Shown: positions 1 to 64,000, numbered from the stretch's first letter. The stretch is 64,000 nt of DNA from Candidatus Hydrogenedentota bacterium (GCA_016182605.1 JACPGE010000122.1:124001-188000); one strand, 5' to 3'. Notes: generated by a model not told the origin, from the sequence alone. Numbers and translations are program-made.

Positions 1-492
1 GGGCGGATACTCCAGCTTACGTGGCGCAACAATGTGGGCTTTATCTACGATCAGGACACGTTTGCATTGACGGGGGAATTTGCCTATTCGGGCGAGGGGT
101 GGGGCATTACGCACGACGGATCCCGGCTCATCATGAGCAACGGAACCAACACGATCCGGTTCCTGGAGCCGGAGACGTTTGACACGACGGGATCGATTAC
201 GGTTCAGGATCGGGGGATTCCGGTGGACCGGCTGAACGAGCTGGAGTATATCCGCGGTCAGATTTGGGCCAATGTGTGGATGCGCGATTTTATCGCGGTG
301 ATCGATCCGGGGAGCGGAGCGGTGACGGCGTGGCTGGATCTGGCATCGATCGTGCCGGAGTCGGTCCAGAATTCGAATGACAACGTGCTAAACGGCATAG
401 CCTACGATGCGCCGACGGATCGGATTTGGGTGACGGGCAAGCGCTGGCCGAAGCTTTTCGAGATTGCGGTCAGCATGCCGGAGAAGCGTTGA
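1..492 (+). CDS. Glutaminyl-peptide cyclotransferase-like protein, 3' part (5' end outside window)
   Basis: The reading frame is open from base 1, giving 163 residues and a TGA stop. The visible part begins GRILQLTWRN and continues through YDxDTF, GWGxTHDG and LNELEYIRGQIWANVW. These are hallmarks of the bacterial glutamine cyclotransferase propeller family (Glu_cyclase_2), which converts N-terminal glutamine to pyroglutamate, usually in the periplasm. The GTG at 34 is an internal valine, not a start, because conserved family sequence precedes it. The signal peptide, if any, lies outside the window. The gene faces the histidine kinase gene across a repeat cluster. Family assignment is firm; in vivo substrates cannot be told. 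Confidence 0.85.
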   Translation, partial: GRILQLTWRNNVGFIYDQDTFALTGEFAYSGEGWGITHDGSRLIMSNGTNTIRFLEPETFDTTGSITVQDRGIPVDRLNELEYIRGQIWANVWMRDFIAVIDPGSGAVTAWLDLASIVPESVQNSNDNVLNGIAYDAPTDRIWVTGKRWPKLFEIAVSMPEKR

Positions 493-595
493 AGCGAGAC
501 GTTTCCGGGCGGGATTCGTGAGGGGGATTGCACGCAAGTTGGAGGGTAGTCCCCGGGGAGGAATCCCACGTGGGTGAGTCTCCGTGTATGTGCTC

Positions 596-668
596 GGGTA
601 CAGTCCCTGCCGGGGATGGTTTTTGCATCCAGTTCAACGACTGGATTGCCGGCAGGTACGGTCCCCTT
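596..668 (+). repeat. Dispersed nested-hairpin repeat, copy 1
   Basis: The unit starts gggtacagtccc and ends ggtacggtcccctt. The outer stem CCTGCCGG (606-613) pairs perfectly with CCGGCAGG (649-656). An inner stem ATCCAGT (627-633) pairs with ACTGGAT (640-646) around the loop TCAACG. Near-identical units occur at 31383-31455 and 31468-31535, about 31 kb away. The short size, dyad symmetry and extragenic position resemble REP/BIME-like elements, which are often moved by Y1 (RAYT) transposases. No such transposase is in the window. Confidence 0.8.
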
Positions 669-670
669 GA

Positions 671-726
671 GATGTGGGTTTTTGCGTCCAGTTCAACGAC
701 TGGATTGCCGGCAGGTACAGTCCCCT
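671..726 (+). repeat. Dispersed nested-hairpin repeat, copy 2 (5'-truncated)
   Basis: This copy keeps the inner CCAGT...ACTGG stem and the right half attgccggcaggtacagtccc, but has lost the left outer arm. It is followed directly by the start of another unit (729-745), so the element has a tandem tendency of roughly 58 bases here. Confidence 0.7.
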
Positions 727-877
727 GTGATGTGGGTTCTTGCGTGTTGGCGGTGAGGGGAGCGTCCCCGAGGGGGATCTCTCACTTCGTCCGAGATGAC
801 ATTTCGTTCAGGTGGACATTTCGTACGGGAAGACGCTTCGTTCGGGAGGAGGCGGGCTTCGAGAGCGGATGAATTGA

Positions 878-1936
878 TTAATCCGCGGCTGTGGGGACGG
901 TTACCTCGAACCATGCGCCACCTTCTTCGCGATTGCCAAAGGTAATGAGGCCGTTGTGTGCGGCCACCATACGGTGTGCGATGGAAAGGCCCAACCCTGT
1001 GCCGTCGGGTTTGTTGGTGAAAAATGCGTTGAATATATCTTGATTGGAGGGGAGATGGATGCCGGGCCCGGTGTCTTCGCAACGGAAGACGGCCTGTCCG
1101 GTCCGGTTGATCAGGGTGAAGGCGACGGCGCCGCCATCCCCGGCGGCTTCGATGGCATTGCGGAGGATGTTTGCGAGGGCTTGGGCCATTTTTTCGCAGT
1201 CCGCTTCGAGTGCAACGGGTTCATTGGGCACGGCCACGTGGAATTTCACCTGGAGTTCGCGGGCCAGGTTTTCGCACAAGGTTACGGCGCGATCCACGAT
1301 CTGAAGCGCATCCATCGGGATCGGGTTTACCGTGAAAGGCCGCGCGAATCCCAAGAACTGGGTGATGAGGTCCCCCATGTGGGTGGCTTCGTCGTGAATG
1401 GTTTGGGCGCGCCGCTTGAGGGCATCTTCGTGGAGTTTCCGGACCAGCAGTTCGGCCAGGCCGCTGATGACGGAAAGGGGATTGCGCAGTTCGTGGACGA
1501 CGCCGGCGGTGAGTTCGCCAATCTGAGCGAGCTGCTGGTTGAGTGTGGCGAGGCGTTCGAGGCGGCGCATCTCGGTCATGTCGATGAAGAGGAAGATGGC
1601 TCCGTGGAATCCGGGCGCGCCCTGGAGTGGGGATGCGGTGATACCGAGGAAGCGGGTTTCGCCGCCGTCTTGCAGGGCAAGTTCGACACGGGAGAGGGTT
1701 TTTCTCTCGTTGCGGAGTTTTTCGAGCAAATCCAAAAGGGGCGTCAAGGCGGGGATGGAGTGCAATTCGATTCCGGGCGCCAGTTCGCCTTCGTTAAGGC
1801 GCAGGTGCCTGCAGGCCGCGGCGTTCACGCGCAGTATGGCGCCTTCTCCGTCGCAGGCGAGCACGCCGCTGGCGAGGCTGTCGAAAATCTGATCGTTAAT
1901 GGTGTCGTGCTGCAACCTTTCAGGCGCATTTTCCAT
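878..1936 (-). CDS. PAS-domain sensor histidine kinase (NtrB/AtoS-like), orphan
   Basis: The protein has 352 residues. A PAS-like sensor region spans roughly residues 12-120. The HisKA dimerisation domain carries the phospho-acceptor His148 in VVHELRNPLS. The HATPase domain has the N box NILRNAIEAA, G1 DTGPGI, F box FFTNKPDGTG and G2 GTGLGLSIAH. There is no transmembrane segment, so it is a predicted cytosolic kinase. The ATG at 1936 is preceded by AAAGGAGG at a spacing of about 10. A TTG 33 bases upstream would also keep the frame but has poorer support. It lies 63 bases downstream of rsmA on the same strand. No response regulator is adjacent, so its partner and signal are unknown. Confidence 0.93.
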   Translation of the reverse strand: MENAPERLQHDTINDQIFDSLASGVLACDGEGAILRVNAAACRHLRLNEGELAPGIELHSIPALTPLLDLLEKLRNERKTLSRVELALQDGGETRFLGITASPLQGAPGFHGAIFLFIDMTEMRRLERLATLNQQLAQIGELTAGVVHELRNPLSVISGLAELLVRKLHEDALKRRAQTIHDEATHMGDLITQFLGFARPFTVNPIPMDALQIVDRAVTLCENLARELQVKFHVAVPNEPVALEADCEKMAQALANILRNAIEAAGDGGAVAFTLINRTGQAVFRCEDTGPGIHLPSNQDIFNAFFTNKPDGTGLGLSIAHRMVAAHNGLITFGNREEGGAWFEVTVPTAAD

Positions 1937-1999
1937 AGGCCAAGGTCCTCCTTTGTGCATAAAGCCCAAGACCGCCCCCGGTCCGTAAGCGCGCGCGCC

Positions 2000-2887
2000 T
2001 TAGCTCGGGCTGCCGATGCGCTCGCGGATAGATCCCGCCAGTGTAGCAAACTCTTCGATCGACAAGGTCTGCGGCCGGCGTCCGCCATCGATCCCGGCCT
2101 GATCCATCGCCTCCAGAACCTGCTCTTTCGGCACGCCGAAATTGCCTGACTTGGTCAGGCAGTTCCGGAGTGTCTTCCGGCGCGTTGCAAAGGCCGCGCG
2201 GACGACCTTCATGAGGAAGGCCGGTTCCACGCCGCCCGACATGGGTGTATCGTGGGTCCGGAACCGGACGATGCAACTGTCCACTTTGGGCTTCGGCATG
2301 AAGCAGGAGGCCGGGACCTTGTGGACGAGATCCACCTTGGCGTAACACCGTGCCGCCACAGAAAGGATACCATAGTTTTCGGCGTTTACCGGTGCGACCA
2401 GGCGTTCCCCGACTTCTTCCTGCATCATGACGACGAGGTGGGAGAATCGGACCGGGGCTTCGAGGAAGTGAAAGAGCAGGGGTGTGGTGATGTAATAGGG
2501 GAGGTTGGAGACCATTTTGTAGGCGGGCTTGGCGGGGAGGTATTCTTCGATGAGTTTTGCGAGGGAATGGTTGAGTACATCGCCGCGGAACAAGCGGACC
2601 TGTTCCATGTGGCCAAACTGTTCTTCGAGGCAGGGGATGAAGGAAGCGTCGATCTCGATACTGAGGAGATAACCGGCCTTGGTGCTGATACGCCGGGTCA
2701 GTGCGCCGAGCCCGGCGCCGACCTCGATTACGGCGTCGTCCCGATCGAGTTGGGCGGCATCGACCATGATGCGGTTGATGTTGTCGTCGAGCAAGAGGTT
2801 TTGTCCGAGGGCGCGCTTGAAGCGGATATCGTATTTTTTGCACATTTCGCGCAGCGACAACCCATGGGGCTGCTGAGAAGATTCCAT
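2000..2887 (-). CDS. rsmA: 16S rRNA (adenine1518/1519-N6)-dimethyltransferase RsmA/KsgA
   Basis: The protein has 295 residues, the usual length for the family. It dimethylates two adjacent adenines in the 3' terminal hairpin of 16S rRNA, a late step of small-subunit assembly. Visible motifs are the N-terminal FKRALGQNLLLDDNI, the SAM-binding VIEVGAGLGALT, the acidic LSIEID, and the catalytic motif IV NLPYYIT. The C-terminal helical domain contains FATRRKTLRN. The start at 2887 (MESSQQ) follows GGCGGAG at a spacing of 6 and is preferred over an upstream in-frame start at 2923. The gene sits between a lipoprotein gene (58-base gap) and the histidine kinase. Confidence 0.96.
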   Translation of the reverse strand: MESSQQPHGLSLREMCKKYDIRFKRALGQNLLLDDNINRIMVDAAQLDRDDAVIEVGAGLGALTRRISTKAGYLLSIEIDASFIPCLEEQFGHMEQVRLFRGDVLNHSLAKLIEEYLPAKPAYKMVSNLPYYITTPLLFHFLEAPVRFSHLVVMMQEEVGERLVAPVNAENYGILSVAARCYAKVDLVHKVPASCFMPKPKVDSCIVRFRTHDTPMSGGVEPAFLMKVVRAAFATRRKTLRNCLTKSGNFGVPKEQVLEAMDQAGIDGGRRPQTLSIEEFATLAGSIRERIGSPS

Positions 2888-2945
2888 GATAACTCCGCCG
2901 GGAACTCCCGGGTGGACGAACAAAAGTCCCGCTATGAGAGTAGGT

Positions 2946-3575
2946 TCAGCGTGCCGCCAGAAGCACCGCGGTAAACTGGGCCGAGGGTGAAGCCTTGAAG
3001 GTAAGCGAGGTTTTGACTTCGGTTTGAACTTGTGCGGCGGCCTCGTCTTTGCGGGGGCTGTGCACGGGAATGGTGATAACGATCATGTCGCCTGAACCGG
3101 CTTTGAGGGTAGCTGCCTCTGCCGACAGGATCATGGTGTCGAGTACGTTGGCATAGGGTTCCTGGACGGCGTAACCGGCGGAGGGAAAGGTGAAGGTGGC
3201 GGAGAAGGTCCAGGATTCGGGGTCGGTTTCGGAGGGCAGAATAGTGCCTTCGAGGTTGTAGGTGCCGCGCACGCGAAAGCCTTTTTTATCGGGCAGGGGC
3301 GAGACTTCCACGCCGGAGTTGACGGTGTTCTGGGTGTCGAGGGAGAGATCCATTTTCGATTGGCCGGGCTGATCCGCGGGCTTTCCGACGGGCACGGCCT
3401 CGATGAGATCTTCCACGGGCGATGGCGCAGGGGCTTCCGCGCCCATTTCCGCCGGCATAGGGGCAACTGGCGCTTCGGGCGCGGGCACTTCAAAGGGTTT
3501 CTCGTCTGGGATACACCCCGATAGGGCAAGCAGCAACAAAGCGGCGCCGGCAAGCGCGCGCGTCTTGATGAACAT
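2946..3575 (-). CDS. Lipoprotein of unknown function
   Basis: The protein has 209 residues. An N-terminal signal ends in the lipobox LSGC (Cys21), so it is predicted to be a lipid-anchored envelope protein. A Pro/Ala/Glu-rich linker (about residues 25-60) is followed by a probably beta-rich domain with GTYNLEGTI and SWTFSATFTF. I recognise no family. The ATG at 3575 has AGGAG at a spacing of about 8, and it is the start that places the signal peptide at the N-terminus; a longer frame from 3692 would bury the signal. It is first in a same-strand run with rsmA and the histidine kinase. Confidence 0.85.
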   Translation of the reverse strand: MFIKTRALAGAALLLLALSGCIPDEKPFEVPAPEAPVAPMPAEMGAEAPAPSPVEDLIEAVPVGKPADQPGQSKMDLSLDTQNTVNSGVEVSPLPDKKGFRVRGTYNLEGTILPSETDPESWTFSATFTFPSAGYAVQEPYANVLDTMILSAEAATLKAGSGDMIVITIPVHSPRKDEAAAQVQTEVKTSLTFKASPSAQFTAVLLAAR

Positions 3576-3853
3576 GTGTGAATCTCCTGATGAAGCCTGG
3601 GTTTTGGGATACGTGTCCACAGTGCGTATACTACCTTTGCGGTGGCGGTGAAGTCCACAGAAATCGGCGGGGGGATCGAAGCGGCGGGGCATATGCTATA
3701 CTCTGGAACGCGGGCCCGGCATGCGTAGTGCGGGGATCCGGGCGGTTCTTTACAATGGATCAGGGACTCCGCTAGTGTACGGAGCACACCTCTTCGGGGT
3801 GCATGTTGCAGTAACGCAGGCGGTGACACGAGAACGGTTTATAAGTACGACCC

Positions 3854-5521
3854 ATGGCATCAGTAACGATTGAACAGCCCGGCGTGCCGACGATGACTGT
3901 ACCGTTGTCGGGCAATGAGATATCTTTCGGCCGCTCGGAGGAGAGCGACGTGGTGCTTGTCGCGGACGAAGTGTCGCGGCATCACGCGAAGATATGCCGC
4001 CGGGGCGAGAATATGGTGCTGGTGGATTTGAAGAGCCTGAACGGCACCTATGTGAACCGGCAGCGGATCGTGGAGCGGGTGCTTTCTCACATGGACGAGA
4101 TTTGGTTTGGGAGCCGTTGCAATCTGGTTTACCGCAACGACACCCAGTTGTCGGCGAAGGAGAAGGAGGCGAAGGCGGAGGCGGAGCCGGACCGGCAGGT
4201 AGAACGGGACATGGACAAGATCCGGGAGGAGATGGATCGGGTGGGGAACAGCATGACGATGATAGGGCGGAAGACGCCCTTCATTGCCGCGGAGGTGAAG
4301 GCGAAGACAGCGGAGGCGGATTCGGCGGATATTGTCAAGATGAGCCGGGCCTACCGGCGCATGGCGGCGTTGCACAAGGCGAGCCAGATTATGGCTTCGA
4401 ACTTCGATTTGAAGAAACGGTTGAGCGACGTATTGGATTTGGTGATGGAGGTGCTGGAGGCGGATCGGGGCTTTGTGATGCTTCGGGAGGAGGACTCGAA
4501 CAACCTCAATGTGAAGGTTGCGCGGGAGATGGGGCGGGAACTGGAGGCGAGTTCGCCGAGCATGGGGATAGCGGGGCGCGCGGCGATAGACGGCGAATCG
4601 GTGCTGATGGCGGATCGGGCTTCGGACAAGGAATTCGGGATGCGCGAGAGCATCATCCGGCACGAGATCCTCAGCGCGATGTGCGTACCGCTGAAGATCA
4701 AGGATCGGATTCTGGGATCCATTTACATTGACACGCGGCGTCCGGACATCACGTTTAGCGAGGAGGATCTGGAGCTTTTCGCCTCGTTGTCGTCTCAATC
4801 GGCGCTGGCCATCGACAACGTGCGTCTTCACGATCAGGTGGTGGAAGCGGAGAAGAAGCGGTCTGAATTTGGGCGCTTCCTCTCTCCGGGCATCGTAGAT
4901 CGGATCATGAACGAGGCGGAGAGCGTGGAATTGGGGGGGCAGCGCGCGATGGTGACGACGCTGTTCTGCGACATCCGCGGTTTCACGAACATGACGGAGA
5001 AGATTACGCCGACGCAACTGATGGATCTTTTGAACGAGTATTTCACCGCGATGACGCGGATCATTTTCGATCACAAGGGCACGCTGGACAAGTACGTGGG
5101 CGACGAGATCATGGCGGTATTTGGCGCGCCGGTTTCGACGGGAGACGATGAATACCAGGCGGTGGCATCGGCGCTGGCGATTCAGAAGAAGAATGCGGAG
5201 TTGAACGTGACCCGCGAGCGGGAAGGCCGCCCCACGTTTGAACTTGGCATAGGGATCGACACGGGGGACGTGTTTGCGGGCTATTTTGGGTCGCCCATGC
5301 GGATGGAGTACACGGTGGTGGGCGATCGGGTGAACACGGCGAGCCGGTTTTGCAGCATGGCGGGCCCGGGCAAGGTTATCGTGGGGAACGCCACCTGGGA
5401 GAAGATCCAGGACCGTGTGGTGACGGTACCGATAGGCGCGGTGATGCTGAAGGGGAAAGAGCAGGAAGTGCACGCCCATGAGATTGTGGCATTGAAGGAA
5501 AGCGAGCCTGCGGAGATCTAA
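3854..5521 (+). CDS. FHA-GAF-class III adenylate cyclase
   Basis: The protein has 555 residues with three modules. The FHA domain (about 20-90) has FGRS, SRHHAK and LNGTYVN, and would bind phosphothreonine peptides. A charged, probably coiled linker follows. The GAF domain (about 170-325) has DRGFVML and SQSALAIDNV. The class III cyclase catalytic domain (about 355-520) has both metal-binding aspartates (FCDIRGF and YVGDEIMA), the purine-selecting Lys in LDKYVGDE and Asp in YTVVGDRVN, and the transition-state Asn/Arg in VNTASR. The Lys/Asp pair predicts ATP rather than GTP as substrate. No membrane segment is seen. The gene stands alone, so the kinase feeding the FHA domain and the cAMP target are not evident. 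Confidence 0.93.
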   Translation: MASVTIEQPGVPTMTVPLSGNEISFGRSEESDVVLVADEVSRHHAKICRRGENMVLVDLKSLNGTYVNRQRIVERVLSHMDEIWFGSRCNLVYRNDTQLSAKEKEAKAEAEPDRQVERDMDKIREEMDRVGNSMTMIGRKTPFIAAEVKAKTAEADSADIVKMSRAYRRMAALHKASQIMASNFDLKKRLSDVLDLVMEVLEADRGFVMLREEDSNNLNVKVAREMGRELEASSPSMGIAGRAAIDGESVLMADRASDKEFGMRESIIRHEILSAMCVPLKIKDRILGSIYIDTRRPDITFSEEDLELFASLSSQSALAIDNVRLHDQVVEAEKKRSEFGRFLSPGIVDRIMNEAESVELGGQRAMVTTLFCDIRGFTNMTEKITPTQLMDLLNEYFTAMTRIIFDHKGTLDKYVGDEIMAVFGAPVSTGDDEYQAVASALAIQKKNAELNVTREREGRPTFELGIGIDTGDVFAGYFGSPMRMEYTVVGDRVNTASRFCSMAGPGKVIVGNATWEKIQDRVVTVPIGAVMLKGKEQEVHAHEIVALKESEPAEI

Positions 5522-5531
5522 GCGGGGGCGC

Positions 5532-6125
5532 TCAGAAACGGATCACCATGTAGTACCACACGGCGGCCATGGCGAGCAGTCCTGCGATTGCGACACCGGC
5601 GTGACCGCCCCAGAGCACGGAGAATCCGGGACTGGCGGGTTGGGGAGCGGGGCTTGGGGGGATGCGGCTGTCGAGTTCCTGGAATGCCGTTTGCGCTTCG
5701 GCGCGCCGGGATTCCACCAAGGCGCGCGCGCGGTCTGCTGCGGTCTTGTCCTCTTCGTGGACAGGCAATTTTTGCCCGTCGATATCCAACAATTCGTACC
5801 CTGCGCTGTCCCAACCCTGCTTGAGGCGCTGCATGCGCACGCCGGTACTTTCGGGGCTGATCTCGAAATCGGCCGGGCGGATTTCAGAGCGGGCGGGGGC
5901 ATTCCAGGGCTCGTCGAGGACGAACATGTATTTTTTTCCTGGCGCGGTGTCGTCGACCGCACTCACAAAGGCGCCGTCATGCCAGAGCGCGCCGAAAACG
6001 GGTTCGCTATTACCGCGGCGGCTTTGCAGGGTAAAGGTCTGGGTCTTTTCGACCAGATCCCCGTAGAAGGAGGTATCGTATTGGGCAACGAAACAGCAGG
6101 ATATGGCAATGCAGAAGCTAATCAT
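5532..6125 (-). CDS. Hypothetical protein with C-terminal membrane anchor
   Basis: The protein has 197 residues and no recognised family. The N-terminus (MISFCIAISCCFVAQYDTSF) is short and hydrophobic. The middle is polar with a helical Arg/Ala/Glu stretch (AADRARALVESRRAEAQ), then a Pro-rich linker, then one transmembrane helix near the C-terminus (GVAIAGLLAMAAVWYYMVI). It could be an exported, C-terminally anchored protein. There is no Shine-Dalgarno sequence before the ATG, and a good promoter ends only 6 bases upstream, which suggests a leaderless mRNA. It is convergent with the cyclase gene (10-base gap) and divergent from the zinc-ribbon gene. Confidence 0.75.
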   Translation of the reverse strand: MISFCIAISCCFVAQYDTSFYGDLVEKTQTFTLQSRRGNSEPVFGALWHDGAFVSAVDDTAPGKKYMFVLDEPWNAPARSEIRPADFEISPESTGVRMQRLKQGWDSAGYELLDIDGQKLPVHEEDKTAADRARALVESRRAEAQTAFQELDSRIPPSPAPQPASPGFSVLWGGHAGVAIAGLLAMAAVWYYMVIRF

Positions 6126-6131
6126 GCTAAG

Positions 6132-6160
6132 AGTATATGAATTGGCGTCCTTCCAGACAA
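6132..6160 (-). promoter_or_regulatory. Predicted sigma70 promoter, leaderless context
   Basis: On the minus strand TTGTCT is followed by 17 bases and TATACT. The -10 box ends 6 bases before the ATG at 6125, so the expected transcription start falls at or next to the start codon. Confidence 0.5.
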
Positions 6161-6192
6161 CCTATTTCATTGCGCAATTTTGAGGGGAACGC

Positions 6193-6804
6193 ATGTTGCG
6201 AGATCCAGCCGTCGCGGGGCTACTGCTATCGCTGCTCTTCGCCGTGGCGGGGGTGACTGGGCTCCTGTGGGGCGTCCGGCGCCGGAAGCGCTTGTCTCAG
6301 GGGCCCGGGCTCAGCCAGGTGGAATGCACCCATTGTCTGGAGCCGATGAGCATAGAGCGGCGGCGGCTGGTGGCATTGAGCCCGGTGGAGAAGGGCTTGG
6401 TGATTCGGAGCAAACCCGAATGGGTGGGCAAGGCCATGGGCGAGTATGTGTGCCCGAACTGCGGTTCCACGCACACGTTTGGCATCCAGGGCCGCAAGCT
6501 TACCTTGCTGGGCACCAACTTTTACGAACCGCAGACGATCTCGGTGCAATGCAGCGAGTGCCGGAACCGTCTGGAGGAGCCCCAGTGGGCTCCCGAGGGG
6601 GCGCAACCTTCATGGCAGGGGGTGCGGGAGCGGCAGCCCCGCGTGGGGGTGCGCTGCCCCTTCTGCCGGGCTGTAACGTGTGTTTCGTGCTGTGCGGATT
6701 ACACGCGGAACCGGACGGCGGACAAGAGCCTGAAGTGCCCGCGCTGCGATCGCGGTCCGCTCACGCAGTATCTTTTCCCCCAGCGGGATATGCGCAACCT
6801 TTGA
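6193..6804 (+). CDS. Membrane-anchored multi-zinc-ribbon protein
   Basis: The protein has 203 residues. One transmembrane helix lies at about residues 8-27, followed by RRRKR, so the rest is predicted cytosolic. At least three cysteine pair sets follow: CTHC with CPNC, CSEC, and CPFC/CVSC with CPRC near the C-terminus, consistent with zinc ribbons. I recognise no named family. The start has AGGGG about 6 bases upstream. The STN-like lipoprotein gene begins 23 bases downstream, so the two are probably cotranscribed. A structural, protein- or nucleic-acid-binding role is possible but not shown. Confidence 0.8.
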   Translation: MLRDPAVAGLLLSLLFAVAGVTGLLWGVRRRKRLSQGPGLSQVECTHCLEPMSIERRRLVALSPVEKGLVIRSKPEWVGKAMGEYVCPNCGSTHTFGIQGRKLTLLGTNFYEPQTISVQCSECRNRLEEPQWAPEGAQPSWQGVRERQPRVGVRCPFCRAVTCVSCCADYTRNRTADKSLKCPRCDRGPLTQYLFPQRDMRNL

Positions 6805-6827
6805 GCGATTTTCGGGATGGAGCAGGT

Positions 6828-7868
6828 ATGAGCGTTCGAAATCGATGGCTGGCTTTCTTCTTGGCAGTAATTGTGCTGCCGATCGGGGGCTGCGCGACGG
6901 GCACGGCCGGCCCGAAGCCCGGCAAGCGGTCTGGGCACCCGCAATCGAGGGGATCGAGCGTCTATCCGGCGCCTGTGCAGGCGGCTATCAGCTACGCGGC
7001 CGAGGGCGAATTGCTGGGCAATGCGATCCGCAGTATTGGAGCGGCGCACGAGGCGGGATTTGTGTTGCTGGCAGGGCTGGAGTCTCAGCCAACGGGGCCG
7101 GTGTCGTTTTCCGGGACTGCCGCGGAGGCGGTGGCGGCACAGCTTTCCCAGAGTACGGGCAATGTTTTCACGTCGACGCCGTTCTACCAGTTCATCTATC
7201 CCTCGGATTATGCGGTGCTGCTTGAAAGTTCTTTTGAGGGCGCCTTGCCGGCGCGCTATCGCGCGCTGGAAGCCTCGGTGGACTTTGGAGCCGGGACGGA
7301 GATCTACAATGTATTTGCGTTGTTGAACAAGACCTTCGGGATCAATCTTGTGGCGGACAATGCCATAGCGGACGCGGTAACGGGGGAGATCGCGCTGCAC
7401 CACACGCCGTTGGAACTGATACTGGATGCGGTGTTCCGCAGTGCGCGCATACCGGGCGCCAGTTACACGATTGACGCGAACGACACGTACATTTTCATTG
7501 GCAAGGCGGGGGTGGATCATTCCCGGGAATTGCTGTTGAACCGCGGCGCGCTGAGCGGGAGCGACCGGGCGCTTCTGGAGCGGCGGGTGAATGTGGAGAT
7601 GCCCGAGCCGGCGCTGGGGGCTGAGGGGGTCGTATTCCGGCATAGCGCGGAACCGCTGCGCAAGGCGATCCCCTACCTTTCCGAACAGATTGGGATGCCG
7701 GTGACTGCGCGCCGGCCTCTGGGGGAATTGCCGGTGAATTTTTTCACGCTGACGGACGTACCGGTGTCGACGGCGCTTGATTTGCTGATCCGGCAGTGGC
7801 AGGTACCACGCTTCCATTACCGGGTGAGCAACGGCGCGGTGGAGCTTTTGTTGCGGGATGAACGCTGA
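6828..7868 (+). CDS. Lipoprotein with secretin/TonB short N-terminal (STN)-like repeats
   Basis: The protein has 346 residues. The signal peptide ends in the lipobox IGGC (Cys22). The middle and C-terminal parts contain repeated STN/secretin_N-like segments: FGINLVADNAIADAVTG followed by TPLELILDAVF, and a second near the end with MPVTARRPLGELPV and VPVSTALDLLI. Such domains occur in secretins and TonB-dependent signal transducers. No secretin barrel or plug domain follows, so this is a stand-alone periplasmic or outer-membrane lipoprotein. The ATG at 6828 follows GGAG. The ATG at 6828 is preferred because it puts the signal peptide at the N-terminus. It converges on the TonB-like gene at 7888. 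Confidence 0.75.
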   Translation: MSVRNRWLAFFLAVIVLPIGGCATGTAGPKPGKRSGHPQSRGSSVYPAPVQAAISYAAEGELLGNAIRSIGAAHEAGFVLLAGLESQPTGPVSFSGTAAEAVAAQLSQSTGNVFTSTPFYQFIYPSDYAVLLESSFEGALPARYRALEASVDFGAGTEIYNVFALLNKTFGINLVADNAIADAVTGEIALHHTPLELILDAVFRSARIPGASYTIDANDTYIFIGKAGVDHSRELLLNRGALSGSDRALLERRVNVEMPEPALGAEGVVFRHSAEPLRKAIPYLSEQIGMPVTARRPLGELPVNFFTLTDVPVSTALDLLIRQWQVPRFHYRVSNGAVELLLRDER

Positions 7869-7887
7869 AGGCATTGCGGGTGCGCGA

Positions 7888-8904
7888 TCAGAGAAAGCCG
7901 AAGGTCCAGGAGATTTCGAGATTGCGATTCCGGTATAGGTCGGGCACTTCGAAGGGAAAGGGAGCAAAGGGCCCGGCCTTCTCTACGGCTTCCTTGCACA
8001 GCGCGGCGTAGATGCGATCGCCGGGCGCACCGGCAATCGTGACGGTGACGAGCTTGCCGTCGGCGCTGATGGCACAGTCGATGACCGCTTTGGTGGGGGA
8101 GGTGCCGGAGTATTTGGTGAGCAGCATGTGTTTCCACTGCCGTTCGACGCGGTTCCGGATCTCTTTGAGGTAGGGCGCTATCTCGTCTTCCAGCGCCGGG
8201 AAGTTGGTGAACCCTTTGTCCTTAATGGCGTTTTGCACCCGGCTCCGGGCACGGGCAGGGGTTTCATCTTGCAGGCCGGCCGGCGTGGCCTTTGCGAATT
8301 GGAGGCGATCTTCTGCCTGGGGCCGATCGTTGGGGGCTTCTTGAGGAGCGTCTGCGGCCGGGGATTTCTCATCGCCGTTTGTTGGCTCGATGGGCTCTGT
8401 GGAAGCTCTTTTCGCAGGCGCTGGCTTCTCTACCTCCGGTTTTTTCCCGGCTTTCTTCTCCTCCGGCTTGTCTGCCGGCTTTTCCGGCGGCGCCTCCACT
8501 TCGGGGGGCTTGGGGGGGCTCGCTAGGGAAGCGGGCGGCGCGGGCGACGGCTCCGTGACGCGTGCGACGGCATCGAAATCATCCAGGAGGGCGGTGTTTG
8601 GTCCGAGCAGTTCGCCGTCGCGCAGCATGGCGTCCATGGCCTTGGTGTTGGTTTCCGCGATGAGATCGGTGGGTGGCGGAGGCGTGTTTGAGGGGGTCAC
8701 GGCGTCGATGAGTCTTCGATCCATATTGAGCGGCTGGGGCGCGGGTTTCTCCTTTGGGGGGCGCAGGCGCACGACCATGGAATCGGCGGGAAGGGGCGCG
8801 GTGCCGGCGCCGTGCGGCATCACCAGGGCCGAGGCGAGGAGGGTCAGAAGGTGGAGCGTCATGGAGATGAGCGCGGCGTATTGCAGTCGTTTCTTGTAGG
8901 ACAT
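7888..8904 (-). CDS. TonB/TolA-like energy-transducer protein
   Basis: The protein has 338 residues. It has a short cytosolic N-terminus, one transmembrane helix (about residues 8-30), a long Pro/Ala/Glu/Lys-rich periplasmic spacer (about 40-215) and a C-terminal globular domain of about 100 residues with YLKEIRNRVERQWKHML and SADGKLVTVTI. This matches the TonB/TolA C-terminal architecture, which links the inner-membrane proton-motive machinery to outer-membrane partners. No ExbB/ExbD or TolQ/R gene is adjacent. The start at 8904 places the helix at the N-terminus; the frame continues to 8991 without better support. The Shine-Dalgarno sequence is weak. It sits tail-to-tail with the STN-like lipoprotein. 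Confidence 0.82.
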   Translation of the reverse strand: MSYKKRLQYAALISMTLHLLTLLASALVMPHGAGTAPLPADSMVVRLRPPKEKPAPQPLNMDRRLIDAVTPSNTPPPPTDLIAETNTKAMDAMLRDGELLGPNTALLDDFDAVARVTEPSPAPPASLASPPKPPEVEAPPEKPADKPEEKKAGKKPEVEKPAPAKRASTEPIEPTNGDEKSPAADAPQEAPNDRPQAEDRLQFAKATPAGLQDETPARARSRVQNAIKDKGFTNFPALEDEIAPYLKEIRNRVERQWKHMLLTKYSGTSPTKAVIDCAISADGKLVTVTIAGAPGDRIYAALCKEAVEKAGPFAPFPFEVPDLYRNRNLEISWTFGFL

Positions 8905-8973
8905 GATGGGTGTATTGTAACAAAAAATACGATTGCAGGTACGCTGTTCGCGAGAGGCGCGCGCGGCGCGCCA

Positions 8974-8997
8974 GCCTGAATGCCGGGGCATTCAGGC
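8974..8997. promoter_or_regulatory. Perfect 9-bp inverted repeat between divergent genes
   Basis: GCCTGAATG (8974-8982) and CATTCAGGC (8989-8997) are separated by CCGGGG. There is no T-tract on either side. The element lies between the divergent TonB-like gene (start 8904) and the promoter at 9006, so an operator is as likely as an RNA hairpin. Confidence 0.45.
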
Positions 8998-9005
8998 ATT
9001 CGTGC

Positions 9006-9034
9006 TTGTCAGTGCAAGGTTCATTCACTATAAT
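9006..9034 (+). promoter_or_regulatory. Predicted sigma70 promoter for the XPB/Ssl2-C-like gene
   Basis: TTGTCA (9006-9011), a 17-base spacer and a perfect TATAAT (9029-9034) make this the best consensus match noted in the window. It would give a leader of roughly 100 bases before the ATG at 9145. Confidence 0.65.
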
Positions 9035-9144
9035 GACTCCCTTATTCGCATTCAGTTTAGCGGACGCGAAGCGGTATCGAGATCAATAAATGGGCATGGG
9101 CGTTTCCGCAGTTGCGGGCGCCGATGCGCGGAGAATGATATTCC

Positions 9145-10980
9145 ATGCGACATGGCGTGAGCCTGCTGGCATCTTTGGAGGGCATGAGCCGTCCCGCCTA
9201 TCGAATTGCCAGAGAGCTGACGAACAACAGCCGCTCGGGGCTGACGGTACGCTTTTTGTCGAAGAAACTGGAGATGGCGCAGGAGGAGATCGAGTATTTG
9301 CTTGATGTGCATCACCGGCTGATGTTCACCGATCTCACGAAGATCAAGCTGGTTCCGGAGGGCGCCAATGCGTTGCGCCGTATAGCGGAGGGGCTGGAGA
9401 ACCACGGGGACGTGCCCTCGCTGTTCATGAGCGTGAAGAACCTGAGCCCTCATGACTTCCGCCGGCTGGAAGAGCAGATCGGGCTGGAGCAGCCGACGAC
9501 GAAGAAGCAGTTGGCGGAGGAAATCCTGGAGCGGTATTACCGCAATCCGGACTCCGTGGTGACTTATGTTGCCACGCGCGAATTCACGGATACGGCCCGG
9601 GAAATTTTTGATGTTTTGTGGCAAAGCAAAGACGGCGTAATGCCGGTTTCGCAGATTCGGGCGGCGCATGGGGGCCCGGAGTTCGATGTGGAGCAGGCGT
9701 TGTATGAATTGTTCCGTGGCTTCGCGGCGTTTGAGATGTTCCGCTTCGACAGTGAGGAGCGGCTTGTGCGTGCGGCGGGGTTGCTGTCGGAGTTGCGTCA
9801 GTTCCGGGAGCATCACAAGCAGCATGGGGGTCCGCCGCCCAAGCTGAAGCCGGCGAAGGAAGCGGTGACTCCGTTTCCGCCAATGGATCTGCAATTCAGT
9901 GAAACGCTGAGCCGGATTATTGCGACGCTGGCGGCGAAGCCTGCGCGGCTTCGGGGGGATGGGGAGTTGTTCCGGGAGGATCACCGCCGTCTGCTGGAGA
10001 TCGTTCCGGATGAGGAAGAGCCTTCGTTGACCACGTATCTTTGGGTGGCGGAGGGCGTGGGCTGGATACACCAGGTGGACAACCTGCTGAAAGTGGGCGA
10101 TCTGGAGGGATTGATTCAGCACAACCGGGTGGATCGGCACCGGATCGTCTATGATTGGCTGTTGAGTCAGGGCGACGAGGCGCACTCGCGCGCGATGGTG
10201 CTGGACACGCTGGATGGCATCCGGCTTAACACCTGGTATGACACGCTGGAGTTTGTGCATTATGCCCGCAATGCCTCGGAGGAGGGCGATCAGCCGGTGT
10301 TGAAGCCCGCGGGGGCCCACTGGGAGTATGTGGGGGCGGGGCGCGCGCATCAGGGCGAATCGCGGCTTGCCCGGTCGCTGGAAGAAACCTTTAACTGGCT
10401 TGGCTTGGTGAACCGCGGGGAGACGTCCACTGGGAGCGTGTTTCAGCTCACGGAGCTTGGCGCGGTGCTGCTGGATCAGCAGGACAGCACCTTGCTTCAC
10501 GAGCGGTATCCGCACAAGTCGGGCGAATTCATCGTGCAGCCGAATTTTGATATTGTCGTGCCGACGGAGGACATGGATCCTTTGCTGACGGTGCCGCTCG
10601 ATCAATTTGCGGTGCGGGTCAGCGTGGGCCAGGCGACGGTTTACAACCTTTCCAAGGAATCGTTCACGCAGGCGATTCAGGACGGTCACGATGCGAATGC
10701 GTTTGTGTGTTTCCTGATGGATCACAACCGGGGCGGCGATCTGCCGGCGAATGTGCGTGCGACGCTGGACGACTGGCGGGGGGGCATCAAGCGGGTTCGC
10801 CTGCGGACGGTGCATATGATTGAGTCGGAGGATTTGCTGGTGATGGCCGATCTGTTGCACCGCAAGAAGTTTGCGAAGTTTCTGAAGGCGCTGGATCCGC
10901 AGAAGATGGTGCGTTTCCGGGGCATCGAAAAGGCCGAATTGGTGAAGGCGCTTGAGCGGGAAGGCTTCATCGTCGAGTAG
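9145..10980 (+). CDS. XPB/Ssl2-like helicase C-terminal domain protein (Helicase_C_3 family), no motor domain
   Basis: The protein has 611 residues. The C-terminal part has FIVQPNFDIVVP, FAVRVSVGQATVYNLSKESF and LPANVRATLDDW, which match the XPB/Ssl2 helicase-associated domain family (PF13625) known from bacterial proteins encoded near XPB-type helicases. The N-terminal half is helical with winged-helix-like stretches. No Walker A or DExH box is visible, so it is unlikely to unwind DNA alone. The XPB partner is not in the window. The ATG has GGAG about 10 bases upstream and a strong promoter at 9006-9034. Family is fairly sure; a DNA repair or transcription-coupled role is inference. Confidence 0.78.
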   Translation: MRHGVSLLASLEGMSRPAYRIARELTNNSRSGLTVRFLSKKLEMAQEEIEYLLDVHHRLMFTDLTKIKLVPEGANALRRIAEGLENHGDVPSLFMSVKNLSPHDFRRLEEQIGLEQPTTKKQLAEEILERYYRNPDSVVTYVATREFTDTAREIFDVLWQSKDGVMPVSQIRAAHGGPEFDVEQALYELFRGFAAFEMFRFDSEERLVRAAGLLSELRQFREHHKQHGGPPPKLKPAKEAVTPFPPMDLQFSETLSRIIATLAAKPARLRGDGELFREDHRRLLEIVPDEEEPSLTTYLWVAEGVGWIHQVDNLLKVGDLEGLIQHNRVDRHRIVYDWLLSQGDEAHSRAMVLDTLDGIRLNTWYDTLEFVHYARNASEEGDQPVLKPAGAHWEYVGAGRAHQGESRLARSLEETFNWLGLVNRGETSTGSVFQLTELGAVLLDQQDSTLLHERYPHKSGEFIVQPNFDIVVPTEDMDPLLTVPLDQFAVRVSVGQATVYNLSKESFTQAIQDGHDANAFVCFLMDHNRGGDLPANVRATLDDWRGGIKRVRLRTVHMIESEDLLVMADLLHRKKFAKFLKALDPQKMVRFRGIEKAELVKALEREGFIVE

Positions 10981-11098
10981 GGGCTCTCCGCCGCACTCCC
11001 GGCCGTCCGGGCGGTTCGAATCGATGCATGTATTGGTTGCTTTTGCATCCCGCCGTACCGGCTCCCTATAATCGCGCCCAAGACATGGAGTACCGCCG

Positions 11099-12226
11099 GT
11101 GCAGGGCGACAATCCCTTCTATACTTGGCCCGTGGCCAATCAGACGACGATGATCTACGCGATGATCGTGATTCTGACTTTTTTGGGCGGGGCCTTTGCA
11201 CTGGAGATCTTCCGGCGATGGCGGGATTCGCGGCTGCGGCTGGATGCGGAATGGCGGGCGGTGCGCCAGATCGTTGCGGAGAAGGAGCTTTCTCCGGAGG
11301 AATGGGGCTTGTTGGAGAGGCTTTTGCGGCAATATGGCGCCTCGGAGCCCTACCCATGTGTGACCTTGCGCAGCCATTTCGATGCGTGCGTGGATCGCTG
11401 TTTGCAGGCGATTCTGTCGAGCAACGACGCGAAGAATCTGGAGCGGCATGGGGCGCGTCTGCGCGACATACGCGTGCGTCTCGGGCTGGACTACGTGCCG
11501 TTTGGCCAGCGGATTCATTCGACCCGGGATCTCTATGCGGATCAACTGCTCTGGGCGGCGCCTGCCGATCAGGCGCATGGCGAGTGGTTTCGCGCGCATG
11601 TGGCGCATCTGGACGAGGCGCATTTTTTTGTCTCTTCGCAGGCGCAGGAAGCGCTGCCCGTGCTGAAGCCGAATCAGGTGGTGCGGTTCCGGCTTTGGCG
11701 GGAAGAGGATGCGCGTTACGTGTTTTCGGCGGTGCTGGTCCGGGTGGAGAAAGCGCCATTTTCGTGGATGTTCCGTCATAGCACCGATTTGAAGCGGATG
11801 CAATCGCGAGGCTACTTCCGTATACCCTTCGATCAGAGCACGTCGTTTGGAATTGTGACGGGATCGGTGGATGGGGATGCGAGCGGGATCATGAACCGGC
11901 CGGTGATGACGCAGGTGCGCGGGCGTGTGACGAGCCTGAGCGGTGGGGGCTTTGCGGCGGTGGTGAACAGCGCGGTGCCCAAGCAGGTGTTTCTTCGCTG
12001 GGAATTGGAACTGGCATCGGACCAGCCCGCGATTCCGGTTTTTGCGCAGTTGGTCTCCTCACAGGCGATCAGTGGCGGGCGCTACCTGATTCGTGGATCG
12101 TTTGTGGCGATCGACGACGAGGATCGGGATCAGATAGCCCAGTATGTGATGCGCAAGCAGCGCTTTATGCAGAGTATGGAAGCGCGCACGGATCAGTCGA
12201 AGGAGAATCACCGTGGAACTCCTTGA
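11099..12226 (+). CDS. Membrane-anchored PilZ-like (YcgR-type) protein
   Basis: The protein has 375 residues. One N-terminal transmembrane helix (about 18-36) is followed by a helical region and then a two-part C-terminal module resembling YcgR: an N-terminal beta domain (LKPNQVVRFRLWREED) and a PilZ-like domain. The c-di-GMP motif RxxxR can be read as RMQSR, and the second motif as SLSGGG, where the usual Asp/Asn is Ser. Binding is therefore plausible but not assured. The start is GTG with GGAG 8 bases upstream. The stop overlaps the next gene by 14 bases, so the two are translationally coupled. Confidence 0.72.
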   Translation: MQGDNPFYTWPVANQTTMIYAMIVILTFLGGAFALEIFRRWRDSRLRLDAEWRAVRQIVAEKELSPEEWGLLERLLRQYGASEPYPCVTLRSHFDACVDRCLQAILSSNDAKNLERHGARLRDIRVRLGLDYVPFGQRIHSTRDLYADQLLWAAPADQAHGEWFRAHVAHLDEAHFFVSSQAQEALPVLKPNQVVRFRLWREEDARYVFSAVLVRVEKAPFSWMFRHSTDLKRMQSRGYFRIPFDQSTSFGIVTGSVDGDASGIMNRPVMTQVRGRVTSLSGGGFAAVVNSAVPKQVFLRWELELASDQPAIPVFAQLVSSQAISGGRYLIRGSFVAIDDEDRDQIAQYVMRKQRFMQSMEARTDQSKENHRGTP

Positions 12227-12962
12227 GGAGGGGTGGAAGACGATCAAGCGGATGCCACGGCTGGTGGTGGGCTACATCTTGTGGTGGCTCCTGATAACGG
12301 TTGTCTATCGGGTCTGCTCCGAGGCGGCGCGGAGCCTGGAGGGGGGGAATGCCTCTGCTGTGGCGCTGCTGCGGCTGGGGGGACTCGTGGCGCTCGCCGC
12401 AAGCGGGGCCGTGCTCCAATCGATATACTTTGCGGCCATTGGGCGCGAGGTGGACAAACCCCTGTGGAAATGCCCGGCGGCAGGAGAGGCGGTAAGGCGC
12501 TTTTTCCTGATCTGGTTCTTGCTCATATTGATTTTGCTTACGACGGAGCAGTTTATGTCCATCGCCGCGGAGCGTGGCGACGAGCAGGCCTTTGCGGCCC
12601 TGCTTCCGATCTACATTTTTCTTTCGGCCATCTATTTTCCAATCGCGGCGTGCATCATGTTCTGGGGGCGGCTGAATTGGCAGGAGCTGGGGGAGGCGTT
12701 GTTGCCCATGCTTCGTGAAATGAGCAATGTGATACTGGTGATGTTCATCATGTTTGTGAATATCATGCTGCAGATTACGGTCCCGGCGGCGTTTGCGCCG
12801 TTGCTGGACAGCGAGACTCCCCTGGCGCCGCAGAACCTGCTGTTGCCGGCATTGCTGTCGATACCGAGCGGTCTCCTGGATTGCTTGTCCTTCGTTATTA
12901 TGTTCAGGATTTGCATGATCCACCGCACGACGGATTATGACTCGGACGATTTTGATTTTTGA
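12213..12962 (+). CDS. Polytopic membrane protein of unknown function
   Basis: The protein has 249 residues with about five or six hydrophobic helices (near residues 18-33, 50-72, 96-112, 126-150, 165-190 and 205-230). It ends in a very acidic tail, DYDSDDFDF. No catalytic motif or family is recognised; the organisation resembles DUF975/YciC-like integral membrane proteins, but I cannot confirm that. The GTG start follows AAGGAG and lies inside the end of the PilZ-like gene, so coexpression is near certain. A job linked to the PilZ-like neighbour is inference. Confidence 0.8.
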   Translation: MELLEEGWKTIKRMPRLVVGYILWWLLITVVYRVCSEAARSLEGGNASAVALLRLGGLVALAASGAVLQSIYFAAIGREVDKPLWKCPAAGEAVRRFFLIWFLLILILLTTEQFMSIAAERGDEQAFAALLPIYIFLSAIYFPIAACIMFWGRLNWQELGEALLPMLREMSNVILVMFIMFVNIMLQITVPAAFAPLLDSETPLAPQNLLLPALLSIPSGLLDCLSFVIMFRICMIHRTTDYDSDDFDF

Positions 12963-12996
12963 TGGACACCGCTTCAGCCCACTGGAACCCAAGCCC

Positions 12997-14304
12997 ATGA
13001 AGATAACCGTGCCCTATGGCGATGGCGTGCTCTCCGCGGCGCTCCCGGCGGGGTTTGAGGTGAGCACGCTCGATGTTGCCGCGGCGCCGGCGCTGTTGGA
13101 CCCGGCGGCGCAATTGCAAACGGGGTTGCGCGAACCGATCGGCCTGCCCTCTCCCCCACTCGACGCAGTTCGGCCCGGGGACACGGTCACGATTGTCGTT
13201 TCCGATTCCTTCCGGAGGACGGGGATCGAAGTGATACTTCCGGCGTTGCTGGAGGCATTGGCTGCGCGCGGCGTGTTGGATGGGGACATTCGATTTCTGG
13301 TGAGCACGGGGACCCACCGGGGCCCGACGGCGGAGGAACTGGAGGAGATCCTTGGCGCTGCGGTCTTTGCGCGGTTTTCCGGGCAGAGTCTCGCGCATGA
13401 TCCGCACGACCGCGCCAATCTGCGGCATCTGGGGGTGACGCGTCGTGGAACGCCGATCTGGATCAACCGTCATGCGCTGGAGTGCGGGCATCTGATAGTC
13501 ACGGGGACCACGGTGCTCCATTATTTTGGGGGATTTGGCGGTGGGCGGAAGTCAATTGTGCCGGGCATCGCGGGGGTGGAGACGATCGCGCACAATCACG
13601 CGCTGAACTTGCATGCGACGGAGGATGTGCTCAATCCGGATGTGCGCATTGGGGCGCTGGATGGCAACCCGGTGGCGGAGGACATGCTGGAGGCGTCGCG
13701 CCCGGTGCCGGTGCGTTGCCTGATTAACACGGTGCTCAATGGCACGGGAGAGATTGCGGGGTTGTTTGTGGGGGAACTGGAGGCGGCGCATCGCGCGGCG
13801 GCGGACTTTGCGGCGGCGCTTTTTGTGGCGCCTATCGACGAGCGGCGGGACTTCGTGGTGGCGTCTGCGGGAAGTGCGAAGAACTTTATTCAGTCGCATA
13901 AATCGTTGTTCAATGCGTATCAGGCGATCCGGCCTGGGGGGGTGATTGTGCTGTTGGCCGAGGCGCGGGAGGGGTATGGGGGGAACAAGATAGCGCAGTG
14001 GCTGTCGCTGGGCACGCCGGCGCGGGTAATAGCGGCGTTGCGCGAGAAGGCGGAGATCAATGGCCAGACGGCGCTGTCGACGCTGGAGAAGGCGCGGCAG
14101 ACCCTATTTATCACGGGGTTGTCTGAGGCGGAAGTGGTTTTGCTGGGGGGAGTTAAGGCGGAGAGCCTGGAGGCGGCGCTGGGCATGCTGCCGGAACGGC
14201 TTGGCCCCGCGGGTCCGTGTGGCTATCGGGGTTACGTAATGCCGCATGCCAGTTACACGGTTCCACAATGGGAAAAGGGGGCCCTTTGGGCTCCGCGGAC
14301 CTAA
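12997..14304 (+). CDS. LarA-family nickel-pincer-dependent racemase/epimerase
   Basis: The protein has 435 residues, the family's usual length. Key residues align with lactate racemase LarA: the catalytic His in STGTHRG, the second His in TTVLHYFGGFGGGRKS, the pincer-anchoring Lys in the same GGRKS, and the nickel-ligand His in AHNHALNL. The family interconverts alpha-hydroxy acid epimers with a nickel pincer nucleotide; LarA-like paralogues act on many substrates, so lactate is not assured. No larB/C/E cofactor genes are nearby. The start is uncertain: ATG at 12997 (MKITVPYG, typical of the family) or ATG at 12937 overlapping the previous gene. Neither has a good ribosome binding site. Confidence 0.85.
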   Translation: MKITVPYGDGVLSAALPAGFEVSTLDVAAAPALLDPAAQLQTGLREPIGLPSPPLDAVRPGDTVTIVVSDSFRRTGIEVILPALLEALAARGVLDGDIRFLVSTGTHRGPTAEELEEILGAAVFARFSGQSLAHDPHDRANLRHLGVTRRGTPIWINRHALECGHLIVTGTTVLHYFGGFGGGRKSIVPGIAGVETIAHNHALNLHATEDVLNPDVRIGALDGNPVAEDMLEASRPVPVRCLINTVLNGTGEIAGLFVGELEAAHRAAADFAAALFVAPIDERRDFVVASAGSAKNFIQSHKSLFNAYQAIRPGGVIVLLAEAREGYGGNKIAQWLSLGTPARVIAALREKAEINGQTALSTLEKARQTLFITGLSEAEVVLLGGVKAESLEAALGMLPERLGPAGPCGYRGYVMPHASYTVPQWEKGALWAPRT

Positions 14305-14318
14305 GCCACGACAGGGAT

Positions 14319-14348
14319 TTGACTTGGAAATCCGCCGTTTGCTAGACT
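14319..14348 (+). promoter_or_regulatory. Predicted promoter of the yceD-rpmF transcript
   Basis: TTGACT (14319-14324), an 18-base spacer and TAGACT (14343-14348) lie in the gap between the LarA-family gene and yceD, with the start codon 38 bases downstream. Confidence 0.5.
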
Positions 14349-14385
14349 GGGCGCGGTTCTGTGTCTTGTTTAAGGGTGGTGGACT

Positions 14386-14952
14386 GTGGACAGATTGGTG
14401 ATTCCCATAGCGGCTGTTGGCGGCGGCGCGCATGTGCAGGCGACCATCCCATTTGCGGACGTGCTTCCGCGCGATGCGGAGCCGTTGCCGTTGGAGCATG
14501 TCACTGTGGAAGGACACTTGACTCCCGCGGCGGACGATTTTCTGTTTAGCGGCAAGCTTTATGGGGAGTTTGTTCATCCGTGTGACCGGTGTTTGAAGCC
14601 CATGCGCCACCCCTTTTCGGTAGAGGTGTTCTGGACCTTTGAAGAGGGTCCGGCGTTGACGGAGTTGGAGCGGATGATGCGGGACGACGAGAATCTGGGC
14701 GGTATTTGGACGTTTCAGGGGGTGGAGTTGGATTTGCGGCTGCCGGTGTACGATGAGTGCGTGCTTGCGGCGCCCACGAAATTTGTATGTAGCGAGACTT
14801 GCGCGGGCTTGTGCCCCGAATGCGGGCAGCCCTTGAATGAACATGAGCGCCCCTGCCCGGGCGCCGCGCAAGAAGAACCCATAGCGAACAATGCGTTTTC
14901 GGGGTTGGCGGAGATGTTTCCGGACTTGGCCCCAAGAAAGCATGAGGAGTAG
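14386..14952 (+). CDS. yceD: YceD/DUF177 family protein (rRNA accumulation factor)
   Basis: The protein has 188 residues. It is assigned from the family core (LYGEFVHPCDRCLKPM, then VELDLRLPVYDECVL) and from its position immediately upstream of rpmF, the conserved arrangement in most bacteria. YceD/DUF177 proteins are implicated in 23S rRNA accumulation. A cysteine-rich C-terminal segment (CSETCAGLCPECGQ) could bind zinc. The GTG start is preceded by AAGGGTGG. It is spaced 4 bases from rpmF and likely shares its transcript. Confidence 0.9.
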   Translation: MDRLVIPIAAVGGGAHVQATIPFADVLPRDAEPLPLEHVTVEGHLTPAADDFLFSGKLYGEFVHPCDRCLKPMRHPFSVEVFWTFEEGPALTELERMMRDDENLGGIWTFQGVELDLRLPVYDECVLAAPTKFVCSETCAGLCPECGQPLNEHERPCPGAAQEEPIANNAFSGLAEMFPDLAPRKHEE

Positions 14953-14956
14953 AACA

Positions 14957-15136
14957 GTGCCAGTACCCAAGAGACGCACGGGAAAAGCCAAGAAGAACAT
15001 GCGCCGTTCCCACCATGCCTTGACGGCCCCGAATCTGGTGGACCATGCGGACACCGGAGAGAAGGCCCCTTCGCACCGCGTGTGCCTGAAGACCGGTTAT
15101 TACAAGGGCCGCGTCGTGATGAAAGTCAAAGATTAG
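14957..15136 (+). CDS. rpmF: 50S ribosomal protein L32
   Basis: The protein has 59 residues. It begins with the L32 signature PVPKRRTGKAKKNMRRSHH and ends with the conserved C-terminal GYYKGRVV. Only one cysteine is present, in HRVC, so it lacks the four-cysteine zinc ribbon of the C+ form; it is a C- type L32. The start is GTG at 14957 with GAGGAG 7 bases upstream. A strong hairpin terminator follows before plsX. Confidence 0.96.
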   Translation: MPVPKRRTGKAKKNMRRSHHALTAPNLVDHADTGEKAPSHRVCLKTGYYKGRVVMKVKD

Positions 15137-15156
15137 TCCGCAAGATCGCGCAGTGA

Positions 15157-15188
15157 GGCTTTCTGTGTATTGCAGAAAGCCTTTTTTT
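15157..15188 (+). terminator. Rho-independent terminator between rpmF and plsX
   Basis: GGCTTTCTG (15157-15165) pairs perfectly with CAGAAAGCC (15173-15181) around a 7-base loop, followed by seven T. It sits 20 bases after the rpmF stop and would separate, or attenuate, ribosomal from lipid-synthesis expression. Confidence 0.85.
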
Positions 15189-15244
15189 GCATCTTTCGTG
15201 TAGCCGGCACCGCCCAGTTCAAGTCACCGGGTTGGAGTACCCTT

Positions 15245-16345
15245 ATGCGAATCGCCATAGACGCCATGGGATCGGACAATGCCCCGGGTGTGGAAATCGA
15301 AGGGGCCGTACGCGCCTCTTTGGAGAGTGACATGGAGGTCATTCTCGTGGGAGATGAGGCGGCCCTGAGCGAGAAGCTCAAGGCTTTTCCGAAGCACGGC
15401 AGCATATCCATCGTGCACGCCTCCGAGGTGATAACGATGGAGGACTCCCCCGTTCTTGCGGTGCGCAAGAAGAAGGATTCCTCGCTGCTGGTGGCGATGC
15501 GGCTGGTGAAGGAGGGGCGCGCCGATGGTATTGTTTCGGCGGGAAACACGGGCGCGGTGATGGTGGCAGCGCGGACGGTGCTGGGCCCGATCCGGGGCGT
15601 TGCGCGATCGGCCATTTGCCAGACGCTTCCGACGCTGAAGGGCCCGGTGGCGATCCTGGATCTGGGCGCGAATGTGGATTGCACCGCGCGCCATTTGTGC
15701 GAGTTCGCGGAGATGGGGATAGCGTATTCGCAGTACACTCTGGGCGTTGACAATCCGCGTGTGGGCCTGCTGAATATTGGCGAGGAGGACGCGAAGGGCA
15801 CGCAGGTGGCGAAGGAGGTGCACCGCAACCTTCGGGCGGCGCCGCATGTGAACTTCATTGGCAATGTGGAGCCGCGCGCGATGTACAATGGCGTGGCGGA
15901 TGTGGTGATCTGCGATGGCTTCATCGGCAATCTGATTTTGAAAACGAGCGAGGCGGTGGCGGGGCTGATGGCGCAATTGATGCGCCAGAAATTCGAAAGC
16001 TCGTCCGCGAGCAAACTGGGGGCGGTGCTGGCGCGCAAGGCGTTGACGGAGTTGAAGAAGATCGTGGATCCCAATGAGTCCCCCGGTGCGCCGCTGCTTG
16101 GCGTGAATGGAACGGTCATCATCATTCATGGGTCTTCCAATTCCAGCGGGGTGGCCCATGCGGTGCTTGGCGCGCGGGTGGCGATCGCCAACCGGCTGAA
16201 CGAGCACATTGCGGAGAACATTGAGGAGTTGCGGGCGGTCGAACGCACGGTGCATGAGGGGAGTCATCCAGAGTGCGCGCCGCCGGAAGAAGGCGCGCAG
16301 GAAGCGCTTCATGACCGCGCCGAATCTGGCGAGGGCGGGGAATGA
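15245..16345 (+). CDS. plsX: Phosphate acyltransferase PlsX
   Basis: The protein has 366 residues. PlsX converts acyl-ACP and phosphate to acyl-phosphate, the donor for glycerol-3-phosphate acylation by PlsY. Diagnostic stretches are RIAIDAMGSDNAPG at the N-terminus, GIVSAGNTGAVM, ILDLGANVDC, GLLNIGEED and CDGFIGNLILKTSE. The acidic C-terminal tail is about 20 residues longer than usual. The ATG at 15245 is the family start. The stop overlaps the fabD start by 4 bases (ATGA), so the two are translationally coupled. Confidence 0.96.
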   Translation: MRIAIDAMGSDNAPGVEIEGAVRASLESDMEVILVGDEAALSEKLKAFPKHGSISIVHASEVITMEDSPVLAVRKKKDSSLLVAMRLVKEGRADGIVSAGNTGAVMVAARTVLGPIRGVARSAICQTLPTLKGPVAILDLGANVDCTARHLCEFAEMGIAYSQYTLGVDNPRVGLLNIGEEDAKGTQVAKEVHRNLRAAPHVNFIGNVEPRAMYNGVADVVICDGFIGNLILKTSEAVAGLMAQLMRQKFESSSASKLGAVLARKALTELKKIVDPNESPGAPLLGVNGTVIIIHGSSNSSGVAHAVLGARVAIANRLNEHIAENIEELRAVERTVHEGSHPECAPPEEGAQEALHDRAESGEGGE

Positions 16346-17235
16346 GCGTTTTTCTTTTTCCTGGTCAGGGCAGCCAGCGGCCCGGAATGGGCGCGGATTT
16401 TTTTGCGTCTTCGACGGTGGCCAGGGCGGTATTCGAGGAGGCGGAGACGCTTTATGGCGGGGGGCTTCTGAACGCGATCTTCAGAGGGGATGGCGAGTTG
16501 TTGAACCACACGGCGCTGGCCCAGCCGGCACTGTTGACGGTGGAGGTGGCGATGGCGCGGCATCTGATAGGCGCTGGCATACGGCCAAGCGCCTGTGCGG
16601 GCCACAGCCTGGGCGAGATTCCGGCATTGGTGCTTGCGGGGGTGTGCGCCTTTTCGGATGCCTTTCAATTCACCCGGGAGCGGGCGCGGCTGATGAGCGA
16701 GCATGTGCCCGCGGGCGGGATGGCCGCGGTGCTGGGTTTGGATGCCGAGGCCATTGAGCGTGCGCTGCCGTGCGGTGTGCAAGTGGCGAACTACAATGGC
16801 CCCGGGCAGACGATCATCAGCGGGAATGAGGCGGGGCTGAATGCGGCGGCAGAAGCGTTGAAGGCGGCGGGCGCCAAACGGGTGGTGCCACTCAAGGTTT
16901 CGGGGCCGTTCCATTCCGAATACATGCGTGGCGCGGCGCAGCATTTCTCTGCCGTGCTGGCGGATGTGCCCTTTTCCAATCCCGAAGTGACCGTAGTTTC
17001 TTCGGTCTCTGGCCAAGTGATTGGATCGGGCGAGGAGGCGCGTACGCTGCTGGGCCAGCAGTTGTTTTCTCCGGTGCGCTGGACTCAGGCTGTGGCGGCC
17101 CTTCCCGGGGTATCCGCGATCGAGGTGGGCCCGGGAAATGTGTTGAAGGGGCTTTGCAAGCGCATCGACGGCGCGCCCGAGGTGGCCACGACGGACACGC
17201 TGGATGGGGTGCTTGCGATTCTGCCGCCGTTGTGA
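16342..17235 (+). CDS. fabD: Malonyl-CoA:ACP transacylase FabD
   Basis: The protein has 297 residues. It loads malonate from CoA onto acyl carrier protein for fatty-acid elongation. It shows the N-terminal FPGQGSQRPGMG, the nucleophile elbow GHSLGE with the active Ser, the substrate-binding Arg region FTRERARLM and the catalytic His in SGPFHSEYM. It overlaps plsX by 4 bases. An 83-base gap separates it from fabG. fabH, often between plsX and fabD, is absent here. Confidence 0.97.
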   Translation: MSVFLFPGQGSQRPGMGADFFASSTVARAVFEEAETLYGGGLLNAIFRGDGELLNHTALAQPALLTVEVAMARHLIGAGIRPSACAGHSLGEIPALVLAGVCAFSDAFQFTRERARLMSEHVPAGGMAAVLGLDAEAIERALPCGVQVANYNGPGQTIISGNEAGLNAAAEALKAAGAKRVVPLKVSGPFHSEYMRGAAQHFSAVLADVPFSNPEVTVVSSVSGQVIGSGEEARTLLGQQLFSPVRWTQAVAALPGVSAIEVGPGNVLKGLCKRIDGAPEVATTDTLDGVLAILPPL

Positions 17236-17318
17236 AGCACGAACGTGGAAGTTGAACCGGGAGGCGCCACGGTCCAGATTCTATACATCGATTTGCTGCA
17301 TACGAAGGAGTTTGATTC

Positions 17319-18053
17319 ATGTTTGATTTGACCGGGCAGTCTGCCCTTGTCACCGGGGGAACGCGGGGAATTGGGAAGGCGTGCGCGCATGCCCTGCATG
17401 CCGCGGGCGCGCGGGTGGCGCTGTGCGGGCGCAACGAGGACTCGGCGCGGGCGGTGGCGGCGGAGATTGGCGAGGGGGCCCTTGGTTTCGGATGCGATAT
17501 TGGGGATTCCGCCGCGGTGGATCAGTTGCTCAAATCGGTGACGGAAGCCTTTGGGGGCCTGGACATACTGGTCAACAATGCGGGCATCACGCGCGATGGT
17601 CTGCTTATGCGGATGAAGAATGAGCATTGGGACGACGTGTTGCGCACGAATCTCAACAGCGCGTTTTACACGTGCCGGGCGGCAGCGAAGGCGATGCTGA
17701 AGAACCGCTATGGCCGGATCATCAACATGAGTTCGGTGGTGGGTATTCATGGCCAGGGCGGCCAGGCCAACTATGCGGCGGCGAAGGCCGGTTTGATTGG
17801 CTTCTCGAAGGCGTATGCGCAGGAAGTGGCGAGCCGGAACATCACGGTGAATGTTATCGCCCCGGGCTATATAGCGACGGACATGACGGCGGATCTGGGT
17901 GAGGCCGCGACGAGCGCGGTGCTGGAACGTGTGCCGTTGAAGCGGGTGGGCACACCGGAGGATATTGCATCGGCCGTCGTATTTCTTGCGTCGAAGGAGT
18001 CGGCGTACATTACGGGGGCGGTGCTTTCGGTGGACGGCGGCCTGGGGATGTGA
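17319..18053 (+). CDS. fabG: 3-oxoacyl-ACP reductase FabG
   Basis: The protein has 244 residues. This NADPH-dependent short-chain dehydrogenase reduces beta-ketoacyl-ACP. Visible are the cofactor motif TGGTRGIGKA, LVNNAGITRDGL, the catalytic Ser in INMSSVVG, the YxxxK pair in YAAAKAG and the C-terminal ITGAVLSVDGGLGM. AAGGAG lies about 8 bases before the ATG. In many genomes acpP and fabF follow; here the next gene is convergent and only 5 bases away, so the fab cluster ends. Confidence 0.96.
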   Translation: MFDLTGQSALVTGGTRGIGKACAHALHAAGARVALCGRNEDSARAVAAEIGEGALGFGCDIGDSAAVDQLLKSVTEAFGGLDILVNNAGITRDGLLMRMKNEHWDDVLRTNLNSAFYTCRAAAKAMLKNRYGRIINMSSVVGIHGQGGQANYAAAKAGLIGFSKAYAQEVASRNITVNVIAPGYIATDMTADLGEAATSAVLERVPLKRVGTPEDIASAVVFLASKESAYITGAVLSVDGGLGM

Positions 18054-18058
18054 TCCGA

Positions 18059-18775
18059 TCAGGGGTTGCTGCCGGGGCCACTGTTGCCCATGATGAAGGC
18101 CATGCGCTGCTGGTAGTCGCGGCTGTCGAGCCGCTCCTCGCAGAGCTGGATGATATCCTTCCACTTTCCAGGCCAGCCCTCGTCCTGCGCGCGGACGCAC
18201 AATTGCACGGATTTCTGGTAGAGCCCCTGGCGCAGGCGCACCCGCGCGAGATAGAGAAAGCCGCGGTGCACGGGCAGGGTGTCTATGCTGCTGGCGCGGA
18301 TGGATTCCATCACGCGCGATGATATTTCTGTCTGTTGGGCACAGGCCTGTATCAGCAGTTCGAGGCAGTCGTAGCCGTTGTGCAGGTAGTCCCAATAGTG
18401 CTTGATCAGGATTGCGTATGCCTGATGAAGCATGATGGGCTCCATGTTGTTGTGCGATACGATCAGGGCCTCCCTGCGCACGCGGGCGATGGCTGCCTCG
18501 TCGTTTTCCAGCTCGGGCCGGTAGGGAAGAGGCGCATCGATGGAGATGGCGGGGTTCGCGGGCGCAGCGGCCAGTGGCGGCGTGGCCTGCGGCTGCGGTT
18601 TCGGGGGAGGGGCCTGTGGCGGGGCGGGTTGTTCCGGAGGGGGCGCCTGGACGGGGTCGCGCGGCACAATCACGCCACCGCAAAGCTTGCACGTGCCGCG
18701 GTACCCGGCGAAACGCATGGGCACACGTATGCTCTGTTTACAGTGGGGACAAGTGAAAAAAAACATCTGCTCCAC
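18059..18775 (-). CDS. Zinc-ribbon protein with Pro-rich linker and helical domain, unknown function
   Basis: The protein has 238 residues. The N-terminal zinc ribbon has CPHC and CKLC (about residues 9-33). A Pro/Ala/Gln-rich linker (about 45-85) is followed by a helical C-terminal domain with LIVSHNNMEPIML and RGFLYLARVRLRQGLYQ, which may be TPR-like. Zinc ribbons of this MFFFTCPHC type are common at the N-terminus of PVC and myxobacterial proteins. It is convergent with fabG (5-base gap). No function is assigned. Confidence 0.75.
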   Translation of the reverse strand: MEQMFFFTCPHCKQSIRVPMRFAGYRGTCKLCGGVIVPRDPVQAPPPEQPAPPQAPPPKPQPQATPPLAAAPANPAISIDAPLPYRPELENDEAAIARVRREALIVSHNNMEPIMLHQAYAILIKHYWDYLHNGYDCLELLIQACAQQTEISSRVMESIRASSIDTLPVHRGFLYLARVRLRQGLYQKSVQLCVRAQDEGWPGKWKDIIQLCEERLDSRDYQQRMAFIMGNSGPGSNP

Positions 18776-18952
18776 GCCGCGTCTCCCACTTCGCGATAGA
18801 ACGGAAAAGTGGCTGGCGGGTGCATTCCCGGCCTGGGAAGCGCCCGCTGGGAGGAATTATGCAAACACGCGGCATTGTACTGCAAATCGCCGGAATGTTA
18901 GGCTAGGCGTTCAACCATGACCCGCAATGACACGCGTTAGGAGATGTATGAG

Positions 18953-20263
18953 ATGGCCGAATATTTTCCGACAGTGAAGAAGATTAAGTTCGAGGGGCCC
19001 GATACGCGGAATCCCTTGTCGTTCAAGCATTACAATCCCAAGGAGAAGGTTCTGGGCAAGCCGATGGCGGAGCACTTCCGTTTTGCGGTGAGTTATTGGC
19101 ACACCTTCAAGGGGCTGGGGCAGGATCCCTTCGGGCTGCCCACGATGATCCGCAGCTACGACGTGGCGGACGTGGATCAGATGATGGAGAAGACGATGGA
19201 GGCGGCGTTCGAGTTCATGTCCAAGCTGGGCGTGGGCTACTGGTGTTTTCACGACTCCGACGTGGCGCCCGAAGGGGCGGACATTCATGAATCGCGCGCG
19301 CGGCTCGACAAGGTGGTGAAGCAGGCGAAGAAGCTGCAGAACGACACGGGCATTAAACTGCTTTGGGGCACCTGCAATCTGTTTTCGCACCGGCGGTTCA
19401 TGTCGGGCGCCGCGACGAATCCGGATCCGGCGATCTTTGCGTATGCGGGCGCGAAGGTGAAGAAGGCGCTGGAGGTGACGAAGTATCTTGGCGGGGAGGG
19501 CTACACGTTCTGGGGCGGCCGGGAGGGTTACGAGACCCTGCTGAACACGGACATGGGCCGCGAACTGGATCACTTGGCGCGCTTCCTGCATATGGCGGTG
19601 GACTATAAGAAGCAGATCAAGTTTAAGGGTCAGTTCTACATTGAGCCGAAGCCGAAGGAGCCGACGAAGCACCAGTATGATTTCGACGCGGCGAGCTGCC
19701 ACGCGTTTTTGTTGAAGTACGGCCTGGACAAGCACCTGAAGCTGAATTTGGAGGCGAACCACTGCACGCTTGCGGGCCATTCCTTCCTGCATGAGCTGGA
19801 GTACGCATCGGCGAACGGGATCCTGGGTTCGGTGGATGCGAACCGTGGCGATGAACTTCTGGGCTGGGACACGGATCAGTTCCCCACCAACATTTACGAA
19901 ACCACGATGGCGATGTATACGATCTTGAAGATGGGCGGCTTCACGACGGGGGGGCTGAACTTCGATGCGAAGATCCGGCGTCAATCGATCGATCCGCAGG
20001 ATCTGTTTCATGCGCACATTGGGGCGATGGACGCGTTTGCCCGGGGCCTGAAGGGCGCGGCGAAGATGCACAAGGACGGCGCCTTTGCGAAGCACCTGAA
20101 GCAGCGTTATGCGGGGTGGGACACGGCCTTCGGCAAGAAGATTGAGTCTGGCAAGGCCACGTTTGACGACATGGAGGCGTATACGTTGAAGAATGGCGAG
20201 CCGCAGCCCAAGAGCGGGCAGCAGGAATATCTTGAGAACGTGCTGAACGAGTATATCGTTTAG
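18953..20263 (+). CDS. xylA: Xylose isomerase
   Basis: The protein has 436 residues, matching class II XylA. It interconverts D-xylose and D-xylulose (and glucose/fructose) using two divalent metals. Active-site stretches are [11 protein letters not shown] with the catalytic His, [15 protein letters not shown] with the metal-ligand Glu and catalytic Lys, [14 protein letters not shown], and [19 protein letters not shown] with several metal-ligand acids. AGGAG at 18939-18943 is 9 bases from the ATG at 18953 but touches the ATG at 18944, so 18953 is chosen. No xylulokinase is in the window. A strong terminator follows. Confidence 0.97.
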
Positions 20264-20282
20264 ACTGAATACCGTGTATTAC

Positions 20283-20321
20283 GGGGAGAGTCCGCCGTGT
20301 AAGGCGGACTCTCCCCTTTTC
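20283..20321 (+). terminator. Rho-independent terminator after xylA
   Basis: GGGGAGAGTCCGCC (20283-20296) pairs perfectly over 14 bases with 20303-20316 around GTGTAA, followed by TTTTCT. Confidence 0.88.
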
Positions 20322-20439
20322 TATTGGAAGGAATAGTGGAGTTTCGCCCCTGGAAGGCCGATGCTGGATTTCCCGGCATGCAGGCCATGACGAGCGTATT
20401 TTGCGCGATAAGAGGTGAAGGATCGCCCGTGCGTGGCGT

Positions 20440-22023
20440 TTATCGCATGGGCTGGTGAGCTGCCTGTTCTTGCCTGAGCGCTTGCACGTGTTGTGCGAGC
20501 ACGGGATAGATGGCCTCGGCGAGTTGGGCATGACCGAATGAAGTGGGATGCACGAGATCCCACCACTGAAAACCTTCGCCGTGGCGTTCTTTGAGCGTGG
20601 CGTGGGCCTCAACGACGGGGATGCCGTGCTTCCCGGCGACACGGCGCATTGCCGGGTGCAAGAACAGATCGCCGGGATTTCCCTCGATGGAATTGGGTTC
20701 CAGCACGAAGATGGTTTCGACCCCGAGCTCTTTGTTCAGGTTGGCGAGCCTGTCCAGGCTTTTCACGAAGGAGGCCTCGTCTGTCCCGTCGTTGTGACTC
20801 AGGTCGACCACACAAATCAGGGCGCCGTAGTGTTTCCAGATTGTTTCGTAGAGTTCCACCAATTCCGCGGAGCGCCTGCCGCTCATGCCCGCGTTCATGC
20901 ATTCGACCGGACCTGATTCGAGGCGGGTGTTCAAGAGTTTTTCCAATTGGGCGACGTAGCATTCATCGATGCCGTTTGCGCCGGCGCCGTAGGTCTGCGA
21001 GCTGCCCAGAAAAACGATCCGCAGGACGCCTTCCTCGGGTTGCGGGGTGTAGGCCGCGGCCATACGCTCCACGCGATTCTGCCTGATCTGCTTGAGGAAA
21101 TTGCTTTCGAGGGTTTCCAGTTGCGTTGGATAGTGTTTCGACTCGAGCCAGAAATGGGCGCATACCGCGGGGATCAGGAATGAAGCGCCCCATGCGGCAC
21201 TCAAGAGGATATTGAGTGACTCGCGGCGCGGGCGCGCGCACAGGCGCAGGAGGCCCCCTGCGAGCGCCAGGAAGAGCAATTGCGCCGTGGAAACCACGAG
21301 GAAACGATCCGGCCATCCATCGTTTCGGAAGGATTCGCAGCGGATCGCCGCCCCGGTTGCATCGTGGAACTGGATCTCGTCGACACTGGCATTGCGGCAG
21401 GATCCGCGAAAGCCCAGGCGCCATAGCCGCGAGGTGTCCAGAGGGAGTTGCGCCCAGGGGGCCCCGTCGATGAAGAATGTGGTTTTGGCGTTCTGCGTTG
21501 CCAGCTCGGCGTAGTGCATCCCCGGGCCGAGCGGGGCATCCTGCTGCAGCGGGCGCAGATTTTCGAATTTGCCATCGGGCAAGAGGCTGAAGAGGGTGTG
21601 GTTGAAGGCAGCGTGCCGGGAAACACGCACACCGCCCCGCCGGCCGTCTTCAGATTCGTAGAGCATGGCGAGATAGGCGTCTTCATCCAGTTCGAATTGA
21701 AACTGGACCCGTGCAGCGGGAAGAAAGTGCTGAAACCAGACCTCATGGAAGCCCAGCCAGGCGCCAAGATTCAGGCGGTTTCCATATACGGTTTGCGGCT
21801 GAAAGACAAAAGGCCTGGAGCCCGTTGTGCGGACCAGTTCACTCTTCATGGAGCGCCACGCATCGTGTCTGGCGAAGCTGTTCTCCCATCGCGACCACGT
21901 CTCGGCGGCCATGGCGGAGGAAGCGGCGACCAGGGCCAGCAAGGCGGCAAACTTGAGGGCCGGACGCGCTAAAGCGATCTGCGTCCGTTTGACTCCTGCG
22001 TTTTGCTGTGTTTCCTGCTCCAT
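20440..22023 (-). CDS. Membrane-anchored SGNH/GDSL-family hydrolase
   Basis: The protein has 527 residues. The N-terminal signal or anchor is at about 20-40. A lectin-like or jelly-roll periplasmic region follows (about 45-235), then two membrane helices (about 250-300). The C-terminal SGNH domain shows VFLGSSQTYGAGA (catalytic Ser block), MNAGMSGRRS (Gly block), DLSHNDG (Asn block) and WWDLVHPTSFGH (Asp-x-x-His block). SGNH enzymes are esterases, lipases or O-acyl transferases of sugars; the arrangement suggests carbohydrate or envelope deacylation. It converges with xylA. Specific substrate unknown. Confidence 0.85.
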   Translation of the reverse strand: MEQETQQNAGVKRTQIALARPALKFAALLALVAASSAMAAETWSRWENSFARHDAWRSMKSELVRTTGSRPFVFQPQTVYGNRLNLGAWLGFHEVWFQHFLPAARVQFQFELDEDAYLAMLYESEDGRRGGVRVSRHAAFNHTLFSLLPDGKFENLRPLQQDAPLGPGMHYAELATQNAKTTFFIDGAPWAQLPLDTSRLWRLGFRGSCRNASVDEIQFHDATGAAIRCESFRNDGWPDRFLVVSTAQLLFLALAGGLLRLCARPRRESLNILLSAAWGASFLIPAVCAHFWLESKHYPTQLETLESNFLKQIRQNRVERMAAAYTPQPEEGVLRIVFLGSSQTYGAGANGIDECYVAQLEKLLNTRLESGPVECMNAGMSGRRSAELVELYETIWKHYGALICVVDLSHNDGTDEASFVKSLDRLANLNKELGVETIFVLEPNSIEGNPGDLFLHPAMRRVAGKHGIPVVEAHATLKERHGEGFQWWDLVHPTSFGHAQLAEAIYPVLAQHVQALRQEQAAHQPMR

Positions 22024-22136
22024 GGGGCTCCTGTGCCATTCGATACTGCACTGCCATAGCGTAGCTGCGATCCAGGAGAGATCGAAGGTCCCTGGTGGAA
22101 TTGGCCACGCGCTGTTCTGCGTCGCGGCAAGTAGGA

Positions 22137-23387
22137 TTATGGACGGACCTGAAGAATCTCGCCGCCGCGCCCCTGGGCGATTAGGGAAGTATAGGTCTTG
22201 AGTTCCTCTTGCACCGCGGGATCGGTCAGATCGATGACCCGGCCTTTTTCTGCGGACATGTAGGCCGCCTGACAGAGCTTGGTGATTTCCAGGCCGTACT
22301 CGAAGTTGAGCAGCGCGTCTTTGCCCTGCTTGAAGGCGGCGACGGCATCTTCGATTTCATCGGTGTATCCGTAGAGGTCGGCTTCGTTGGGCTCGACGGT
22401 GAGGAGCCCACGGCTGGAAGTCGATTTTTCCAGCGCGGTCTCGGCGTCGGCCACGGCGTCGGCAGCTTCATCGCCGATGAAGATTTGCAGCGAGGACTGC
22501 AGCGTGTTCAGTTCGAAGGCGTACCCCTGGCCCAGGCCGTCCATTAGGAGGCGCAGTCCCTGTTTGTCGTACATCCAGGAATTGGTGAACTGTGCTTTCA
22601 CTAGCTGGCCCGTTTCCGGATTGCGGAAGGTGACGACGCCTGTGGCGAAATCTTCGGCGGGGGTCTTGGTGTAGTCGACGCCCATTTTTTCTTTCAGCAC
22701 TTTGAGTCCGCGCGGCGTGCCCCACTTGAGAAGGGCGGTTTCCGCGCTGACGGAGACGGGCTCCAGGAAACGCATGGGTTTGCCGAGGGGCGTGAGGACG
22801 TACCAGCCCACGGCGATGCTGTGGCAGCCCATGTCGCTCAAGACGCCGCCGCCTTGACGGGTGGGGTCCCAGAACCAGGGCTCGTGTGGCCCGGCGTGTT
22901 CTTCCGCGCTGCGTGCGAGCGCGAGTGGGCCCATGCTGTCCTGCTGGGGTTTCAATTGGGCGAGCGCGGCCTTGATGCCTTTCATGTGGATCTGGTTTTC
23001 GAAATAGGCAGTGGGCAGGCCCGCTTCCCTGGCAAGGTCGACCAGTTTCTGGCCCTCCGCAACGGTGCGTCCCAGGGGTTTTTCCACGATGACGCCCTGG
23101 AGCGGCGCACCGGCTTCCTTCGCATCGACGATGGCCTGCATGATCTCGATGCGCGCGAAATTGGGTGCGAAAATGCACACTGCGTCGACGCTGTTGCAGA
23201 GATCCGCAATGGACGCGTGGACCTTGCAGTCCCCCACTCCGGACTTGCGCGCGAATGCGGCAAGTTCTTCGGCGCCCTTGACGGAATAGACGCCGGCGAG
23301 ATCCACATTGCGGACGAATTTGAGGGCTTTTGCGTGAAACTGTGCGATGAAACCGGCGCCGATATAACCGACTTTAAAGTTGCTCAT
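22137..23387 (-). CDS. Gfo/Idh/MocA-family NAD(P)-dependent oxidoreductase
   Basis: The protein has 416 residues. The N-terminal Rossmann fold has VGYIGAGFIAQFHAKAL, and the EKP motif appears in VIVEKPLGRT. GGVLSDMGCHS matches the sugar-binding region. Family members oxidise or reduce sugars, inositols and aminosugars. The ATG at 23387 has AAGGAG 6 bases upstream; an ATG two codons earlier touches that site. It is divergent from an SSS symporter gene across 190 bases, an arrangement typical of a sugar uptake and catabolism pair. Substrate is not readable from sequence. Confidence 0.9.
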   Translation of the reverse strand: MSNFKVGYIGAGFIAQFHAKALKFVRNVDLAGVYSVKGAEELAAFARKSGVGDCKVHASIADLCNSVDAVCIFAPNFARIEIMQAIVDAKEAGAPLQGVIVEKPLGRTVAEGQKLVDLAREAGLPTAYFENQIHMKGIKAALAQLKPQQDSMGPLALARSAEEHAGPHEPWFWDPTRQGGGVLSDMGCHSIAVGWYVLTPLGKPMRFLEPVSVSAETALLKWGTPRGLKVLKEKMGVDYTKTPAEDFATGVVTFRNPETGQLVKAQFTNSWMYDKQGLRLLMDGLGQGYAFELNTLQSSLQIFIGDEAADAVADAETALEKSTSSRGLLTVEPNEADLYGYTDEIEDAVAAFKQGKDALLNFEYGLEITKLCQAAYMSAEKGRVIDLTDPAVQEELKTYTSLIAQGRGGEILQVRP

Positions 23388-23577
23388 GGTCATCTCCTTC
23401 GTGAAGCGCGCGGGCATCGCCCCCGGTCGCGCGCATGGCTTCATTATAGGGAAATTGTTTGGTGCACTCAACCGCAGAGGGCATCGCCAACGATGGCTTA
23501 ACTTGATCCTAACTCGTCTGAATGCTACCGTACTGGGCGGCTGCACACGAATTTCGGGGGTACCCGAGGAGAATCCC

Positions 23578-25152
23578 ATGGCTAGTCACTTTACCTGGAT
23601 CGACTATGTGGTTTTGGTGTTTTATTTTGGATCGATGGCCGCGTTGGGTCCGCTTTTTGCGCGCAAAGGAAAGACGACCGAAGGCTACCTGCTGGGCGAT
23701 CGCGCATTCCCTGGTTGGTTGCTGGGCTTCTCTATGTTTGCCACGTCGATCAGTTCGGTGGCGTTCGTGGGTTATCCGGGCGACTCGTTCAAGACGGCCT
23801 GGTACCGTATGACGCCGAACTACATCATGCCTGTTGCCGTATTGGTGGCGGCGTATTTTTTTCTTCCGTTTTTCCGCCGCACGCAGATTACTTCCGCGTA
23901 CGAGTATCTGGAGACGCGCTTCGGCCCGATGACGCGGATGTATGCGGCGATATCGTTCATCATTATGCAGGTGGTGCGCGTTAGCCTGATTCTTTATCTT
24001 GTTGCTGTACTGATTCAGACGATTACGGGATTGAACCCCTACGTATCGATCTTGCTGGGTGGGATCGTTACCTCCTTCTACTCTGTGCTGGGCGGCATAC
24101 GGGCCGTGATGTGGACGGATTTTATTCAGTCCTTCATCCTTTGGGGCGGCGCATTGCTTTGCCTCGGTGTGATCATTTACCAGCTTCCTGGGGGCGTTGG
24201 GCAAATTATCGACGTGGGGATGGCGAACCACAAGTTCAGCCTGTATGATTTGAACGCGAACAATGAACTTGCCCCGGTGCCGTTTTGGGGGAGTTTCCAC
24301 GAAAAGACGGTGTGGCTGTTTATTCTGGTGGGACTGGGCAATTGGCTGGCCGAATACAGCGCGAACCAGAACGTGGTGCAACGCTACGCCGCGGCGTCCA
24401 GCATCAAGCAGGCGCGCATCGCGATGTTCATCTGCACGCTCTTCAGTATTCCCACCTGGGCCATGTTCATGTTTCTTGGCACGGCGTTCTTCGTGTATTA
24501 CCAGCAATTTCCCGATCCTGCCGCGACCGAGATGCTGACTGGTGTGCGCAAGTCCGAGGAAGTGCTCCCCCACTTTGTTACGATGCAATTGCCGCAGGGG
24601 CTCACTGGTCTGATGATCGCCGCGGTACTTGCCGCAGCGATGTCCAGCCTCTCGTCGAGTATCAGTGCCGTCTCGGCGGTTTCGCTGGTCGACGTTTACA
24701 AGCGGCATATTGCGAAAGATCGCGACGACCGGCACTACGTATTCTTCGCGAAGAGTGTCGGGGCGTTGCAGGCATTTGTCATGATCGCGGGCGCCTCGCT
24801 GCTGTACACCTATCAAAGCAAAACCCTGCTGGATGTCGCCACGGTGCTCACGGCGCTGACATCGGGCGGGCTGCTGGGCCTGTATTGCCTGGGCTTCTTT
24901 ACCACGGTGGGCAACGACAAGAGCATGCTGCTGGCGATAGTCTGCACGGCGGGCTACACCCTGTACATGACGGGGGTCGGGTTGGGCTTTGTACCCAAGG
25001 AGTACGCGCTCAACCACAACTATTATACGGGGCTCTTCGGCCATATCATTGCATTTGTGGCGGGTTATTTTGCGGGCGCGCTGTTGCCCGGGGAGCGCAA
25101 GGACTTGCACAATCTGACGATTTGGACGCAGGACAAGACGCCTGTTCAATAG
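23578..25152 (+). CDS. Sodium:solute symporter (SSS family)
   Basis: The protein has 524 residues with about 13-14 hydrophobic helices across its length. SSS signatures are GYLLGDRAFPGWLLGFSMFATSIS in the first helices (GDR and the Ser/Thr-rich Na+ site), YLETRFGP, YSVLGGIRAVMWTDFIQ and a C-terminal MSSLSSSISAVSAVSLVD motif. It couples Na+ entry to uptake of sugars, sialic acid or other solutes. The ATG at 23578 has GAGGAG 6-7 bases upstream. The neighbouring divergent Gfo/Idh gene makes a carbohydrate substrate likely, as inference. Confidence 0.92.
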   Translation: MASHFTWIDYVVLVFYFGSMAALGPLFARKGKTTEGYLLGDRAFPGWLLGFSMFATSISSVAFVGYPGDSFKTAWYRMTPNYIMPVAVLVAAYFFLPFFRRTQITSAYEYLETRFGPMTRMYAAISFIIMQVVRVSLILYLVAVLIQTITGLNPYVSILLGGIVTSFYSVLGGIRAVMWTDFIQSFILWGGALLCLGVIIYQLPGGVGQIIDVGMANHKFSLYDLNANNELAPVPFWGSFHEKTVWLFILVGLGNWLAEYSANQNVVQRYAAASSIKQARIAMFICTLFSIPTWAMFMFLGTAFFVYYQQFPDPAATEMLTGVRKSEEVLPHFVTMQLPQGLTGLMIAAVLAAAMSSLSSSISAVSAVSLVDVYKRHIAKDRDDRHYVFFAKSVGALQAFVMIAGASLLYTYQSKTLLDVATVLTALTSGGLLGLYCLGFFTTVGNDKSMLLAIVCTAGYTLYMTGVGLGFVPKEYALNHNYYTGLFGHIIAFVAGYFAGALLPGERKDLHNLTIWTQDKTPVQ

Positions 25153-25259
25153 ACCCCCGAGGGGCGATGGCGCCCGGGAGCGTGGCCATGCTATATTTGC
25201 GGCAATGGCCCGTGTGGCCACAGGACGGAACTTGCAACAGAACGGCATAATTCTGTATC

Positions 25260-25604
25260 ATGTCTTTCTCGCCTGACCGACGGTATCGCATCAGTGAAGT
25301 CAGTGACTTGACTCAGGTGCCGGTCCATGTGCTTCGGCAGTGGGAGGCGAAAATACCACAATTGAAACCCAAACGGGATCGGGCGAACCGGCGCTACTAC
25401 ACCGCGAAGGACATGGAAGTCGTGAAGCGGATCAAGTATCTGGTGCGCCATGAGAAGATGAGCCTGGACGGAGCGAAGATCCGTATCGCCCAGGAGATTC
25501 ATGGCGCCGGCAGACCCCGCACCGACAGTGAAGTCATCGGCTTGCTCGACAAGATCGAAGACGAGGTGCGCGGGATGCTGAAGCTGCTCGATTCCGAAGT
25601 TTAG
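25260..25604 (+). CDS. MerR-family transcriptional regulator
   Basis: The protein has 114 residues. The N-terminal winged helix has YRISEVSDLTQVPVHVLRQW and NRRYYTAKDMEVVKRIKYL, the MerR helix-turn-helix and wing. A short helical dimerisation tail carries no cysteine cluster, so a metal sensor is unlikely. It resembles the HspR/MlrA-like mini-MerR proteins found in many Gram-negative genomes. It stands alone between the symporter and tRNA-Pro. The target is unknown. Confidence 0.9.
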   Translation: MSFSPDRRYRISEVSDLTQVPVHVLRQWEAKIPQLKPKRDRANRRYYTAKDMEVVKRIKYLVRHEKMSLDGAKIRIAQEIHGAGRPRTDSEVIGLLDKIEDEVRGMLKLLDSEV

Positions 25605-25618
25605 ACTGACATTCGTGT

Positions 25619-25698
<80 letters not shown>

Positions 25699-25705
25699 TT
25701 TTTTG

Positions 25706-25747
25706 AAGTCCTCTTCAGCATCGTCTGAAGAGGACTTTTCTTTTTTG
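25706..25747 (+). terminator. Rho-independent terminator after tRNA-Pro
   Basis: AAGTCCTCTTCAG (25706-25718) pairs perfectly over 13 bases with 25725-25737 around CATCGT, followed by TTCTTTTTT. It begins 9 bases after the tRNA CCA end. Confidence 0.9.
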
Positions 25748-25886
25748 GGGGGGCCGGGGCGCAATTGCCGGGGAGCCTGACGGTGTCATCGACGGCGACT
25801 TGGCAGTGCCACGCGCCCCGCACCGCTCCTGGGGCCGTTGTACAGGCCAGGAGCACCCTACGCGCAGTTGCGCGGTGCTTTGGCGA

Positions 25887-28271
25887 TTATTCCGCAGGTG
25901 CTACTGTCCAGAGCAGGTAGGGATAGGAAATCCCTTCGTCGATACCCCAGACGTTTACGAAATCCCATTCGGCGGCCTCGAAGTTCGCCTGGGACTTCAT
26001 CGCTGCCGTGCTGCGGCCTTCACCTGTAGCGGAGTTGCTTTGACCTGATGACTCGGTATCCCAGAAGGATTGGAGAACCCGAAAAGGCTCATCAATTTGC
26101 CCGACCAGACCACCGCCTTCGGAGTCCGCGGTCACCATGCCGGTGGCGTAACACCGGTGAAACCCTGAATCCTGTACCGCCCTGCCGACGAACCCGCCCA
26201 CCTTGGTCTGCCCCATCACCTCACCCGTGGCGTAACAATATTGGACACCCGGACTCCCGAGGTATCCCACCAATCCTCCCACAGAATCGCTGCCTTGAAC
26301 TGCACCCGTGGCGAAGCTCAACGAAAGCGGGCCGTAGTGGTCGCCAATCAGCCCTCCAACACGCGTACCCGTTCCCGTGACTGTCCCGGTTGCGAAGCAG
26401 CGAACAACGCTGCAACCGTTAGTCTCACCGATCAGGCCTCCGACAAGACCTCTTCCCTGAATCGTTCCCGTGGTGCTGCAATCGGAGACTTCGCCATCCC
26501 GGCATTGCCCGACTAGTCCTCCAGTTTTGTCGAAACCGGATACGTCGCCACTCGCGGTGCATCCGGCCAGGGTGCCTGAACTGTCGCCCGCGAAAGCGCC
26601 CACGGCCCACAAACCGCTTACGATTCCACTCGAATGACAATTGGACATGTCTTCCTCATTGCTTCCAACGAAGCCTCCCACCGCGTACCCCGTCGCGGTA
26701 ATGTCGCCCATGGCGCTGCAATCCTCCATCGTGCCTCTGTTCCACGCGACCATCCCACCCACATAATTGTTGCCCAAGACCGGGACCCGGGTTTCGCATT
26801 GCTGGATAGCGCCTCTGCAGTCTGCGGCGAGAACACCGACATAGTCGCGCCCTTGAATCGCGCCGCCATCGAGCACCAGATTTATGATTGAAGCGTTCAC
26901 ACCCAGGTATCGAAACAGCCCGACGTAATCCATGGCCGGGCGATTGATGGTCAACCCGTTTATGGTGAATCCATCGCCATCGAGGGTGCCCGTGAATGGA
27001 TTGACCGCGGAGCCGATGGGTTCGAAGCCCAGGCCCTCGTTCCAGTTTGCTGTATCGGAAGCGTCGATGTCATTTATCAGAATATACTGTCCATCCAAGG
27101 GGTAGGCGGTTTCGTTGCCGATTCTCTGCAGGTCTTCTACGTCGTTGATCTCGATAAGGCGCCCAAGAGAGACGACGACATTGATCGCAGTCCCCGGGGG
27201 AACGAGCCCCCCTGCCAGGTGCGATTGGCTGATGATCTGTCCTTCCGGGACGGTCTCGCTGAACTCTTCGGTTACCGTACCGAGGAGAAGTTCTACACCG
27301 GTCAGTGCCGTGACGGCTTGGGATCGCGTCAGCCCGCTGAGGTCGGGCACGATGCGCCCGGGATCGGCTCCCAGCGACAGTACGAAGTCCACCTCCGTGT
27401 CCCGCAGCACTTCCGTTCCGGGTTGCGGATTCTGACTGGTGATGCTGCCTGCGGGAACGCTTGGACTGAATTCCTTCGTCACGGTGCCGGCAAGAAGATC
27501 CACATTTTCGAGCGCCGTTTCGGCTTCGGATTGCGTCAGCCCGGCCAGTACAGGAACGATGCGCCTCGGGTCGGGCCCGAGTGAGATGAGCAGTTCCACT
27601 GGACTGCCGGTCTCCACCACAGTGTCTGCTTCTGGAGACTGACTGATCACGAAGCCGATGGGGACGACTGGGTCAAAACTCTGCGTCATCTCGCCCACGG
27701 TAACGCCGGCAGTGGCCAGGCTGATCCATGCCGCGAACTGCCCCAAACCGATCACGTTGGGCACGATCACCTCAAGCGGCTGGCCCGAAGAGATCACCAG
27801 GTTCACGGTTCCAAACGCGGCTACGGTCGTGTCCGCAGGGGGCGTCTGGCGGATCACGCGTCCGGCGGGGACCGTAAGGCTGGCTTCGCTTTCCACTGTT
27901 CCCAATTCAAGCCGCGCCTCGTCGATCGCGGCCTCGGCGGCAGACTGGGCGAGTCCCACGAGATTGGGGACCACTGTATTCTGGGGGCCCAATGAATAGA
28001 AAATCGAGATGCTGGTTCCAGACGGGGCAGTGGCGCCGAAGAGGGGTTCTTGCCGGATTACGTTGCCGAAGGGCACGGTCTCGCTGGTTTCGTAAAAGGC
28101 TTCGGTGGAAGTAAACCCTGCAGCGCGAATCGCATCATTGACCTGAATTGCATTCAAGCCCGAGAGATCTGGCACGGGGAGTTTGGGCACCGGGGGACAC
28201 CCTGAGATGCCCAGGACGAGCACTACGAATCCGATACAACGTGCCGCGGCTCTCAAATTCAGGTGTTTCAT
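25887..28271 (-). CDS. Lipoprotein with five PASTA repeats and a GLUG-repeat domain
   Basis: The protein has 794 residues. The signal peptide ends in the lipobox ISGC (Cys25). Five PASTA-type repeats follow (about 30-375), each with VVPNLVGLxxxxAxxAI-like and VxxQxPxxG-like cores. The C-terminal half (about 400-780) is a GLUG-type beta-helix with repeated VGGLVG, YVGGMVAW and TGxVTG units, probably an elongated surface or adhesin-like domain. PASTA repeats normally sense muropeptides on Ser/Thr kinases or PBPs; here no kinase is attached. The start at 28271 has GGAG about 9 bases upstream, and it puts the lipobox at a normal position. AT-rich promoter DNA lies upstream. Confidence 0.85.
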   Translation of the reverse strand: MKHLNLRAAARCIGFVVLVLGISGCPPVPKLPVPDLSGLNAIQVNDAIRAAGFTSTEAFYETSETVPFGNVIRQEPLFGATAPSGTSISIFYSLGPQNTVVPNLVGLAQSAAEAAIDEARLELGTVESEASLTVPAGRVIRQTPPADTTVAAFGTVNLVISSGQPLEVIVPNVIGLGQFAAWISLATAGVTVGEMTQSFDPVVPIGFVISQSPEADTVVETGSPVELLISLGPDPRRIVPVLAGLTQSEAETALENVDLLAGTVTKEFSPSVPAGSITSQNPQPGTEVLRDTEVDFVLSLGADPGRIVPDLSGLTRSQAVTALTGVELLLGTVTEEFSETVPEGQIISQSHLAGGLVPPGTAINVVVSLGRLIEINDVEDLQRIGNETAYPLDGQYILINDIDASDTANWNEGLGFEPIGSAVNPFTGTLDGDGFTINGLTINRPAMDYVGLFRYLGVNASIINLVLDGGAIQGRDYVGVLAADCRGAIQQCETRVPVLGNNYVGGMVAWNRGTMEDCSAMGDITATGYAVGGFVGSNEEDMSNCHSSGIVSGLWAVGAFAGDSSGTLAGCTASGDVSGFDKTGGLVGQCRDGEVSDCSTTGTIQGRGLVGGLIGETNGCSVVRCFATGTVTGTGTRVGGLIGDHYGPLSLSFATGAVQGSDSVGGLVGYLGSPGVQYCYATGEVMGQTKVGGFVGRAVQDSGFHRCYATGMVTADSEGGGLVGQIDEPFRVLQSFWDTESSGQSNSATGEGRSTAAMKSQANFEAAEWDFVNVWGIDEGISYPYLLWTVAPAE

Positions 28272-28405
28272 GATGTGCTCTCCGAGTATGGCAATGCTTT
28301 GGACTTGCATTGGCTCCAAGCGCATGTGGCCTGGAAAAACCGGTTACATGGTTGGTACAAATTCGCGGTACCCTGACGGGTCGAAACGGCAATCGCTTGA
28401 AAGTT

Positions 28406-28434
28406 ATTATCTAGTATTAAAAAAGTTAATTCAA
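28406..28434 (-). promoter_or_regulatory. Predicted promoter of the PASTA/GLUG lipoprotein gene
   Basis: On the minus strand TTGAAT, a 17-base spacer and GATAAT lie about 135 bases before the ATG at 28271. Confidence 0.5.
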
Positions 28435-28536
28435 ATGGTACTGCATTTGATGCCAATATGCAATAACGGATTTACGGGAATAGAAACTGCAACGGGGGCG
28501 TCCTGGGACGCCGTGCGATCCTGGCAGAAACGACAA

Positions 28537-28574
28537 ACGGACCAGATCGACTATCAACCGTCGATCTGGTCCGT
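28537..28574 (-). terminator. Hairpin terminator after the tandem DUF1080 gene
   Basis: ACGGACCAGATCGAC (28537-28551) pairs perfectly over 15 bases with 28560-28574 around an 8-base loop. Reading the minus strand, it lies 30 bases after the stop at 28605. The following tract TTTGTCGTTTC is only moderately T-rich, so termination efficiency is uncertain. Confidence 0.7.
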
Positions 28575-28604
28575 GGTCTATGCTTTATGTGTGCGGCCGA
28601 GGGG

Positions 28605-29909
28605 CTACTTCAGTTCCTTGATGGCGATGTTGCGGAACATGACGGGGTCGTTGTGTCCGGCGAAGCCGAAGTGGCCCTTCTTGAGGTCTTTTCCGGGATG
28701 GGGGTCATTCGCCATGAAATCGGTGGCTTTGCTCAGGTCGGTGTCGAGGATGACGGTGCCGTTGAGTTCGACCTTGATGGTGGCGCCTTTGACGGTGACT
28801 TCCTGGTAGTTCCATTCGCCGACGGGCCGGAGGTAGCCGCGGTGGGCGGCGGCCTGGCCGTAGGCGGAGCCGTGATACTGGCGCTTGTCGAGTTCGGCGT
28901 ATTGCGCGTCGTCGTTGTCGAGCACCTGGAGTTCGGTCATGCCGTCGTAAGCGGGGTTGCCTTTGCCGGGGTAGCGGATGGCGAGGCCGTTGTTGCCGCC
29001 GGCGGGAAGCTTGAACTCAACGCGCACGACGAAGTCCGCGTATTCGTCTTTGGTGAAGAGGTTGCCGCCGTGTCCTTCGCGGCAGACGATGGCGCCATCG
29101 CGCACTTCGTAGTTTTTTACGTCGCCCGCCCAGCCGGTGAGATCTTTGCCGTTGAAGACGGAGGTGAAGCCGGCGGCTGCGTCGTCTCCGCGAAGGGTTG
29201 CATTGGCCTCTTCTGCGGGAATTTCGCGCGCGAGGATGTTGCGCCAGCGAATTTCGCCGCCGTGGGTCTGGAGGTGAATGGGGCCGCGCGCGGGGAGTGG
29301 CGTGAGGCGTTTGTCGTCCCAGTAGTTTTCCATGATGGCGTTGTCCACTACCAGCGCATCGTTTAAGTGCACGGTGGTGTGGCTGCCCAACTGGAGGATG
29401 CGGAAGCTGTTCCACTCGCCGAAGGGTTTGTCGGCCAGCACGAGGGGGAGTTGTCCGCGGGTGTCTTTGGAATTGTTGAAGAGGCCGCCGGATCCCTTGT
29501 CGGCGCTGATATTCCATTTGCCGCCGGCTTCGGTCGTGTCCCAGATTTGCACCTGGGGCGTGCCGCGGAGGTAGATGCCACTGTCGGCGAGGGGGACGGT
29601 CTTGTATTCGATCATGAACTCGATATCGCCGAAATCCTTGTCCGTGGTGCAATAGGGGCCGTGGCCGTCGTTGACGAGTTCGCCGTTGCCGACGCTCCAA
29701 TGGGCCTTGAATTCTTCCTGCTGGGCGGCGATGGCGGCATCGCGTTCGCCTTCGGCTGCTTTCACGGTGTCGTGGGGGTTGTCCCCGTGCCACCCGTCAA
29801 GATTTTCCCCGTTGAAGAGCGGGTGAAAGCCTGCGGGCGTGTCGGCGGTACAGACCGGTGCGAGCAGGGCCAGGGCGATTGCGAGCGAGGTAATGGCAAG
29901 ACGTGTCAT
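28605..29909 (-). CDS. Secreted protein with two DUF1080 (3-keto-disaccharide hydrolase) domains
   Basis: The protein has 434 residues with a signal peptide (cleavage near TADTPAG). Two DUF1080 jelly-roll domains follow (about 24-205 and 225-432). The first begins FHPLFNGENLDGWHG and the second FTSVFNGKDLTGWAGD. Each carries an EFKLP- or EYKTVP-type core and the GxYxxG/DN-type edge. Members hydrolyse 3-keto-glycosides or act as laminarinase-like sugar-binding modules, and are abundant in PVC and Bacteroidota genomes. TTGGAGA lies before the ATG. Such hydrolases work with Gfo/Idh dehydrogenases that make the 3-keto sugars; two are in this window. Confidence 0.87.
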   Translation of the reverse strand: MTRLAITSLAIALALLAPVCTADTPAGFHPLFNGENLDGWHGDNPHDTVKAAEGERDAAIAAQQEEFKAHWSVGNGELVNDGHGPYCTTDKDFGDIEFMIEYKTVPLADSGIYLRGTPQVQIWDTTEAGGKWNISADKGSGGLFNNSKDTRGQLPLVLADKPFGEWNSFRILQLGSHTTVHLNDALVVDNAIMENYWDDKRLTPLPARGPIHLQTHGGEIRWRNILAREIPAEEANATLRGDDAAAGFTSVFNGKDLTGWAGDVKNYEVRDGAIVCREGHGGNLFTKDEYADFVVRVEFKLPAGGNNGLAIRYPGKGNPAYDGMTELQVLDNDDAQYAELDKRQYHGSAYGQAAAHRGYLRPVGEWNYQEVTVKGATIKVELNGTVILDTDLSKATDFMANDPHPGKDLKKGHFGFAGHNDPVMFRNIAIKELK

Positions 29910-29963
29910 GGGTTGGTCTCCAAGGCAGCAAGAGTTTTCAGTGGAAACGGATAGTGTCGAAGC

Positions 29964-29992
29964 ACTCTACACCGCGGAATCGGGAAGTTCAA
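29964..29992 (-). promoter_or_regulatory. Possible promoter of the tandem DUF1080 gene
   Basis: On the minus strand TTGAAC, a 17-base spacer and TAGAGT lie about 55 bases before the ATG at 29909. Confidence 0.4.
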
Positions 29993-30129
29993 TTCGGGGA
30001 TCCGGGGACAGCCCCGCGCCGGTGCGGGATGGTGCTGCGGCGTTGGGGACGTGCATACCCGGCGGAGACAGCCCCCTCGTCATTCGAGTGTGTTGGCGGA
30101 AGTGTTGGTGGTGGCAGCGTGGCGAGGAC

Positions 30130-31230
30130 TTAGTTTGACAGGGCGTACATGTTTGGGAGTTTGTCTTCGAAGAGGATGATGGGATGGGCGTGGAATTTGC
30201 GGAAGTCTTCTTCGCCGGGGCCTCCGGGATAGGGCACCCAGTAGTGATCCTTGCTGGCATTGCGCCAGACGAGCACGTAGGCGATTTCGCGGGCGACGGG
30301 ATCGCCCGCGAGGGGCGCCAGCAGGGCGGTGGTGTACCAGTCGGTCTGGGTGGTCTTGCTGAGTCCGTCTGGATAACCCGCTTCGGTGAGTGCGGGGACC
30401 TTGCCGCGTTCGCGGGCGAGTTCGACCAGTTGGCGGATGGGTCCGAGCGCAGCAGTCATGTCCTTGACGTAAGCGTCGAGTCCGAGTATATCGACATAGG
30501 CATCGCCTGGATATCGCGACAGGTAGGCTCCCCCGCTGCTTGGGCCGTAGGCGATGTTTGGAGAATAGGCGTAGAGGAGGTTGTGGACGCCTTTTTGATC
30601 GCGCAGGTAGTCGACGGTGAAGCGCCACAGCGCGACGTACTCTTCGGGCGTGCAGTGTTTCTTCCCCCACCAAAACCAGTTTCCCATGTGTTCGTGGAAG
30701 GGACGGAAGATGATGGGGATGTGTCCCCCGTTGCGTCCCTTGAGGGACAGGGCAAAGGCGGCGATGGCGTCCAGTGATGTTTTGTAGTGGTCGTGCTTAT
30801 CGCCGCCGGGAAGGATGGCCGCGACTGCTGGTGTGGTGTCGTAGAAGTTTTCGCCGGTCACGGGGTTGTACATGTGCCAACTGAAGGTGTTGATTCCTCC
30901 GCGCTGGTAGGCCTCTGAGACCAGGCTGCGGAAGCGCTCCAACTTCTCTGGTGTGCCTGCTTCGACCAATTCGAAGAAGTCCCATCCGTAGACGGCGGGA
31001 TAGGCTCCGGTGACGGATTTGACGTCGGACCTTCCGGGATCGCCCTGCCAGCCGATGCCGTAGGCGGTGGTCTCCTGATGGCCGAAGAGAATATGGTCTT
31101 TGGCGATAGCTTTCAGGTGTGTGTAGAGTGCGCGCGTTTCGGGCTCGGCGTTGGCGCCGGTCAGGGTGTCGCTTGCAGCGGCAAGGCTACTCAGGAGGAG
31201 CGCGAGGGACAGGATGAATGCGCGTGGCAT
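30130..31230 (-). CDS. GH26 family beta-mannanase-like glycoside hydrolase
   Basis: The protein has 366 residues with a signal peptide (MPRAFILSLALLLSSLAAA). GH26 hallmarks are ILFGHQETTAYG near the N-terminus, the acid/base Glu in RPFHEHMGNWFWWG and the nucleophile Glu in PALTEAGY. These enzymes cut beta-1,4-mannans, or beta-1,3 or mixed-linkage chains in some members, in the periplasm or outside the cell. The ATG at 31230 has GGAG upstream and exposes the signal peptide; the frame to 31320 is rejected. It is separated from the DUF1080 gene by 220 bases on the same strand, consistent with a plant- or algal-polysaccharide role. Confidence 0.92.
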   Translation of the reverse strand: MPRAFILSLALLLSSLAAASDTLTGANAEPETRALYTHLKAIAKDHILFGHQETTAYGIGWQGDPGRSDVKSVTGAYPAVYGWDFFELVEAGTPEKLERFRSLVSEAYQRGGINTFSWHMYNPVTGENFYDTTPAVAAILPGGDKHDHYKTSLDAIAAFALSLKGRNGGHIPIIFRPFHEHMGNWFWWGKKHCTPEEYVALWRFTVDYLRDQKGVHNLLYAYSPNIAYGPSSGGAYLSRYPGDAYVDILGLDAYVKDMTAALGPIRQLVELARERGKVPALTEAGYPDGLSKTTQTDWYTTALLAPLAGDPVAREIAYVLVWRNASKDHYWVPYPGGPGEEDFRKFHAHPIILFEDKLPNMYALSN

Positions 31231-31382
31231 GGAAAGGTTCTCCGGACCAAGTGGGCAGATTTCGTGGATGTGTGGGGATGAGATGGGTGTGTTGTACGCT
31301 GGTCTGGAAGAACTATTCAAGCGTGCGGGTGCGGCGGCGGGGGTGCGTGACGGCGGGGTGTGGGGTCTGCTTGCATGTGCAC

Positions 31383-31455
31383 GGGTACAGTCCCAGCCGG
31401 TAATGGTTTTTGTATCCAGTTTGACGGCTGGATTGCCGGCAGGTACGGTCCCCTT
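31383..31455 (+). repeat. Dispersed nested-hairpin repeat, copy 3
   Basis: This copy is the same length as the one at 596-668 with roughly nine base differences. The inner stem is kept by a G-T wobble (ATCCAGT with GCTGGAT), which suggests selection on structure. The outer arm is weakened (CAGCCGG instead of CTGCCGG). Confidence 0.78.
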
Positions 31456-31467
31456 CGATATGTGTCC

Positions 31468-31535
31468 GGGTCCCTGCCGGGGATGGTTTCTGTATCCAGT
31501 TCGACGACTGGATGGCCGGCAGGTACGGTCCCCTT
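31468..31535 (+). repeat. Dispersed nested-hairpin repeat, copy 4
   Basis: This copy begins gggtccctgccgg and ends ggtacggtcccctt, in tandem with copy 3. Both the outer (CCTGCCGG/CCGGCAGG) and inner (ATCCAGT/ACTGGAT) stems are intact. Confidence 0.78.
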
Positions 31536-31552
31536 GGTATGGTCCCGTTGGG

Positions 31553-32365
31553 TTAATCGAGGGTGGCGAGGAATTTCATGAGTGCGGTACGTTCTGGGCC
31601 GGTGAGGCGGGTGAAGGCGTCGGCGGGCATGAGGGAGTTGGGGCTTTCCACGAGTTCCTGGAGGTCTTTCTTGAAGTAGGTGGTCCAGAGGTCGCCGGTC
31701 TCGTTGAGGAGTTGCAGGGTCTCGGGGGTTTCGTTGCGGTAGCGGGCCTGGACGCGGCGTCCGCCGGGGAGGATGGCCGTTTTGGTTCCGTAGCCTTCGG
31801 TGATGGTTTTGGAGGGTTCGGTGAGGGCTTCACGGAGTTCTTCGGCGCGCATGCGGAGGGCGAGTTGATCCATGCTGGGTCCGATCGTGCCGCCACGCAG
31901 GAACACGGAGTGGCATGTGGCGCATCCGGCTGCGCCCTCGAACAGCCGTTGTCCCTCGGTGGTGTGGGCGGCATCTGTGGCTGCGGTGCCCGTCGTTGCG
32001 GTGTCCGTCGCTGGGGCGTCTTCAGCGCCGGTGCCTTCGAGCGCGCCCATGCCCTGCAAGATGCGCACGTGGGCGACTACTCCCTTCAGTTCCTCTTTGC
32101 CCAGGGTGGAGAAGGACATCATGCCTTTTTCTGGCCGGCCTTCGAGGATGATCTTCTCCATATCGGCGCCGGACATGGAACGTGCCACGGGGGTGAGCAG
32201 GTTCTTGCCGAAGGGGCTGCCCTTTCCCGCGGGTCCGTGGCAGACGGCGCAGAAGAGCTGGAAGACCCGTTCGCCGGAGAGGGGTGCGCCTTCCTGGGCC
32301 CGGGCAGGCGCCATGCCGGTCATCAGTACGAGGAGTAGAATCGGTAGCGTTTTCCGCGGCGTCAT
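31553..32365 (-). CDS. Periplasmic diheme c-type cytochrome of the PQQ dehydrogenase operon
   Basis: The protein has 270 residues with a signal peptide ending near APARA. Two heme-binding motifs are present: CAVCH (about residue 39) and CATCH (about residue 149), in two cytochrome c domains joined by an Ala/Thr-rich linker. A methionine ligand is plausible in GMMSFSTL for the first domain. It is the last gene of a coupled operon, overlapping its upstream neighbour by 4 bases, and is the probable electron acceptor of the quinoprotein, comparable in position and role to XoxG. Confidence 0.9.
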   Translation of the reverse strand: MTPRKTLPILLLVLMTGMAPARAQEGAPLSGERVFQLFCAVCHGPAGKGSPFGKNLLTPVARSMSGADMEKIILEGRPEKGMMSFSTLGKEELKGVVAHVRILQGMGALEGTGAEDAPATDTATTGTAATDAAHTTEGQRLFEGAAGCATCHSVFLRGGTIGPSMDQLALRMRAEELREALTEPSKTITEGYGTKTAILPGGRRVQARYRNETPETLQLLNETGDLWTTYFKKDLQELVESPNSLMPADAFTRLTGPERTALMKFLATLD

Positions 32366-33162
32366 TCGGTGCGATCCTCCAGGTCAACGGGATCCAGACA
32401 GGTCATGTTGTAGCGTGCAAAGACTTGTTTGAGAACGCCGCTGGCCAGCAGCGCGTCCACGGCTTCGTTGACGCGCTTCAGTTGCGCTGCGTCGTCCTTT
32501 CGCACGGCGACGGCGAGATTCCAGCGCATCCCTTCGAAATCCGGCATGACTGCCTGGACGGCGAGCCGATCGCGGTAGCGGGGATCGTTTCCGATGATCC
32601 ATTCCACGTTGCCCCATGCGACGCCAAACTCCAGCGCGCCCTTCAGCAGGCCGTCGAGTATGGCGGCCTGAGTGGGGCGGGCATCCACCACGAAGCCATC
32701 GTCCCACAGGCGCAACCCGGCCACGGAGCCCGTCTCGACGCCGACCTTGCTCAGGCCCATGGCCTTCAGATCGGGCAGGGCACTGTGTCCGCGCGCCGTG
32801 ACGACGCGATATCCCGCGGAGGCGAAGGGTTTGGAATAGGCGACGCGGTTCCCCACGCGCTGCTCGTCTTCGACGGTGCGAGGCTCCACGGGTACCCCGA
32901 CGACCACATCGATTGTAGCGTCCTCTTCCAGGAGCGGGCTGAGGACGCCGGTGTCTTCCGTGTCCGCCCAATGCGGGATCAACTCCGCCCCCATGGAGAC
33001 GGCGATCAACTGCGCGATATCCACGTAGAGCCCCGGCAAGCTGGCGGTCCGGCTGGAATAGGGGAGATTGTCCTGGTCGAAGAGTGCGTTTATCGAGCCG
33101 GCCTGCGCGCCAAGCGGTGCGAGCATGCACCAGACGGTTCCTGCTGCGAGGCGCGCGATCAT
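32362..33162 (-). CDS. Periplasmic solute-binding protein, XoxJ-like
   Basis: The protein has 266 residues with a signal peptide (cleavage near APLGAQA). The SBP_bac_3-type fold is suggested by LPGLYVDIAQLIAVSMGAEL, IDVVVGVPVEPRT and GVLKQVFARYN. Binding proteins of this kind are found between quinoprotein dehydrogenase and cytochrome genes (XoxJ/MxaJ) and are thought to help dehydrogenase maturation or activation rather than transport. No ABC permease is nearby, which supports that reading. It overlaps the dehydrogenase and the cytochrome by 4 bases each (ATGA junctions). Confidence 0.87.
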   Translation of the reverse strand: MIARLAAGTVWCMLAPLGAQAGSINALFDQDNLPYSSRTASLPGLYVDIAQLIAVSMGAELIPHWADTEDTGVLSPLLEEDATIDVVVGVPVEPRTVEDEQRVGNRVAYSKPFASAGYRVVTARGHSALPDLKAMGLSKVGVETGSVAGLRLWDDGFVVDARPTQAAILDGLLKGALEFGVAWGNVEWIIGNDPRYRDRLAVQAVMPDFEGMRWNLAVAVRKDDAAQLKRVNEAVDALLASGVLKQVFARYNMTCLDPVDLEDRTE

Positions 33163-34847
33163 GGCTGCACCTTTTTCGGCGGGAAGATATCGGGCAGGCT
33201 GAAGAGGATGTACGCCGAGCCGCCCAGTGTCTGGCTGATGCCCACGATCTCCGCGGGCTGTCCCCAGCCGGAGGCGATGCCGATGTATTGTTGCCCGTCG
33301 AGCACGAAACTGGTGGGTGGCGCGAAGATGCCGCTTCCGGTGTAGTACTCCCAGAGCACCGTGCCGGTTTCGTCGTCGAAGGCGCGCAGGTAGCCGTCGG
33401 GAGAACCGCCGAAGACGAGGCCGCCGCCCGTGGCGAGCATACCGCCCCAGTTGGGTCCGCCGGGGGTCTGGTAGGTCCATTGGATTTCGCCGGTGCGCAC
33501 ATCGACGGCTTTGATGTAGCCCTCGGCATCTTCGGGATCTTCGAGGACCATGGCGCCGCCGTAGTAGGGCAAACCGCGGCGGAAGACGACCTCCATTTGA
33601 ATGTAGGTGGCGCAGCGCTCCATGTCGGGAAGGTAGATGAGGTGGGTCTTGGGGCTGTAGGCCGCGGGGGGCCAGTTTTTTCCGCCGAAGATGCCCGGGC
33701 ACACCTGGTATTGGCCCGACTTGCGCGCTTCCTCTTTGATATAGGGTTTGCCGTTCTCGTCGAAGCCGGCCCAGGTGACTTTGGTGTAGGGCTTGGCATA
33801 GAGGAAGGCGCCGTTCGTGCGGTTCAGGGCGTAGAGGAATCCGTTGCGATTCACCTGGACCACCGCCTTGGTGTCGATGCCGTTGATATACTCGTCGATC
33901 ACCATGGCCTCGCTGGCGCCATCGAGATCGAAGATATCGTGGGGGGTGGCCTGAAAGTGCCATTGCAGGGCGCCGGTATCCGCGTTGAGGGCGACGATGG
34001 CATTGCTGTAGAGGTTGTCGCCTTTGCGCACGTCGCCATTGAAATCGGGGGAAGGATTGCCGACGCCCCAGAAGATCACGTTCTGATCCGGGTCATAGGT
34101 GCCCGTGATCCAGGCGGGCGCGCCGCCTGTTTTCCAGGAGTCCCCCTCCCACGTTTCGTTGCCGGGCTCGCCTTCGCCCGGGACCGTGTTAAAGCGCCAC
34201 ACCCGCTCGCCGGTGTCCACGTGGTATGCATCGATGAACCCGCGAATCCCGTATTCGCCTCCGGCCACACCGGTGATGACCAGGTCCTTCACGATGAGGG
34301 GCGCAGAGGTGAGCGCATAACTTTCGCGGTAGTCCGCCACGGTGCGATCCCAGAGCTGGAGCCCGGTGTCCGCGTCGAAACACATGAGGTGGGCATCGAG
34401 GGTTGTCCAGTAAACGTGGTTGCCATGGGCGGCGACGCCCCGGTTCACGGGACCGCAACAGAGGTTTACGGTTGGCAAGATGTGGTCATAACGCCAGAGG
34501 GTCTGTCCGGTGCGCGCGTTCACACAGATGAGGTGGCTGTTGGGGGTGGTGATGAAGAGTTTTTCATCGAACATGAGGGCGGTAACTTCGAAGCCCCCGC
34601 CGAGTACGCCGGTCTGATGGATCCACTGGGGGGCAAGGAGGGCGACGTTTTCCCGGTTGATGGTATCGGTGGGCACGTAGCGCCATGCGCCGTAGTTCCT
34701 GCCGTAGTGGACCCAGCGATCGGGCTTCTCCTGCGCCTGGAGGAGGTCCTCCTGGCTGACGCCCGGTCCTGCGCCTGCGCGCCCGGCACCCAATACAGTC
34801 ACAGCCAACACCAGTAGCGCGGCCCAAAACCCTTGGCGCAAATTCAT
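33159..34847 (-). CDS. PQQ-dependent alcohol dehydrogenase with lanthanide-type active site
   Basis: The protein has 562 residues with a signal peptide and an eight-bladed quinoprotein propeller. Conserved active-site features are the adjacent cysteines Cys130-Cys131 (LCCGPVNRG), Glu198 in GGEYGIRGF, Asn264 in GNPSPDFNGD, and Asp307 in PHDIFDLDG. The residue two after the catalytic Asp is also Asp (Asp309). This matches the extra aspartate of lanthanide-dependent XoxF/ExaF/PedH enzymes (usually D-Y-D) and not the Ala or Ser of calcium enzymes. It is somewhat shorter than XoxF (about 600). No C-terminal heme domain is fused; the separate cytochrome serves. The substrate alcohol is unknown. The start at 34847 exposes the signal peptide. 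Confidence 0.92.
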   Translation of the reverse strand: MNLRQGFWAALLVLAVTVLGAGRAGAGPGVSQEDLLQAQEKPDRWVHYGRNYGAWRYVPTDTINRENVALLAPQWIHQTGVLGGGFEVTALMFDEKLFITTPNSHLICVNARTGQTLWRYDHILPTVNLCCGPVNRGVAAHGNHVYWTTLDAHLMCFDADTGLQLWDRTVADYRESYALTSAPLIVKDLVITGVAGGEYGIRGFIDAYHVDTGERVWRFNTVPGEGEPGNETWEGDSWKTGGAPAWITGTYDPDQNVIFWGVGNPSPDFNGDVRKGDNLYSNAIVALNADTGALQWHFQATPHDIFDLDGASEAMVIDEYINGIDTKAVVQVNRNGFLYALNRTNGAFLYAKPYTKVTWAGFDENGKPYIKEEARKSGQYQVCPGIFGGKNWPPAAYSPKTHLIYLPDMERCATYIQMEVVFRRGLPYYGGAMVLEDPEDAEGYIKAVDVRTGEIQWTYQTPGGPNWGGMLATGGGLVFGGSPDGYLRAFDDETGTVLWEYYTGSGIFAPPTSFVLDGQQYIGIASGWGQPAEIVGISQTLGGSAYILFSLPDIFPPKKVQP

Positions 34848-35032
34848 GCCACTACCTGCTCCGTCTGTCCTTCCCAACCCAAAGCCTCCGACGGCGGCAC
34901 TGCACTGGCACGCCGTTGATAAGCCCACAACAGGGTAACGGGTTCGCTTCACCTTGTCCACCAGTTTTTTCGGGCTTGTCCAGCGTGGTATCGTGGGGAG
35001 CGATTACCACTCTTGCAGTCGAGGCAACCCCG

Positions 35033-36727
35033 ATGAATTTTCCAATCCGAAGTGGCCTGTTCTTGATAATAGCGGTGGCGCATTTTGCGTCGTCCCAGCA
35101 GGCCACACCGCTGTTTGGAGCGCATGGCATGGCGGTTTCCGCTTCGCGCCAGGCCTCGGAGACGGGCGTGGCGATACTGAATCAGGAGGGGAATGCGTTT
35201 GATGCGGCGGCCGCGATGGGCTTTGTGCTTGCGGTGACGCATCCCCAGGCGGGCAATCTGGGCGGGGGCGGCTTTCTTGTGGCGCGCACGGCGGAGGGCG
35301 CGCTGCTTTCCCTCGATTTCCGGGAAACGGCGCCGGCCAAAGCGCACCAGGACCTCTTCCTCGGTCCTGACGGCGAACCCGATCCAGAGCGATCGCTGCA
35401 CTCCCCGCTGGCGTCTGGCGTGCCGGGCAGCGTTGATGGCCTGCTTCAGCTCTGGGAGCGGCACGGTTCCGGGAACATCACGCGGTATGCGCTGATGGGC
35501 GACGCGATACGCCTGGCCCGCGAGGGATTCCCGCTCACACCGGGGCTTGCGGCGGACCTGAATGGCAAGGCCGAGACCTTTGCGCGCAACCCGGCGCGGG
35601 AGGTCTTTGTTCGCGAGGACGGCCGGCCCTGGCAGGCGGGCGACGTATTGATTCAGCAGGATCTTGCGCTGACGCTGGGGGCGATTGCCGCAGAGGGGCG
35701 CGAGGGCTTTTATGCGGGGCGCGTGGCGCGCTTTATTGCGGAACAGCAGGCCGCCACGGGGGGACTTATCACGCTGGAGGATCTCGCGGGTTACCGCACG
35801 GTCTACCGCGAGCCGGTGCGCGGCGCCTTTCACGATTATGAAATAGTGACGATGGGGCCGCCGAGTTCCGGGGGCGTGCTCCTTTTGCAGATGCTGAACA
35901 TGCTGGAAGAGCATGATCTCCAGGGATTGGGCTGGGGATCCTCCGCGTATATCCACCTGCTCACGGAGGTGCAACGGCGGGCGTATGCCGATCGATCGCG
36001 CTATCTGGGCGATCCCGAATTCTGGCCGGTGCCGCTGGCGGCGCTGTTGTCCAAGGATTACGCCCGCGGCCGGGCGAGGAGCATCGATCCGCTTCATGCG
36101 ACGAAGAGCAGCGACATTGCGCCGGGACTGGAGGCAGCGCGGGAGAGCCCGGAGACCACGCACTACACGGTGGCGGACCAGGATCGGAACGTGGTGGCGG
36201 TAACGACGACGTTAAACGCGAGTTTTGGATCCGGGATTGTGATAGCAGGCGCGGGCTTCCTGATGAACAATGAAATGGACGATTTCTCGGCGAAGCCGGG
36301 TGCGCCGAACCGGTATGGCCTGGTGGGGGGCGAGGCCAACGCGATCAAGCCGGGGAAGCGCATGCTCAGTTCCATGACCCCGACCATCGTGCTGAAGTCG
36401 GGCAAGCCACATCTGGTACTCGGATCGCCGGGCGGCTCGACGATTATTACGACGGTGCTTCAGAATTTTCTCAATGTGACGGTGTGGGGGATGAACATCC
36501 AGGAGGCGGTCTCTGCGCCGCGCCACCACAGCCAATGGCTTCCGGACGAGATTGTTGCGGAGCCGCGATCCATCAATGCGGACACCTGGCGCAATCTGGA
36601 GTCCATGGGTCACCGGCTGGTGCAGCGGGAGGGCGCGATTGGCCAGACCAACGCCATCCATATCACCGAAGAGGGGCTGTATGGCGCGCCCGATCCTCGG
36701 GGCGACAACGCAGCGGCGGGCTACTGA
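35033..36727 (+). CDS. ggt: Gamma-glutamyltransferase
   Basis: The protein has 564 residues, typical of bacterial GGT. The signal peptide is MNFPIRSGLFLIIAVAHFAS. The precursor is predicted to self-cleave before the catalytic Thr in ETTHYTVADQD. Other motifs are NAFDAAAAMGFVLAVTHPQAG, DFRETAP, SGVPGSVDG, GPPSSGG and SSMTPTIVLK, which carries the Ser-Ser of the oxyanion region. It transfers or hydrolyses the gamma-glutamyl group of glutathione and related peptides in the periplasm. It is divergent from the PQQ operon across 185 bases. Confidence 0.96.
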   Translation: MNFPIRSGLFLIIAVAHFASSQQATPLFGAHGMAVSASRQASETGVAILNQEGNAFDAAAAMGFVLAVTHPQAGNLGGGGFLVARTAEGALLSLDFRETAPAKAHQDLFLGPDGEPDPERSLHSPLASGVPGSVDGLLQLWERHGSGNITRYALMGDAIRLAREGFPLTPGLAADLNGKAETFARNPAREVFVREDGRPWQAGDVLIQQDLALTLGAIAAEGREGFYAGRVARFIAEQQAATGGLITLEDLAGYRTVYREPVRGAFHDYEIVTMGPPSSGGVLLLQMLNMLEEHDLQGLGWGSSAYIHLLTEVQRRAYADRSRYLGDPEFWPVPLAALLSKDYARGRARSIDPLHATKSSDIAPGLEAARESPETTHYTVADQDRNVVAVTTTLNASFGSGIVIAGAGFLMNNEMDDFSAKPGAPNRYGLVGGEANAIKPGKRMLSSMTPTIVLKSGKPHLVLGSPGGSTIITTVLQNFLNVTVWGMNIQEAVSAPRHHSQWLPDEIVAEPRSINADTWRNLESMGHRLVQREGAIGQTNAIHITEEGLYGAPDPRGDNAAAGY

Positions 36728-36822
36728 TCGCCCCAGCCTCCGTTGAACGTCTCCGTGCGGGTGCGCTATGGTGTTACGGGGCGCTTGCAGTCCATCGGCC
36801 AACCTCACAATAGGAGCTGCCC

Positions 36823-39312
36823 GTGAATCACGACGAAGATTCCCTTCCGATAATCGACCCCGAAAAACCCCGTGGCTCCGGGTGGGCCTGGTTGCTGTTG
36901 CTTGCGTTGCTGACGTTTCATGCGCTGATGAATATATGGTGGCTTCGAGCGGACAACCATGCCATTTTCACGGACGAAGAAGGGCACATGCTCAAGGCGC
37001 GGCAGTACCATGAAGCGCTCTTCGCGAATACGGACGCTACCCTCGTCGAACGGCTTGTCGAATCAACGCATGTTCCGCTGGGCAATCCTGCCCACCCCCC
37101 CCTGCTACATCTGCTGGCCGCCCTGAACATCGAGATATTTGGCTACAGCCCGGACACCATCGCCCTTACGATGACGTATGCCTTCCTGCTCGCCATTGTG
37201 GGCGTCTACGCCTTGTCCCGGTGTTTTCTCAGCCCGCTGCAAGCGTGGTTTGCGGCGACGGTTTTCAGTTTTGTGCCGGTAGTTTTCGCTTCGTCGCGCT
37301 TTTTCATGACCGATTATCTGGCGATGACGCTGGTCATCTGGGCGGTGTATTGTCTCGTGCGCAGTGGCTGGTTCCAGCACAGCGGCTGGATATTGTGCTT
37401 CGCGCTGCTCAACGGGCTCGGGATACTTACCCGTGTCATTGCGCCGATCTACTATATCGTGCCGTTGCTGCTCGTGTGTGCCGGTGGCGCGGTGATCGGC
37501 GTGCGCGCCCTGTTCGCGGATCCCCGCGACTTCCATCCCCTTGGCCGGATCGTGTTGAACACGTTTATCGCTTTGGTGGTTAGCGCAGGCGTGAGCACGT
37601 GGTGGTATCTCGACAATCTGGAAGACCTGGATACGTTCTGGAGTTCCGTGCATAACCGCGGCAAAGGTGTGCCGCTGGCCTTCACGGAGACGGCCGCGCC
37701 CCCGGTGGAAGCGGTGCCGCCTGCCCCGCCCGCACCGGCGACACCCTCCGCCCCCGCGACACCAGCGACACCTACGGTTGAGGTGCCTGTTGTGCCAAGT
37801 CCGGCGACGGCGCCCCTGTGGGAGAGCAATCCCATCTTGCGCGGCATTGTCTCTCCGCAGATGGGATGGGCGCAGTATCCCATCTACGTGGTGAACAATG
37901 GCGCGTTTCTCGTGCTTACGATTCTCATGATTCTGGGCGCAGTGTCGGTTCTGTTTGTTCCGGGCTTTCGCCGCGCCGAGGCATTCGTGTTGATACTGTG
38001 GCTACTGGGCTCCTGGTTTTTGCTGACGGCGCTGTTCAATTTCGGCAATCCGCGCTACGCCATACCGGCGATGCCCGCGCTGGGCATACTTGCCGCGCTA
38101 CCGGTATTGATGCTGCCGTGGAGCGGCTTTCGCGCGGTTGCGGGGGTCGTGCTCGTGGGAATGCTGCTGTTTCAGTACGGCAATTTGTCGTACAAGAGCT
38201 ACGGCGTGCTTGGGAGCCAGTTTCTGCCCTGGAAATGGAATGAAGAGAAGTTGCGCGTCTTGAATGATCCCGGGATTGCGGTCTACAAGGATACGATATC
38301 GCTGAGTGTTGCGTACTCCCAGATTGAGGCTCCGACGCAGGAGAATTTCAAGGAGGACGTGTTCAACGCGATCATGGAGGCGGAGCGATCCAATCCGTTC
38401 CCGGCGGGGGAATATGCGAATTACCTGCGGCTGGGATTTCGCGGGGGCGAGTTCTATGATCGGCACTACTGGCCGGAACCCAATCCGTACCGGATGCCGC
38501 GACTGGAGGCCGGCTTCCCCGAGCGGCGGATTCGCGATTTGGGTCTTGAATACACGCCTGAACGGGTGAGCCTACTGCTTCCCGAGGCCGACTACCTCAT
38601 CTATTCCCTGCCGCCCTGGCGCACGGAGCAGGCGCGGCAATGGATAAAGTTTTTTGCAGAGCGCGGCTTCCGGCTGGTCGAGGAATTCGAGACGAAGGCG
38701 GTTGGCGACACCCCTCCGGAGCGCATTGGGCTGTTGGCGAAGGATCATGCGGCGATAATAGGGCAGATGGACGCCGGCGAACTCATCGCATTCCGAAGCC
38801 GGCCCGAATACAACCAGATGGCGGACTCCTTGTACAAAGCGACGGAAGCGCGCTTTCAGGCCCTGGTCAATCCGAACAACTCCAGCATTCCGATGAGCGG
38901 GCCGGTATCGTTCGTGTCGATAGGGGTGGATCCGGGATCGGAACGCGGCGCCCATCTCGTGACGATTACGTTAAAGATTGACAGGCCAGTGGAGCAAGAA
39001 TACACCATCGGCATGCATGGCATTCCCGAGAGCGAGGCCTCGCTCAAGGAAACGATGGGGATCATCAGCGGGGCGGGGTTTGACTGGGGCTTCTCCCCCA
39101 CTCCGCCATCCTCGGCATGGCGCCCGGACAACTATGTGCGCTTGCAGAAGACGGTCGAAGCGCTGCCCGGCGTTTACACGGTGCGGGTCGAGCTGTTGAA
39201 TGCTGCGAAGATTGTGGATGGATTCCCGGTTACGGTTCCGTTTGTAAACTTCCGGGAAGCCCCCGTGGAGCGCACGGAGGCATCGACGGGCATCAACATC
39301 ACGAACCCTTGA
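36823..39312 (+). CDS. PMT/ArnT-like membrane glycosyltransferase
   Basis: The protein has 829 residues. An N-terminal helix is followed by the lumenal acidic loop with FTDEEGHMLKARQYHEAL and HPPLLHLLAALN, the loop-1 features of GT39/GT83 (GT-C) transferases that use lipid-linked sugars. About 10-11 membrane helices extend to about residue 450. A Pro/Ala/Thr-rich loop (about 285-325) interrupts them. The C-terminal 380 residues are soluble, periplasmic and unrecognised. The GTG start has AGGAG upstream. It is followed after 27 bases by the FAD oxidoreductase, probably one transcript. Acceptor unknown. Confidence 0.82.
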   Translation: MNHDEDSLPIIDPEKPRGSGWAWLLLLALLTFHALMNIWWLRADNHAIFTDEEGHMLKARQYHEALFANTDATLVERLVESTHVPLGNPAHPPLLHLLAALNIEIFGYSPDTIALTMTYAFLLAIVGVYALSRCFLSPLQAWFAATVFSFVPVVFASSRFFMTDYLAMTLVIWAVYCLVRSGWFQHSGWILCFALLNGLGILTRVIAPIYYIVPLLLVCAGGAVIGVRALFADPRDFHPLGRIVLNTFIALVVSAGVSTWWYLDNLEDLDTFWSSVHNRGKGVPLAFTETAAPPVEAVPPAPPAPATPSAPATPATPTVEVPVVPSPATAPLWESNPILRGIVSPQMGWAQYPIYVVNNGAFLVLTILMILGAVSVLFVPGFRRAEAFVLILWLLGSWFLLTALFNFGNPRYAIPAMPALGILAALPVLMLPWSGFRAVAGVVLVGMLLFQYGNLSYKSYGVLGSQFLPWKWNEEKLRVLNDPGIAVYKDTISLSVAYSQIEAPTQENFKEDVFNAIMEAERSNPFPAGEYANYLRLGFRGGEFYDRHYWPEPNPYRMPRLEAGFPERRIRDLGLEYTPERVSLLLPEADYLIYSLPPWRTEQARQWIKFFAERGFRLVEEFETKAVGDTPPERIGLLAKDHAAIIGQMDAGELIAFRSRPEYNQMADSLYKATEARFQALVNPNNSSIPMSGPVSFVSIGVDPGSERGAHLVTITLKIDRPVEQEYTIGMHGIPESEASLKETMGIISGAGFDWGFSPTPPSSAWRPDNYVRLQKTVEALPGVYTVRVELLNAAKIVDGFPVTVPFVNFREAPVERTEASTGINITNP

Positions 39313-39339
39313 CGCGCGCGCCGGAAGGAAGGATCGTTC

Positions 39340-40911
39340 ATGTACAAGCGCCTCGACGGCACATTGGCCCGCGATGGATGGGACACCTTATTCATCGGTT
39401 CCGGCCCGGGGAGTCTTACGTGTGCGGCGGTCTTGGCGCGGGCGGGTCAGCGGGTGATCGTTCTGGAGAAGCATTATGAGGCCGGGGGTTTCAGTCATAC
39501 GTTCCGGCGCAAGGGCTTTGAATGGGACGTGGGCGTGCACTACATTGGGGGGGTCCACCGGGAGGGTTCGGTAGAGCGGCGTGCCTTCGACTACATTTCC
39601 GAGCGGCGGCTGGAATGGGCGTATATGGACAGCCCCTACGATCGTGCGATCATCGATGGCAAGACGTATGACTTTGTCCCCGGGAGCGAGGAGCAGATCG
39701 CCAAGTGGATTGGGTATTTCCCGGGCGAGGAGGACGCGATACGCAAGTATTGGGCGCTCGTGCGGGAATGCGCTTCGTCCTCGCAAAGTTTTTTTGCCGA
39801 TCGGGCCGTACCACCGTTGGTGAGCACGGTGGCCGGCCCCTTTATGCGGCGCAAGTTTCAGCGCTTCGCGGATCAGACGACGTACGAGGTGCTGCGTGGC
39901 CTGACGGCTAACGAGACCCTGATCACGATGCTGTGCGCGCAATGCGGCGACTATGGGCTCCCGCCGAACGCAAGCAGCTTCGCCATCCATGCCATGGTGG
40001 TGAATCACTACCGTGGCGGCGGGAATTATCCCGTCGGCGGCGCCGCGCAAATCGCGCACTCCATCGTGGAGACGATTGAGCGGCGTGGCGGCGCGGTGGT
40101 GCTGCGCGCCGGAGTGGAGGAGATCCTTCTTGAATCGGGCAAGGCCGTGGGGGTGCGGCTGGAGGATGGCCAGGAGCTGCGCGCCAGGAACATCGTGAGC
40201 GGGGCCGGTGTGCGCAACACGTGCACACGGCTGCTTCCGCCGGATGCGCGCGTGCCGAACGCATCGGCGGAAGATCTGAAGCAGGTCAAGCCTTCGTTGG
40301 GCCACTTATGCCTTTATGTGGGTCTCGAACGTTCGGATGCCGCGCTGGACCTTCCGAAGTTCAATTACTGGTGCTACGATCCGTATGTCGGGGACGGAAC
40401 GCCCGGCGGGCGCGTACCCACGGCGTACATCAGTTTTTCTTCGGCGAAGGATCCGGCCTGGCCGGAGCGGCATCCCGGCAAGGCCACGATTCAATGTATT
40501 GGGCCGGCGCACTTCGCGGAGTTCGCGCCGTGGGCGGATCTGCGCTGGCGCAAGCGTGGTGAGGAGTACGAAGCGGTGAAGGACGCGTTTCAGGAGCGCA
40601 TGCTGGACACGCTCTTTCGGCTTCACCCGGAATGCCGCGGGCATGTCGCGTGGGCGGAAGTTTCCACGCCGCTCTCCACGGCGCACTTTGCCAACTACGC
40701 GTCGGGCGAGATCTATGGGCTCGAACATACCCCGGCGCGCTTTCGGTTGAAGTGGCTGCGCCCGCGCACGCCGATACCCCGGCTCTATCTGACCGGCCAG
40801 GACATTTGCACCGCGGGAGTGGCGGGGGCGCTTATGTCCGGGCTGATGACGGCGTCGGCGATGCTCGGGAAGAACATGATCGCCGAGATTATGAAAGGCG
40901 CCGCGCCCTGA
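39340..40911 (+). CDS. CrtI/RetSat-like FAD-dependent oxidoreductase
   Basis: The protein has 523 residues. The dinucleotide-binding fold is LFIGSGPGSLTCAAVLARAG, followed by VLEKHYEAGGFSHTF and the WDVGVHYIGG signature. NYPVGGAAQIAHSI and LTGQDICTAGVAGALMSG complete a phytoene desaturase/retinol saturase (RetSat) family pattern. These enzymes act on long polyene or prenyl chains; a lipid or carotenoid substrate is inferred. The ATG follows AAGGAAGGA. No other carotenoid gene is present, so the product cannot be named. Confidence 0.87.
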   Translation: MYKRLDGTLARDGWDTLFIGSGPGSLTCAAVLARAGQRVIVLEKHYEAGGFSHTFRRKGFEWDVGVHYIGGVHREGSVERRAFDYISERRLEWAYMDSPYDRAIIDGKTYDFVPGSEEQIAKWIGYFPGEEDAIRKYWALVRECASSSQSFFADRAVPPLVSTVAGPFMRRKFQRFADQTTYEVLRGLTANETLITMLCAQCGDYGLPPNASSFAIHAMVVNHYRGGGNYPVGGAAQIAHSIVETIERRGGAVVLRAGVEEILLESGKAVGVRLEDGQELRARNIVSGAGVRNTCTRLLPPDARVPNASAEDLKQVKPSLGHLCLYVGLERSDAALDLPKFNYWCYDPYVGDGTPGGRVPTAYISFSSAKDPAWPERHPGKATIQCIGPAHFAEFAPWADLRWRKRGEEYEAVKDAFQERMLDTLFRLHPECRGHVAWAEVSTPLSTAHFANYASGEIYGLEHTPARFRLKWLRPRTPIPRLYLTGQDICTAGVAGALMSGLMTASAMLGKNMIAEIMKGAAP

Positions 40912-40923
40912 TCGGAAGGCAGA

Positions 40924-42231
40924 TCAGGGTTGAGCCGAGAAACCGAAGACCTTGGCGTGCTGTAGCCGCACGCGGAGCAGACACTCGCCGGGGAGGCGGT
41001 CCAGTGTCCAGCGCAGCGGGTGGGCCACCGCATTGACGCCCTCGACACGCAAGGTATCCGATCCGGCAAGCGGTGTGCCCGCGGCATCGCAAAGCTGAAG
41101 GGCGATCCATCCCTTTGAGGCATCGGCATTCAGGGTCAAGCCCGTGAGGGGATAGACGAAGGGGGCCGTGGCAAAACTTCCCTCGGCGTCCGCGGTGGCG
41201 GCCACCAGCCGATCCTGAGCATAGGCCACGGTCTCCATGGCGCCATCTTTCCAAATGGCGAAATGGGTTTTGCCGTCCATGCCGAAAGGATCGGCGTAAC
41301 TCCAGAAGCCGAGGTCCGCGTCTCGATAGGGGCGCTGCCAGGCACGTCCATCGGCACTGACGGCAAGTTCGTACTTGAGGAGCGCACTATGAAGATTGGG
41401 CTTCCGCGGATCGCCATAGTACTTCATGATTAGCCCGGCGTATCCCCGGCCGTAGGGGAAAACCTTCATCAGGTAGAATTCCGTTTCGGGCGCGTCTTCG
41501 CCATCGGGGCGCAGTAGAACTTCCTGTCCGGTCCAGGTCCGCAGATCGGTTGACGTGCGGATGCACAAGACCCGTTTGAACTTGTCGAGGTTGTCGGGAT
41601 AGGGCTTGTCTGGCCAGGGTTCGAGCATGGTCTGGTAGATTGCGTAGCGATCCCCCACGCGCGCGAGCGAATAGGCGTCATTGTGCTCGGTGAAAACGGC
41701 GCCGGAAATCTTCTCCCACCGGTACCCATCCTGAGAGATGGCGCGCATGACGCCGGCCTCGCCACTCTCGCCGGGCTGATCCCAGTAGAGCATTTCGAGT
41801 TGGGTCCCGGTGGCGGCGAGCTGGAAGACATTGAAGCCGCCCCACGTGGGCGTGTGGGGGGAACGGCGCAGGCACACGTTGTTCTCGCCGCCCCAGGCGG
41901 GCGGTTCTGGATGAAGGGCAGGCAGGATCCACTGTCCTGCGCGGATTTCGCCCACACACAGGGTGCGTTGATCGCCGTAGAGCGCCTCGCCCTTGTTTAC
42001 CCGCTGATACCATAGCTGGATGACGCCGCCGGACAGGGTGCGCGATGCCACCGGGGCATACCATACGGAGGGGAGATCGGGAGACTTTGGAATGAGTTGC
42101 ATGCCGGATTCGGGCGCCTGGGCCTCCAGGCGCACCCCCTCCGGTTGCACCAGATCTTCCGGGAGGAGGAAGGGCATCGAGAATGCCGATTGGGTCCCCA
42201 ACAGGATCGCGCCGATTACCCACCTATGCAT
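40924..42231 (-). CDS. Secreted glycosidase-like beta-propeller protein of unknown function
   Basis: The protein has 435 residues with a signal peptide (MHRWVIGAILLGTQSAFS). Repeated motifs of the GH43/GH32-type five-bladed propeller are visible, such as SQDGYRWEKI, TSTDLRTWTG and SADGRAWQRP, each ending in an Arg-x-Trp pair. An additional C-terminal beta domain follows (about residue 345 on). No catalytic triad can be assigned with confidence. It may bind or cleave glycans outside the cell. AGGAG precedes the ATG. It converges with the RetSat-like gene. Confidence 0.75.
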   Translation of the reverse strand: MHRWVIGAILLGTQSAFSMPFLLPEDLVQPEGVRLEAQAPESGMQLIPKSPDLPSVWYAPVASRTLSGGVIQLWYQRVNKGEALYGDQRTLCVGEIRAGQWILPALHPEPPAWGGENNVCLRRSPHTPTWGGFNVFQLAATGTQLEMLYWDQPGESGEAGVMRAISQDGYRWEKISGAVFTEHNDAYSLARVGDRYAIYQTMLEPWPDKPYPDNLDKFKRVLCIRTSTDLRTWTGQEVLLRPDGEDAPETEFYLMKVFPYGRGYAGLIMKYYGDPRKPNLHSALLKYELAVSADGRAWQRPYRDADLGFWSYADPFGMDGKTHFAIWKDGAMETVAYAQDRLVAATADAEGSFATAPFVYPLTGLTLNADASKGWIALQLCDAAGTPLAGSDTLRVEGVNAVAHPLRWTLDRLPGECLLRVRLQHAKVFGFSAQP

Positions 42232-42300
42232 GATTGCAGCTCCTGATTCGTTATTACAGCACCGCAGTTCGGGGCGTGCACCCGGTTTCGTTTGATTGCG

Positions 42301-43044
42301 TCAAAAGTTTTCATTCGGCGCGAGATAACGCCAGCGGCCATAGGGCAGATTGCCGAGGCGCACCTTGCCGATGCGAATGCGTTTGAGGGCGACGACGTCC
42401 AGCCCGACGAGATTGCACATCCGCCGGATCTGGCGTTTGCGGCCTTCCCAGAGAATGAAGCGCAGTTCTCCCGGCCCCTCCTGGGTAACCTTGGCCGGCC
42501 GCAGCACGCGCCGGTCGAGTTCGAGTCCGTGGTTGAGGAGTCTCAGCCCATTTGGGGTGATGGCGCCGGTCACGCGCACAAGATACTCTTTTTCGATGGC
42601 GCCTTCACCGCCCACGAGTTGTTTGGCGATGGTTCCGTTCTGGGTGAGCACGAGCAGGCCCGTGGAATCGATGTCGAGGCGTCCGGCGGGGGCGAGCCCG
42701 AGGAGATGCGCCGTCGTGAAGGCGAGTGGACTGCGATCGCGCGCGAAACGGGAGTCCGCGCCGATCAGGGCGACGGCAGGGGTGTAGCCTTCTTCCGCCT
42801 GGCCGGAAACATAGCCCAGGGGCTTATTCAGCAGTACGGTGACCTGTTCGCCCAATTCGCCGCGCGCCCGGGGATCCAGCGCGAGCGACTGCGTGGGCAA
42901 GACACGCTCTCCCAGTTGGGCGACGCGTGTGCCGTCCACCAGCACGAGCCCGCGCGCGATGAAGTCGTCTGCTTCCCGCCGCGAACAGATGCCGCGTTCG
43001 GAAAGCAATTTACTGATGCGCACGGGCATCTCCGCTGCGCTCAT
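42301..43044 (-). CDS. rRNA pseudouridine synthase (RsuA/RluB/RluF family)
   Basis: The protein has 247 residues. An N-terminal S4 RNA-binding domain (VRISKLLSERGICSRREAD) is followed by the RsuA-type catalytic domain with the signature AGRLDIDSTGLLVLTQNG containing the catalytic Asp, and GRKRQIRRMCNLVG. It isomerises a specific uridine in rRNA. The closest group by motif is RluF/RluB, but the exact position cannot be decided from sequence. It sits between two secreted-protein genes on the same strand. Confidence 0.93.
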   Translation of the reverse strand: MSAAEMPVRISKLLSERGICSRREADDFIARGLVLVDGTRVAQLGERVLPTQSLALDPRARGELGEQVTVLLNKPLGYVSGQAEEGYTPAVALIGADSRFARDRSPLAFTTAHLLGLAPAGRLDIDSTGLLVLTQNGTIAKQLVGGEGAIEKEYLVRVTGAITPNGLRLLNHGLELDRRVLRPAKVTQEGPGELRFILWEGRKRQIRRMCNLVGLDVVALKRIRIGKVRLGNLPYGRWRYLAPNENF

Positions 43045-43100
43045 AGCTGCGCCACTCCACTTCTATATTTTGCATCAAGGGAAACGGGGGCCTGCTGTTT

Positions 43101-45719
43101 TCAGCGGCCCATGTCCACGCGCAATGCGTGCACACCCCGCCGTCCATCGCCCAGAAGCATATCATAGCTGCGGCTATTTTCTGTGGCGCTGGGCGCCTGG
43201 AATGCGGTAATGGCGCCGATGGCGGCGCCGTCCTGCCAGCGCTGGGCTCCTGCGGGCGTGATACCGTGCAGGAGGCCGGCCTGCACCGCCACGAACTCTG
43301 GAAACGGATGGCGCACGACGTGCACGGCGGTGATGCCGGCCATGTCGAGACGCCAGACCGGTTGAAAGGAACCGTTGACCCCCACGAGTTCTTCCGCGCT
43401 CCAGACGAGCCACTCGGGCCCGCTCTGACCGCTCAGTCCCGCCCGGGCCAGCCCGGCGATCTCACTTGAGACGGGCGCGCGCAGTTCGCGAATGCGTGCG
43501 CCGCTTTCCAGGTCGAGCAAGTGAACGCGTCCGCCTTCGAGGGGCACACACAGGTTGTATCCTCCGCGCGAAAGGCCCTTCGCGATCACCGGGGGACCGC
43601 ACAGGCGCGCAGGCAGGACCTGCTCCCAGAGGGTATCACCGGCGGCATTCAAGAGGAGCACCGAGGAAACCGAGTCCGTGACGGCCAGTGGCATCCCGTA
43701 CAGGTTTGGGGGGCCGGCCGCTGGATCGCCGAAAACGGGCAAAGTGATGGCCGCGTCGAAGCTCAACTCCCACTTCAGGCGGGCGGGGCCATCGAAGTCG
43801 AGAAGACGTCCGTCTGCCGTTGCCGCCCACACGTGCGTCGCACCGGCAGCGTCCTTCCAGACGTGCACGGGATTTCCCGCGGGCAACTCTCCTGTAGGAT
43901 AGCGGTAGGGGAAAATCTTCAACTCGTCCATCCACCAGAGATTGCCCCGGTGATCGCCGATGACCACCCAGGGACGCCCGGCCTCATCGGCGCATACCGC
44001 AGGCGCCGTGCGCCAACGGGTTTGCATGCGCTGGGCGCTCTGGGCTTTGCCGGTGTGGCTGACCCAATGCACGTCGCCTGCCTCCGAGGCCAGCACGAAA
44101 GAATCTTTCCCTGCTTCGTCGTGCCATGCGGCCATTCCCAGGGCGGGACCGTCCAGCGGCACAGACCAACGCCGTGCCGGCGCAACGGTGAACGACTGGG
44201 AATAGGTTGATTTCGATCCATCCATTCCCGCCAGCGTCACGTGTATCGCCTCTTCCTGGCCGAGTTGGGTCCTGCCCTGCACGTATCGGGTCCAGCGCGC
44301 ATGCGCGGCTCCTTTGAGGGCGTAGGCCATGCTGGCCGCGCCGATGCTCATGGACTTTGGAATCTCAAACTGCATTTGCCCGCTCATGCTCTTGTCCGTT
44401 GGATTGGAGAGGGCAATCTCGATCGCCTGGCGTTGCACGCCGCCACCCAGTACGCCATCGGGGGCGCTTAGGGCAATCGTACCTTCCGGGCCGAGGGCCG
44501 CTGCGGGCATGCCCGTGAGTAGAAAGGCCTCGGGTGTGGCGGGCACGGCGATTTCCCGTTCCCCGGTGAGGTAGACGGGCGGCAGTTCGTCGCGCACCCA
44601 GCGCTGTTGCAGGGGCGTGAGCTGGCCCGGGAAGGAGAGATCCTGCGCTGTCCCCATCCAGAAGAGCAGTGCCTGGCGATCTCCGTTGGCGAGCCGCCAC
44701 GCGGTGTTGCCTGCCCAGCGCCCGAGCCCCACGCGCGCGTAATCGCGCCAGGCGAAACGCAGGGTGCGCGGCATGCCGGGCACGCCATCGCCGAGGGGCC
44801 AGTTCCCCGCTTGCGCGGCATCAAGCCAAACCACGGTGTCTGAAAAGAGCATGGCCTCAATCAGCGCATCCGTGCCGTGCCCGGCGCTGGCCGCGACGGC
44901 CAGATTGAGCGAGGCGTGATCGCGCCACGCTTCGCCGGCGTAAGGCAGCCAGTGCAGATCCAGCATGCGGTAGAGCGCGTAGTGCCACTCCATCACGGGC
45001 CATTCTGGACGATCGCGCCAGAAGATCAGGTGCAGTTGTTGATCTGGCACGGCTTGCAGGGCGGAAAGCATGCCGCCGGTAAAGGCAAACCACAATGCGC
45101 CCGTTTCCCAGGGTGCGGGTGTGAGCAGGTAGAGTACGGCGTCGGGATTCTCCCGCATCAGGGCTTGAACGAAGCGGCGCCCGCATTCCGCCGCATCGGA
45201 TGCGATGGAGACTCCGGGCGTGGCGGCGAGATCGTAGCCGTCCCAGCGATAGTCGAAGCTGAAGCCTGTAGCGGGTGTTTCGAGTACCACGCCATGCACG
45301 GCCAACTGCCGCGACAAACGCCCGAGCGCTGCGCCCTGGGCGATGAAGTCCCGCTGAAAATCGCGATCGGTGAAGGCTGCGCTCTCGTCCAGGCAGGCGT
45401 GCAGCAGGTTTTTCTCCAGGCCGCTGCGCGTCAAGGTACGGTGCAACAGGCGCACGCTGTCCTGTTGGGGCGTCAAGGTGCGGGCGGTTGGCCCAAGCTG
45501 CGCCGGCACAGGTTCCGGAGAAACTTCCCCGAGATCGATCTCCAGGACGGCCCCGTCGATCCCAAGAGATTGAAGCACGCCGGCGTCTTTTGCGAGCGTT
45601 TCCGTGCCGGCTGTGGAAGACCAGATTACGCTGGGGAATGGCGATGCCTGCGGCACGTGGCCCCCCGACAGGGGTGCCGCCGCCAACAAACATGCTGTGA
45701 GGATAGCGATTGCGGACAC
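43101..45719 (-). CDS. Large secreted protein with C-terminal propeller-like repeats, unknown function
   Basis: The protein has 872 residues with an N-terminal signal (SAIAILTACLLAAAPLSGG). The N-terminal half has TIM-barrel-like content (GIDGAVLEIDLGE, FSFDYRWDGYDL), but no assignable catalytic pair. The C-terminal half (about 590-870) has PQQ/WD-like blades: GNLWWMDEL, ATADGRLLDF, LNAAGDTLWE and LDLESGARIREL. The start is uncertain. GTG at 45719 puts the signal peptide at the N-terminus; the frame stays open to 45905, and the extension is polar and poorly supported. It is divergent from the aldo/keto reductase gene. Confidence 0.72.
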   Translation of the reverse strand: MSAIAILTACLLAAAPLSGGHVPQASPFPSVIWSSTAGTETLAKDAGVLQSLGIDGAVLEIDLGEVSPEPVPAQLGPTARTLTPQQDSVRLLHRTLTRSGLEKNLLHACLDESAAFTDRDFQRDFIAQGAALGRLSRQLAVHGVVLETPATGFSFDYRWDGYDLAATPGVSIASDAAECGRRFVQALMRENPDAVLYLLTPAPWETGALWFAFTGGMLSALQAVPDQQLHLIFWRDRPEWPVMEWHYALYRMLDLHWLPYAGEAWRDHASLNLAVAASAGHGTDALIEAMLFSDTVVWLDAAQAGNWPLGDGVPGMPRTLRFAWRDYARVGLGRWAGNTAWRLANGDRQALLFWMGTAQDLSFPGQLTPLQQRWVRDELPPVYLTGEREIAVPATPEAFLLTGMPAAALGPEGTIALSAPDGVLGGGVQRQAIEIALSNPTDKSMSGQMQFEIPKSMSIGAASMAYALKGAAHARWTRYVQGRTQLGQEEAIHVTLAGMDGSKSTYSQSFTVAPARRWSVPLDGPALGMAAWHDEAGKDSFVLASEAGDVHWVSHTGKAQSAQRMQTRWRTAPAVCADEAGRPWVVIGDHRGNLWWMDELKIFPYRYPTGELPAGNPVHVWKDAAGATHVWAATADGRLLDFDGPARLKWELSFDAAITLPVFGDPAAGPPNLYGMPLAVTDSVSSVLLLNAAGDTLWEQVLPARLCGPPVIAKGLSRGGYNLCVPLEGGRVHLLDLESGARIRELRAPVSSEIAGLARAGLSGQSGPEWLVWSAEELVGVNGSFQPVWRLDMAGITAVHVVRHPFPEFVAVQAGLLHGITPAGAQRWQDGAAIGAITAFQAPSATENSRSYDMLLGDGRRGVHALRVDMGR

Positions 45720-46083
45720 ATGAACTCGCTTTGTGTAAGGAACCCGGGCAACAGACCCTATTCTGTGCCAGCGCGTGCAGGCACTGCCACTTTCAGAGAA
45801 CGACGGTGGAGGCCTTCCGAAGTGACACGATACCCGGGAAGTACCTTGAATTTGGGAAGTGTCGCGCTGCTGGGATACATTTTGCGCTCTGCGCGCGATG
45901 CGCATATTCTGCCAGAGTACATCCGTTTTGTTCCGGATTGACCGGGGTTTGCATCCGGGATTGTGGCAGTCGGACTTTCATCTGGGCGGCGTGATCGTCG
46001 CGCGCTGAGCGGCGCGGGAATCGTTTGGGTTCGCCGGGAATCTTGCGTTACACTGCCTCTTCGCAATAACGCGCGAGGCATTC
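45720..46083. other. Divergent intergenic region
   Basis: These 364 bases separate the large secreted protein gene and the aldo/keto reductase gene. If the secreted protein used an upstream start, part of this would be coding. I see no reliable promoter, repeat or RNA. Confidence 0.5.
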
Positions 46084-46992
46084 ATGAAACGATTCAAAAT
46101 CGCTCCCCAATCCGTAGAAGTTTCCGCTGTGGCCTATGGGGCCTGGCGGCTGGATCAGGATCCCGCAGGCGCCTCCGTGGCGGCTGTGCGGGCAAAGATC
46201 GACGCGTGCCTGGAGTCGGGCATCACCACCTTCGATCATGCCGCGGTCTATGGCGACTACACCTGCGAGGGGCTCTTCGGGAAGGCGTTGAAAGAGGCTC
46301 CGGAACTGCGGGAACAGATGGAGATCGTTACGAAGTGCGGGATCATCGTTCCCGGGGCGACGTATCCCGGCGCGTGGATCGAACACTACGACGCGAGCCC
46401 GGAGAGTATCGAACAGAGTGTTGACCGCTCCCTGCGCGAGCTTCAAACGGAATTTATCGATGTGCTGCTTATACACCGTCCCGACTGGCTCACGAACGCG
46501 GAGGAGACGGCTTCGGGCCTGCGGAAGGTCATCGATTCTGGCAAGGTGGGCAGTGTGGGCGTCTCCAACTATTCGGTGCACCAGTTTGCGTTGCTGCACC
46601 ATTTCCTGGGCGACGCCCCTGCCACCAACCAGGTGGAGATTCATCTGCTGCACATGGACGCGATCTATGATGGCGCCCTCGATCAATGCCAGGCCCTCGG
46701 GGTGCATCCCATGGCGTGGTCTCCCCTGGCCGGGGGACGTCTCTTCAGCAGTGACGCGGAGGATGCGGTGCGCACCCGTGAGGCGCTGGCACGCTTGGGC
46801 GCGGAATACGACGCCACGCCCGATCAAATGGCCCTGGCGTGGGTGGCGGCCCTGCCTTGCCAGCCCCAACTTGTCATCGGCACAAACCAGATTGAACGCA
46901 TCCGCGCGGCCGCTGAGAGCCATAAGATAAAACTCGATCGGCAGCACTGGTATGCCCTCTGGGCTGCGGCCCAGGGACAGAACGTGCCGTGA
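46084..46992 (+). CDS. Aldo/keto reductase
   Basis: The protein has 302 residues with a TIM-barrel AKR fold. The catalytic tetrad can be read as Asp in TTFDHAAVYG, Tyr in the same AVYGDY, Lys in IVTKCG and His in LLIHRPD. The C-terminal NADPH-binding region contains VIGTNQIERI. It is similar to the YdhF branch of AKRs. The next gene, a Tat-signal Gfo/Idh, starts 19 bases later, so the two probably form a sugar-oxidoreduction transcript. The substrate is not evident. Confidence 0.92.
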   Translation: MKRFKIAPQSVEVSAVAYGAWRLDQDPAGASVAAVRAKIDACLESGITTFDHAAVYGDYTCEGLFGKALKEAPELREQMEIVTKCGIIVPGATYPGAWIEHYDASPESIEQSVDRSLRELQTEFIDVLLIHRPDWLTNAEETASGLRKVIDSGKVGSVGVSNYSVHQFALLHHFLGDAPATNQVEIHLLHMDAIYDGALDQCQALGVHPMAWSPLAGGRLFSSDAEDAVRTREALARLGAEYDATPDQMALAWVAALPCQPQLVIGTNQIERIRAAAESHKIKLDRQHWYALWAAAQGQNVP

Positions 46993-47011
46993 GGCACTTG
47001 GAGCGGCTCGC

Positions 47012-48370
47012 ATGGGCACGAACAAACTGACAAGGCGGCGCTTCCTCGGTGCGGCCGCGGGGCTGCCTTTCATCCTGCCTGCGCGCGCGTGGGGTCAAAC
47101 GGTCCCTCCGCCCAGTGAGCGCATTCACGTGGGCCTGATCGGCATCGGCGGACGAGGCCTCGGTAATCTGGATCGCTTCCTCCGGCAGGACGATGTGCAG
47201 GTTGTGGCCATTGCCGATGTGGATCGGCTGCATTACCGGGATCGCCCGTGGGAACAGGGCACGCGTTACGGCCGGGAGGCGGCGAAGGAAGCCGTGGAGC
47301 GCCGCTACAGCGAGGCCATGGCGTCCGGCACCTATAAGGGGCTCAAGGTCCACTCCGATTACCGCGAGGCCTGTGCGGATCCGGAGATAGACGCAGTCGT
47401 TATTTCCACGCCGGATCACTGGCATGCGCTCTGCACCCTGGAAGCGCTGCGCCATGGAAAGGACGTCTTCTGCGAAAAGCCCGTCACCCATCTCTTTGCG
47501 GAGGGGCAGGCCATCTACCGCGAGGCGGCACGGCGTGGCGCGATCTTCCAGGTGGGATCGCAGCAACGATCCGACAAACGCTTCCGGCACGCAGCGAACA
47601 TTGTGCGGAACGGTCTACTGGGCAAGATCATGCGCGTTGAAGTGGGCCTGCCCGCAGGCTTTCCCGCAGCCCAAGGGGACAGCACCATTACCGAGCCGCC
47701 GGAGCATGTGGACTACGACTTCTGGTGCGGCCCCGGGGAGAAGCTGCCTTTCATGGCGGCGCGTTTTCACCGGTGGTGGCGGGGCCACCGCGCCTATGGC
47801 GGCGGCAACATCATGGATTGGATTGGGCACCACAACGACATTGCCCATTGGGCCCTCGACCTGGATCGGAGTGGTCCCACGCGTGTGGAGGCAAAGGGCT
47901 GGACCTTTCCTGAGGGGGCTGTTTACAACACGCCCATCGACTACGAAATCCTGTGCGAATATCCCGGCGGGCTGTCGTGGAGCCTGTCCAGCAAGAACCC
48001 ACTGGGCACGAAGATCATTGGAGAAGACGGCTGGGTCTACGTAAGCCGCAGCTTGACGGACAGCATCGAGTTGGAAGCCTCCGACCCGCGCTGGGTGGAC
48101 GAGAGTTTCGATCCCGGACCGGTGAAGGTCTATGTGTCCAACGACCATACCCGCAATTTCATTGACGGCTGCAAGACGCGCACGGCCTGCATCTGCCCGG
48201 CGGAAACGGGCCACCGTTCGATTACGCCGGGACATTTGGGCTTTGTTTCGCAGGCCCTGGGGCGCCCCCTCCGATGGGATCCGTCGGCGGAAACCGTAAC
48301 GGGCGATGCGGAGGCGCAATCGCTGTTGATGCTGGTGGACTATCGCGCACCGTGGGGGTGGAGTCCCTGA
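47012..48370 (+). CDS. Tat-exported Gfo/Idh/MocA-family oxidoreductase
   Basis: The protein has 452 residues. The N-terminal TRRRFLGAAAGLPFIL is a twin-arginine signal, so the folded, cofactor-loaded enzyme is exported. The Rossmann fold has VGLIGIGGRGLGN, and the EKP motif appears in VFCEKPVTHLF. GGGNIMDWIGHHNDIAHW is the conserved substrate-side motif of PVC- and Bacteroidota-type members, several of which act as glycoside 3-oxidoreductases or glycosidases. The GGAG site is about 8 bases before the ATG. It is the last GC-rich gene before the low-GC island. Confidence 0.93.
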   Translation: MGTNKLTRRRFLGAAAGLPFILPARAWGQTVPPPSERIHVGLIGIGGRGLGNLDRFLRQDDVQVVAIADVDRLHYRDRPWEQGTRYGREAAKEAVERRYSEAMASGTYKGLKVHSDYREACADPEIDAVVISTPDHWHALCTLEALRHGKDVFCEKPVTHLFAEGQAIYREAARRGAIFQVGSQQRSDKRFRHAANIVRNGLLGKIMRVEVGLPAGFPAAQGDSTITEPPEHVDYDFWCGPGEKLPFMAARFHRWWRGHRAYGGGNIMDWIGHHNDIAHWALDLDRSGPTRVEAKGWTFPEGAVYNTPIDYEILCEYPGGLSWSLSSKNPLGTKIIGEDGWVYVSRSLTDSIELEASDPRWVDESFDPGPVKVYVSNDHTRNFIDGCKTRTACICPAETGHRSITPGHLGFVSQALGRPLRWDPSAETVTGDAEAQSLLMLVDYRAPWGWSP

Positions 48371-48373
48371 ATC

Positions 48374-48411
48374 AATTGCTCGATGTCGAACAGTTTCGAC
48401 AAATCGCAATT
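48374..48411. promoter_or_regulatory. Nested inverted repeat at the left edge of the low-GC island
   Basis: The outer arms AATTGC (48374-48379) and GCAATT (48406-48411) enclose the inner arms GTCGAA (48385-48390) and TTCGAC (48395-48400). It begins 3 bases after the Gfo/Idh stop and ends 30 bases before the -35 box of the TcmP promoter. No T-tract follows, so an operator or an element end is more likely than a terminator. Confidence 0.5.
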
Positions 48412-48441
48412 CGTTAGGGATTCTGAACGATAACTTAACTA

Positions 48442-48470
48442 TTGACAAATTGTGGGAAATTTTGTATTTT
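48442..48470 (+). promoter_or_regulatory. Predicted sigma70 promoter of the tcmP-DUF5131 island
   Basis: A perfect TTGACA (48442-48447) is followed by a 17-base spacer and TATTTT (48465-48470) in AT-rich DNA. The TcmP ATG lies 66 bases downstream. Confidence 0.6.
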
Positions 48471-48536
48471 TCGAATATTGGACAAGTAAGTTGCTTTGTG
48501 ATAAGATTTATTCTGAACATTATTTCAGGTGTAGCT

Positions 48537-49649
48537 ATGGCAACTCCCAAGAAAACGCTCTGGCCTATAGAACCTCATACTTTAGCCAAGCATGCCATAC
48601 TTGAGGGCTACCTTCAGGCTTGGTTTGCCATTCTGGGCCAGAAAAGAACCGACATGCTCTATGTCGACGGATTTTGTGGACCGGGCCGTTACCAAGGCGG
48701 AGAGCCTGGTTCTCCGATAGTTGCCCTGGAAGCGGCAAAAAACAACTTAAACAATATCGGCAATAGTAAAGTGCATTTCTGGTTCATTGACGAGAGCCCA
48801 GATCGAATTGCGCATCTTAAAGAAGAATTGTATTCGGCGACAATACCTTCCAATTTTGTGATCGAGGTTCACGCAGGAGAGTTTGAGTCCGTCTTTAGCA
48901 AAAAACTCCAAGAGTTGGAGCGGAGGGCCATTCCGTCATTTGTATTCATCGATCCGTTTGGATTCAAGGGGTTTCCTTACACAATGGTATCACGAATACT
49001 TGCCGTCCAGAGCGCTGAAGTTTTCATAAACCTAATGATTGATGCAATCAACAGATTCATCGAGCACCCGACACCTTCAATTCGCGATCAGATCAGGACC
49101 ACCATCGGACTCGAAAATCTTGCTGACATAGAGGCTTGCCCAGGCTCGAGATTCGACTCCTTACGTCTGCACTACCAGGAACAACTGAAAAGCAAGGCCA
49201 AATTTGTACGCTACTTCGAAATGCGAGACGTCGACGACAGGTCGATCTACGATTTGTTCTTTGCGAGTAATAGTCGTCTGGGTCATGTTAAGATGAAAGA
49301 GTCCATGTGGAACGTTGATCGAGAAGGAAGGTTCCGGTTTTCCGACGCTGAGGATCCGAGTCAGATTTTCTTATTTGACAACGAGGATTCTTGGCGGCCA
49401 ATACTTGAGAAGGAGATAATCCGCACATTCTCCTCTTTTTCTTCTACCGTAGTTAGAGACATCCGTTGTCATATCGAAAATCATACTGCATTCTTGGCCA
49501 CCCACATGAGACAAGCCTTGAAATCGCTTGAATCAATTGGCGAAATCCGTGTAGAAGAACTTAATGAGGATCAAAGCAAGCGCCGTGCTGGCGCCTTCAA
49601 TGACCCTGTAGTGATTTCCTTCAAGAATGTACAAAGGAATCTCCTCTAG
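48537..49649 (+). CDS. tcmP: TcmP-family (three-Cys-motif partner) protein
   Basis: The protein has 370 residues. It shows the TcmP family core: [15 protein letters not shown] with [23 protein letters not shown], and [14 protein letters not shown]. These resemble the nucleotide-binding strands of a Rossmann methyltransferase-like fold. The family is named for its recurrent pairing with the DUF5131 three-Cys-motif protein, encoded here 2 bases downstream. Its biochemical role is not established. Base composition is clearly AT-richer than flanking genes, with many non-GC third positions, pointing to recent transfer. The ATG at 48537 is taken because it begins the conserved N-terminus; the frame stays open to 48450. 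Confidence 0.88.
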
Positions 49650-49651
49650 AC

Positions 49652-50365
49652 ATGGCCACGCAATCTTCAATAGAGTGGACGGAATCAACCTGGAATCCAC
49701 TCACTGGATGCACAAAAATCAGCCCCGGCTGCAAACACTGTTATGCTGAGCGCATGGCGAAGCGGCTGCAAGCCATGGGCTCTCCCAACTATCGCAACGG
49801 TTTTAAGCTCACTATGCATGAACATGCACTGTCTCTACCGCTTAGCTGGAAGAAACCTCAAACGATATTTGTCAACAGCATGAGCGATCTTTTCCATAAG
49901 GAGGTTCCCACCGAGTTCATACTGCGTGTGTTTGATGTTATGAACGAGGCAAGCTGGCACCGCTATCAACTCTTGACGAAGCGCCCCAGCCGTGTTACCG
50001 CGCTTGAGGGAAAATTGAAATGGGCGCCACATATTTGGATGGGGACGAGTGTTGAGAGCGAATCTTATACTTGGCGAATAGCCGAATTGCGAAAGTGCAG
50101 TGCCAACGTCAAGTTTCTTTCGCTTGAACCTCTCGTCGGCCCCTTGCTTACGCTCCCTCTCAATGACATTGACTGGGTAATCGTGGGCGGAGAATCCGGA
50201 CCCAATGCACGTCCAATGAATCCTGAATGGGTCTTGGACATTCGAGACTCGTGTGTTGCGTCCAACGTACCCTTCTTTTTCAAACAGTGGGGCGGCACGA
50301 ATAAGAAGAAAACCGGCCGCGTGTTGGAAGGGCGCACGTGGGACGAAATGCCAAAGGCCATTTAG
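49652..50365 (+). CDS. DUF5131 (phage Gp37/Gp68) three-Cys-motif protein
   Basis: The protein has 237 residues. The N-terminal signature [15 protein letters not shown] continues to Cys27 and Cys30 (C20-x6-C27-x2-C30, then YAERMAKRL), a cysteine triad that could bind an iron-sulfur cluster in a radical-SAM-like way. [15 protein letters not shown] and FFFKQWGG near the C-terminus are family marks. The family is common in phages and mobile regions and is of unknown activity. It is translationally linked to TcmP (2-base gap, AAAGGA upstream). Composition matches TcmP, not the flanks. Confidence 0.92.
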
Positions 50366-50460
50366 TCTGAAGTTGCCGACACGGCGGATCCGGGCATTGG
50401 CCAAGTAACGTTCGTGCACGATATTCCTGGAGCCCCGCCTGGACCGAAACCTTTTCCCCC

Positions 50461-53439
50461 TTACTCCGCCGGGGGCGGCGAGTCGGCCTGGATGAAGGCG
50501 AAGAGATCGCGCAGGTCCTGATCGGCCATGCTGTTCAGTAGATTCTCCGGCATGACGGAGAGGGTCATGGGCGTCTTGCCGATCACCTTTTCCGTGGGGA
50601 GGGTCATTTCGTTGCCGGCGGAATCGACGAGGGTCGTCTCTGCGCCGGTCTCGCGCAACAGGAATCCGGTGATGGTGCGATCTTCCGCGCCGAGTCCGTC
50701 GTCTTCGCCCTGGATCGTGAAGACGGTGCCGGTGTATTCGGGCAGCACAGACTTTCCCGGATCGATGATATTGGTCACGAGGGCCCACAGGTCGACCCGG
50801 TTGAGGCCCGTGATATCGGGTCCGACTTTCCGTCCCACGCCGAGATGGACGTGACACTTGCCGCAGGTCTGCTCGTAGATGGCCACGCCCGGGCGGGCAT
50901 TGCCGGGGCCGTTCTTGATCGTCGCCCAGATGGCGTTTACCTGCGCGAGTTTTTCGGCGGGGCTGGTGCGTATGGCGCCCCAGTGCTTCTGCACGAGCGC
51001 GTCAATGGCGGGATCGTTGAGGGTAGCGAGGCTGGCGAGGAGATCGCGATCCACATCGGCGGCCGGCACCGCGCCGGAGTCAACCGCCTGCAGGAGGCCC
51101 GTGGCCCACGCCTTGCGTGCCACCAGGGCGCCTGCAATGCGCGCCTTCAATTCGCCGCCATTGGGCAGCGCCGCGAGCAGGGCCGCGCCGATGGCCGGAT
51201 CGCTGAACTGCTGCAGGGCGCCCAGCGCCTCCGCACGCAGGGCTCCGCCGTTCGGGTCCCTAAAGAGGGCGAGCAATGCGTCTTTCGCGGGGGCGTGGGT
51301 CTCCTCGCCGAGCAGTTTGATGAGGGGCAGGCGCTGCTCCACGGGCAGGGCCGCGTCCACCACCATAGCGGTGGCCCGGTCGAAGACGCCGGTATTGCCG
51401 AGGCGCGCCGCGATGATGAGCAGTTGCGTGTTGCCGGGGTCCTCCTCCAAGAGTGCCGCGAGCCGATCCTTCAGGGAAGCCGGAATGGAGGGAACGCTGC
51501 CGCGGCCCAGGCCTTCGGCAATGCCGCCGAGAAAGGCCTGGCGTTGGTCGGGCGCCTTAAGCATGCCGAGAAGGGTGGCGCAGGCTTCAAAATCTTCCAC
51601 ACGCCGATCCTGCACGAAGCGCCGGCCCAGGCGGGGCGCCAAGGTGGTATCGAAGATCGTGCTGTTGGCTTGCCGGGCCCCGTCTACCCAGGCGAGCACC
51701 GCGACGCGATCGGTCCGGATATGCTGTTCGAGGGCCCACCATAGCAGGAGCGGGACATGCGGGTCCCCGGTGTCTTTGCCGGAACGCAGCATGGCGAGCA
51801 TGATGGGCAGGGCCTCCGCCGGGGCGAGCCGTTTGCACGTGCTTGCCAACTGACTGCGAACCTGCACGTCCGTTTCGTTGGCGGCCAGGGCGGCCAGTTG
51901 GGCTTCGAGGGATTCGTTGATGGTGTGGTCGTTGCCCAGGAGGCGGATGGCCCAACTGCGCAAGAGGGGTTGGGGATGGTCCAGGGCCTTCGCTGCAACA
52001 TCGAGCGAGAAACCGCCGGAGGCGTTTAAGGCCCACAGCGCTTCCAGGGCGCGCTGATCGGTGTGCGACTCCACCAGGGACGCCAGTGCTGGAATGGCTG
52101 AGGCGTCTTTCCGATCATAGAGCACGCGGAGCGCGGTCTGCCGGTACCACTTGTTGGGATCTTCCAACATCTCGATCAGTTTTTCCGTTGAGGCGGTACC
52201 GAGATCGAAGGGCGCAAAGGGCGTGTTCTTGCCATAGGTGACGCGATAGATGCGCCCGGTCTCGCGCTGGATGCGATCATTCTCTGCGGAGACGCTCCAG
52301 GTGATGTTGCTGTCGTGCCAATCCGCGACGTAGAGCGCGCCATCGGGTCCCTGCGTCATGTAAACGGGCTGAAAGTGGGGATCTTCCGTGTGCAGCAATT
52401 GAAAGCGCTCGTGTGCCGCATAGGTGGAGCCCTGCGGCACGATCTCCGCGGCGCTTACTCCATGGACCAGTGCGCGCGCGGTGAAGAGGTAGTTCTGGTA
52501 TTCCGGGGGGAAGTTCGGCGCCTGGTAGGAGACCATGCCCTGGGAGAGTTTCACCTTGGAGCTGTGATCCTCCATGTTCTCAAACCAGCCGTAGGCGTAG
52601 GGGTTGGTAAGTTCCCCGTGCTTCGCCCAGCCTTTCCAATAGTAGCCGCCCTGCACCTGGTGAAAACCGATCACGCCGCCATTGCCGCCGGTGAACATGC
52701 GGCCTGCCGCGTCTTGTGCAATGCCGAAGTTGTTGTGGCCGCCCTCCGCAAACAATTCGAAGCGCCGGTCGGCGGTGTTGTATCGCCACAGGTTTTGCCC
52801 TTTGAAATGCAGCCCCTCGTCCCCCATTCCCGGCCGCGAGATGGTGGCGGTCGTGGTGGAGCCCTGGTAGCCGTAGAGCCAGCCATCGGCCCCCCAGCAG
52901 AGGCCGTTCGCCACGGCGTGCAGATCTTCCAGGCCGAAACCGGCAAGATGTACCACGGGTTCGCCATCGGGCACGTCGTCCCGGTTCGCATCGGCATAGA
53001 AGAGCAGGTAGGGCGGATTCAGCACCCACACACCGCCGCGGCCCACGAGCGCGCCCGTGGTCACGCTGAGTCCGGTGACGAAATCCTTCGTGCTTTCGAA
53101 GGCGCCATCGCCGTCAGTGTCTTCGAGTATGGTGACTTTGTCCTGACCCGGGTAATGATTGGGGGGCGCGGGAGGCGGAAAGTTTTCGTATTGAATGCGC
53201 CAGTACTCGTCATGGCCAGTGACTTTCAGTCCGGCGGGAAAGGGAAACTGGAGGTACTGCACGACCCAGAGGCGTCCGCGTTCGTCGAAATTGAGGTAGA
53301 CCGGCTGGCGTATGACGGGTTCTTTTGCCACGGCCTCAATCTCGAAACCGGGCGCCATCTGGAATGGGGGATCCTGTGCGACGGCGGCGGCGGATGCCAG
53401 TGCGAGGAGCTGCGTGGTAGCGATCAAAAAGCGAAGCAC
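50461..53439 (-). CDS. PVC-type heme-binding dehydrogenase-like protein with HEAT repeats
   Basis: The protein has 992 residues with a signal peptide (FLIATTQLLALASAAAVA). The N-terminal domain (about 25-410) is a sugar-dehydrogenase-like propeller with GRLWVVQYLQ, DTDGDGAFE and GPDGALYVADWHDSNI. The central region (about 430-830) is made of HEAT-like alpha repeats. The C-terminal heme domain has the single CxxCH motif CGKCH and the family ending LPTEKVIG...MPENLLNSM. This architecture is the Pirellula/Verrucomicrobium-type membrane-bound dehydrogenase/heme-binding family, largely restricted to PVC and related phyla. The start is GTG at 53439 with GGAGAT 9 bases upstream. Substrate unknown. 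Confidence 0.93.
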   Translation of the reverse strand: MLRFLIATTQLLALASAAAVAQDPPFQMAPGFEIEAVAKEPVIRQPVYLNFDERGRLWVVQYLQFPFPAGLKVTGHDEYWRIQYENFPPPAPPNHYPGQDKVTILEDTDGDGAFESTKDFVTGLSVTTGALVGRGGVWVLNPPYLLFYADANRDDVPDGEPVVHLAGFGLEDLHAVANGLCWGADGWLYGYQGSTTTATISRPGMGDEGLHFKGQNLWRYNTADRRFELFAEGGHNNFGIAQDAAGRMFTGGNGGVIGFHQVQGGYYWKGWAKHGELTNPYAYGWFENMEDHSSKVKLSQGMVSYQAPNFPPEYQNYLFTARALVHGVSAAEIVPQGSTYAAHERFQLLHTEDPHFQPVYMTQGPDGALYVADWHDSNITWSVSAENDRIQRETGRIYRVTYGKNTPFAPFDLGTASTEKLIEMLEDPNKWYRQTALRVLYDRKDASAIPALASLVESHTDQRALEALWALNASGGFSLDVAAKALDHPQPLLRSWAIRLLGNDHTINESLEAQLAALAANETDVQVRSQLASTCKRLAPAEALPIMLAMLRSGKDTGDPHVPLLLWWALEQHIRTDRVAVLAWVDGARQANSTIFDTTLAPRLGRRFVQDRRVEDFEACATLLGMLKAPDQRQAFLGGIAEGLGRGSVPSIPASLKDRLAALLEEDPGNTQLLIIAARLGNTGVFDRATAMVVDAALPVEQRLPLIKLLGEETHAPAKDALLALFRDPNGGALRAEALGALQQFSDPAIGAALLAALPNGGELKARIAGALVARKAWATGLLQAVDSGAVPAADVDRDLLASLATLNDPAIDALVQKHWGAIRTSPAEKLAQVNAIWATIKNGPGNARPGVAIYEQTCGKCHVHLGVGRKVGPDITGLNRVDLWALVTNIIDPGKSVLPEYTGTVFTIQGEDDGLGAEDRTITGFLLRETGAETTLVDSAGNEMTLPTEKVIGKTPMTLSVMPENLLNSMADQDLRDLFAFIQADSPPPAE

Positions 53440-53620
53440 GTTCTGGATCTCCCTGTGGCCGCGCACACCGCCATGGGGCACGTGGAGGGCCATTTTACAC
53501 GGCGGGGCCCGGGGCGCCAAATCGGGGCTGTGGTGTGGAAAAAAGGGACGGCAAGGACAACAAGGACGGCAGGGAGAAGAGCGATGTTAAGGAAGTGCAA
53601 AGGCGGCGGGGCCGTTTGCC

Positions 53621-55075
53621 TTACTCGCTCTGCGCGGATTCCTTTTTTCCGGCGAACTTCAGTTCCGGGTACTGCGCCGAGGGCCGGTCGAGCAGCCCCT
53701 GTTGCGCGCCGCGGAGGTGCCGATCAAAAAAGGCCAGTGTATAGGTGCACAGCAGGTCGCTGGCGTGCGGGCCGTCGATGGGTCCTTTGAGATTCAGGCG
53801 GTACGCAAGTGGCGACAGCAGGGCCATGAGGGTGAAGTCGTTGTGGTTGGAGCCCTCCAGCCACGTTTCATAGACGGGCGCGGTGCTCTGGGCGAGGATG
53901 GGCGCCAGTATGGCGTTGTTTGCGCCCTCGCGCGTGTGCCACTGCTCGCTGAGGATGGACATGTAGGGAATGGCGAGGGGTTTGCCGCGCACGTCTTGCG
54001 ACACGGGCTCCACCCAGGAATCGTAGGCCAGCGCGGCCTTCACGCGCGGATCGCGGACGGCCACTTCCGTTATCGCGCCGCCGCCCGTTGAATGCCCGAA
54101 CACGCCGATCTGTTTCAGGTTGAGCCGCCCCTTCAAGATGGACGCGCGCTTGCCCTCGTTCATGGCTTCCAGTTCGCCGATGATGTGCATCACGTCGCCC
54201 GCGAAGGAGTCCACCAGCTTTTCGATTGCCGCTTGACGCCCCGCTGCGCCCGCCTCTTCCAGGGTGGGCAAGGCGCCCGGGTTGTAAGGATATACTGTGC
54301 CATCGGGGAAGCGGGTGGCGATGGCGCCGTAGGTGTGATCGGGCGCCACGACCACATAGCCATTGCTCACCAGGCGCTCGATCTGATCCTGCGCCACCTG
54401 GCGGAATCCGGTCCAGCCGTGCGAATAGATGAGGATGGGGAACTTGGTTTCTCCCAATTCGATGGGGGCATTTTCGACGGTGTTGGAATCGATCAGGGCG
54501 GTGTGGTTGAGGAAGAAACCGGGAAAACCGAGGTTCTTCGCGAGCACCGGGGCGCATTGCGCGGCATCGCCCCACCAGCGCGCGGTCTTCATACCCGGGG
54601 CGAGTTTCGCGGGATACCACACCTGAACCATATATTGCCGGGGCGCTTCGGCATCGGGGCCGTAGTATTCTTTCCGCAGTGGATCCGTGAACTCTTCCGT
54701 GAAGGTGCCGATGGCGTGTGCGCCTCCGGGTTCTGGCAGCTTGGGCACGGGCAACCCCCAGGCGAGGCCTGCGGTGAGGGCGGTACAGAGCAGGGCCGAC
54801 GCATAGCCCAGGAGCCGCGCCGCACGTGCGCCGCCGGTGGATGCGGCATGGTTGACGGTGCGCAGGCCCAGCAGGAGCAGTATCGGGGCCAGGAAATAGG
54901 CGGGAACCATTTGCCAGCGGCTGCCCTCCAGAAAGAGATGGACGAGGAGCAGCAGGCAGGCCAGTGCCGGGAGTTGAAAACGGCGGGCGCTTGCGGGGCG
55001 GCTGCGCCATTGATCGAAGCAATCGCCGATCGCGATTGCGAGTGCGATCAGGAGCAGGATTTCGAATACGCGCAT
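53621..55075 (-). CDS. PAF-acetylhydrolase-like alpha/beta hydrolase with membrane-helix N-terminus
   Basis: The protein has 484 residues. Four N-terminal membrane helices (about 1-125) are followed by an alpha/beta-hydrolase domain of the platelet-activating-factor acetylhydrolase (isoform II) type. It shows FPILIYSHGWTGFR, the nucleophile elbow GVFGHSTGGG, the Asp-region AYDSWVEP and the catalytic His in GSNHNDFTL. Substrates may be short-chain or oxidised phospholipids or other esters. The ATG at 55075 follows GGGAG and puts the first helix at the N-terminus. The gene is separated by 181 bases from the heme-binding protein on the same strand. Confidence 0.87.
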   Translation of the reverse strand: MRVFEILLLIALAIAIGDCFDQWRSRPASARRFQLPALACLLLLVHLFLEGSRWQMVPAYFLAPILLLLGLRTVNHAASTGGARAARLLGYASALLCTALTAGLAWGLPVPKLPEPGGAHAIGTFTEEFTDPLRKEYYGPDAEAPRQYMVQVWYPAKLAPGMKTARWWGDAAQCAPVLAKNLGFPGFFLNHTALIDSNTVENAPIELGETKFPILIYSHGWTGFRQVAQDQIERLVSNGYVVVAPDHTYGAIATRFPDGTVYPYNPGALPTLEEAGAAGRQAAIEKLVDSFAGDVMHIIGELEAMNEGKRASILKGRLNLKQIGVFGHSTGGGAITEVAVRDPRVKAALAYDSWVEPVSQDVRGKPLAIPYMSILSEQWHTREGANNAILAPILAQSTAPVYETWLEGSNHNDFTLMALLSPLAYRLNLKGPIDGPHASDLLCTYTLAFFDRHLRGAQQGLLDRPSAQYPELKFAGKKESAQSE

Positions 55076-55200
55076 GGTCACTCTCCCGGAGACGGATCTT
55101 TTGTATGCCGACTCGGCTTGCTGGGGAGAGCAAAATGCCACATTGGACCGCGGGAATCAAGAATGTTCCGTGCGGCTGCCCCGAAGCTACGCAGCATAGA

Positions 55201-55842
55201 CTATTCGCTCACTGGGGAGACGTCTGTGGCGTCTGGGGTCGATTCCCCCGGGATCTTGCGGGCTTTGCTCTGTGCGATCAGGGCATTCACCACGGCGATG
55301 CGCAAGCGGGAGCCGGCGCGCCGTCCACTGTGGGCCTCGAGTACCAGGACATCCAGTCTGGTTTTGAAGCGCTTTGGCACATAGCACACCCATACGGGAT
55401 ACCAGAAAAGCCGGAACTCTTCCACCTCTTTGACGATAGGTTTGAAGAGACGGCGTTCACGCAGCGTGTAGTGCAGCAGCCCTTTGCGCCCCAGGGCCGC
55501 GGCTTCGTCTTCGCCGATCACGGGCTCAATGGTTTCTTCTTCAACGTCGAGCGGGATGATGTAGCGCGTGTCTTCGAGAATTTGGACATGACCGCCGCAC
55601 CCGTCGACGGAGGCCCAGACAAAACTCGGTTTACCGCGGAGTTCGGAGGCGAAACGAATGGCGTATGCGGGCATCCACAAGAGTTCGGCACAGGGTGGGG
55701 TGCGCTTCCCGGTGTGCGTGGGTTCAATGATCTGTATTTTCCACCGGAGCAGACCGTACAGATTGAAGATTCGCGGGCGGTTGAAGATGGCCACCGCATC
55801 CGCGCCGGAGAATCTCAACGGCAAACCGGAAATGGAATTCAC
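55201..55842 (-). CDS. Conserved-looking protein of unknown function, symporter operon
   Basis: The protein has 213 residues with no signal peptide and no clear transmembrane helix. Aromatic-rich beta segments (FNLYGLLRWKIQII, FRLFWYPVWVCYVP) alternate with acidic stretches (DVEEETIEPVIGEDE). I recognise no family. Its start overlaps the 83-residue membrane protein gene by 4 bases (ATGA), so it is translationally coupled into the SSS symporter operon and ends it. A role in symporter regulation or assembly is inference from context only. Confidence 0.72.
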   Translation of the reverse strand: MNSISGLPLRFSGADAVAIFNRPRIFNLYGLLRWKIQIIEPTHTGKRTPPCAELLWMPAYAIRFASELRGKPSFVWASVDGCGGHVQILEDTRYIIPLDVEEETIEPVIGEDEAAALGRKGLLHYTLRERRLFKPIVKEVEEFRLFWYPVWVCYVPKRFKTRLDVLVLEAHSGRRAGSRLRIAVVNALIAQSKARKIPGESTPDATDVSPVSE

Positions 55843-56090
55843 GGTTTCAGTTTGTCTGGATTGCGCTTTTTGAGTGCACGGCCGTAATACATGCCCAGCA
55901 ATCCACCGAGAACGAGGACCATGCCGGCAATGAAGTTGACGATGGCCGCGCGGGGCGTGTCCAGGGAGAAGACGGTGCCAAACACCACGGGCAGCCCGAT
56001 GACAAAGATGTAGAGGCCAATGGCAAAGTAGGTTTCGCCATCGCGTTTCCCGTGATTGACGGGTTCATCTCTGGAGGTGTTGTCGGCCAT
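55839..56090 (-). CDS. Small two-helix membrane protein
   Basis: The protein has 83 residues. A polar N-terminus precedes two transmembrane helices (about 22-42 and 48-68) with a basic C-terminus, GRALKKRNPDKLKP. No family is recognised. It lies 12 bases after the 102-residue membrane protein gene and overlaps the next gene by 4 bases. The small size and operon position with an Na+/solute symporter recall accessory subunits such as DUF4212-type partners of some symporters, but I cannot show homology. Confidence 0.75.
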   Translation of the reverse strand: MADNTSRDEPVNHGKRDGETYFAIGLYIFVIGLPVVFGTVFSLDTPRAAIVNFIAGMVLVLGGLLGMYYGRALKKRNPDKLKP

Positions 56091-56102
56091 GCGTCTCGGC
56101 TC

Positions 56103-56411
56103 CTACCGGTTGAAATAGAAATAGACCAGCACATGGGGCAGCATCGATATGATGGTCCAAAGGCGCAAGTCGGTGTAGAAGGCCTTAACGGGGCGGCCCT
56201 TGTTGACGTATTCTTCCTTTAGAATCAGATTGACCCAGAGCATGGCGCCGATGAAGAGGGTGAGCGCGGCGATCATTGCGTAGGGCCTGTAGAACTGGTT
56301 CAAGAAGTCGTTGACCGGATGGAAAATTGGATTGAGGATCCACCCGAACGCGGGCTCAAAGATCGACTCCACGTACTCTTTGAAGATATCGTATTGGGTT
56401 TTCGTATCCAT
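56103..56411 (-). CDS. Small membrane protein coupled to the SSS symporter
   Basis: The protein has 102 residues. An amphipathic N-terminus (MDTKTQYDIFKEYVESIFEP) is followed by two membrane helices (about 41-62 and 83-100). The stop of the symporter gene and the start of this gene share base 56411, so expression is tightly coupled. No family is recognised. Aromatic residues are frequent (YFYFNR at the end). A structural partner role for the symporter is plausible but unproven. Confidence 0.75.
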   Translation of the reverse strand: MDTKTQYDIFKEYVESIFEPAFGWILNPIFHPVNDFLNQFYRPYAMIAALTLFIGAMLWVNLILKEEYVNKGRPVKAFYTDLRLWTIISMLPHVLVYFYFNR

Positions 56412-57970
56412 CAGGAACCCACCCTTTCATTCAGCGCGGCCTGGGCCTCATCGCTATGCAGCACGGAACCCCAGGTGAGGCCCCGGATCTTGTCTTCTGG
56501 CTCGGGTTTTGTCAGCAGGCTAACGACGACGCAGACCACAAAGCTCAGCAGGAAGGAATACATAGCCACGTAGAGGAAGGGGTCGCTGATGGTAAAGACG
56601 CCTGGAGTGAAATTGAGGATAAAGCAGAAGGGCACGCCGACACCCAGGGCCGCGAGGGCACCCTTGCTGTTCGCGCGCGGCCACATGATGCCCAGGAGCA
56701 GAATGGAGAAGATCGGTCCCTGGAAGAGCGACAGCAGCATTTGCGAGAAGACGTAAATGGAGTCCTGGTCGCCGATCGGTTTTGCCAAAATGGCGGAGGT
56801 CACGATAAAGATGAACGTCGTGGCCCGGCCCCAGAATACGGCCCGGCGTTCGTCCATGGGTCCGTGCCCCTTCCATTTCCGGTATTGCCCCACGATGTCC
56901 GTGATGGTGATGGTTGCCGTCGAATTGAGCTGTGCCGAGATGTGGGACATCAGTGCGGCGAAGAGCGCCGAGAACATGAGTCCGCGAAGCCCGGGGGGCA
57001 TCAGCAGGCGGATCATTTCCGGCACGGCACGATCGGGATTGTCCAGCCCGGGTACGAGTACGATTGCGCACAGGCCCGGCAGCGCCACCATCAAGGGAAT
57101 CATGGACTTCAGCAGACCGGCGAAGAGCATACCGCCTTTTGCGTCCCATTCGGTGCGCGCGCCCAGGGTGCGCTGCACGACGACCTGATTGCCGCTCATG
57201 TAGGCGATGGCCATGACGATGCCCAATCCGAACACGATGCCAGACCAGGGAAAGGGTGTGCTTGTGTCATTGGGGAGCAAGAGCGTGAAGTGGTTTGCGT
57301 ACTCGGGCCCCATCGCCAAGACCTTGGATTCCAGGGCGCTCCAGCCGCCCACTTCCCACACGGTCAGTGCCAGGAGACTGAAGCCGCCGACATACATGAC
57401 GATCAATTGCACCACGTCAGTGAAGACCACGGCGGTGAGACCGCCTGAAATGGTGTAAATTCCGGTGATTGCCGCTGTGAGAAACACGACGGGGTACTGG
57501 GGCCAGCCCAGAATGGTGAAAATGAGCTTGTCGGCCGTAATCCACAGCATCATGGAGAGACCGATGAAGAGCAGCCAGGCCCAGATGAGCCCATTGATGA
57601 ACTGTACCGCGCTGTTGTAACGGCGTCCCAGAAATTCCGGAATCGTGAAGACGCCCGAACGCCAGAAATAGGGCACGAATACGAAGGCGGCCACCACCAT
57701 GGCGGGCATGGAGCCCAGCCAGTCGAAGTTTGCTGCGGCAACCCCATACTTATAGGCGGCCCCGGAAACGGCGACGAAGTCCGTCGCGCCGATATCGGAG
57801 GTGACGACCGAGAAGCCAATCGCCCAGAAGGGCAGGGCCTTGCCTGCCGTGAAGAAATCTTCCACGCTGTCGACGTAACGCGTGCAGTAGGAGCCGAGGA
57901 TGAGGGAACCGACCATGTAAATAAAGATGATGAAGAGGTCGATGTTGCTCAGGCCGATATACTGTTCCAT
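56411..57970 (-). CDS. Sodium:solute symporter (SSS family), first gene of a four-gene operon
   Basis: The protein has 519 residues with about 13 helices. SSS motifs are FFTAGKALPFWAIGFSVVTSDIGATDF (Na+ site region), IPEFLGRRYNSAVQ, YTISGGLTAVVFTDVVQ and ALMSHISAQLNSTATI, with Ser/Thr-rich helix 8. It is in the SGLT-like branch and likely takes up a sugar or other organic solute with Na+. GGAG lies 7 bases before the ATG. A promoter is predicted at 58024-58053. It is followed without a gap by two small membrane protein genes and a 213-residue protein gene. Confidence 0.92.
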   Translation of the reverse strand: MEQYIGLSNIDLFIIFIYMVGSLILGSYCTRYVDSVEDFFTAGKALPFWAIGFSVVTSDIGATDFVAVSGAAYKYGVAAANFDWLGSMPAMVVAAFVFVPYFWRSGVFTIPEFLGRRYNSAVQFINGLIWAWLLFIGLSMMLWITADKLIFTILGWPQYPVVFLTAAITGIYTISGGLTAVVFTDVVQLIVMYVGGFSLLALTVWEVGGWSALESKVLAMGPEYANHFTLLLPNDTSTPFPWSGIVFGLGIVMAIAYMSGNQVVVQRTLGARTEWDAKGGMLFAGLLKSMIPLMVALPGLCAIVLVPGLDNPDRAVPEMIRLLMPPGLRGLMFSALFAALMSHISAQLNSTATITITDIVGQYRKWKGHGPMDERRAVFWGRATTFIFIVTSAILAKPIGDQDSIYVFSQMLLSLFQGPIFSILLLGIMWPRANSKGALAALGVGVPFCFILNFTPGVFTISDPFLYVAMYSFLLSFVVCVVVSLLTKPEPEDKIRGLTWGSVLHSDEAQAALNERVGS

Positions 57971-58023
57971 TGGTCACTCCGCGTACCGGGTTTCGCTGCG
58001 GTTGGCGCTCCATACAGTGGGCG

Positions 58024-58053
58024 ACTATATCAAAAGCTGCCGAGAAACCGCAA
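58024..58053 (-). promoter_or_regulatory. Predicted promoter of the SSS symporter operon
   Basis: On the minus strand TTGCGG, an 18-base spacer and TATAGT lie about 53 bases before the ATG at 57970. Confidence 0.45.
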
Positions 58054-58167
58054 GATCGACTAATGAAAAATCCGCGTTTTCCTGGCGCGGATGGGCGGTT
58101 GCCAACAATGCTCCCTGGTTGAACGCCTTGGTACGGCGTAGCCGCATTGGGTTGCAGATCGAAAAGA

Positions 58168-58196
58168 CCGGGCGCCCCGGCATGCGGAGCGCCCGG
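58168..58196 (-). terminator. Hairpin terminator after the DinB-like gene
   Basis: CCGGGCGC (58168-58175) pairs with GCGCCCGG (58189-58196). Read on the minus strand it lies 20 bases after the stop and is followed by TCTTTTC. Confidence 0.6.
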
Positions 58197-58216
58197 CGAG
58201 AGGTTGGAACGGTTGC

Positions 58217-58717
58217 TTACAATTTGGCGATGAGGGCCATCTGTCCGCGGTGATGGGCGTCGTGGCTCACCATGATGTTGAGGGAGGCGCCGATGGAGGA
58301 GAAATAGGCGCGCAGCGGTTCGGGGGTCTTGTCGGACATGGGATTGGGCAACTGATCGTCGGTCAATTGCTCCACGCGTTGAATCACGGCGGTCATGGCG
58401 TCTTTGTAGAGGGCTTTCACTTCGTCCCACGCGGGATACATGGAGGCATCGGTTGAGGGGGGCGTGCCGCGTGCAAAGTCGGGCGCAAAGAGACGCACAT
58501 TTTCCTTGCCGATCATGCTTTCTTCGTTGAACATCCACATGATGCAGATGGTGTTCAGGGTGTTGGCGAGGTGCCCCATCAGCCACAGGGGCGTGGCCTT
58601 GCCCTCTTTCAATTGGTACAGGCGCCGGTCCTCGGGAATCTCATCCGCCAGTTTGAGGGTCTGGTAACGCGCCATCTTCAATTGTTCGACCAACAGCTCG
58701 ATCTTTGCCTGGCTCAT
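58217..58717 (-). CDS. DinB-like metalloprotein (DUF664/DinB_2 superfamily)
   Basis: The protein has 166 residues, an all-helical four-helix bundle. Metal-ligand histidines are expected in LMGHLANTLNT and in HDAHHRGQMALI near the C-terminus, the DinB signature. The superfamily includes thiol-dependent transferases and proteins of unknown function. AGGAG lies about 8 bases before the ATG at 58717. It is the last of three same-strand genes (mpl, glutaredoxin-like, this one), followed by a hairpin terminator. Confidence 0.87.
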   Translation of the reverse strand: MSQAKIELLVEQLKMARYQTLKLADEIPEDRRLYQLKEGKATPLWLMGHLANTLNTICIMWMFNEESMIGKENVRLFAPDFARGTPPSTDASMYPAWDEVKALYKDAMTAVIQRVEQLTDDQLPNPMSDKTPEPLRAYFSSIGASLNIMVSHDAHHRGQMALIAKL

Positions 58718-58833
58718 CGTTCGCTCTCCTTGCCGCCCTTGCGATTGTCGTGTGAGTCGTGCGGCCACCCTGGGCCACCCGGTGAGAAGTCGTTCCGGCG
58801 CACCGTCCCTTACATCGGGCGCGTCCGGCGCCG

Positions 58834-59091
58834 CTATCCTGATATACCGAAGAGGGTTTTCGCAAATGAAACCGAAAAGGGCTTTCCGGGTTCGTAACCC
58901 CGGAACCATTCTCCGTCTATGACGAGGTAGGGCACCCCGAGTTTGCCGGTCTTCTCCTGCAATTCGATGCCGAACTCTGGATCTTCGCGAATGTCGCGGT
59001 TTTCATAGACGATGCCGTGCTCCTCCATGAACGACTTCAGGTGCTGGCAATCGCCGCACATTTTTGCCGAATACATGATTATCTCTGCCAC
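58834..59091 (-). CDS. Glutaredoxin-like thiol protein
   Basis: The protein has 85 residues with a thioredoxin fold. The N-terminus EIIMYSAKMCGDCQHLKSF holds the redox pair CGDC, and GVPYLVIDGEWFRGYEP contains the cis-Pro. It resembles the NrdH/glutaredoxin group of small dithiol oxidoreductases. The start is GTG at 59091 with AAAGGAG 9 bases upstream, better than the open frame from 59136. It lies 66 bases after mpl and 116 before the DinB-like gene. Confidence 0.9.
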   Translation of the reverse strand: MAEIIMYSAKMCGDCQHLKSFMEEHGIVYENRDIREDPEFGIELQEKTGKLGVPYLVIDGEWFRGYEPGKPFSVSFAKTLFGISG

Positions 59092-59157
59092 GATGGGTAC
59101 TCCTTTGCATCCCATTTCTGGGTCGCAGCGCCGCACGCGCCGCTTACACGATCCCGC

Positions 59158-60561
59158 CTATTCGCCGCGCTTCACCCGGCCGCGGAACATCGCGTAGATC
59201 CCGCCAAAGGCGCCGTTGCTCATGAGGAGCACGATGTCGCGCGCCCCTTTTGTTGCGACGACATGGTCCGCCAGGGCCGCCACATCGTCCCAAGCGGAAG
59301 CTCGCGTACCTTTGCCGCACAATTCCGCCGCGAGGCCGGCGGTGTCCAGGCGCTCTTCATCGAGAATCCGGTCTCCGCGGTGAATGGGCCCCAGAAAGAC
59401 TTCGTCCGCTCCGGAGAAGGCCTCCAGCAATGGGACATGAAAGCGCTTGGTAACGGTGGTGTTGGAGCGCGGCTCGAACAGAACGCGAATCCGGTGTTGG
59501 GGCCAGCGCTCCCGCGCGCCCTTGATCGTCTCGCGGATGGCGGTGGGATGGTGGGCAAAATCGTCGATGTACACGGTTTCACCCTGTTCCAGGAAGACCT
59601 CCATGCGCCGGCGCACGCCACGAAAGGTGCGGACACCTTCCCGGATGCTTTCCAGCTCTGCGCCGAGAAGGGATGCGACCGCCACCGCCGCGAGGGTGTT
59701 TTGCAGGTTGTGCGCACCTGACATGGGCACGGCGAGTCTCCCCCACTTTAGGCCTTCGGCGTGTACCTCCATCTGGGCGAGGCCGTCTTCATAGCCGAGG
59801 AGCGTGCCGCGCCAGGAGGCGTTATCGGAGAAGCCGTAGAGGACGGTGTTGGAGAAGGCGTGCGCTTTGAGGTGGGCGGCGTGGTTGTCGGCGCAGGCGA
59901 CGAGCCAGCCCTCCCGGGGAATTTGGCGCAGCATGCGTTGAAACGCCACTTCGATCTCTTCCAGGTCGCGGTAGATATCGCCGTGATCGAACTCCACCGA
60001 GGTAACCACGGCGATATGCGGCAGGTAGTGCAGAAACTTAGCACGTTTGTCGAAGAAGGCGGTGTCGTACTCGTCGCCCTCGATGACAAAGGGCGCGCCG
60101 GGTGCGCCCAGCCGCGCGGAATGCTCGACGCCGAGGGGCTGGCCGCCGATGAAATAGCCGGGCGCCAGGCCGCAATGCTGCAATACATGGGCCACGAGGG
60201 CAGTCGTTGTGGTCTTGCCGTGGGTGCCGCAGATCACCACCGGCGTGCGTGGGCGCAGCACGTGTTCCTTCATCCACTCGGGGAGGCTGCAATAGACCAG
60301 GCCGCGCGAGAGGGCCGCTTCCACTTCGGCGTTGCCCCGGCTCAGGGCGTTCCCCAGGATCACACGGTCGGGCTGCCAGTCGAGATTTTCGGCGGCGTAG
60401 CCTTCATAGACGGGGACGCCCAGGTCCTGCACCATGCCGCTCGTGGGCGGGTAGAGCACCTGATCGCTCCCGCGCACTTCCCACCCGCTCTCGATGGCCA
60501 GGCGCGCCCCGGCCACCATGGCGGTGCCGCCAATACCTGAAAAGTGAATCTTCTGGCCCAC
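59158..60561 (-). CDS. mpl: UDP-N-acetylmuramate:L-Ala-gamma-D-Glu-meso-DAP ligase Mpl
   Basis: The protein has 467 residues. Mpl reattaches the recycled murein tripeptide to UDP-MurNAc, a cytosolic step of cell-wall recycling in Gram-negative bacteria. Mur-ligase motifs are HFSGIGGTAMVAGA, the P-loop CGTHGKTTTTAL, EGDEYDTAFFDKRAKF, EFDHGDIYRDLEEI and DDFAHHPTAIRETI. GNALSRGNAEVEA and the DDFAHHPTAI stretch separate Mpl from MurC. The start at 60561 is the family N-terminus. It is divergent from the methyltransferase-RNase D fusion. Confidence 0.94.
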   Translation of the reverse strand: MGQKIHFSGIGGTAMVAGARLAIESGWEVRGSDQVLYPPTSGMVQDLGVPVYEGYAAENLDWQPDRVILGNALSRGNAEVEAALSRGLVYCSLPEWMKEHVLRPRTPVVICGTHGKTTTTALVAHVLQHCGLAPGYFIGGQPLGVEHSARLGAPGAPFVIEGDEYDTAFFDKRAKFLHYLPHIAVVTSVEFDHGDIYRDLEEIEVAFQRMLRQIPREGWLVACADNHAAHLKAHAFSNTVLYGFSDNASWRGTLLGYEDGLAQMEVHAEGLKWGRLAVPMSGAHNLQNTLAAVAVASLLGAELESIREGVRTFRGVRRRMEVFLEQGETVYIDDFAHHPTAIRETIKGARERWPQHRIRVLFEPRSNTTVTKRFHVPLLEAFSGADEVFLGPIHRGDRILDEERLDTAGLAAELCGKGTRASAWDDVAALADHVVATKGARDIVLLMSNGAFGGIYAMFRGRVKRGE

Positions 60562-60755
60562 GCTATTCCCCTGCCTTGCTGTTCTGCACGGAGTACACTG
60601 GAAACGTCGCGGGAGTATAGCAAAGTTGCGAAGTTCGGGGCAGTACCACGTTTGCGGCCTTTGCTACTTTTAACCGGTGTCTGAAACGCGCTATCATGGG
60701 TTGAGCATGAGGGTACCCCGAGGCGGCAACGTTTTCATCATCAATCAGGGCGCTT

Positions 60756-61835
60756 GTGGAAGTAGATCGGCAAGAACAGGAATCGCAACGAAACCGGCGT
60801 GTCCGCAAGGAAGCCGCACCTTCGATTCAGGCGATGGTGCAGAAGGGTTTCCTAAACGACGGCCAGACGATATTGTGTTATGGCTGCGGGCGCGGTGTGG
60901 ACGTGAACTGGCTGCGGATGCGGCGGCTTCACGCGCAGGGCTACGATCCGTATGAGCCGTATGGATTCGCGGAGGCCCCGAAGGGCGCTTTCGATGTGGT
61001 CATCCTCGCCTATGTGATGAAGCGGCTTCAGACGCACGAGAACCGGCGGGAAACGCTGCGCAAGGCCGCGGGGCATGTGCGCCCGGGGGGGCACCTGGTC
61101 ATCATCACCCGAAACTGGTCCCAGTTCGTGACGCAGGAAGAACCGCCGCAGATCGGCAGCGCGGTGGCCTATTTTCAGGGCCTGATTGGCACGCCGGATT
61201 TCGGCGCGCTGGCGGCGCACGTGTGGGACGAACACGATTCGGCGTTGTGTCTCCAGGTGCAGCGGGGCGGCATCTACGAGCCGCAACATCCTGTGGTATG
61301 GATCGATGAACCGGGAGAATTTGCCGCGCTGTGCACGCGGCTTGCCCGCGAGCCGATGGTGGCGCTGGATGTGGAGACGACCCTGGAAGAGCCGCGGGTG
61401 CTCTGCACGATTCAATTGGGGATCCCCGGGCGCACGTGGGTGGTGGACGCGCTGGCAATGAGCGATCTGAGGCCGGTGAAGGACTTGCTGGAGAATGAGC
61501 GGGTGGAGAAGGTGATTCACAACGCGTTTTTTGAGGAGCAGATGTTCGCGAAGCACCAAATCCGGATAGTGAACATCTTCGACACGCTTCCGGCTTCCCG
61601 CAAGAAGTACCAGAAGCAATCGGTGACCGGGGGACACAAGCTGGGCGATGTGTGTGAACGGGAATTGGGGATCTACCTCGACAAGACCAATCAGACGTCG
61701 GATTGGACCTTGCGCCCCCTGCGCGCGGATCAACTGGCCTACGCAGCGATTGATGCGGAGGTGCTGGTCGAACTGTACCGCATCTTCAAGCCTCCGGTGC
61801 AACCGACGAATCTGGAGTTGTTTGCGCTGGAATAG
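60756..61835 (+). CDS. Fusion of a methyltransferase-like domain with an RNase D-type 3'-5' exonuclease
   Basis: The protein has 359 residues. Residues about 25-170 form a SAM-methyltransferase-like domain: ILCYGCGRGVDV (motif I), GYDPYEPY, DVVILAYVMKRL and GGHLVIITRN. They resemble the DNA-phosphorothioation-associated putative methyltransferase family. Residues about 175-345 form a DEDDy exonuclease related to RNase D: D205-x-E207 in ALDVETT, NIFDTLPASR, and WTLRPLRADQ followed by Y329-x3-D333. The residue matching RNase D Asp85 is Glu (Glu260 in HNAFFEEQ). The start is GTG at 60756; an internal ATG (residue 27) would trim only the polar N-terminus. No dnd genes are nearby. Confidence 0.8.
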   Translation: MEVDRQEQESQRNRRVRKEAAPSIQAMVQKGFLNDGQTILCYGCGRGVDVNWLRMRRLHAQGYDPYEPYGFAEAPKGAFDVVILAYVMKRLQTHENRRETLRKAAGHVRPGGHLVIITRNWSQFVTQEEPPQIGSAVAYFQGLIGTPDFGALAAHVWDEHDSALCLQVQRGGIYEPQHPVVWIDEPGEFAALCTRLAREPMVALDVETTLEEPRVLCTIQLGIPGRTWVVDALAMSDLRPVKDLLENERVEKVIHNAFFEEQMFAKHQIRIVNIFDTLPASRKKYQKQSVTGGHKLGDVCERELGIYLDKTNQTSDWTLRPLRADQLAYAAIDAEVLVELYRIFKPPVQPTNLELFALE

Positions 61836-62033
61836 GCGCGGGAGGCGAAGGCGGCAATGTAGGTCACATAGGCCGTACAGGACCTATGAGAAGCCTTTGA
61901 TAGGAGCCTTCAAATTGAAGTGAAGGGCGTCCTCATCGCTGAGAACACCCTTCCAAGTCCGCGAGTGGTATGCGGGAATAGTATAATTGCGCTGGTTCGC
62001 AGCCAACCCTTTGTTACGGACCAGCAAAGGAAG

Positions 62034-62201
62034 TCAGGTCAATACCAATTCCTTCGGTTGCTGTGCGACCAACTTCGCGCTCTCCTTATCGAGGCAGTGC
62101 GGGCAGTAGGTGTGACTGACCTGTTGACCTTCGGAAACCGGTTTTTTCTTCCACTTTCCGGAATCCCGGATTGATTTGCAGACGCAGCATTGAACAACCA
62201 T
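62034..62201 (-). CDS. Small two-CxxC zinc-binding protein
   Basis: The protein has 55 residues. The sequence begins VVQCCVCKSIRDSGKWKK and has a second pair CPHC after SHTY, then a short helix. The layout CxxC-x24-CxxC resembles the small zinc module seen alone or after PAS domains in many Gram-negative bacteria (CSVC...SHGICPEC type). A strong AAGGAGG lies about 7 bases before the ATG at 62201, which supports translation. It is divergent from the MazG-like gene. Function unknown. Confidence 0.8.
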   Translation of the reverse strand: MVVQCCVCKSIRDSGKWKKKPVSEGQQVSHTYCPHCLDKESAKLVAQQPKELVLT

Positions 62202-62334
62202 GGTTTGGACCTCCTTGTCCTACTATCTTCATGTGATCTATTATCGACTTGGCCCGCCGCAACTTTAATGGGTATTCCAGCCGACTGCGGGGCGATTTTC
62301 GCAAGTCCAGAAAATTCAGGGAGATACGTACCCC

Positions 62335-62781
62335 ATGATCCCGATTGAAGAACTCCCGCATATTCACAAGATTCCCAAGAATGAGGGGGAGTGGTTTCAG
62401 GCGCTCATAGACCTGGCGCGCTACCTCCGCACCCCCCAGGGCTGCCCCTGGGACCGGAAACAGAACTCCCAGGACTTCCTGCGCTATCTGCGCGATGAGT
62501 TGAAGGAGATCGACGAGGCCTATGCCGACGGGGACGAGGAGAATGTGGCGGAGGAGTTTGGGGATTCGCTCTTTTGCATGATTGCCAGCGCAGCGGCGGC
62601 GGAGGAGGAAGGGCGCTATACCCTGAAGCAGGCGTTGGAGGATATCCACACGAAGATGATCCGCCGCCACGCGCACGTGTTTGGCGATGTGGATGCGAAC
62701 GATCCGGAAGCTGTGAAGGCCTCCTGGGCCGCGATCAAGGAGGCGGAAAAGGAGGAGAAGCGGCGCAAGAAGGGGAAGTAG
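62335..62781 (+). CDS. MazG-like nucleotide pyrophosphohydrolase
   Basis: The protein has 148 residues, a single-domain all-alpha NTP pyrophosphatase. It begins a recognisable MazG stretch at LIDLARYLRTPQGCPWDRKQ. The metal-binding acids lie in RDELKEIDEAY and ENVAEEFGDSLF (ExxE and ExxD). It probably hydrolyses NTP or dNTP side products to the monophosphate. The usual two-domain MazG is about 260 residues, so this is the short form. A Lys/Glu-rich C-terminal tail (EAEKEEKRRKKGK) follows. It is divergent from the 55-residue protein gene. Confidence 0.9.
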   Translation: MIPIEELPHIHKIPKNEGEWFQALIDLARYLRTPQGCPWDRKQNSQDFLRYLRDELKEIDEAYADGDEENVAEEFGDSLFCMIASAAAAEEEGRYTLKQALEDIHTKMIRRHAHVFGDVDANDPEAVKASWAAIKEAEKEEKRRKKGK

Positions 62782-63598
62782 AACCAACTTCCGGGGGCGG
62801 GGCATTCAGGGTGATTGCGGGGCGCTGTAGGGGCTGGGATTTGCAGAACGAGGGGGACACTCTTGACGAGAGTGTTTAATGGTCGATTCTCGAGGTTGGG
62901 GGATTTGCGGAACGAGGGGGAATTGATTAACTGAAACTCAATAAACTGCTCATTTTGCGCAATTTGACGTTCCGCATAGATTCTGGCGCGCGTTTGAGGC
63001 TACCTGTGAGGGTTGGCGTGTTTTGTACCCTTGGGGAATGGGGGCTGTACAAATTGACCATGGTGTGGTTGAATTTCAACCACTCATTGGCACATATGGA
63101 AATTGCGGTTCGCAAGTGTGGGACTCGGGAAAGCGGAGGCAGGCAAGACCGGGAGCGCCGAGTTGCACTCGGCTTTACCCGCGTTTCTTCACACCGCGCT
63201 GGCAAGCACGATGCGCCGTGGGTGCACCTGAGAGCCTCCATGTCCCAATGGGGGGATAGCGGGTCGTGGGGCGTTCTGCAATCCGGACTGGCGTCCGGGC
63301 CGTTCAGGAGAACGGCGCTCCCAGGGAAGAAGGGCACGTGCCTCGATGTGATTCAGGCCATCCAATACACTCGGGAAAAAAGACGAAGCGACGTAGCTCC
63401 GATTTCCGAATGGGAGTGCGACGCGGATGGATCAACATTCACGCATTCCGCTGTGCGCATGAGGTTGAGCGACGCGGAGCGTCGGGGAGGGCATTTCCAA
63501 GCGGAGCTTGGGAACGAGAGGAAAACCAATAGTGAGCTGACCCGGAATACTTGTGCGTAATGACTTCCGCTTGAATTGTACTTGGGCACGCTGGGAAA
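62782..63598. other. Long gene-poor stretch with short repeats
   Basis: These 817 bases hold no supported gene. The longest open frame (62955-63560, plus) has low-complexity, non-protein-like translation and no good start. Direct repeats of 21 bases, differing at one position, lie at 62837-62857 and 62901-62921 (ggatttgc, then aacgaggggga). Between them is a 7-bp hairpin ACACTCT/AGAGTGT (62857-62875) followed by TTAAT, a weak terminator candidate for the MazG-like gene. GC content falls in 62920-63110. Near 63499 is aagcggagcttgggaacgag, a phrase I associate with intergenic repeats in related genomes. Confidence 0.5.
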
Positions 63599-63823
63599 TC
63601 AGATCAGGGATTGGAATTCCTCTTCGCTGAGCCCGGTCTGGGTGATGATGGCCTTGATGGTTCCACGGGGCAAATCGCGCGCGTGCATGGGAATGGTGAC
63701 CAAGGCTCCGCGTTCCCTGTGACACATGAAGAGATGGCTGCCGCGTTGCCGCAATTCTTCGAAACCCGCGCGTTTAAGCGCCGTGACGACTTCACGCGGC
63801 GTAAGCGATGGAATCCGGCTCAT
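63599..63823 (-). CDS. hicA: HicA-family mRNA interferase toxin
   Basis: The protein has 74 residues. The dsRBD-like HicA fold is shown by LTPREVVTALKRAGFEEL, the catalytic His in RGSHLFMCHRERG, and VTIPMHARDLPRGTIKAII. It is a predicted toxin that cleaves mRNA when not held by HicB. The start overlaps the stop of the upstream hicB by 3 bases (ATGA), so antitoxin is made first, as in the hicBA gene order. Confidence 0.9.
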   Translation of the reverse strand: MSRIPSLTPREVVTALKRAGFEELRQRGSHLFMCHRERGALVTIPMHARDLPRGTIKAIITQTGLSEEEFQSLI

Positions 63824-64000
63824 GCCACCGCCGGAGAGCGCACTTCAATGAGTGTCTCTACCGGTGTAGTCCTGGCCTCTTCGGGGATGGGTTTCCCTTC
63901 CTCGACGAGCACTTCGAGATAGCCTTCGACAGCTTCTTGTGCCATGGCAAGGGCATGAGCATAATCCTCGCCCCATGTAACACAGCCCGGCAGGGCCGGC
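63820..64000 (-). CDS. hicB: HicB-family antitoxin, 3' part (5' end outside window)
   Basis: The frame is open from the window edge to a TGA at 63820, giving 59 residues. It contains LPGCVTWGEDYAHALAMAQE and VEGYLEVLVEEGKPIP, the HicB partial RNase H-fold signature, followed by a short tail. It neutralises and usually autoregulates HicA. The N-terminal part and any DNA-binding region or promoter lie beyond base 64000. Confidence 0.87.
   Translation of the reverse strand, partial: PALPGCVTWGEDYAHALAMAQEAVEGYLEVLVEEGKPIPEEARTTPVETLIEVRSPAVA

What the first reader, a model, noticed from the sequence alone, without database searches (positions are those of the whole stretch)
31553..34847. Compact quinoprotein operon with a lanthanide-type aspartate
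The PQQ dehydrogenase has Asp307-Leu-Asp309 where calcium enzymes have Ala or Ser in the last position. The extra Asp is the accepted mark of lanthanide-dependent enzymes (D-Y-D). Together with a XoxJ-like and a XoxG-like gene, all with ATGA overlaps, this is an XoxF-J-G-like unit in a polysaccharide-degrading, non-methylotroph-like context, with Leu replacing Tyr.
Basis: partly seen in the sequence, partly recalled or inferred. Interest (0 to 1): 0.66.

Follow-up and report, generated by a model that had tools for sequence, protein, structure and literature searches.

The report
Non-XoxF quinoprotein operon, lanthanide-type metal site
A bacterium of the phylum Hydrogenedentota carries three overlapping genes for a periplasmic alcohol-oxidising enzyme that probably uses a rare-earth metal, its helper and its electron acceptor; the set resembles but does not belong to the known methanol (XoxF) systems, and its genome cannot make the PQQ cofactor the enzyme should need.

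Summary
Three minus-strand genes (34847-31553) joined by two ATGA overlaps encode a PQQ dehydrogenase, a periplasmic binding protein and a c-type cytochrome, all with apparent signal peptides. Asp309 aligns with the lanthanide aspartate of PedH and XoxF. In a 29-sequence alignment Glu198, Asn264, Asp307 and Asp309 are invariant. 'Leu for Tyr' means little: relatives have Leu, Trp, His, Tyr or Phe there.

The XoxF-J-G reading is only partly right. The enzyme is not XoxF. It falls in a separate, supported clade (Hydrogenedentota, Poribacteria, Verrucomicrobia, Gammaproteobacteria, Myxococcota) whose nearest characterised relative is lanthanide-dependent PedH. The binding protein is a distant MoxJ/XoxJ relative, far below the family cut-off. 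The cytochrome is not XoxG: it has two hemes and a TIGR02603 domain, conserved across the clade.

The genome (97.9% complete) has no pqqB, pqqC, pqqE or fae, yet five other quinoprotein-like genes. Eleven of 16 clade genomes lack pqqB. Scavenged PQQ, a known strategy, is the likely answer.

Most likely a lanthanide-preferring, non-methylotrophic alcohol dehydrogenase. Metal and substrate are untested. D-x-D is common in PQQ dehydrogenases and also occurs in Ca/Mg-active glucose dehydrogenase, so it predicts but does not prove the metal.

The parts
33159..34847 (-). PQQ-dependent alcohol dehydrogenase of TIGR03075 type, 562 aa, apparent signal peptide. Metal ligands Glu198, Asn264, Asp307, Asp309; vicinal Cys130-Cys131; Arg136; Trp238; Arg334
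32362..33162 (-). Periplasmic substrate-binding protein (PF00497), distant MoxJ/XoxJ relative, 266 aa; proposed maturation helper. ATGA overlap with the dehydrogenase gene
31553..32365 (-). Diheme c-type cytochrome (two CxxCH; C-terminal TIGR02603 heme-binding domain), 270 aa; proposed electron acceptor. ATGA overlap with the binding-protein gene
33921..33938 (-). Codons 304-309 (Asp-Ile-Phe-Asp-Leu-Asp) holding the catalytic Asp307 and the extra lanthanide-type Asp309
   Evidence: translation; alignment

Best explanation
A compact periplasmic alcohol-oxidation module. The dehydrogenase is a type I PQQ enzyme of a clade separate from XoxF and from PedH. It binds PQQ above Trp238 and beside the Cys130-Cys131 disulfide. 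A metal, most likely a light lanthanide(III), is held by Glu198, Asn264, Asp307 and Asp309. Asp307 takes the proton from an alcohol, hydride goes to PQQ, and electrons leave one at a time to the co-encoded diheme cytochrome and then to the respiratory chain. The MoxJ/XoxJ-like binding protein probably helps load PQQ and metal into the apoenzyme. The organism cannot make PQQ, so it must obtain it from neighbours. The substrate is probably a multi-carbon alcohol or sugar-derived alcohol rather than methanol. Shown: gene order, overlaps, homology, residue identities, conservation, absence of pqq genes. Inferred: the metal, the substrate, the direction of electron flow, the helper role and PQQ scavenging.
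For: All active-site residues of known PQQ alcohol dehydrogenases are present and aligned. The four metal-ligand residues are invariant in 29 sequences, and every row of the clade but one keeps D-x-D. The closest solved structure by sequence and by fold is lanthanide-dependent PedH (6zcv, whole-sequence E 2.1e-123; TM 0.87, model pLDDT 84.9). The dehydrogenase-binding protein-diheme cytochrome order recurs in two other Hydrogenedentota (one contig ends inside the binding protein), Poribacteria and a Verrucomicrobium; Gammaproteobacteria keep dehydrogenase-cytochrome. The operon's binding protein is the only TIGR03871 match in the own genome, as are its counterparts in G025 and G026. In the Verrucomicrobial relative pqqB and pqqC lie on the same contig as the triad, about 2 kb beyond its cytochrome, which ties this clade to PQQ. 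Literature: the aspartate is essential for lanthanide binding in XoxF types and PQQ-ADH 2b (PMC11996626); XoxJ/PedG-type proteins are proposed to help insert PQQ and metal (PMC12997753); PQQ scavenging is widespread in non-producers (PMC12124388).
Against: No assayed member of this clade was found. pqqB, pqqC and pqqE are missing from the own genome and pqqB from 10 other clade genomes. The single Plug-domain TonB receptor of the own genome is close to the TOL_0244 family and not recognisably a PQQ or lanthanide importer. Membrane glucose dehydrogenase also has D-x-D yet works with Ca, Mg, Zn or Sr (PMC11996626). The pLDDT is low (<50) at residues 235-237 next to the PQQ-floor Trp.
Confidence: 0.6

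Rival explanations
1. Metal-promiscuous or calcium/magnesium enzyme: Asp309 is ancestral in the superfamily and does not enforce lanthanide use, as in membrane glucose dehydrogenase.
For: D-x-D is present throughout the surrounding clades and in the glucose-dehydrogenase-like proteins of the same genome (HHDLWDYD). m-GDH has the motif and uses Ca, Mg, Zn or Sr (PMC11996626). No lanthanide-uptake receptor was recognised.
Against: Nearest characterised relative by sequence and fold is lanthanide-dependent PedH. In the alcohol dehydrogenase branch the motif has so far gone with lanthanide dependence (PMC11996626).
Confidence: 0.25
2. An 'empty' quinoprotein: a PQQ-dehydrogenase relative in an organism without PQQ that has lost the cofactor and does something else.
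For: No pqqB/C/E in the genome; 11 of 16 clade genomes lack pqqB; the second NCBIfam match is TIGR04528, 'acido-empty-quinoprotein' (418 bits, below its cut-off of 650).
Against: All PQQ- and metal-binding residues are kept, the metal ligands invariant. The TIGR03075 score passes its cut-off. Five clade genomes do have pqqB, one of them close to the triad. The co-conserved cytochrome and MoxJ-like protein fit a working dehydrogenase.
Confidence: 0.11
3. A true XoxF methanol dehydrogenase unit (XoxF-XoxJ-XoxG) in an unrecognised methylotroph.
For: Gene composition resembles XoxF5 F-G-J units (Sagittula); D-x-D motif.
Against: Outside the XoxF branch with full support; cytochrome not XoxG and binding protein far below the MoxJ_2 cut-off; no fae; no pqq genes.
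Confidence: 0.04

Closest known systems
PedH/ExaF (PQQ-ADH type 2b), e.g. Pseudomonas putida KT2440 PedH, PDB 6zcv/6zcw
   Same: Fold (TM 0.87), metal and PQQ residues, D-x-D; nearest characterised branch; ped/exa clusters also carry a cytochrome and a MoxJ-like protein
   Different: 38% identity (structural alignment), separate supported clade, shorter loop before TWEGDSW, extra Asp after GNPSP, diheme TIGR02603 cytochrome as partner
XoxF with XoxJ and XoxG (e.g. XoxF5 unit of Sagittula, L128)
   Same: Three-part idea: dehydrogenase, binding protein, cytochrome; D-x-D
   Different: Enzyme about 34% identical and on another branch; XoxJ and XoxG models not met; gene order F-J-c instead of F-G-J
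Acidobacterial PQQ-ADH relatives of TIGR03075 (most of L043-L109) and TIGR04528 'empty quinoproteins'
   Same: About 43-46% identity, D-x-D, often a neighbouring related cytochrome gene
   Different: Cytochrome gene lies upstream, no binding protein seen; TIGR04528 cut-off not met by the window protein nor by the relatives tested
Membrane glucose dehydrogenase family (TIGR03074)
   Same: Beta-propeller, D-x-D-like motif; relatives present in the same genome; E. coli member works with scavenged PQQ
   Different: About 27% identity, no vicinal Cys pair in the same place, cut-off not met (196 against 833 bits)

Membership tests
PQQ-dependent methanol/ethanol-family dehydrogenase (TIGR03075) | Whole-protein score over curated cut-off | tested here: met
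   546 against 480 bits
PQQ-dependent methanol/ethanol-family dehydrogenase (TIGR03075) | Glu, Asn, Asp metal/catalytic residues, vicinal Cys pair, Arg/Lys over PQQ | tested here: met
Lanthanide-dependent PQQ alcohol dehydrogenase | Extra Asp two residues after the catalytic Asp (D-x-D) | tested here: met
   Asp307/Asp309 align with PedH and XoxF
Lanthanide-dependent PQQ alcohol dehydrogenase | Activity needs a lanthanide, not calcium | not testable with these tools
   needs enzyme assay
XoxF methanol dehydrogenase | Falls in the XoxF branch | tested here: not met
   XoxF rows form their own 100/100 branch; window in another. XoxF3 references were not available for the tree
XoxG cytochrome cL | Matches TIGR03874 over cut-off, monoheme | tested here: not met
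   32 against 162 bits; two CxxCH; control XoxG 234 bits
XoxJ/MoxJ (TIGR03871) | Score over cut-off | tested here: not met
   40 against 212 bits, but best family hit in all clade members scanned (40-74 bits); control XoxJ 288 bits
PedH/ExaF (type 2b) | Falls in the PedH branch | tested here: not met
   PedH plus three plasmid sequences form a separate 100/100 group
Acido-empty-quinoprotein (TIGR04528) | Score over cut-off | tested here: not met
   418 against 650 bits
PQQ producer | pqqB, pqqC, pqqE in the genome | tested here: not met
   none over cut-off in a 97.9% complete genome

The most novel reading that the evidence does not exclude
A distinct clade of lanthanide-dependent alcohol dehydrogenases, spread over several phyla, that works mainly in PQQ non-producers, so that both metal and cofactor are scavenged, and that passes electrons to a diheme cytochrome family not known as a partner of PQQ dehydrogenases, in bacteria not known to use rare earths.
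Probability: 0.35. Interest if true: 0.55.

Novelty: new variant of a known kind. Interest (0 to 1): 0.36.

Why it matters
If the metal assignment holds, lanthanide biochemistry extends to Hydrogenedentota and Poribacteria, outside methylotrophy, with an electron acceptor different from XoxG/PedF. The clade is also a clean test of whether PQQ scavengers use lanthanide enzymes, since most of its genomes lack pqq genes. The broader point, that D-x-D enzymes are diverse and mostly not XoxF, has already been published (PMC11996626).

Tried and rejected
XoxF membership: rejected by tree and partner families. 'Leu for Tyr' as a special feature: rejected, position x varies freely. Looking for a PQQ importer: the only Plug-domain TonB receptor (G000:C110, L138) best fits TOL_0244 (635 bits, cut-off 645) and the colicin I/enterobactin receptors, so no support. 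An attempt to obtain XoxF3 references with the SolV XoxF sequence brought cytochrome-carrying acidobacterial enzymes and the same Verrucomicrobial relative, not XoxF3. Literature on PQQ enzymes or lanthanides in Hydrogenedentota: nothing relevant. Lanmodulin and lanthanophore genes were not searched.

Full report
Observation. The dehydrogenase runs 34847-33159, the binding protein 33162-32362 and the cytochrome 32365-31553, all on the minus strand. Both junctions read ATGA. Each protein begins with a hydrophobic leader, so all three are expected in the periplasm (from the sequence). The dehydrogenase passes the TIGR03075 cut-off (546 against 480 bits) and matches PF01011. A longer reading frame from a GTG at 34961 exists; the ATG at 34847 directly precedes the leader.

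Active site. In an alignment with PedH (6zcv), XoxF of strain SolV (4mae) and a quinohemoprotein ADH (1kv9), the window protein has Cys130-Cys131, Arg136, Glu198, Trp238, Asn264, Asp307, Asp309 and Arg334 at the expected places. Asp309 falls on the lanthanide aspartate of PedH and XoxF, and on Thr in 1kv9. Among 29 homologues Glu198, Asn264, Asp307 and Asp309 are all invariant. The residue between the two Asp is Leu in the window and in G025, Trp in G026 and Poribacteria, His in Gammaproteobacteria, and mostly Tyr or Trp elsewhere. The motif is therefore D-x-D, as the literature writes it (PMC11996626), and the Leu carries no message. One relative (L038, Myxococcota) has D-W-S and has also lost the Cys pair.

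Placement. A maximum-likelihood tree puts the window protein in a group of 15 (support 99/93) with Hydrogenedentota G025 and G026, Gammaproteobacteria, Myxococcota, Poribacteria and a Verrucomicrobium. XoxF sequences form a separate 100/100 branch, PedH-type sequences another 100/100 branch, and the heme-carrying ADHs a third. A second tree with other rows gave the same picture. A limitation is that no certified XoxF3 or MxaF reference was in the tree. The phylum is Hydrogenedentota: the same-order genome G025 contains a locus identical in the encoded protein to L087, a record titled Candidatus Hydrogenedentota. Only 3 of 68 genomes of the phylum have a relative in this clade, and the Gammaproteobacterial sequences nest inside the Hydrogenedentota ones, which suggests horizontal transfer. 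An AlphaFold model (pLDDT 84.9, pTM 0.87) has PedH as its best solved match (TM 0.87).

The partners. The dehydrogenase-binding protein-cytochrome order is conserved in G026, in G025 (whose contig ends inside the binding protein), in five Poribacteria contigs and in the Verrucomicrobium, where the binding protein is doubled. Gammaproteobacteria and the Myxococcota member have dehydrogenase-cytochrome only. The cytochrome has two CxxCH motifs in all 15 sequences aligned and carries the TIGR02603 domain over cut-off. The XoxG model gives 32 bits against a cut-off of 162, while the annotated XoxG-type cytochrome of Sagittula gives 234. The binding protein's best NCBIfam match is TIGR03871 (quinoprotein-associated MoxJ-like) in every clade member scanned, at 40-74 bits against a cut-off of 212; the Sagittula XoxJ-type protein gives 288. 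It shares the D-x-x-NLPYS start seen across the clade, and it is the only TIGR03871 match in the own genome, as are its counterparts in G025 and G026. So it sits in the place of XoxJ without being an accepted member of that family. XoxJ and the related PedG are thought to bind partly folded apoenzyme and help insert PQQ and metal (PMC12997753, PMC7391723).

Cofactor supply. The own genome is 97.9% complete and has no pqqE over cut-off, no pqqC and no pqqB. The same searches found all three in G025 and pqqB and pqqC in G024, so the method works in this phylum. Over 16 genomes of the clade, pqqB passes its cut-off in five (G025, G068, G071, G076, G079) and is missing in eleven, including all four Poribacteria tested; pqqC agrees broadly. 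Several of these are metagenome bins of unstated completeness, so single absences are weak, but the pattern over many bins is not. In the Verrucomicrobium pqqB and pqqC lie on the same contig, about 2 kb beyond the cytochrome gene, which supports real PQQ use in the clade. The own genome also has five glucose-dehydrogenase-like proteins, none over the TIGR03074 cut-off. Organisms with quinoproteins and no PQQ synthesis are common and import PQQ, in E. coli through PqqU (PMC12124388). The own genome's only Plug-domain TonB receptor is not recognisably PqqU, so the route of entry is open. No fae gene was found, which fits a non-methylotroph.

Mechanism and confidence. I take the module to be a periplasmic alcohol dehydrogenase with scavenged PQQ and probably a light lanthanide, helped by the MoxJ-like protein and oxidised by the diheme cytochrome. 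Lanthanide dependence rests on Asp309 and on kinship with PedH. The main doubt is that the same motif occurs in membrane glucose dehydrogenase, which works with Ca, Mg, Zn or Sr (PMC11996626). The main alternative cofactor view, an empty quinoprotein, is weakened by the full set of conserved binding residues.

Verdict. The label XoxF-J-G is wrong as membership and fair as a rough analogy. The find is a new variant of a known kind: D-x-D enzymes outside XoxF have been described in large numbers, but this clade has a different cytochrome partner and mostly sits in PQQ non-producers.

Noticed in passing
window 31390-31455 and 31470-31535; also near 600-730: Tandem pair of a 66-nt intergenic repeat at 80-nt spacing (GTATCCAGTT...GGCCGGCAGGTACGGTCCCCTT) just downstream of the operon; related copies at another window site and at eight other places in the genome. 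A dispersed repeat family of unknown nature.
   Followed up: partly
G000, contigs C102, C95, C126 (two) and C51 (L115-L119): Five further glucose-dehydrogenase-like quinoprotein genes, one of 1190 aa, in a genome without pqqB/C/E.
   Followed up: partly
G079:C103:41808-49507 (overlaps locus L042): Verrucomicrobial relative with pqqB, pqqC, two tandem MoxJ-like genes, a diheme cytochrome and the dehydrogenase on one contig; the pqqC match spans one in-frame TAG.
   Followed up: partly
L038:1-1884 and 1754-2674: Myxococcota member of the clade with D-W-S instead of D-x-D and without the vicinal Cys pair; a natural counter-example for the metal prediction.
   Followed up: no
L044, L045: Gene order dehydrogenase - MoxJ-like protein - dehydrogenase in marine proteobacteria, another non-XoxF use of the MoxJ-like partner.
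   Followed up: no
L138:5007-7109 (-), G000:C110: The only Plug-domain TonB receptor found in this 6.8-Mb genome, TOL_0244-like, just under its cut-off.
   Followed up: partly
window 34916-36727 (+) and 30130-31320 (-): A gamma-glutamyltransferase-like gene diverges from the operon start; a beta-mannanase-like gene lies downstream (from reading the translations).
   Followed up: no
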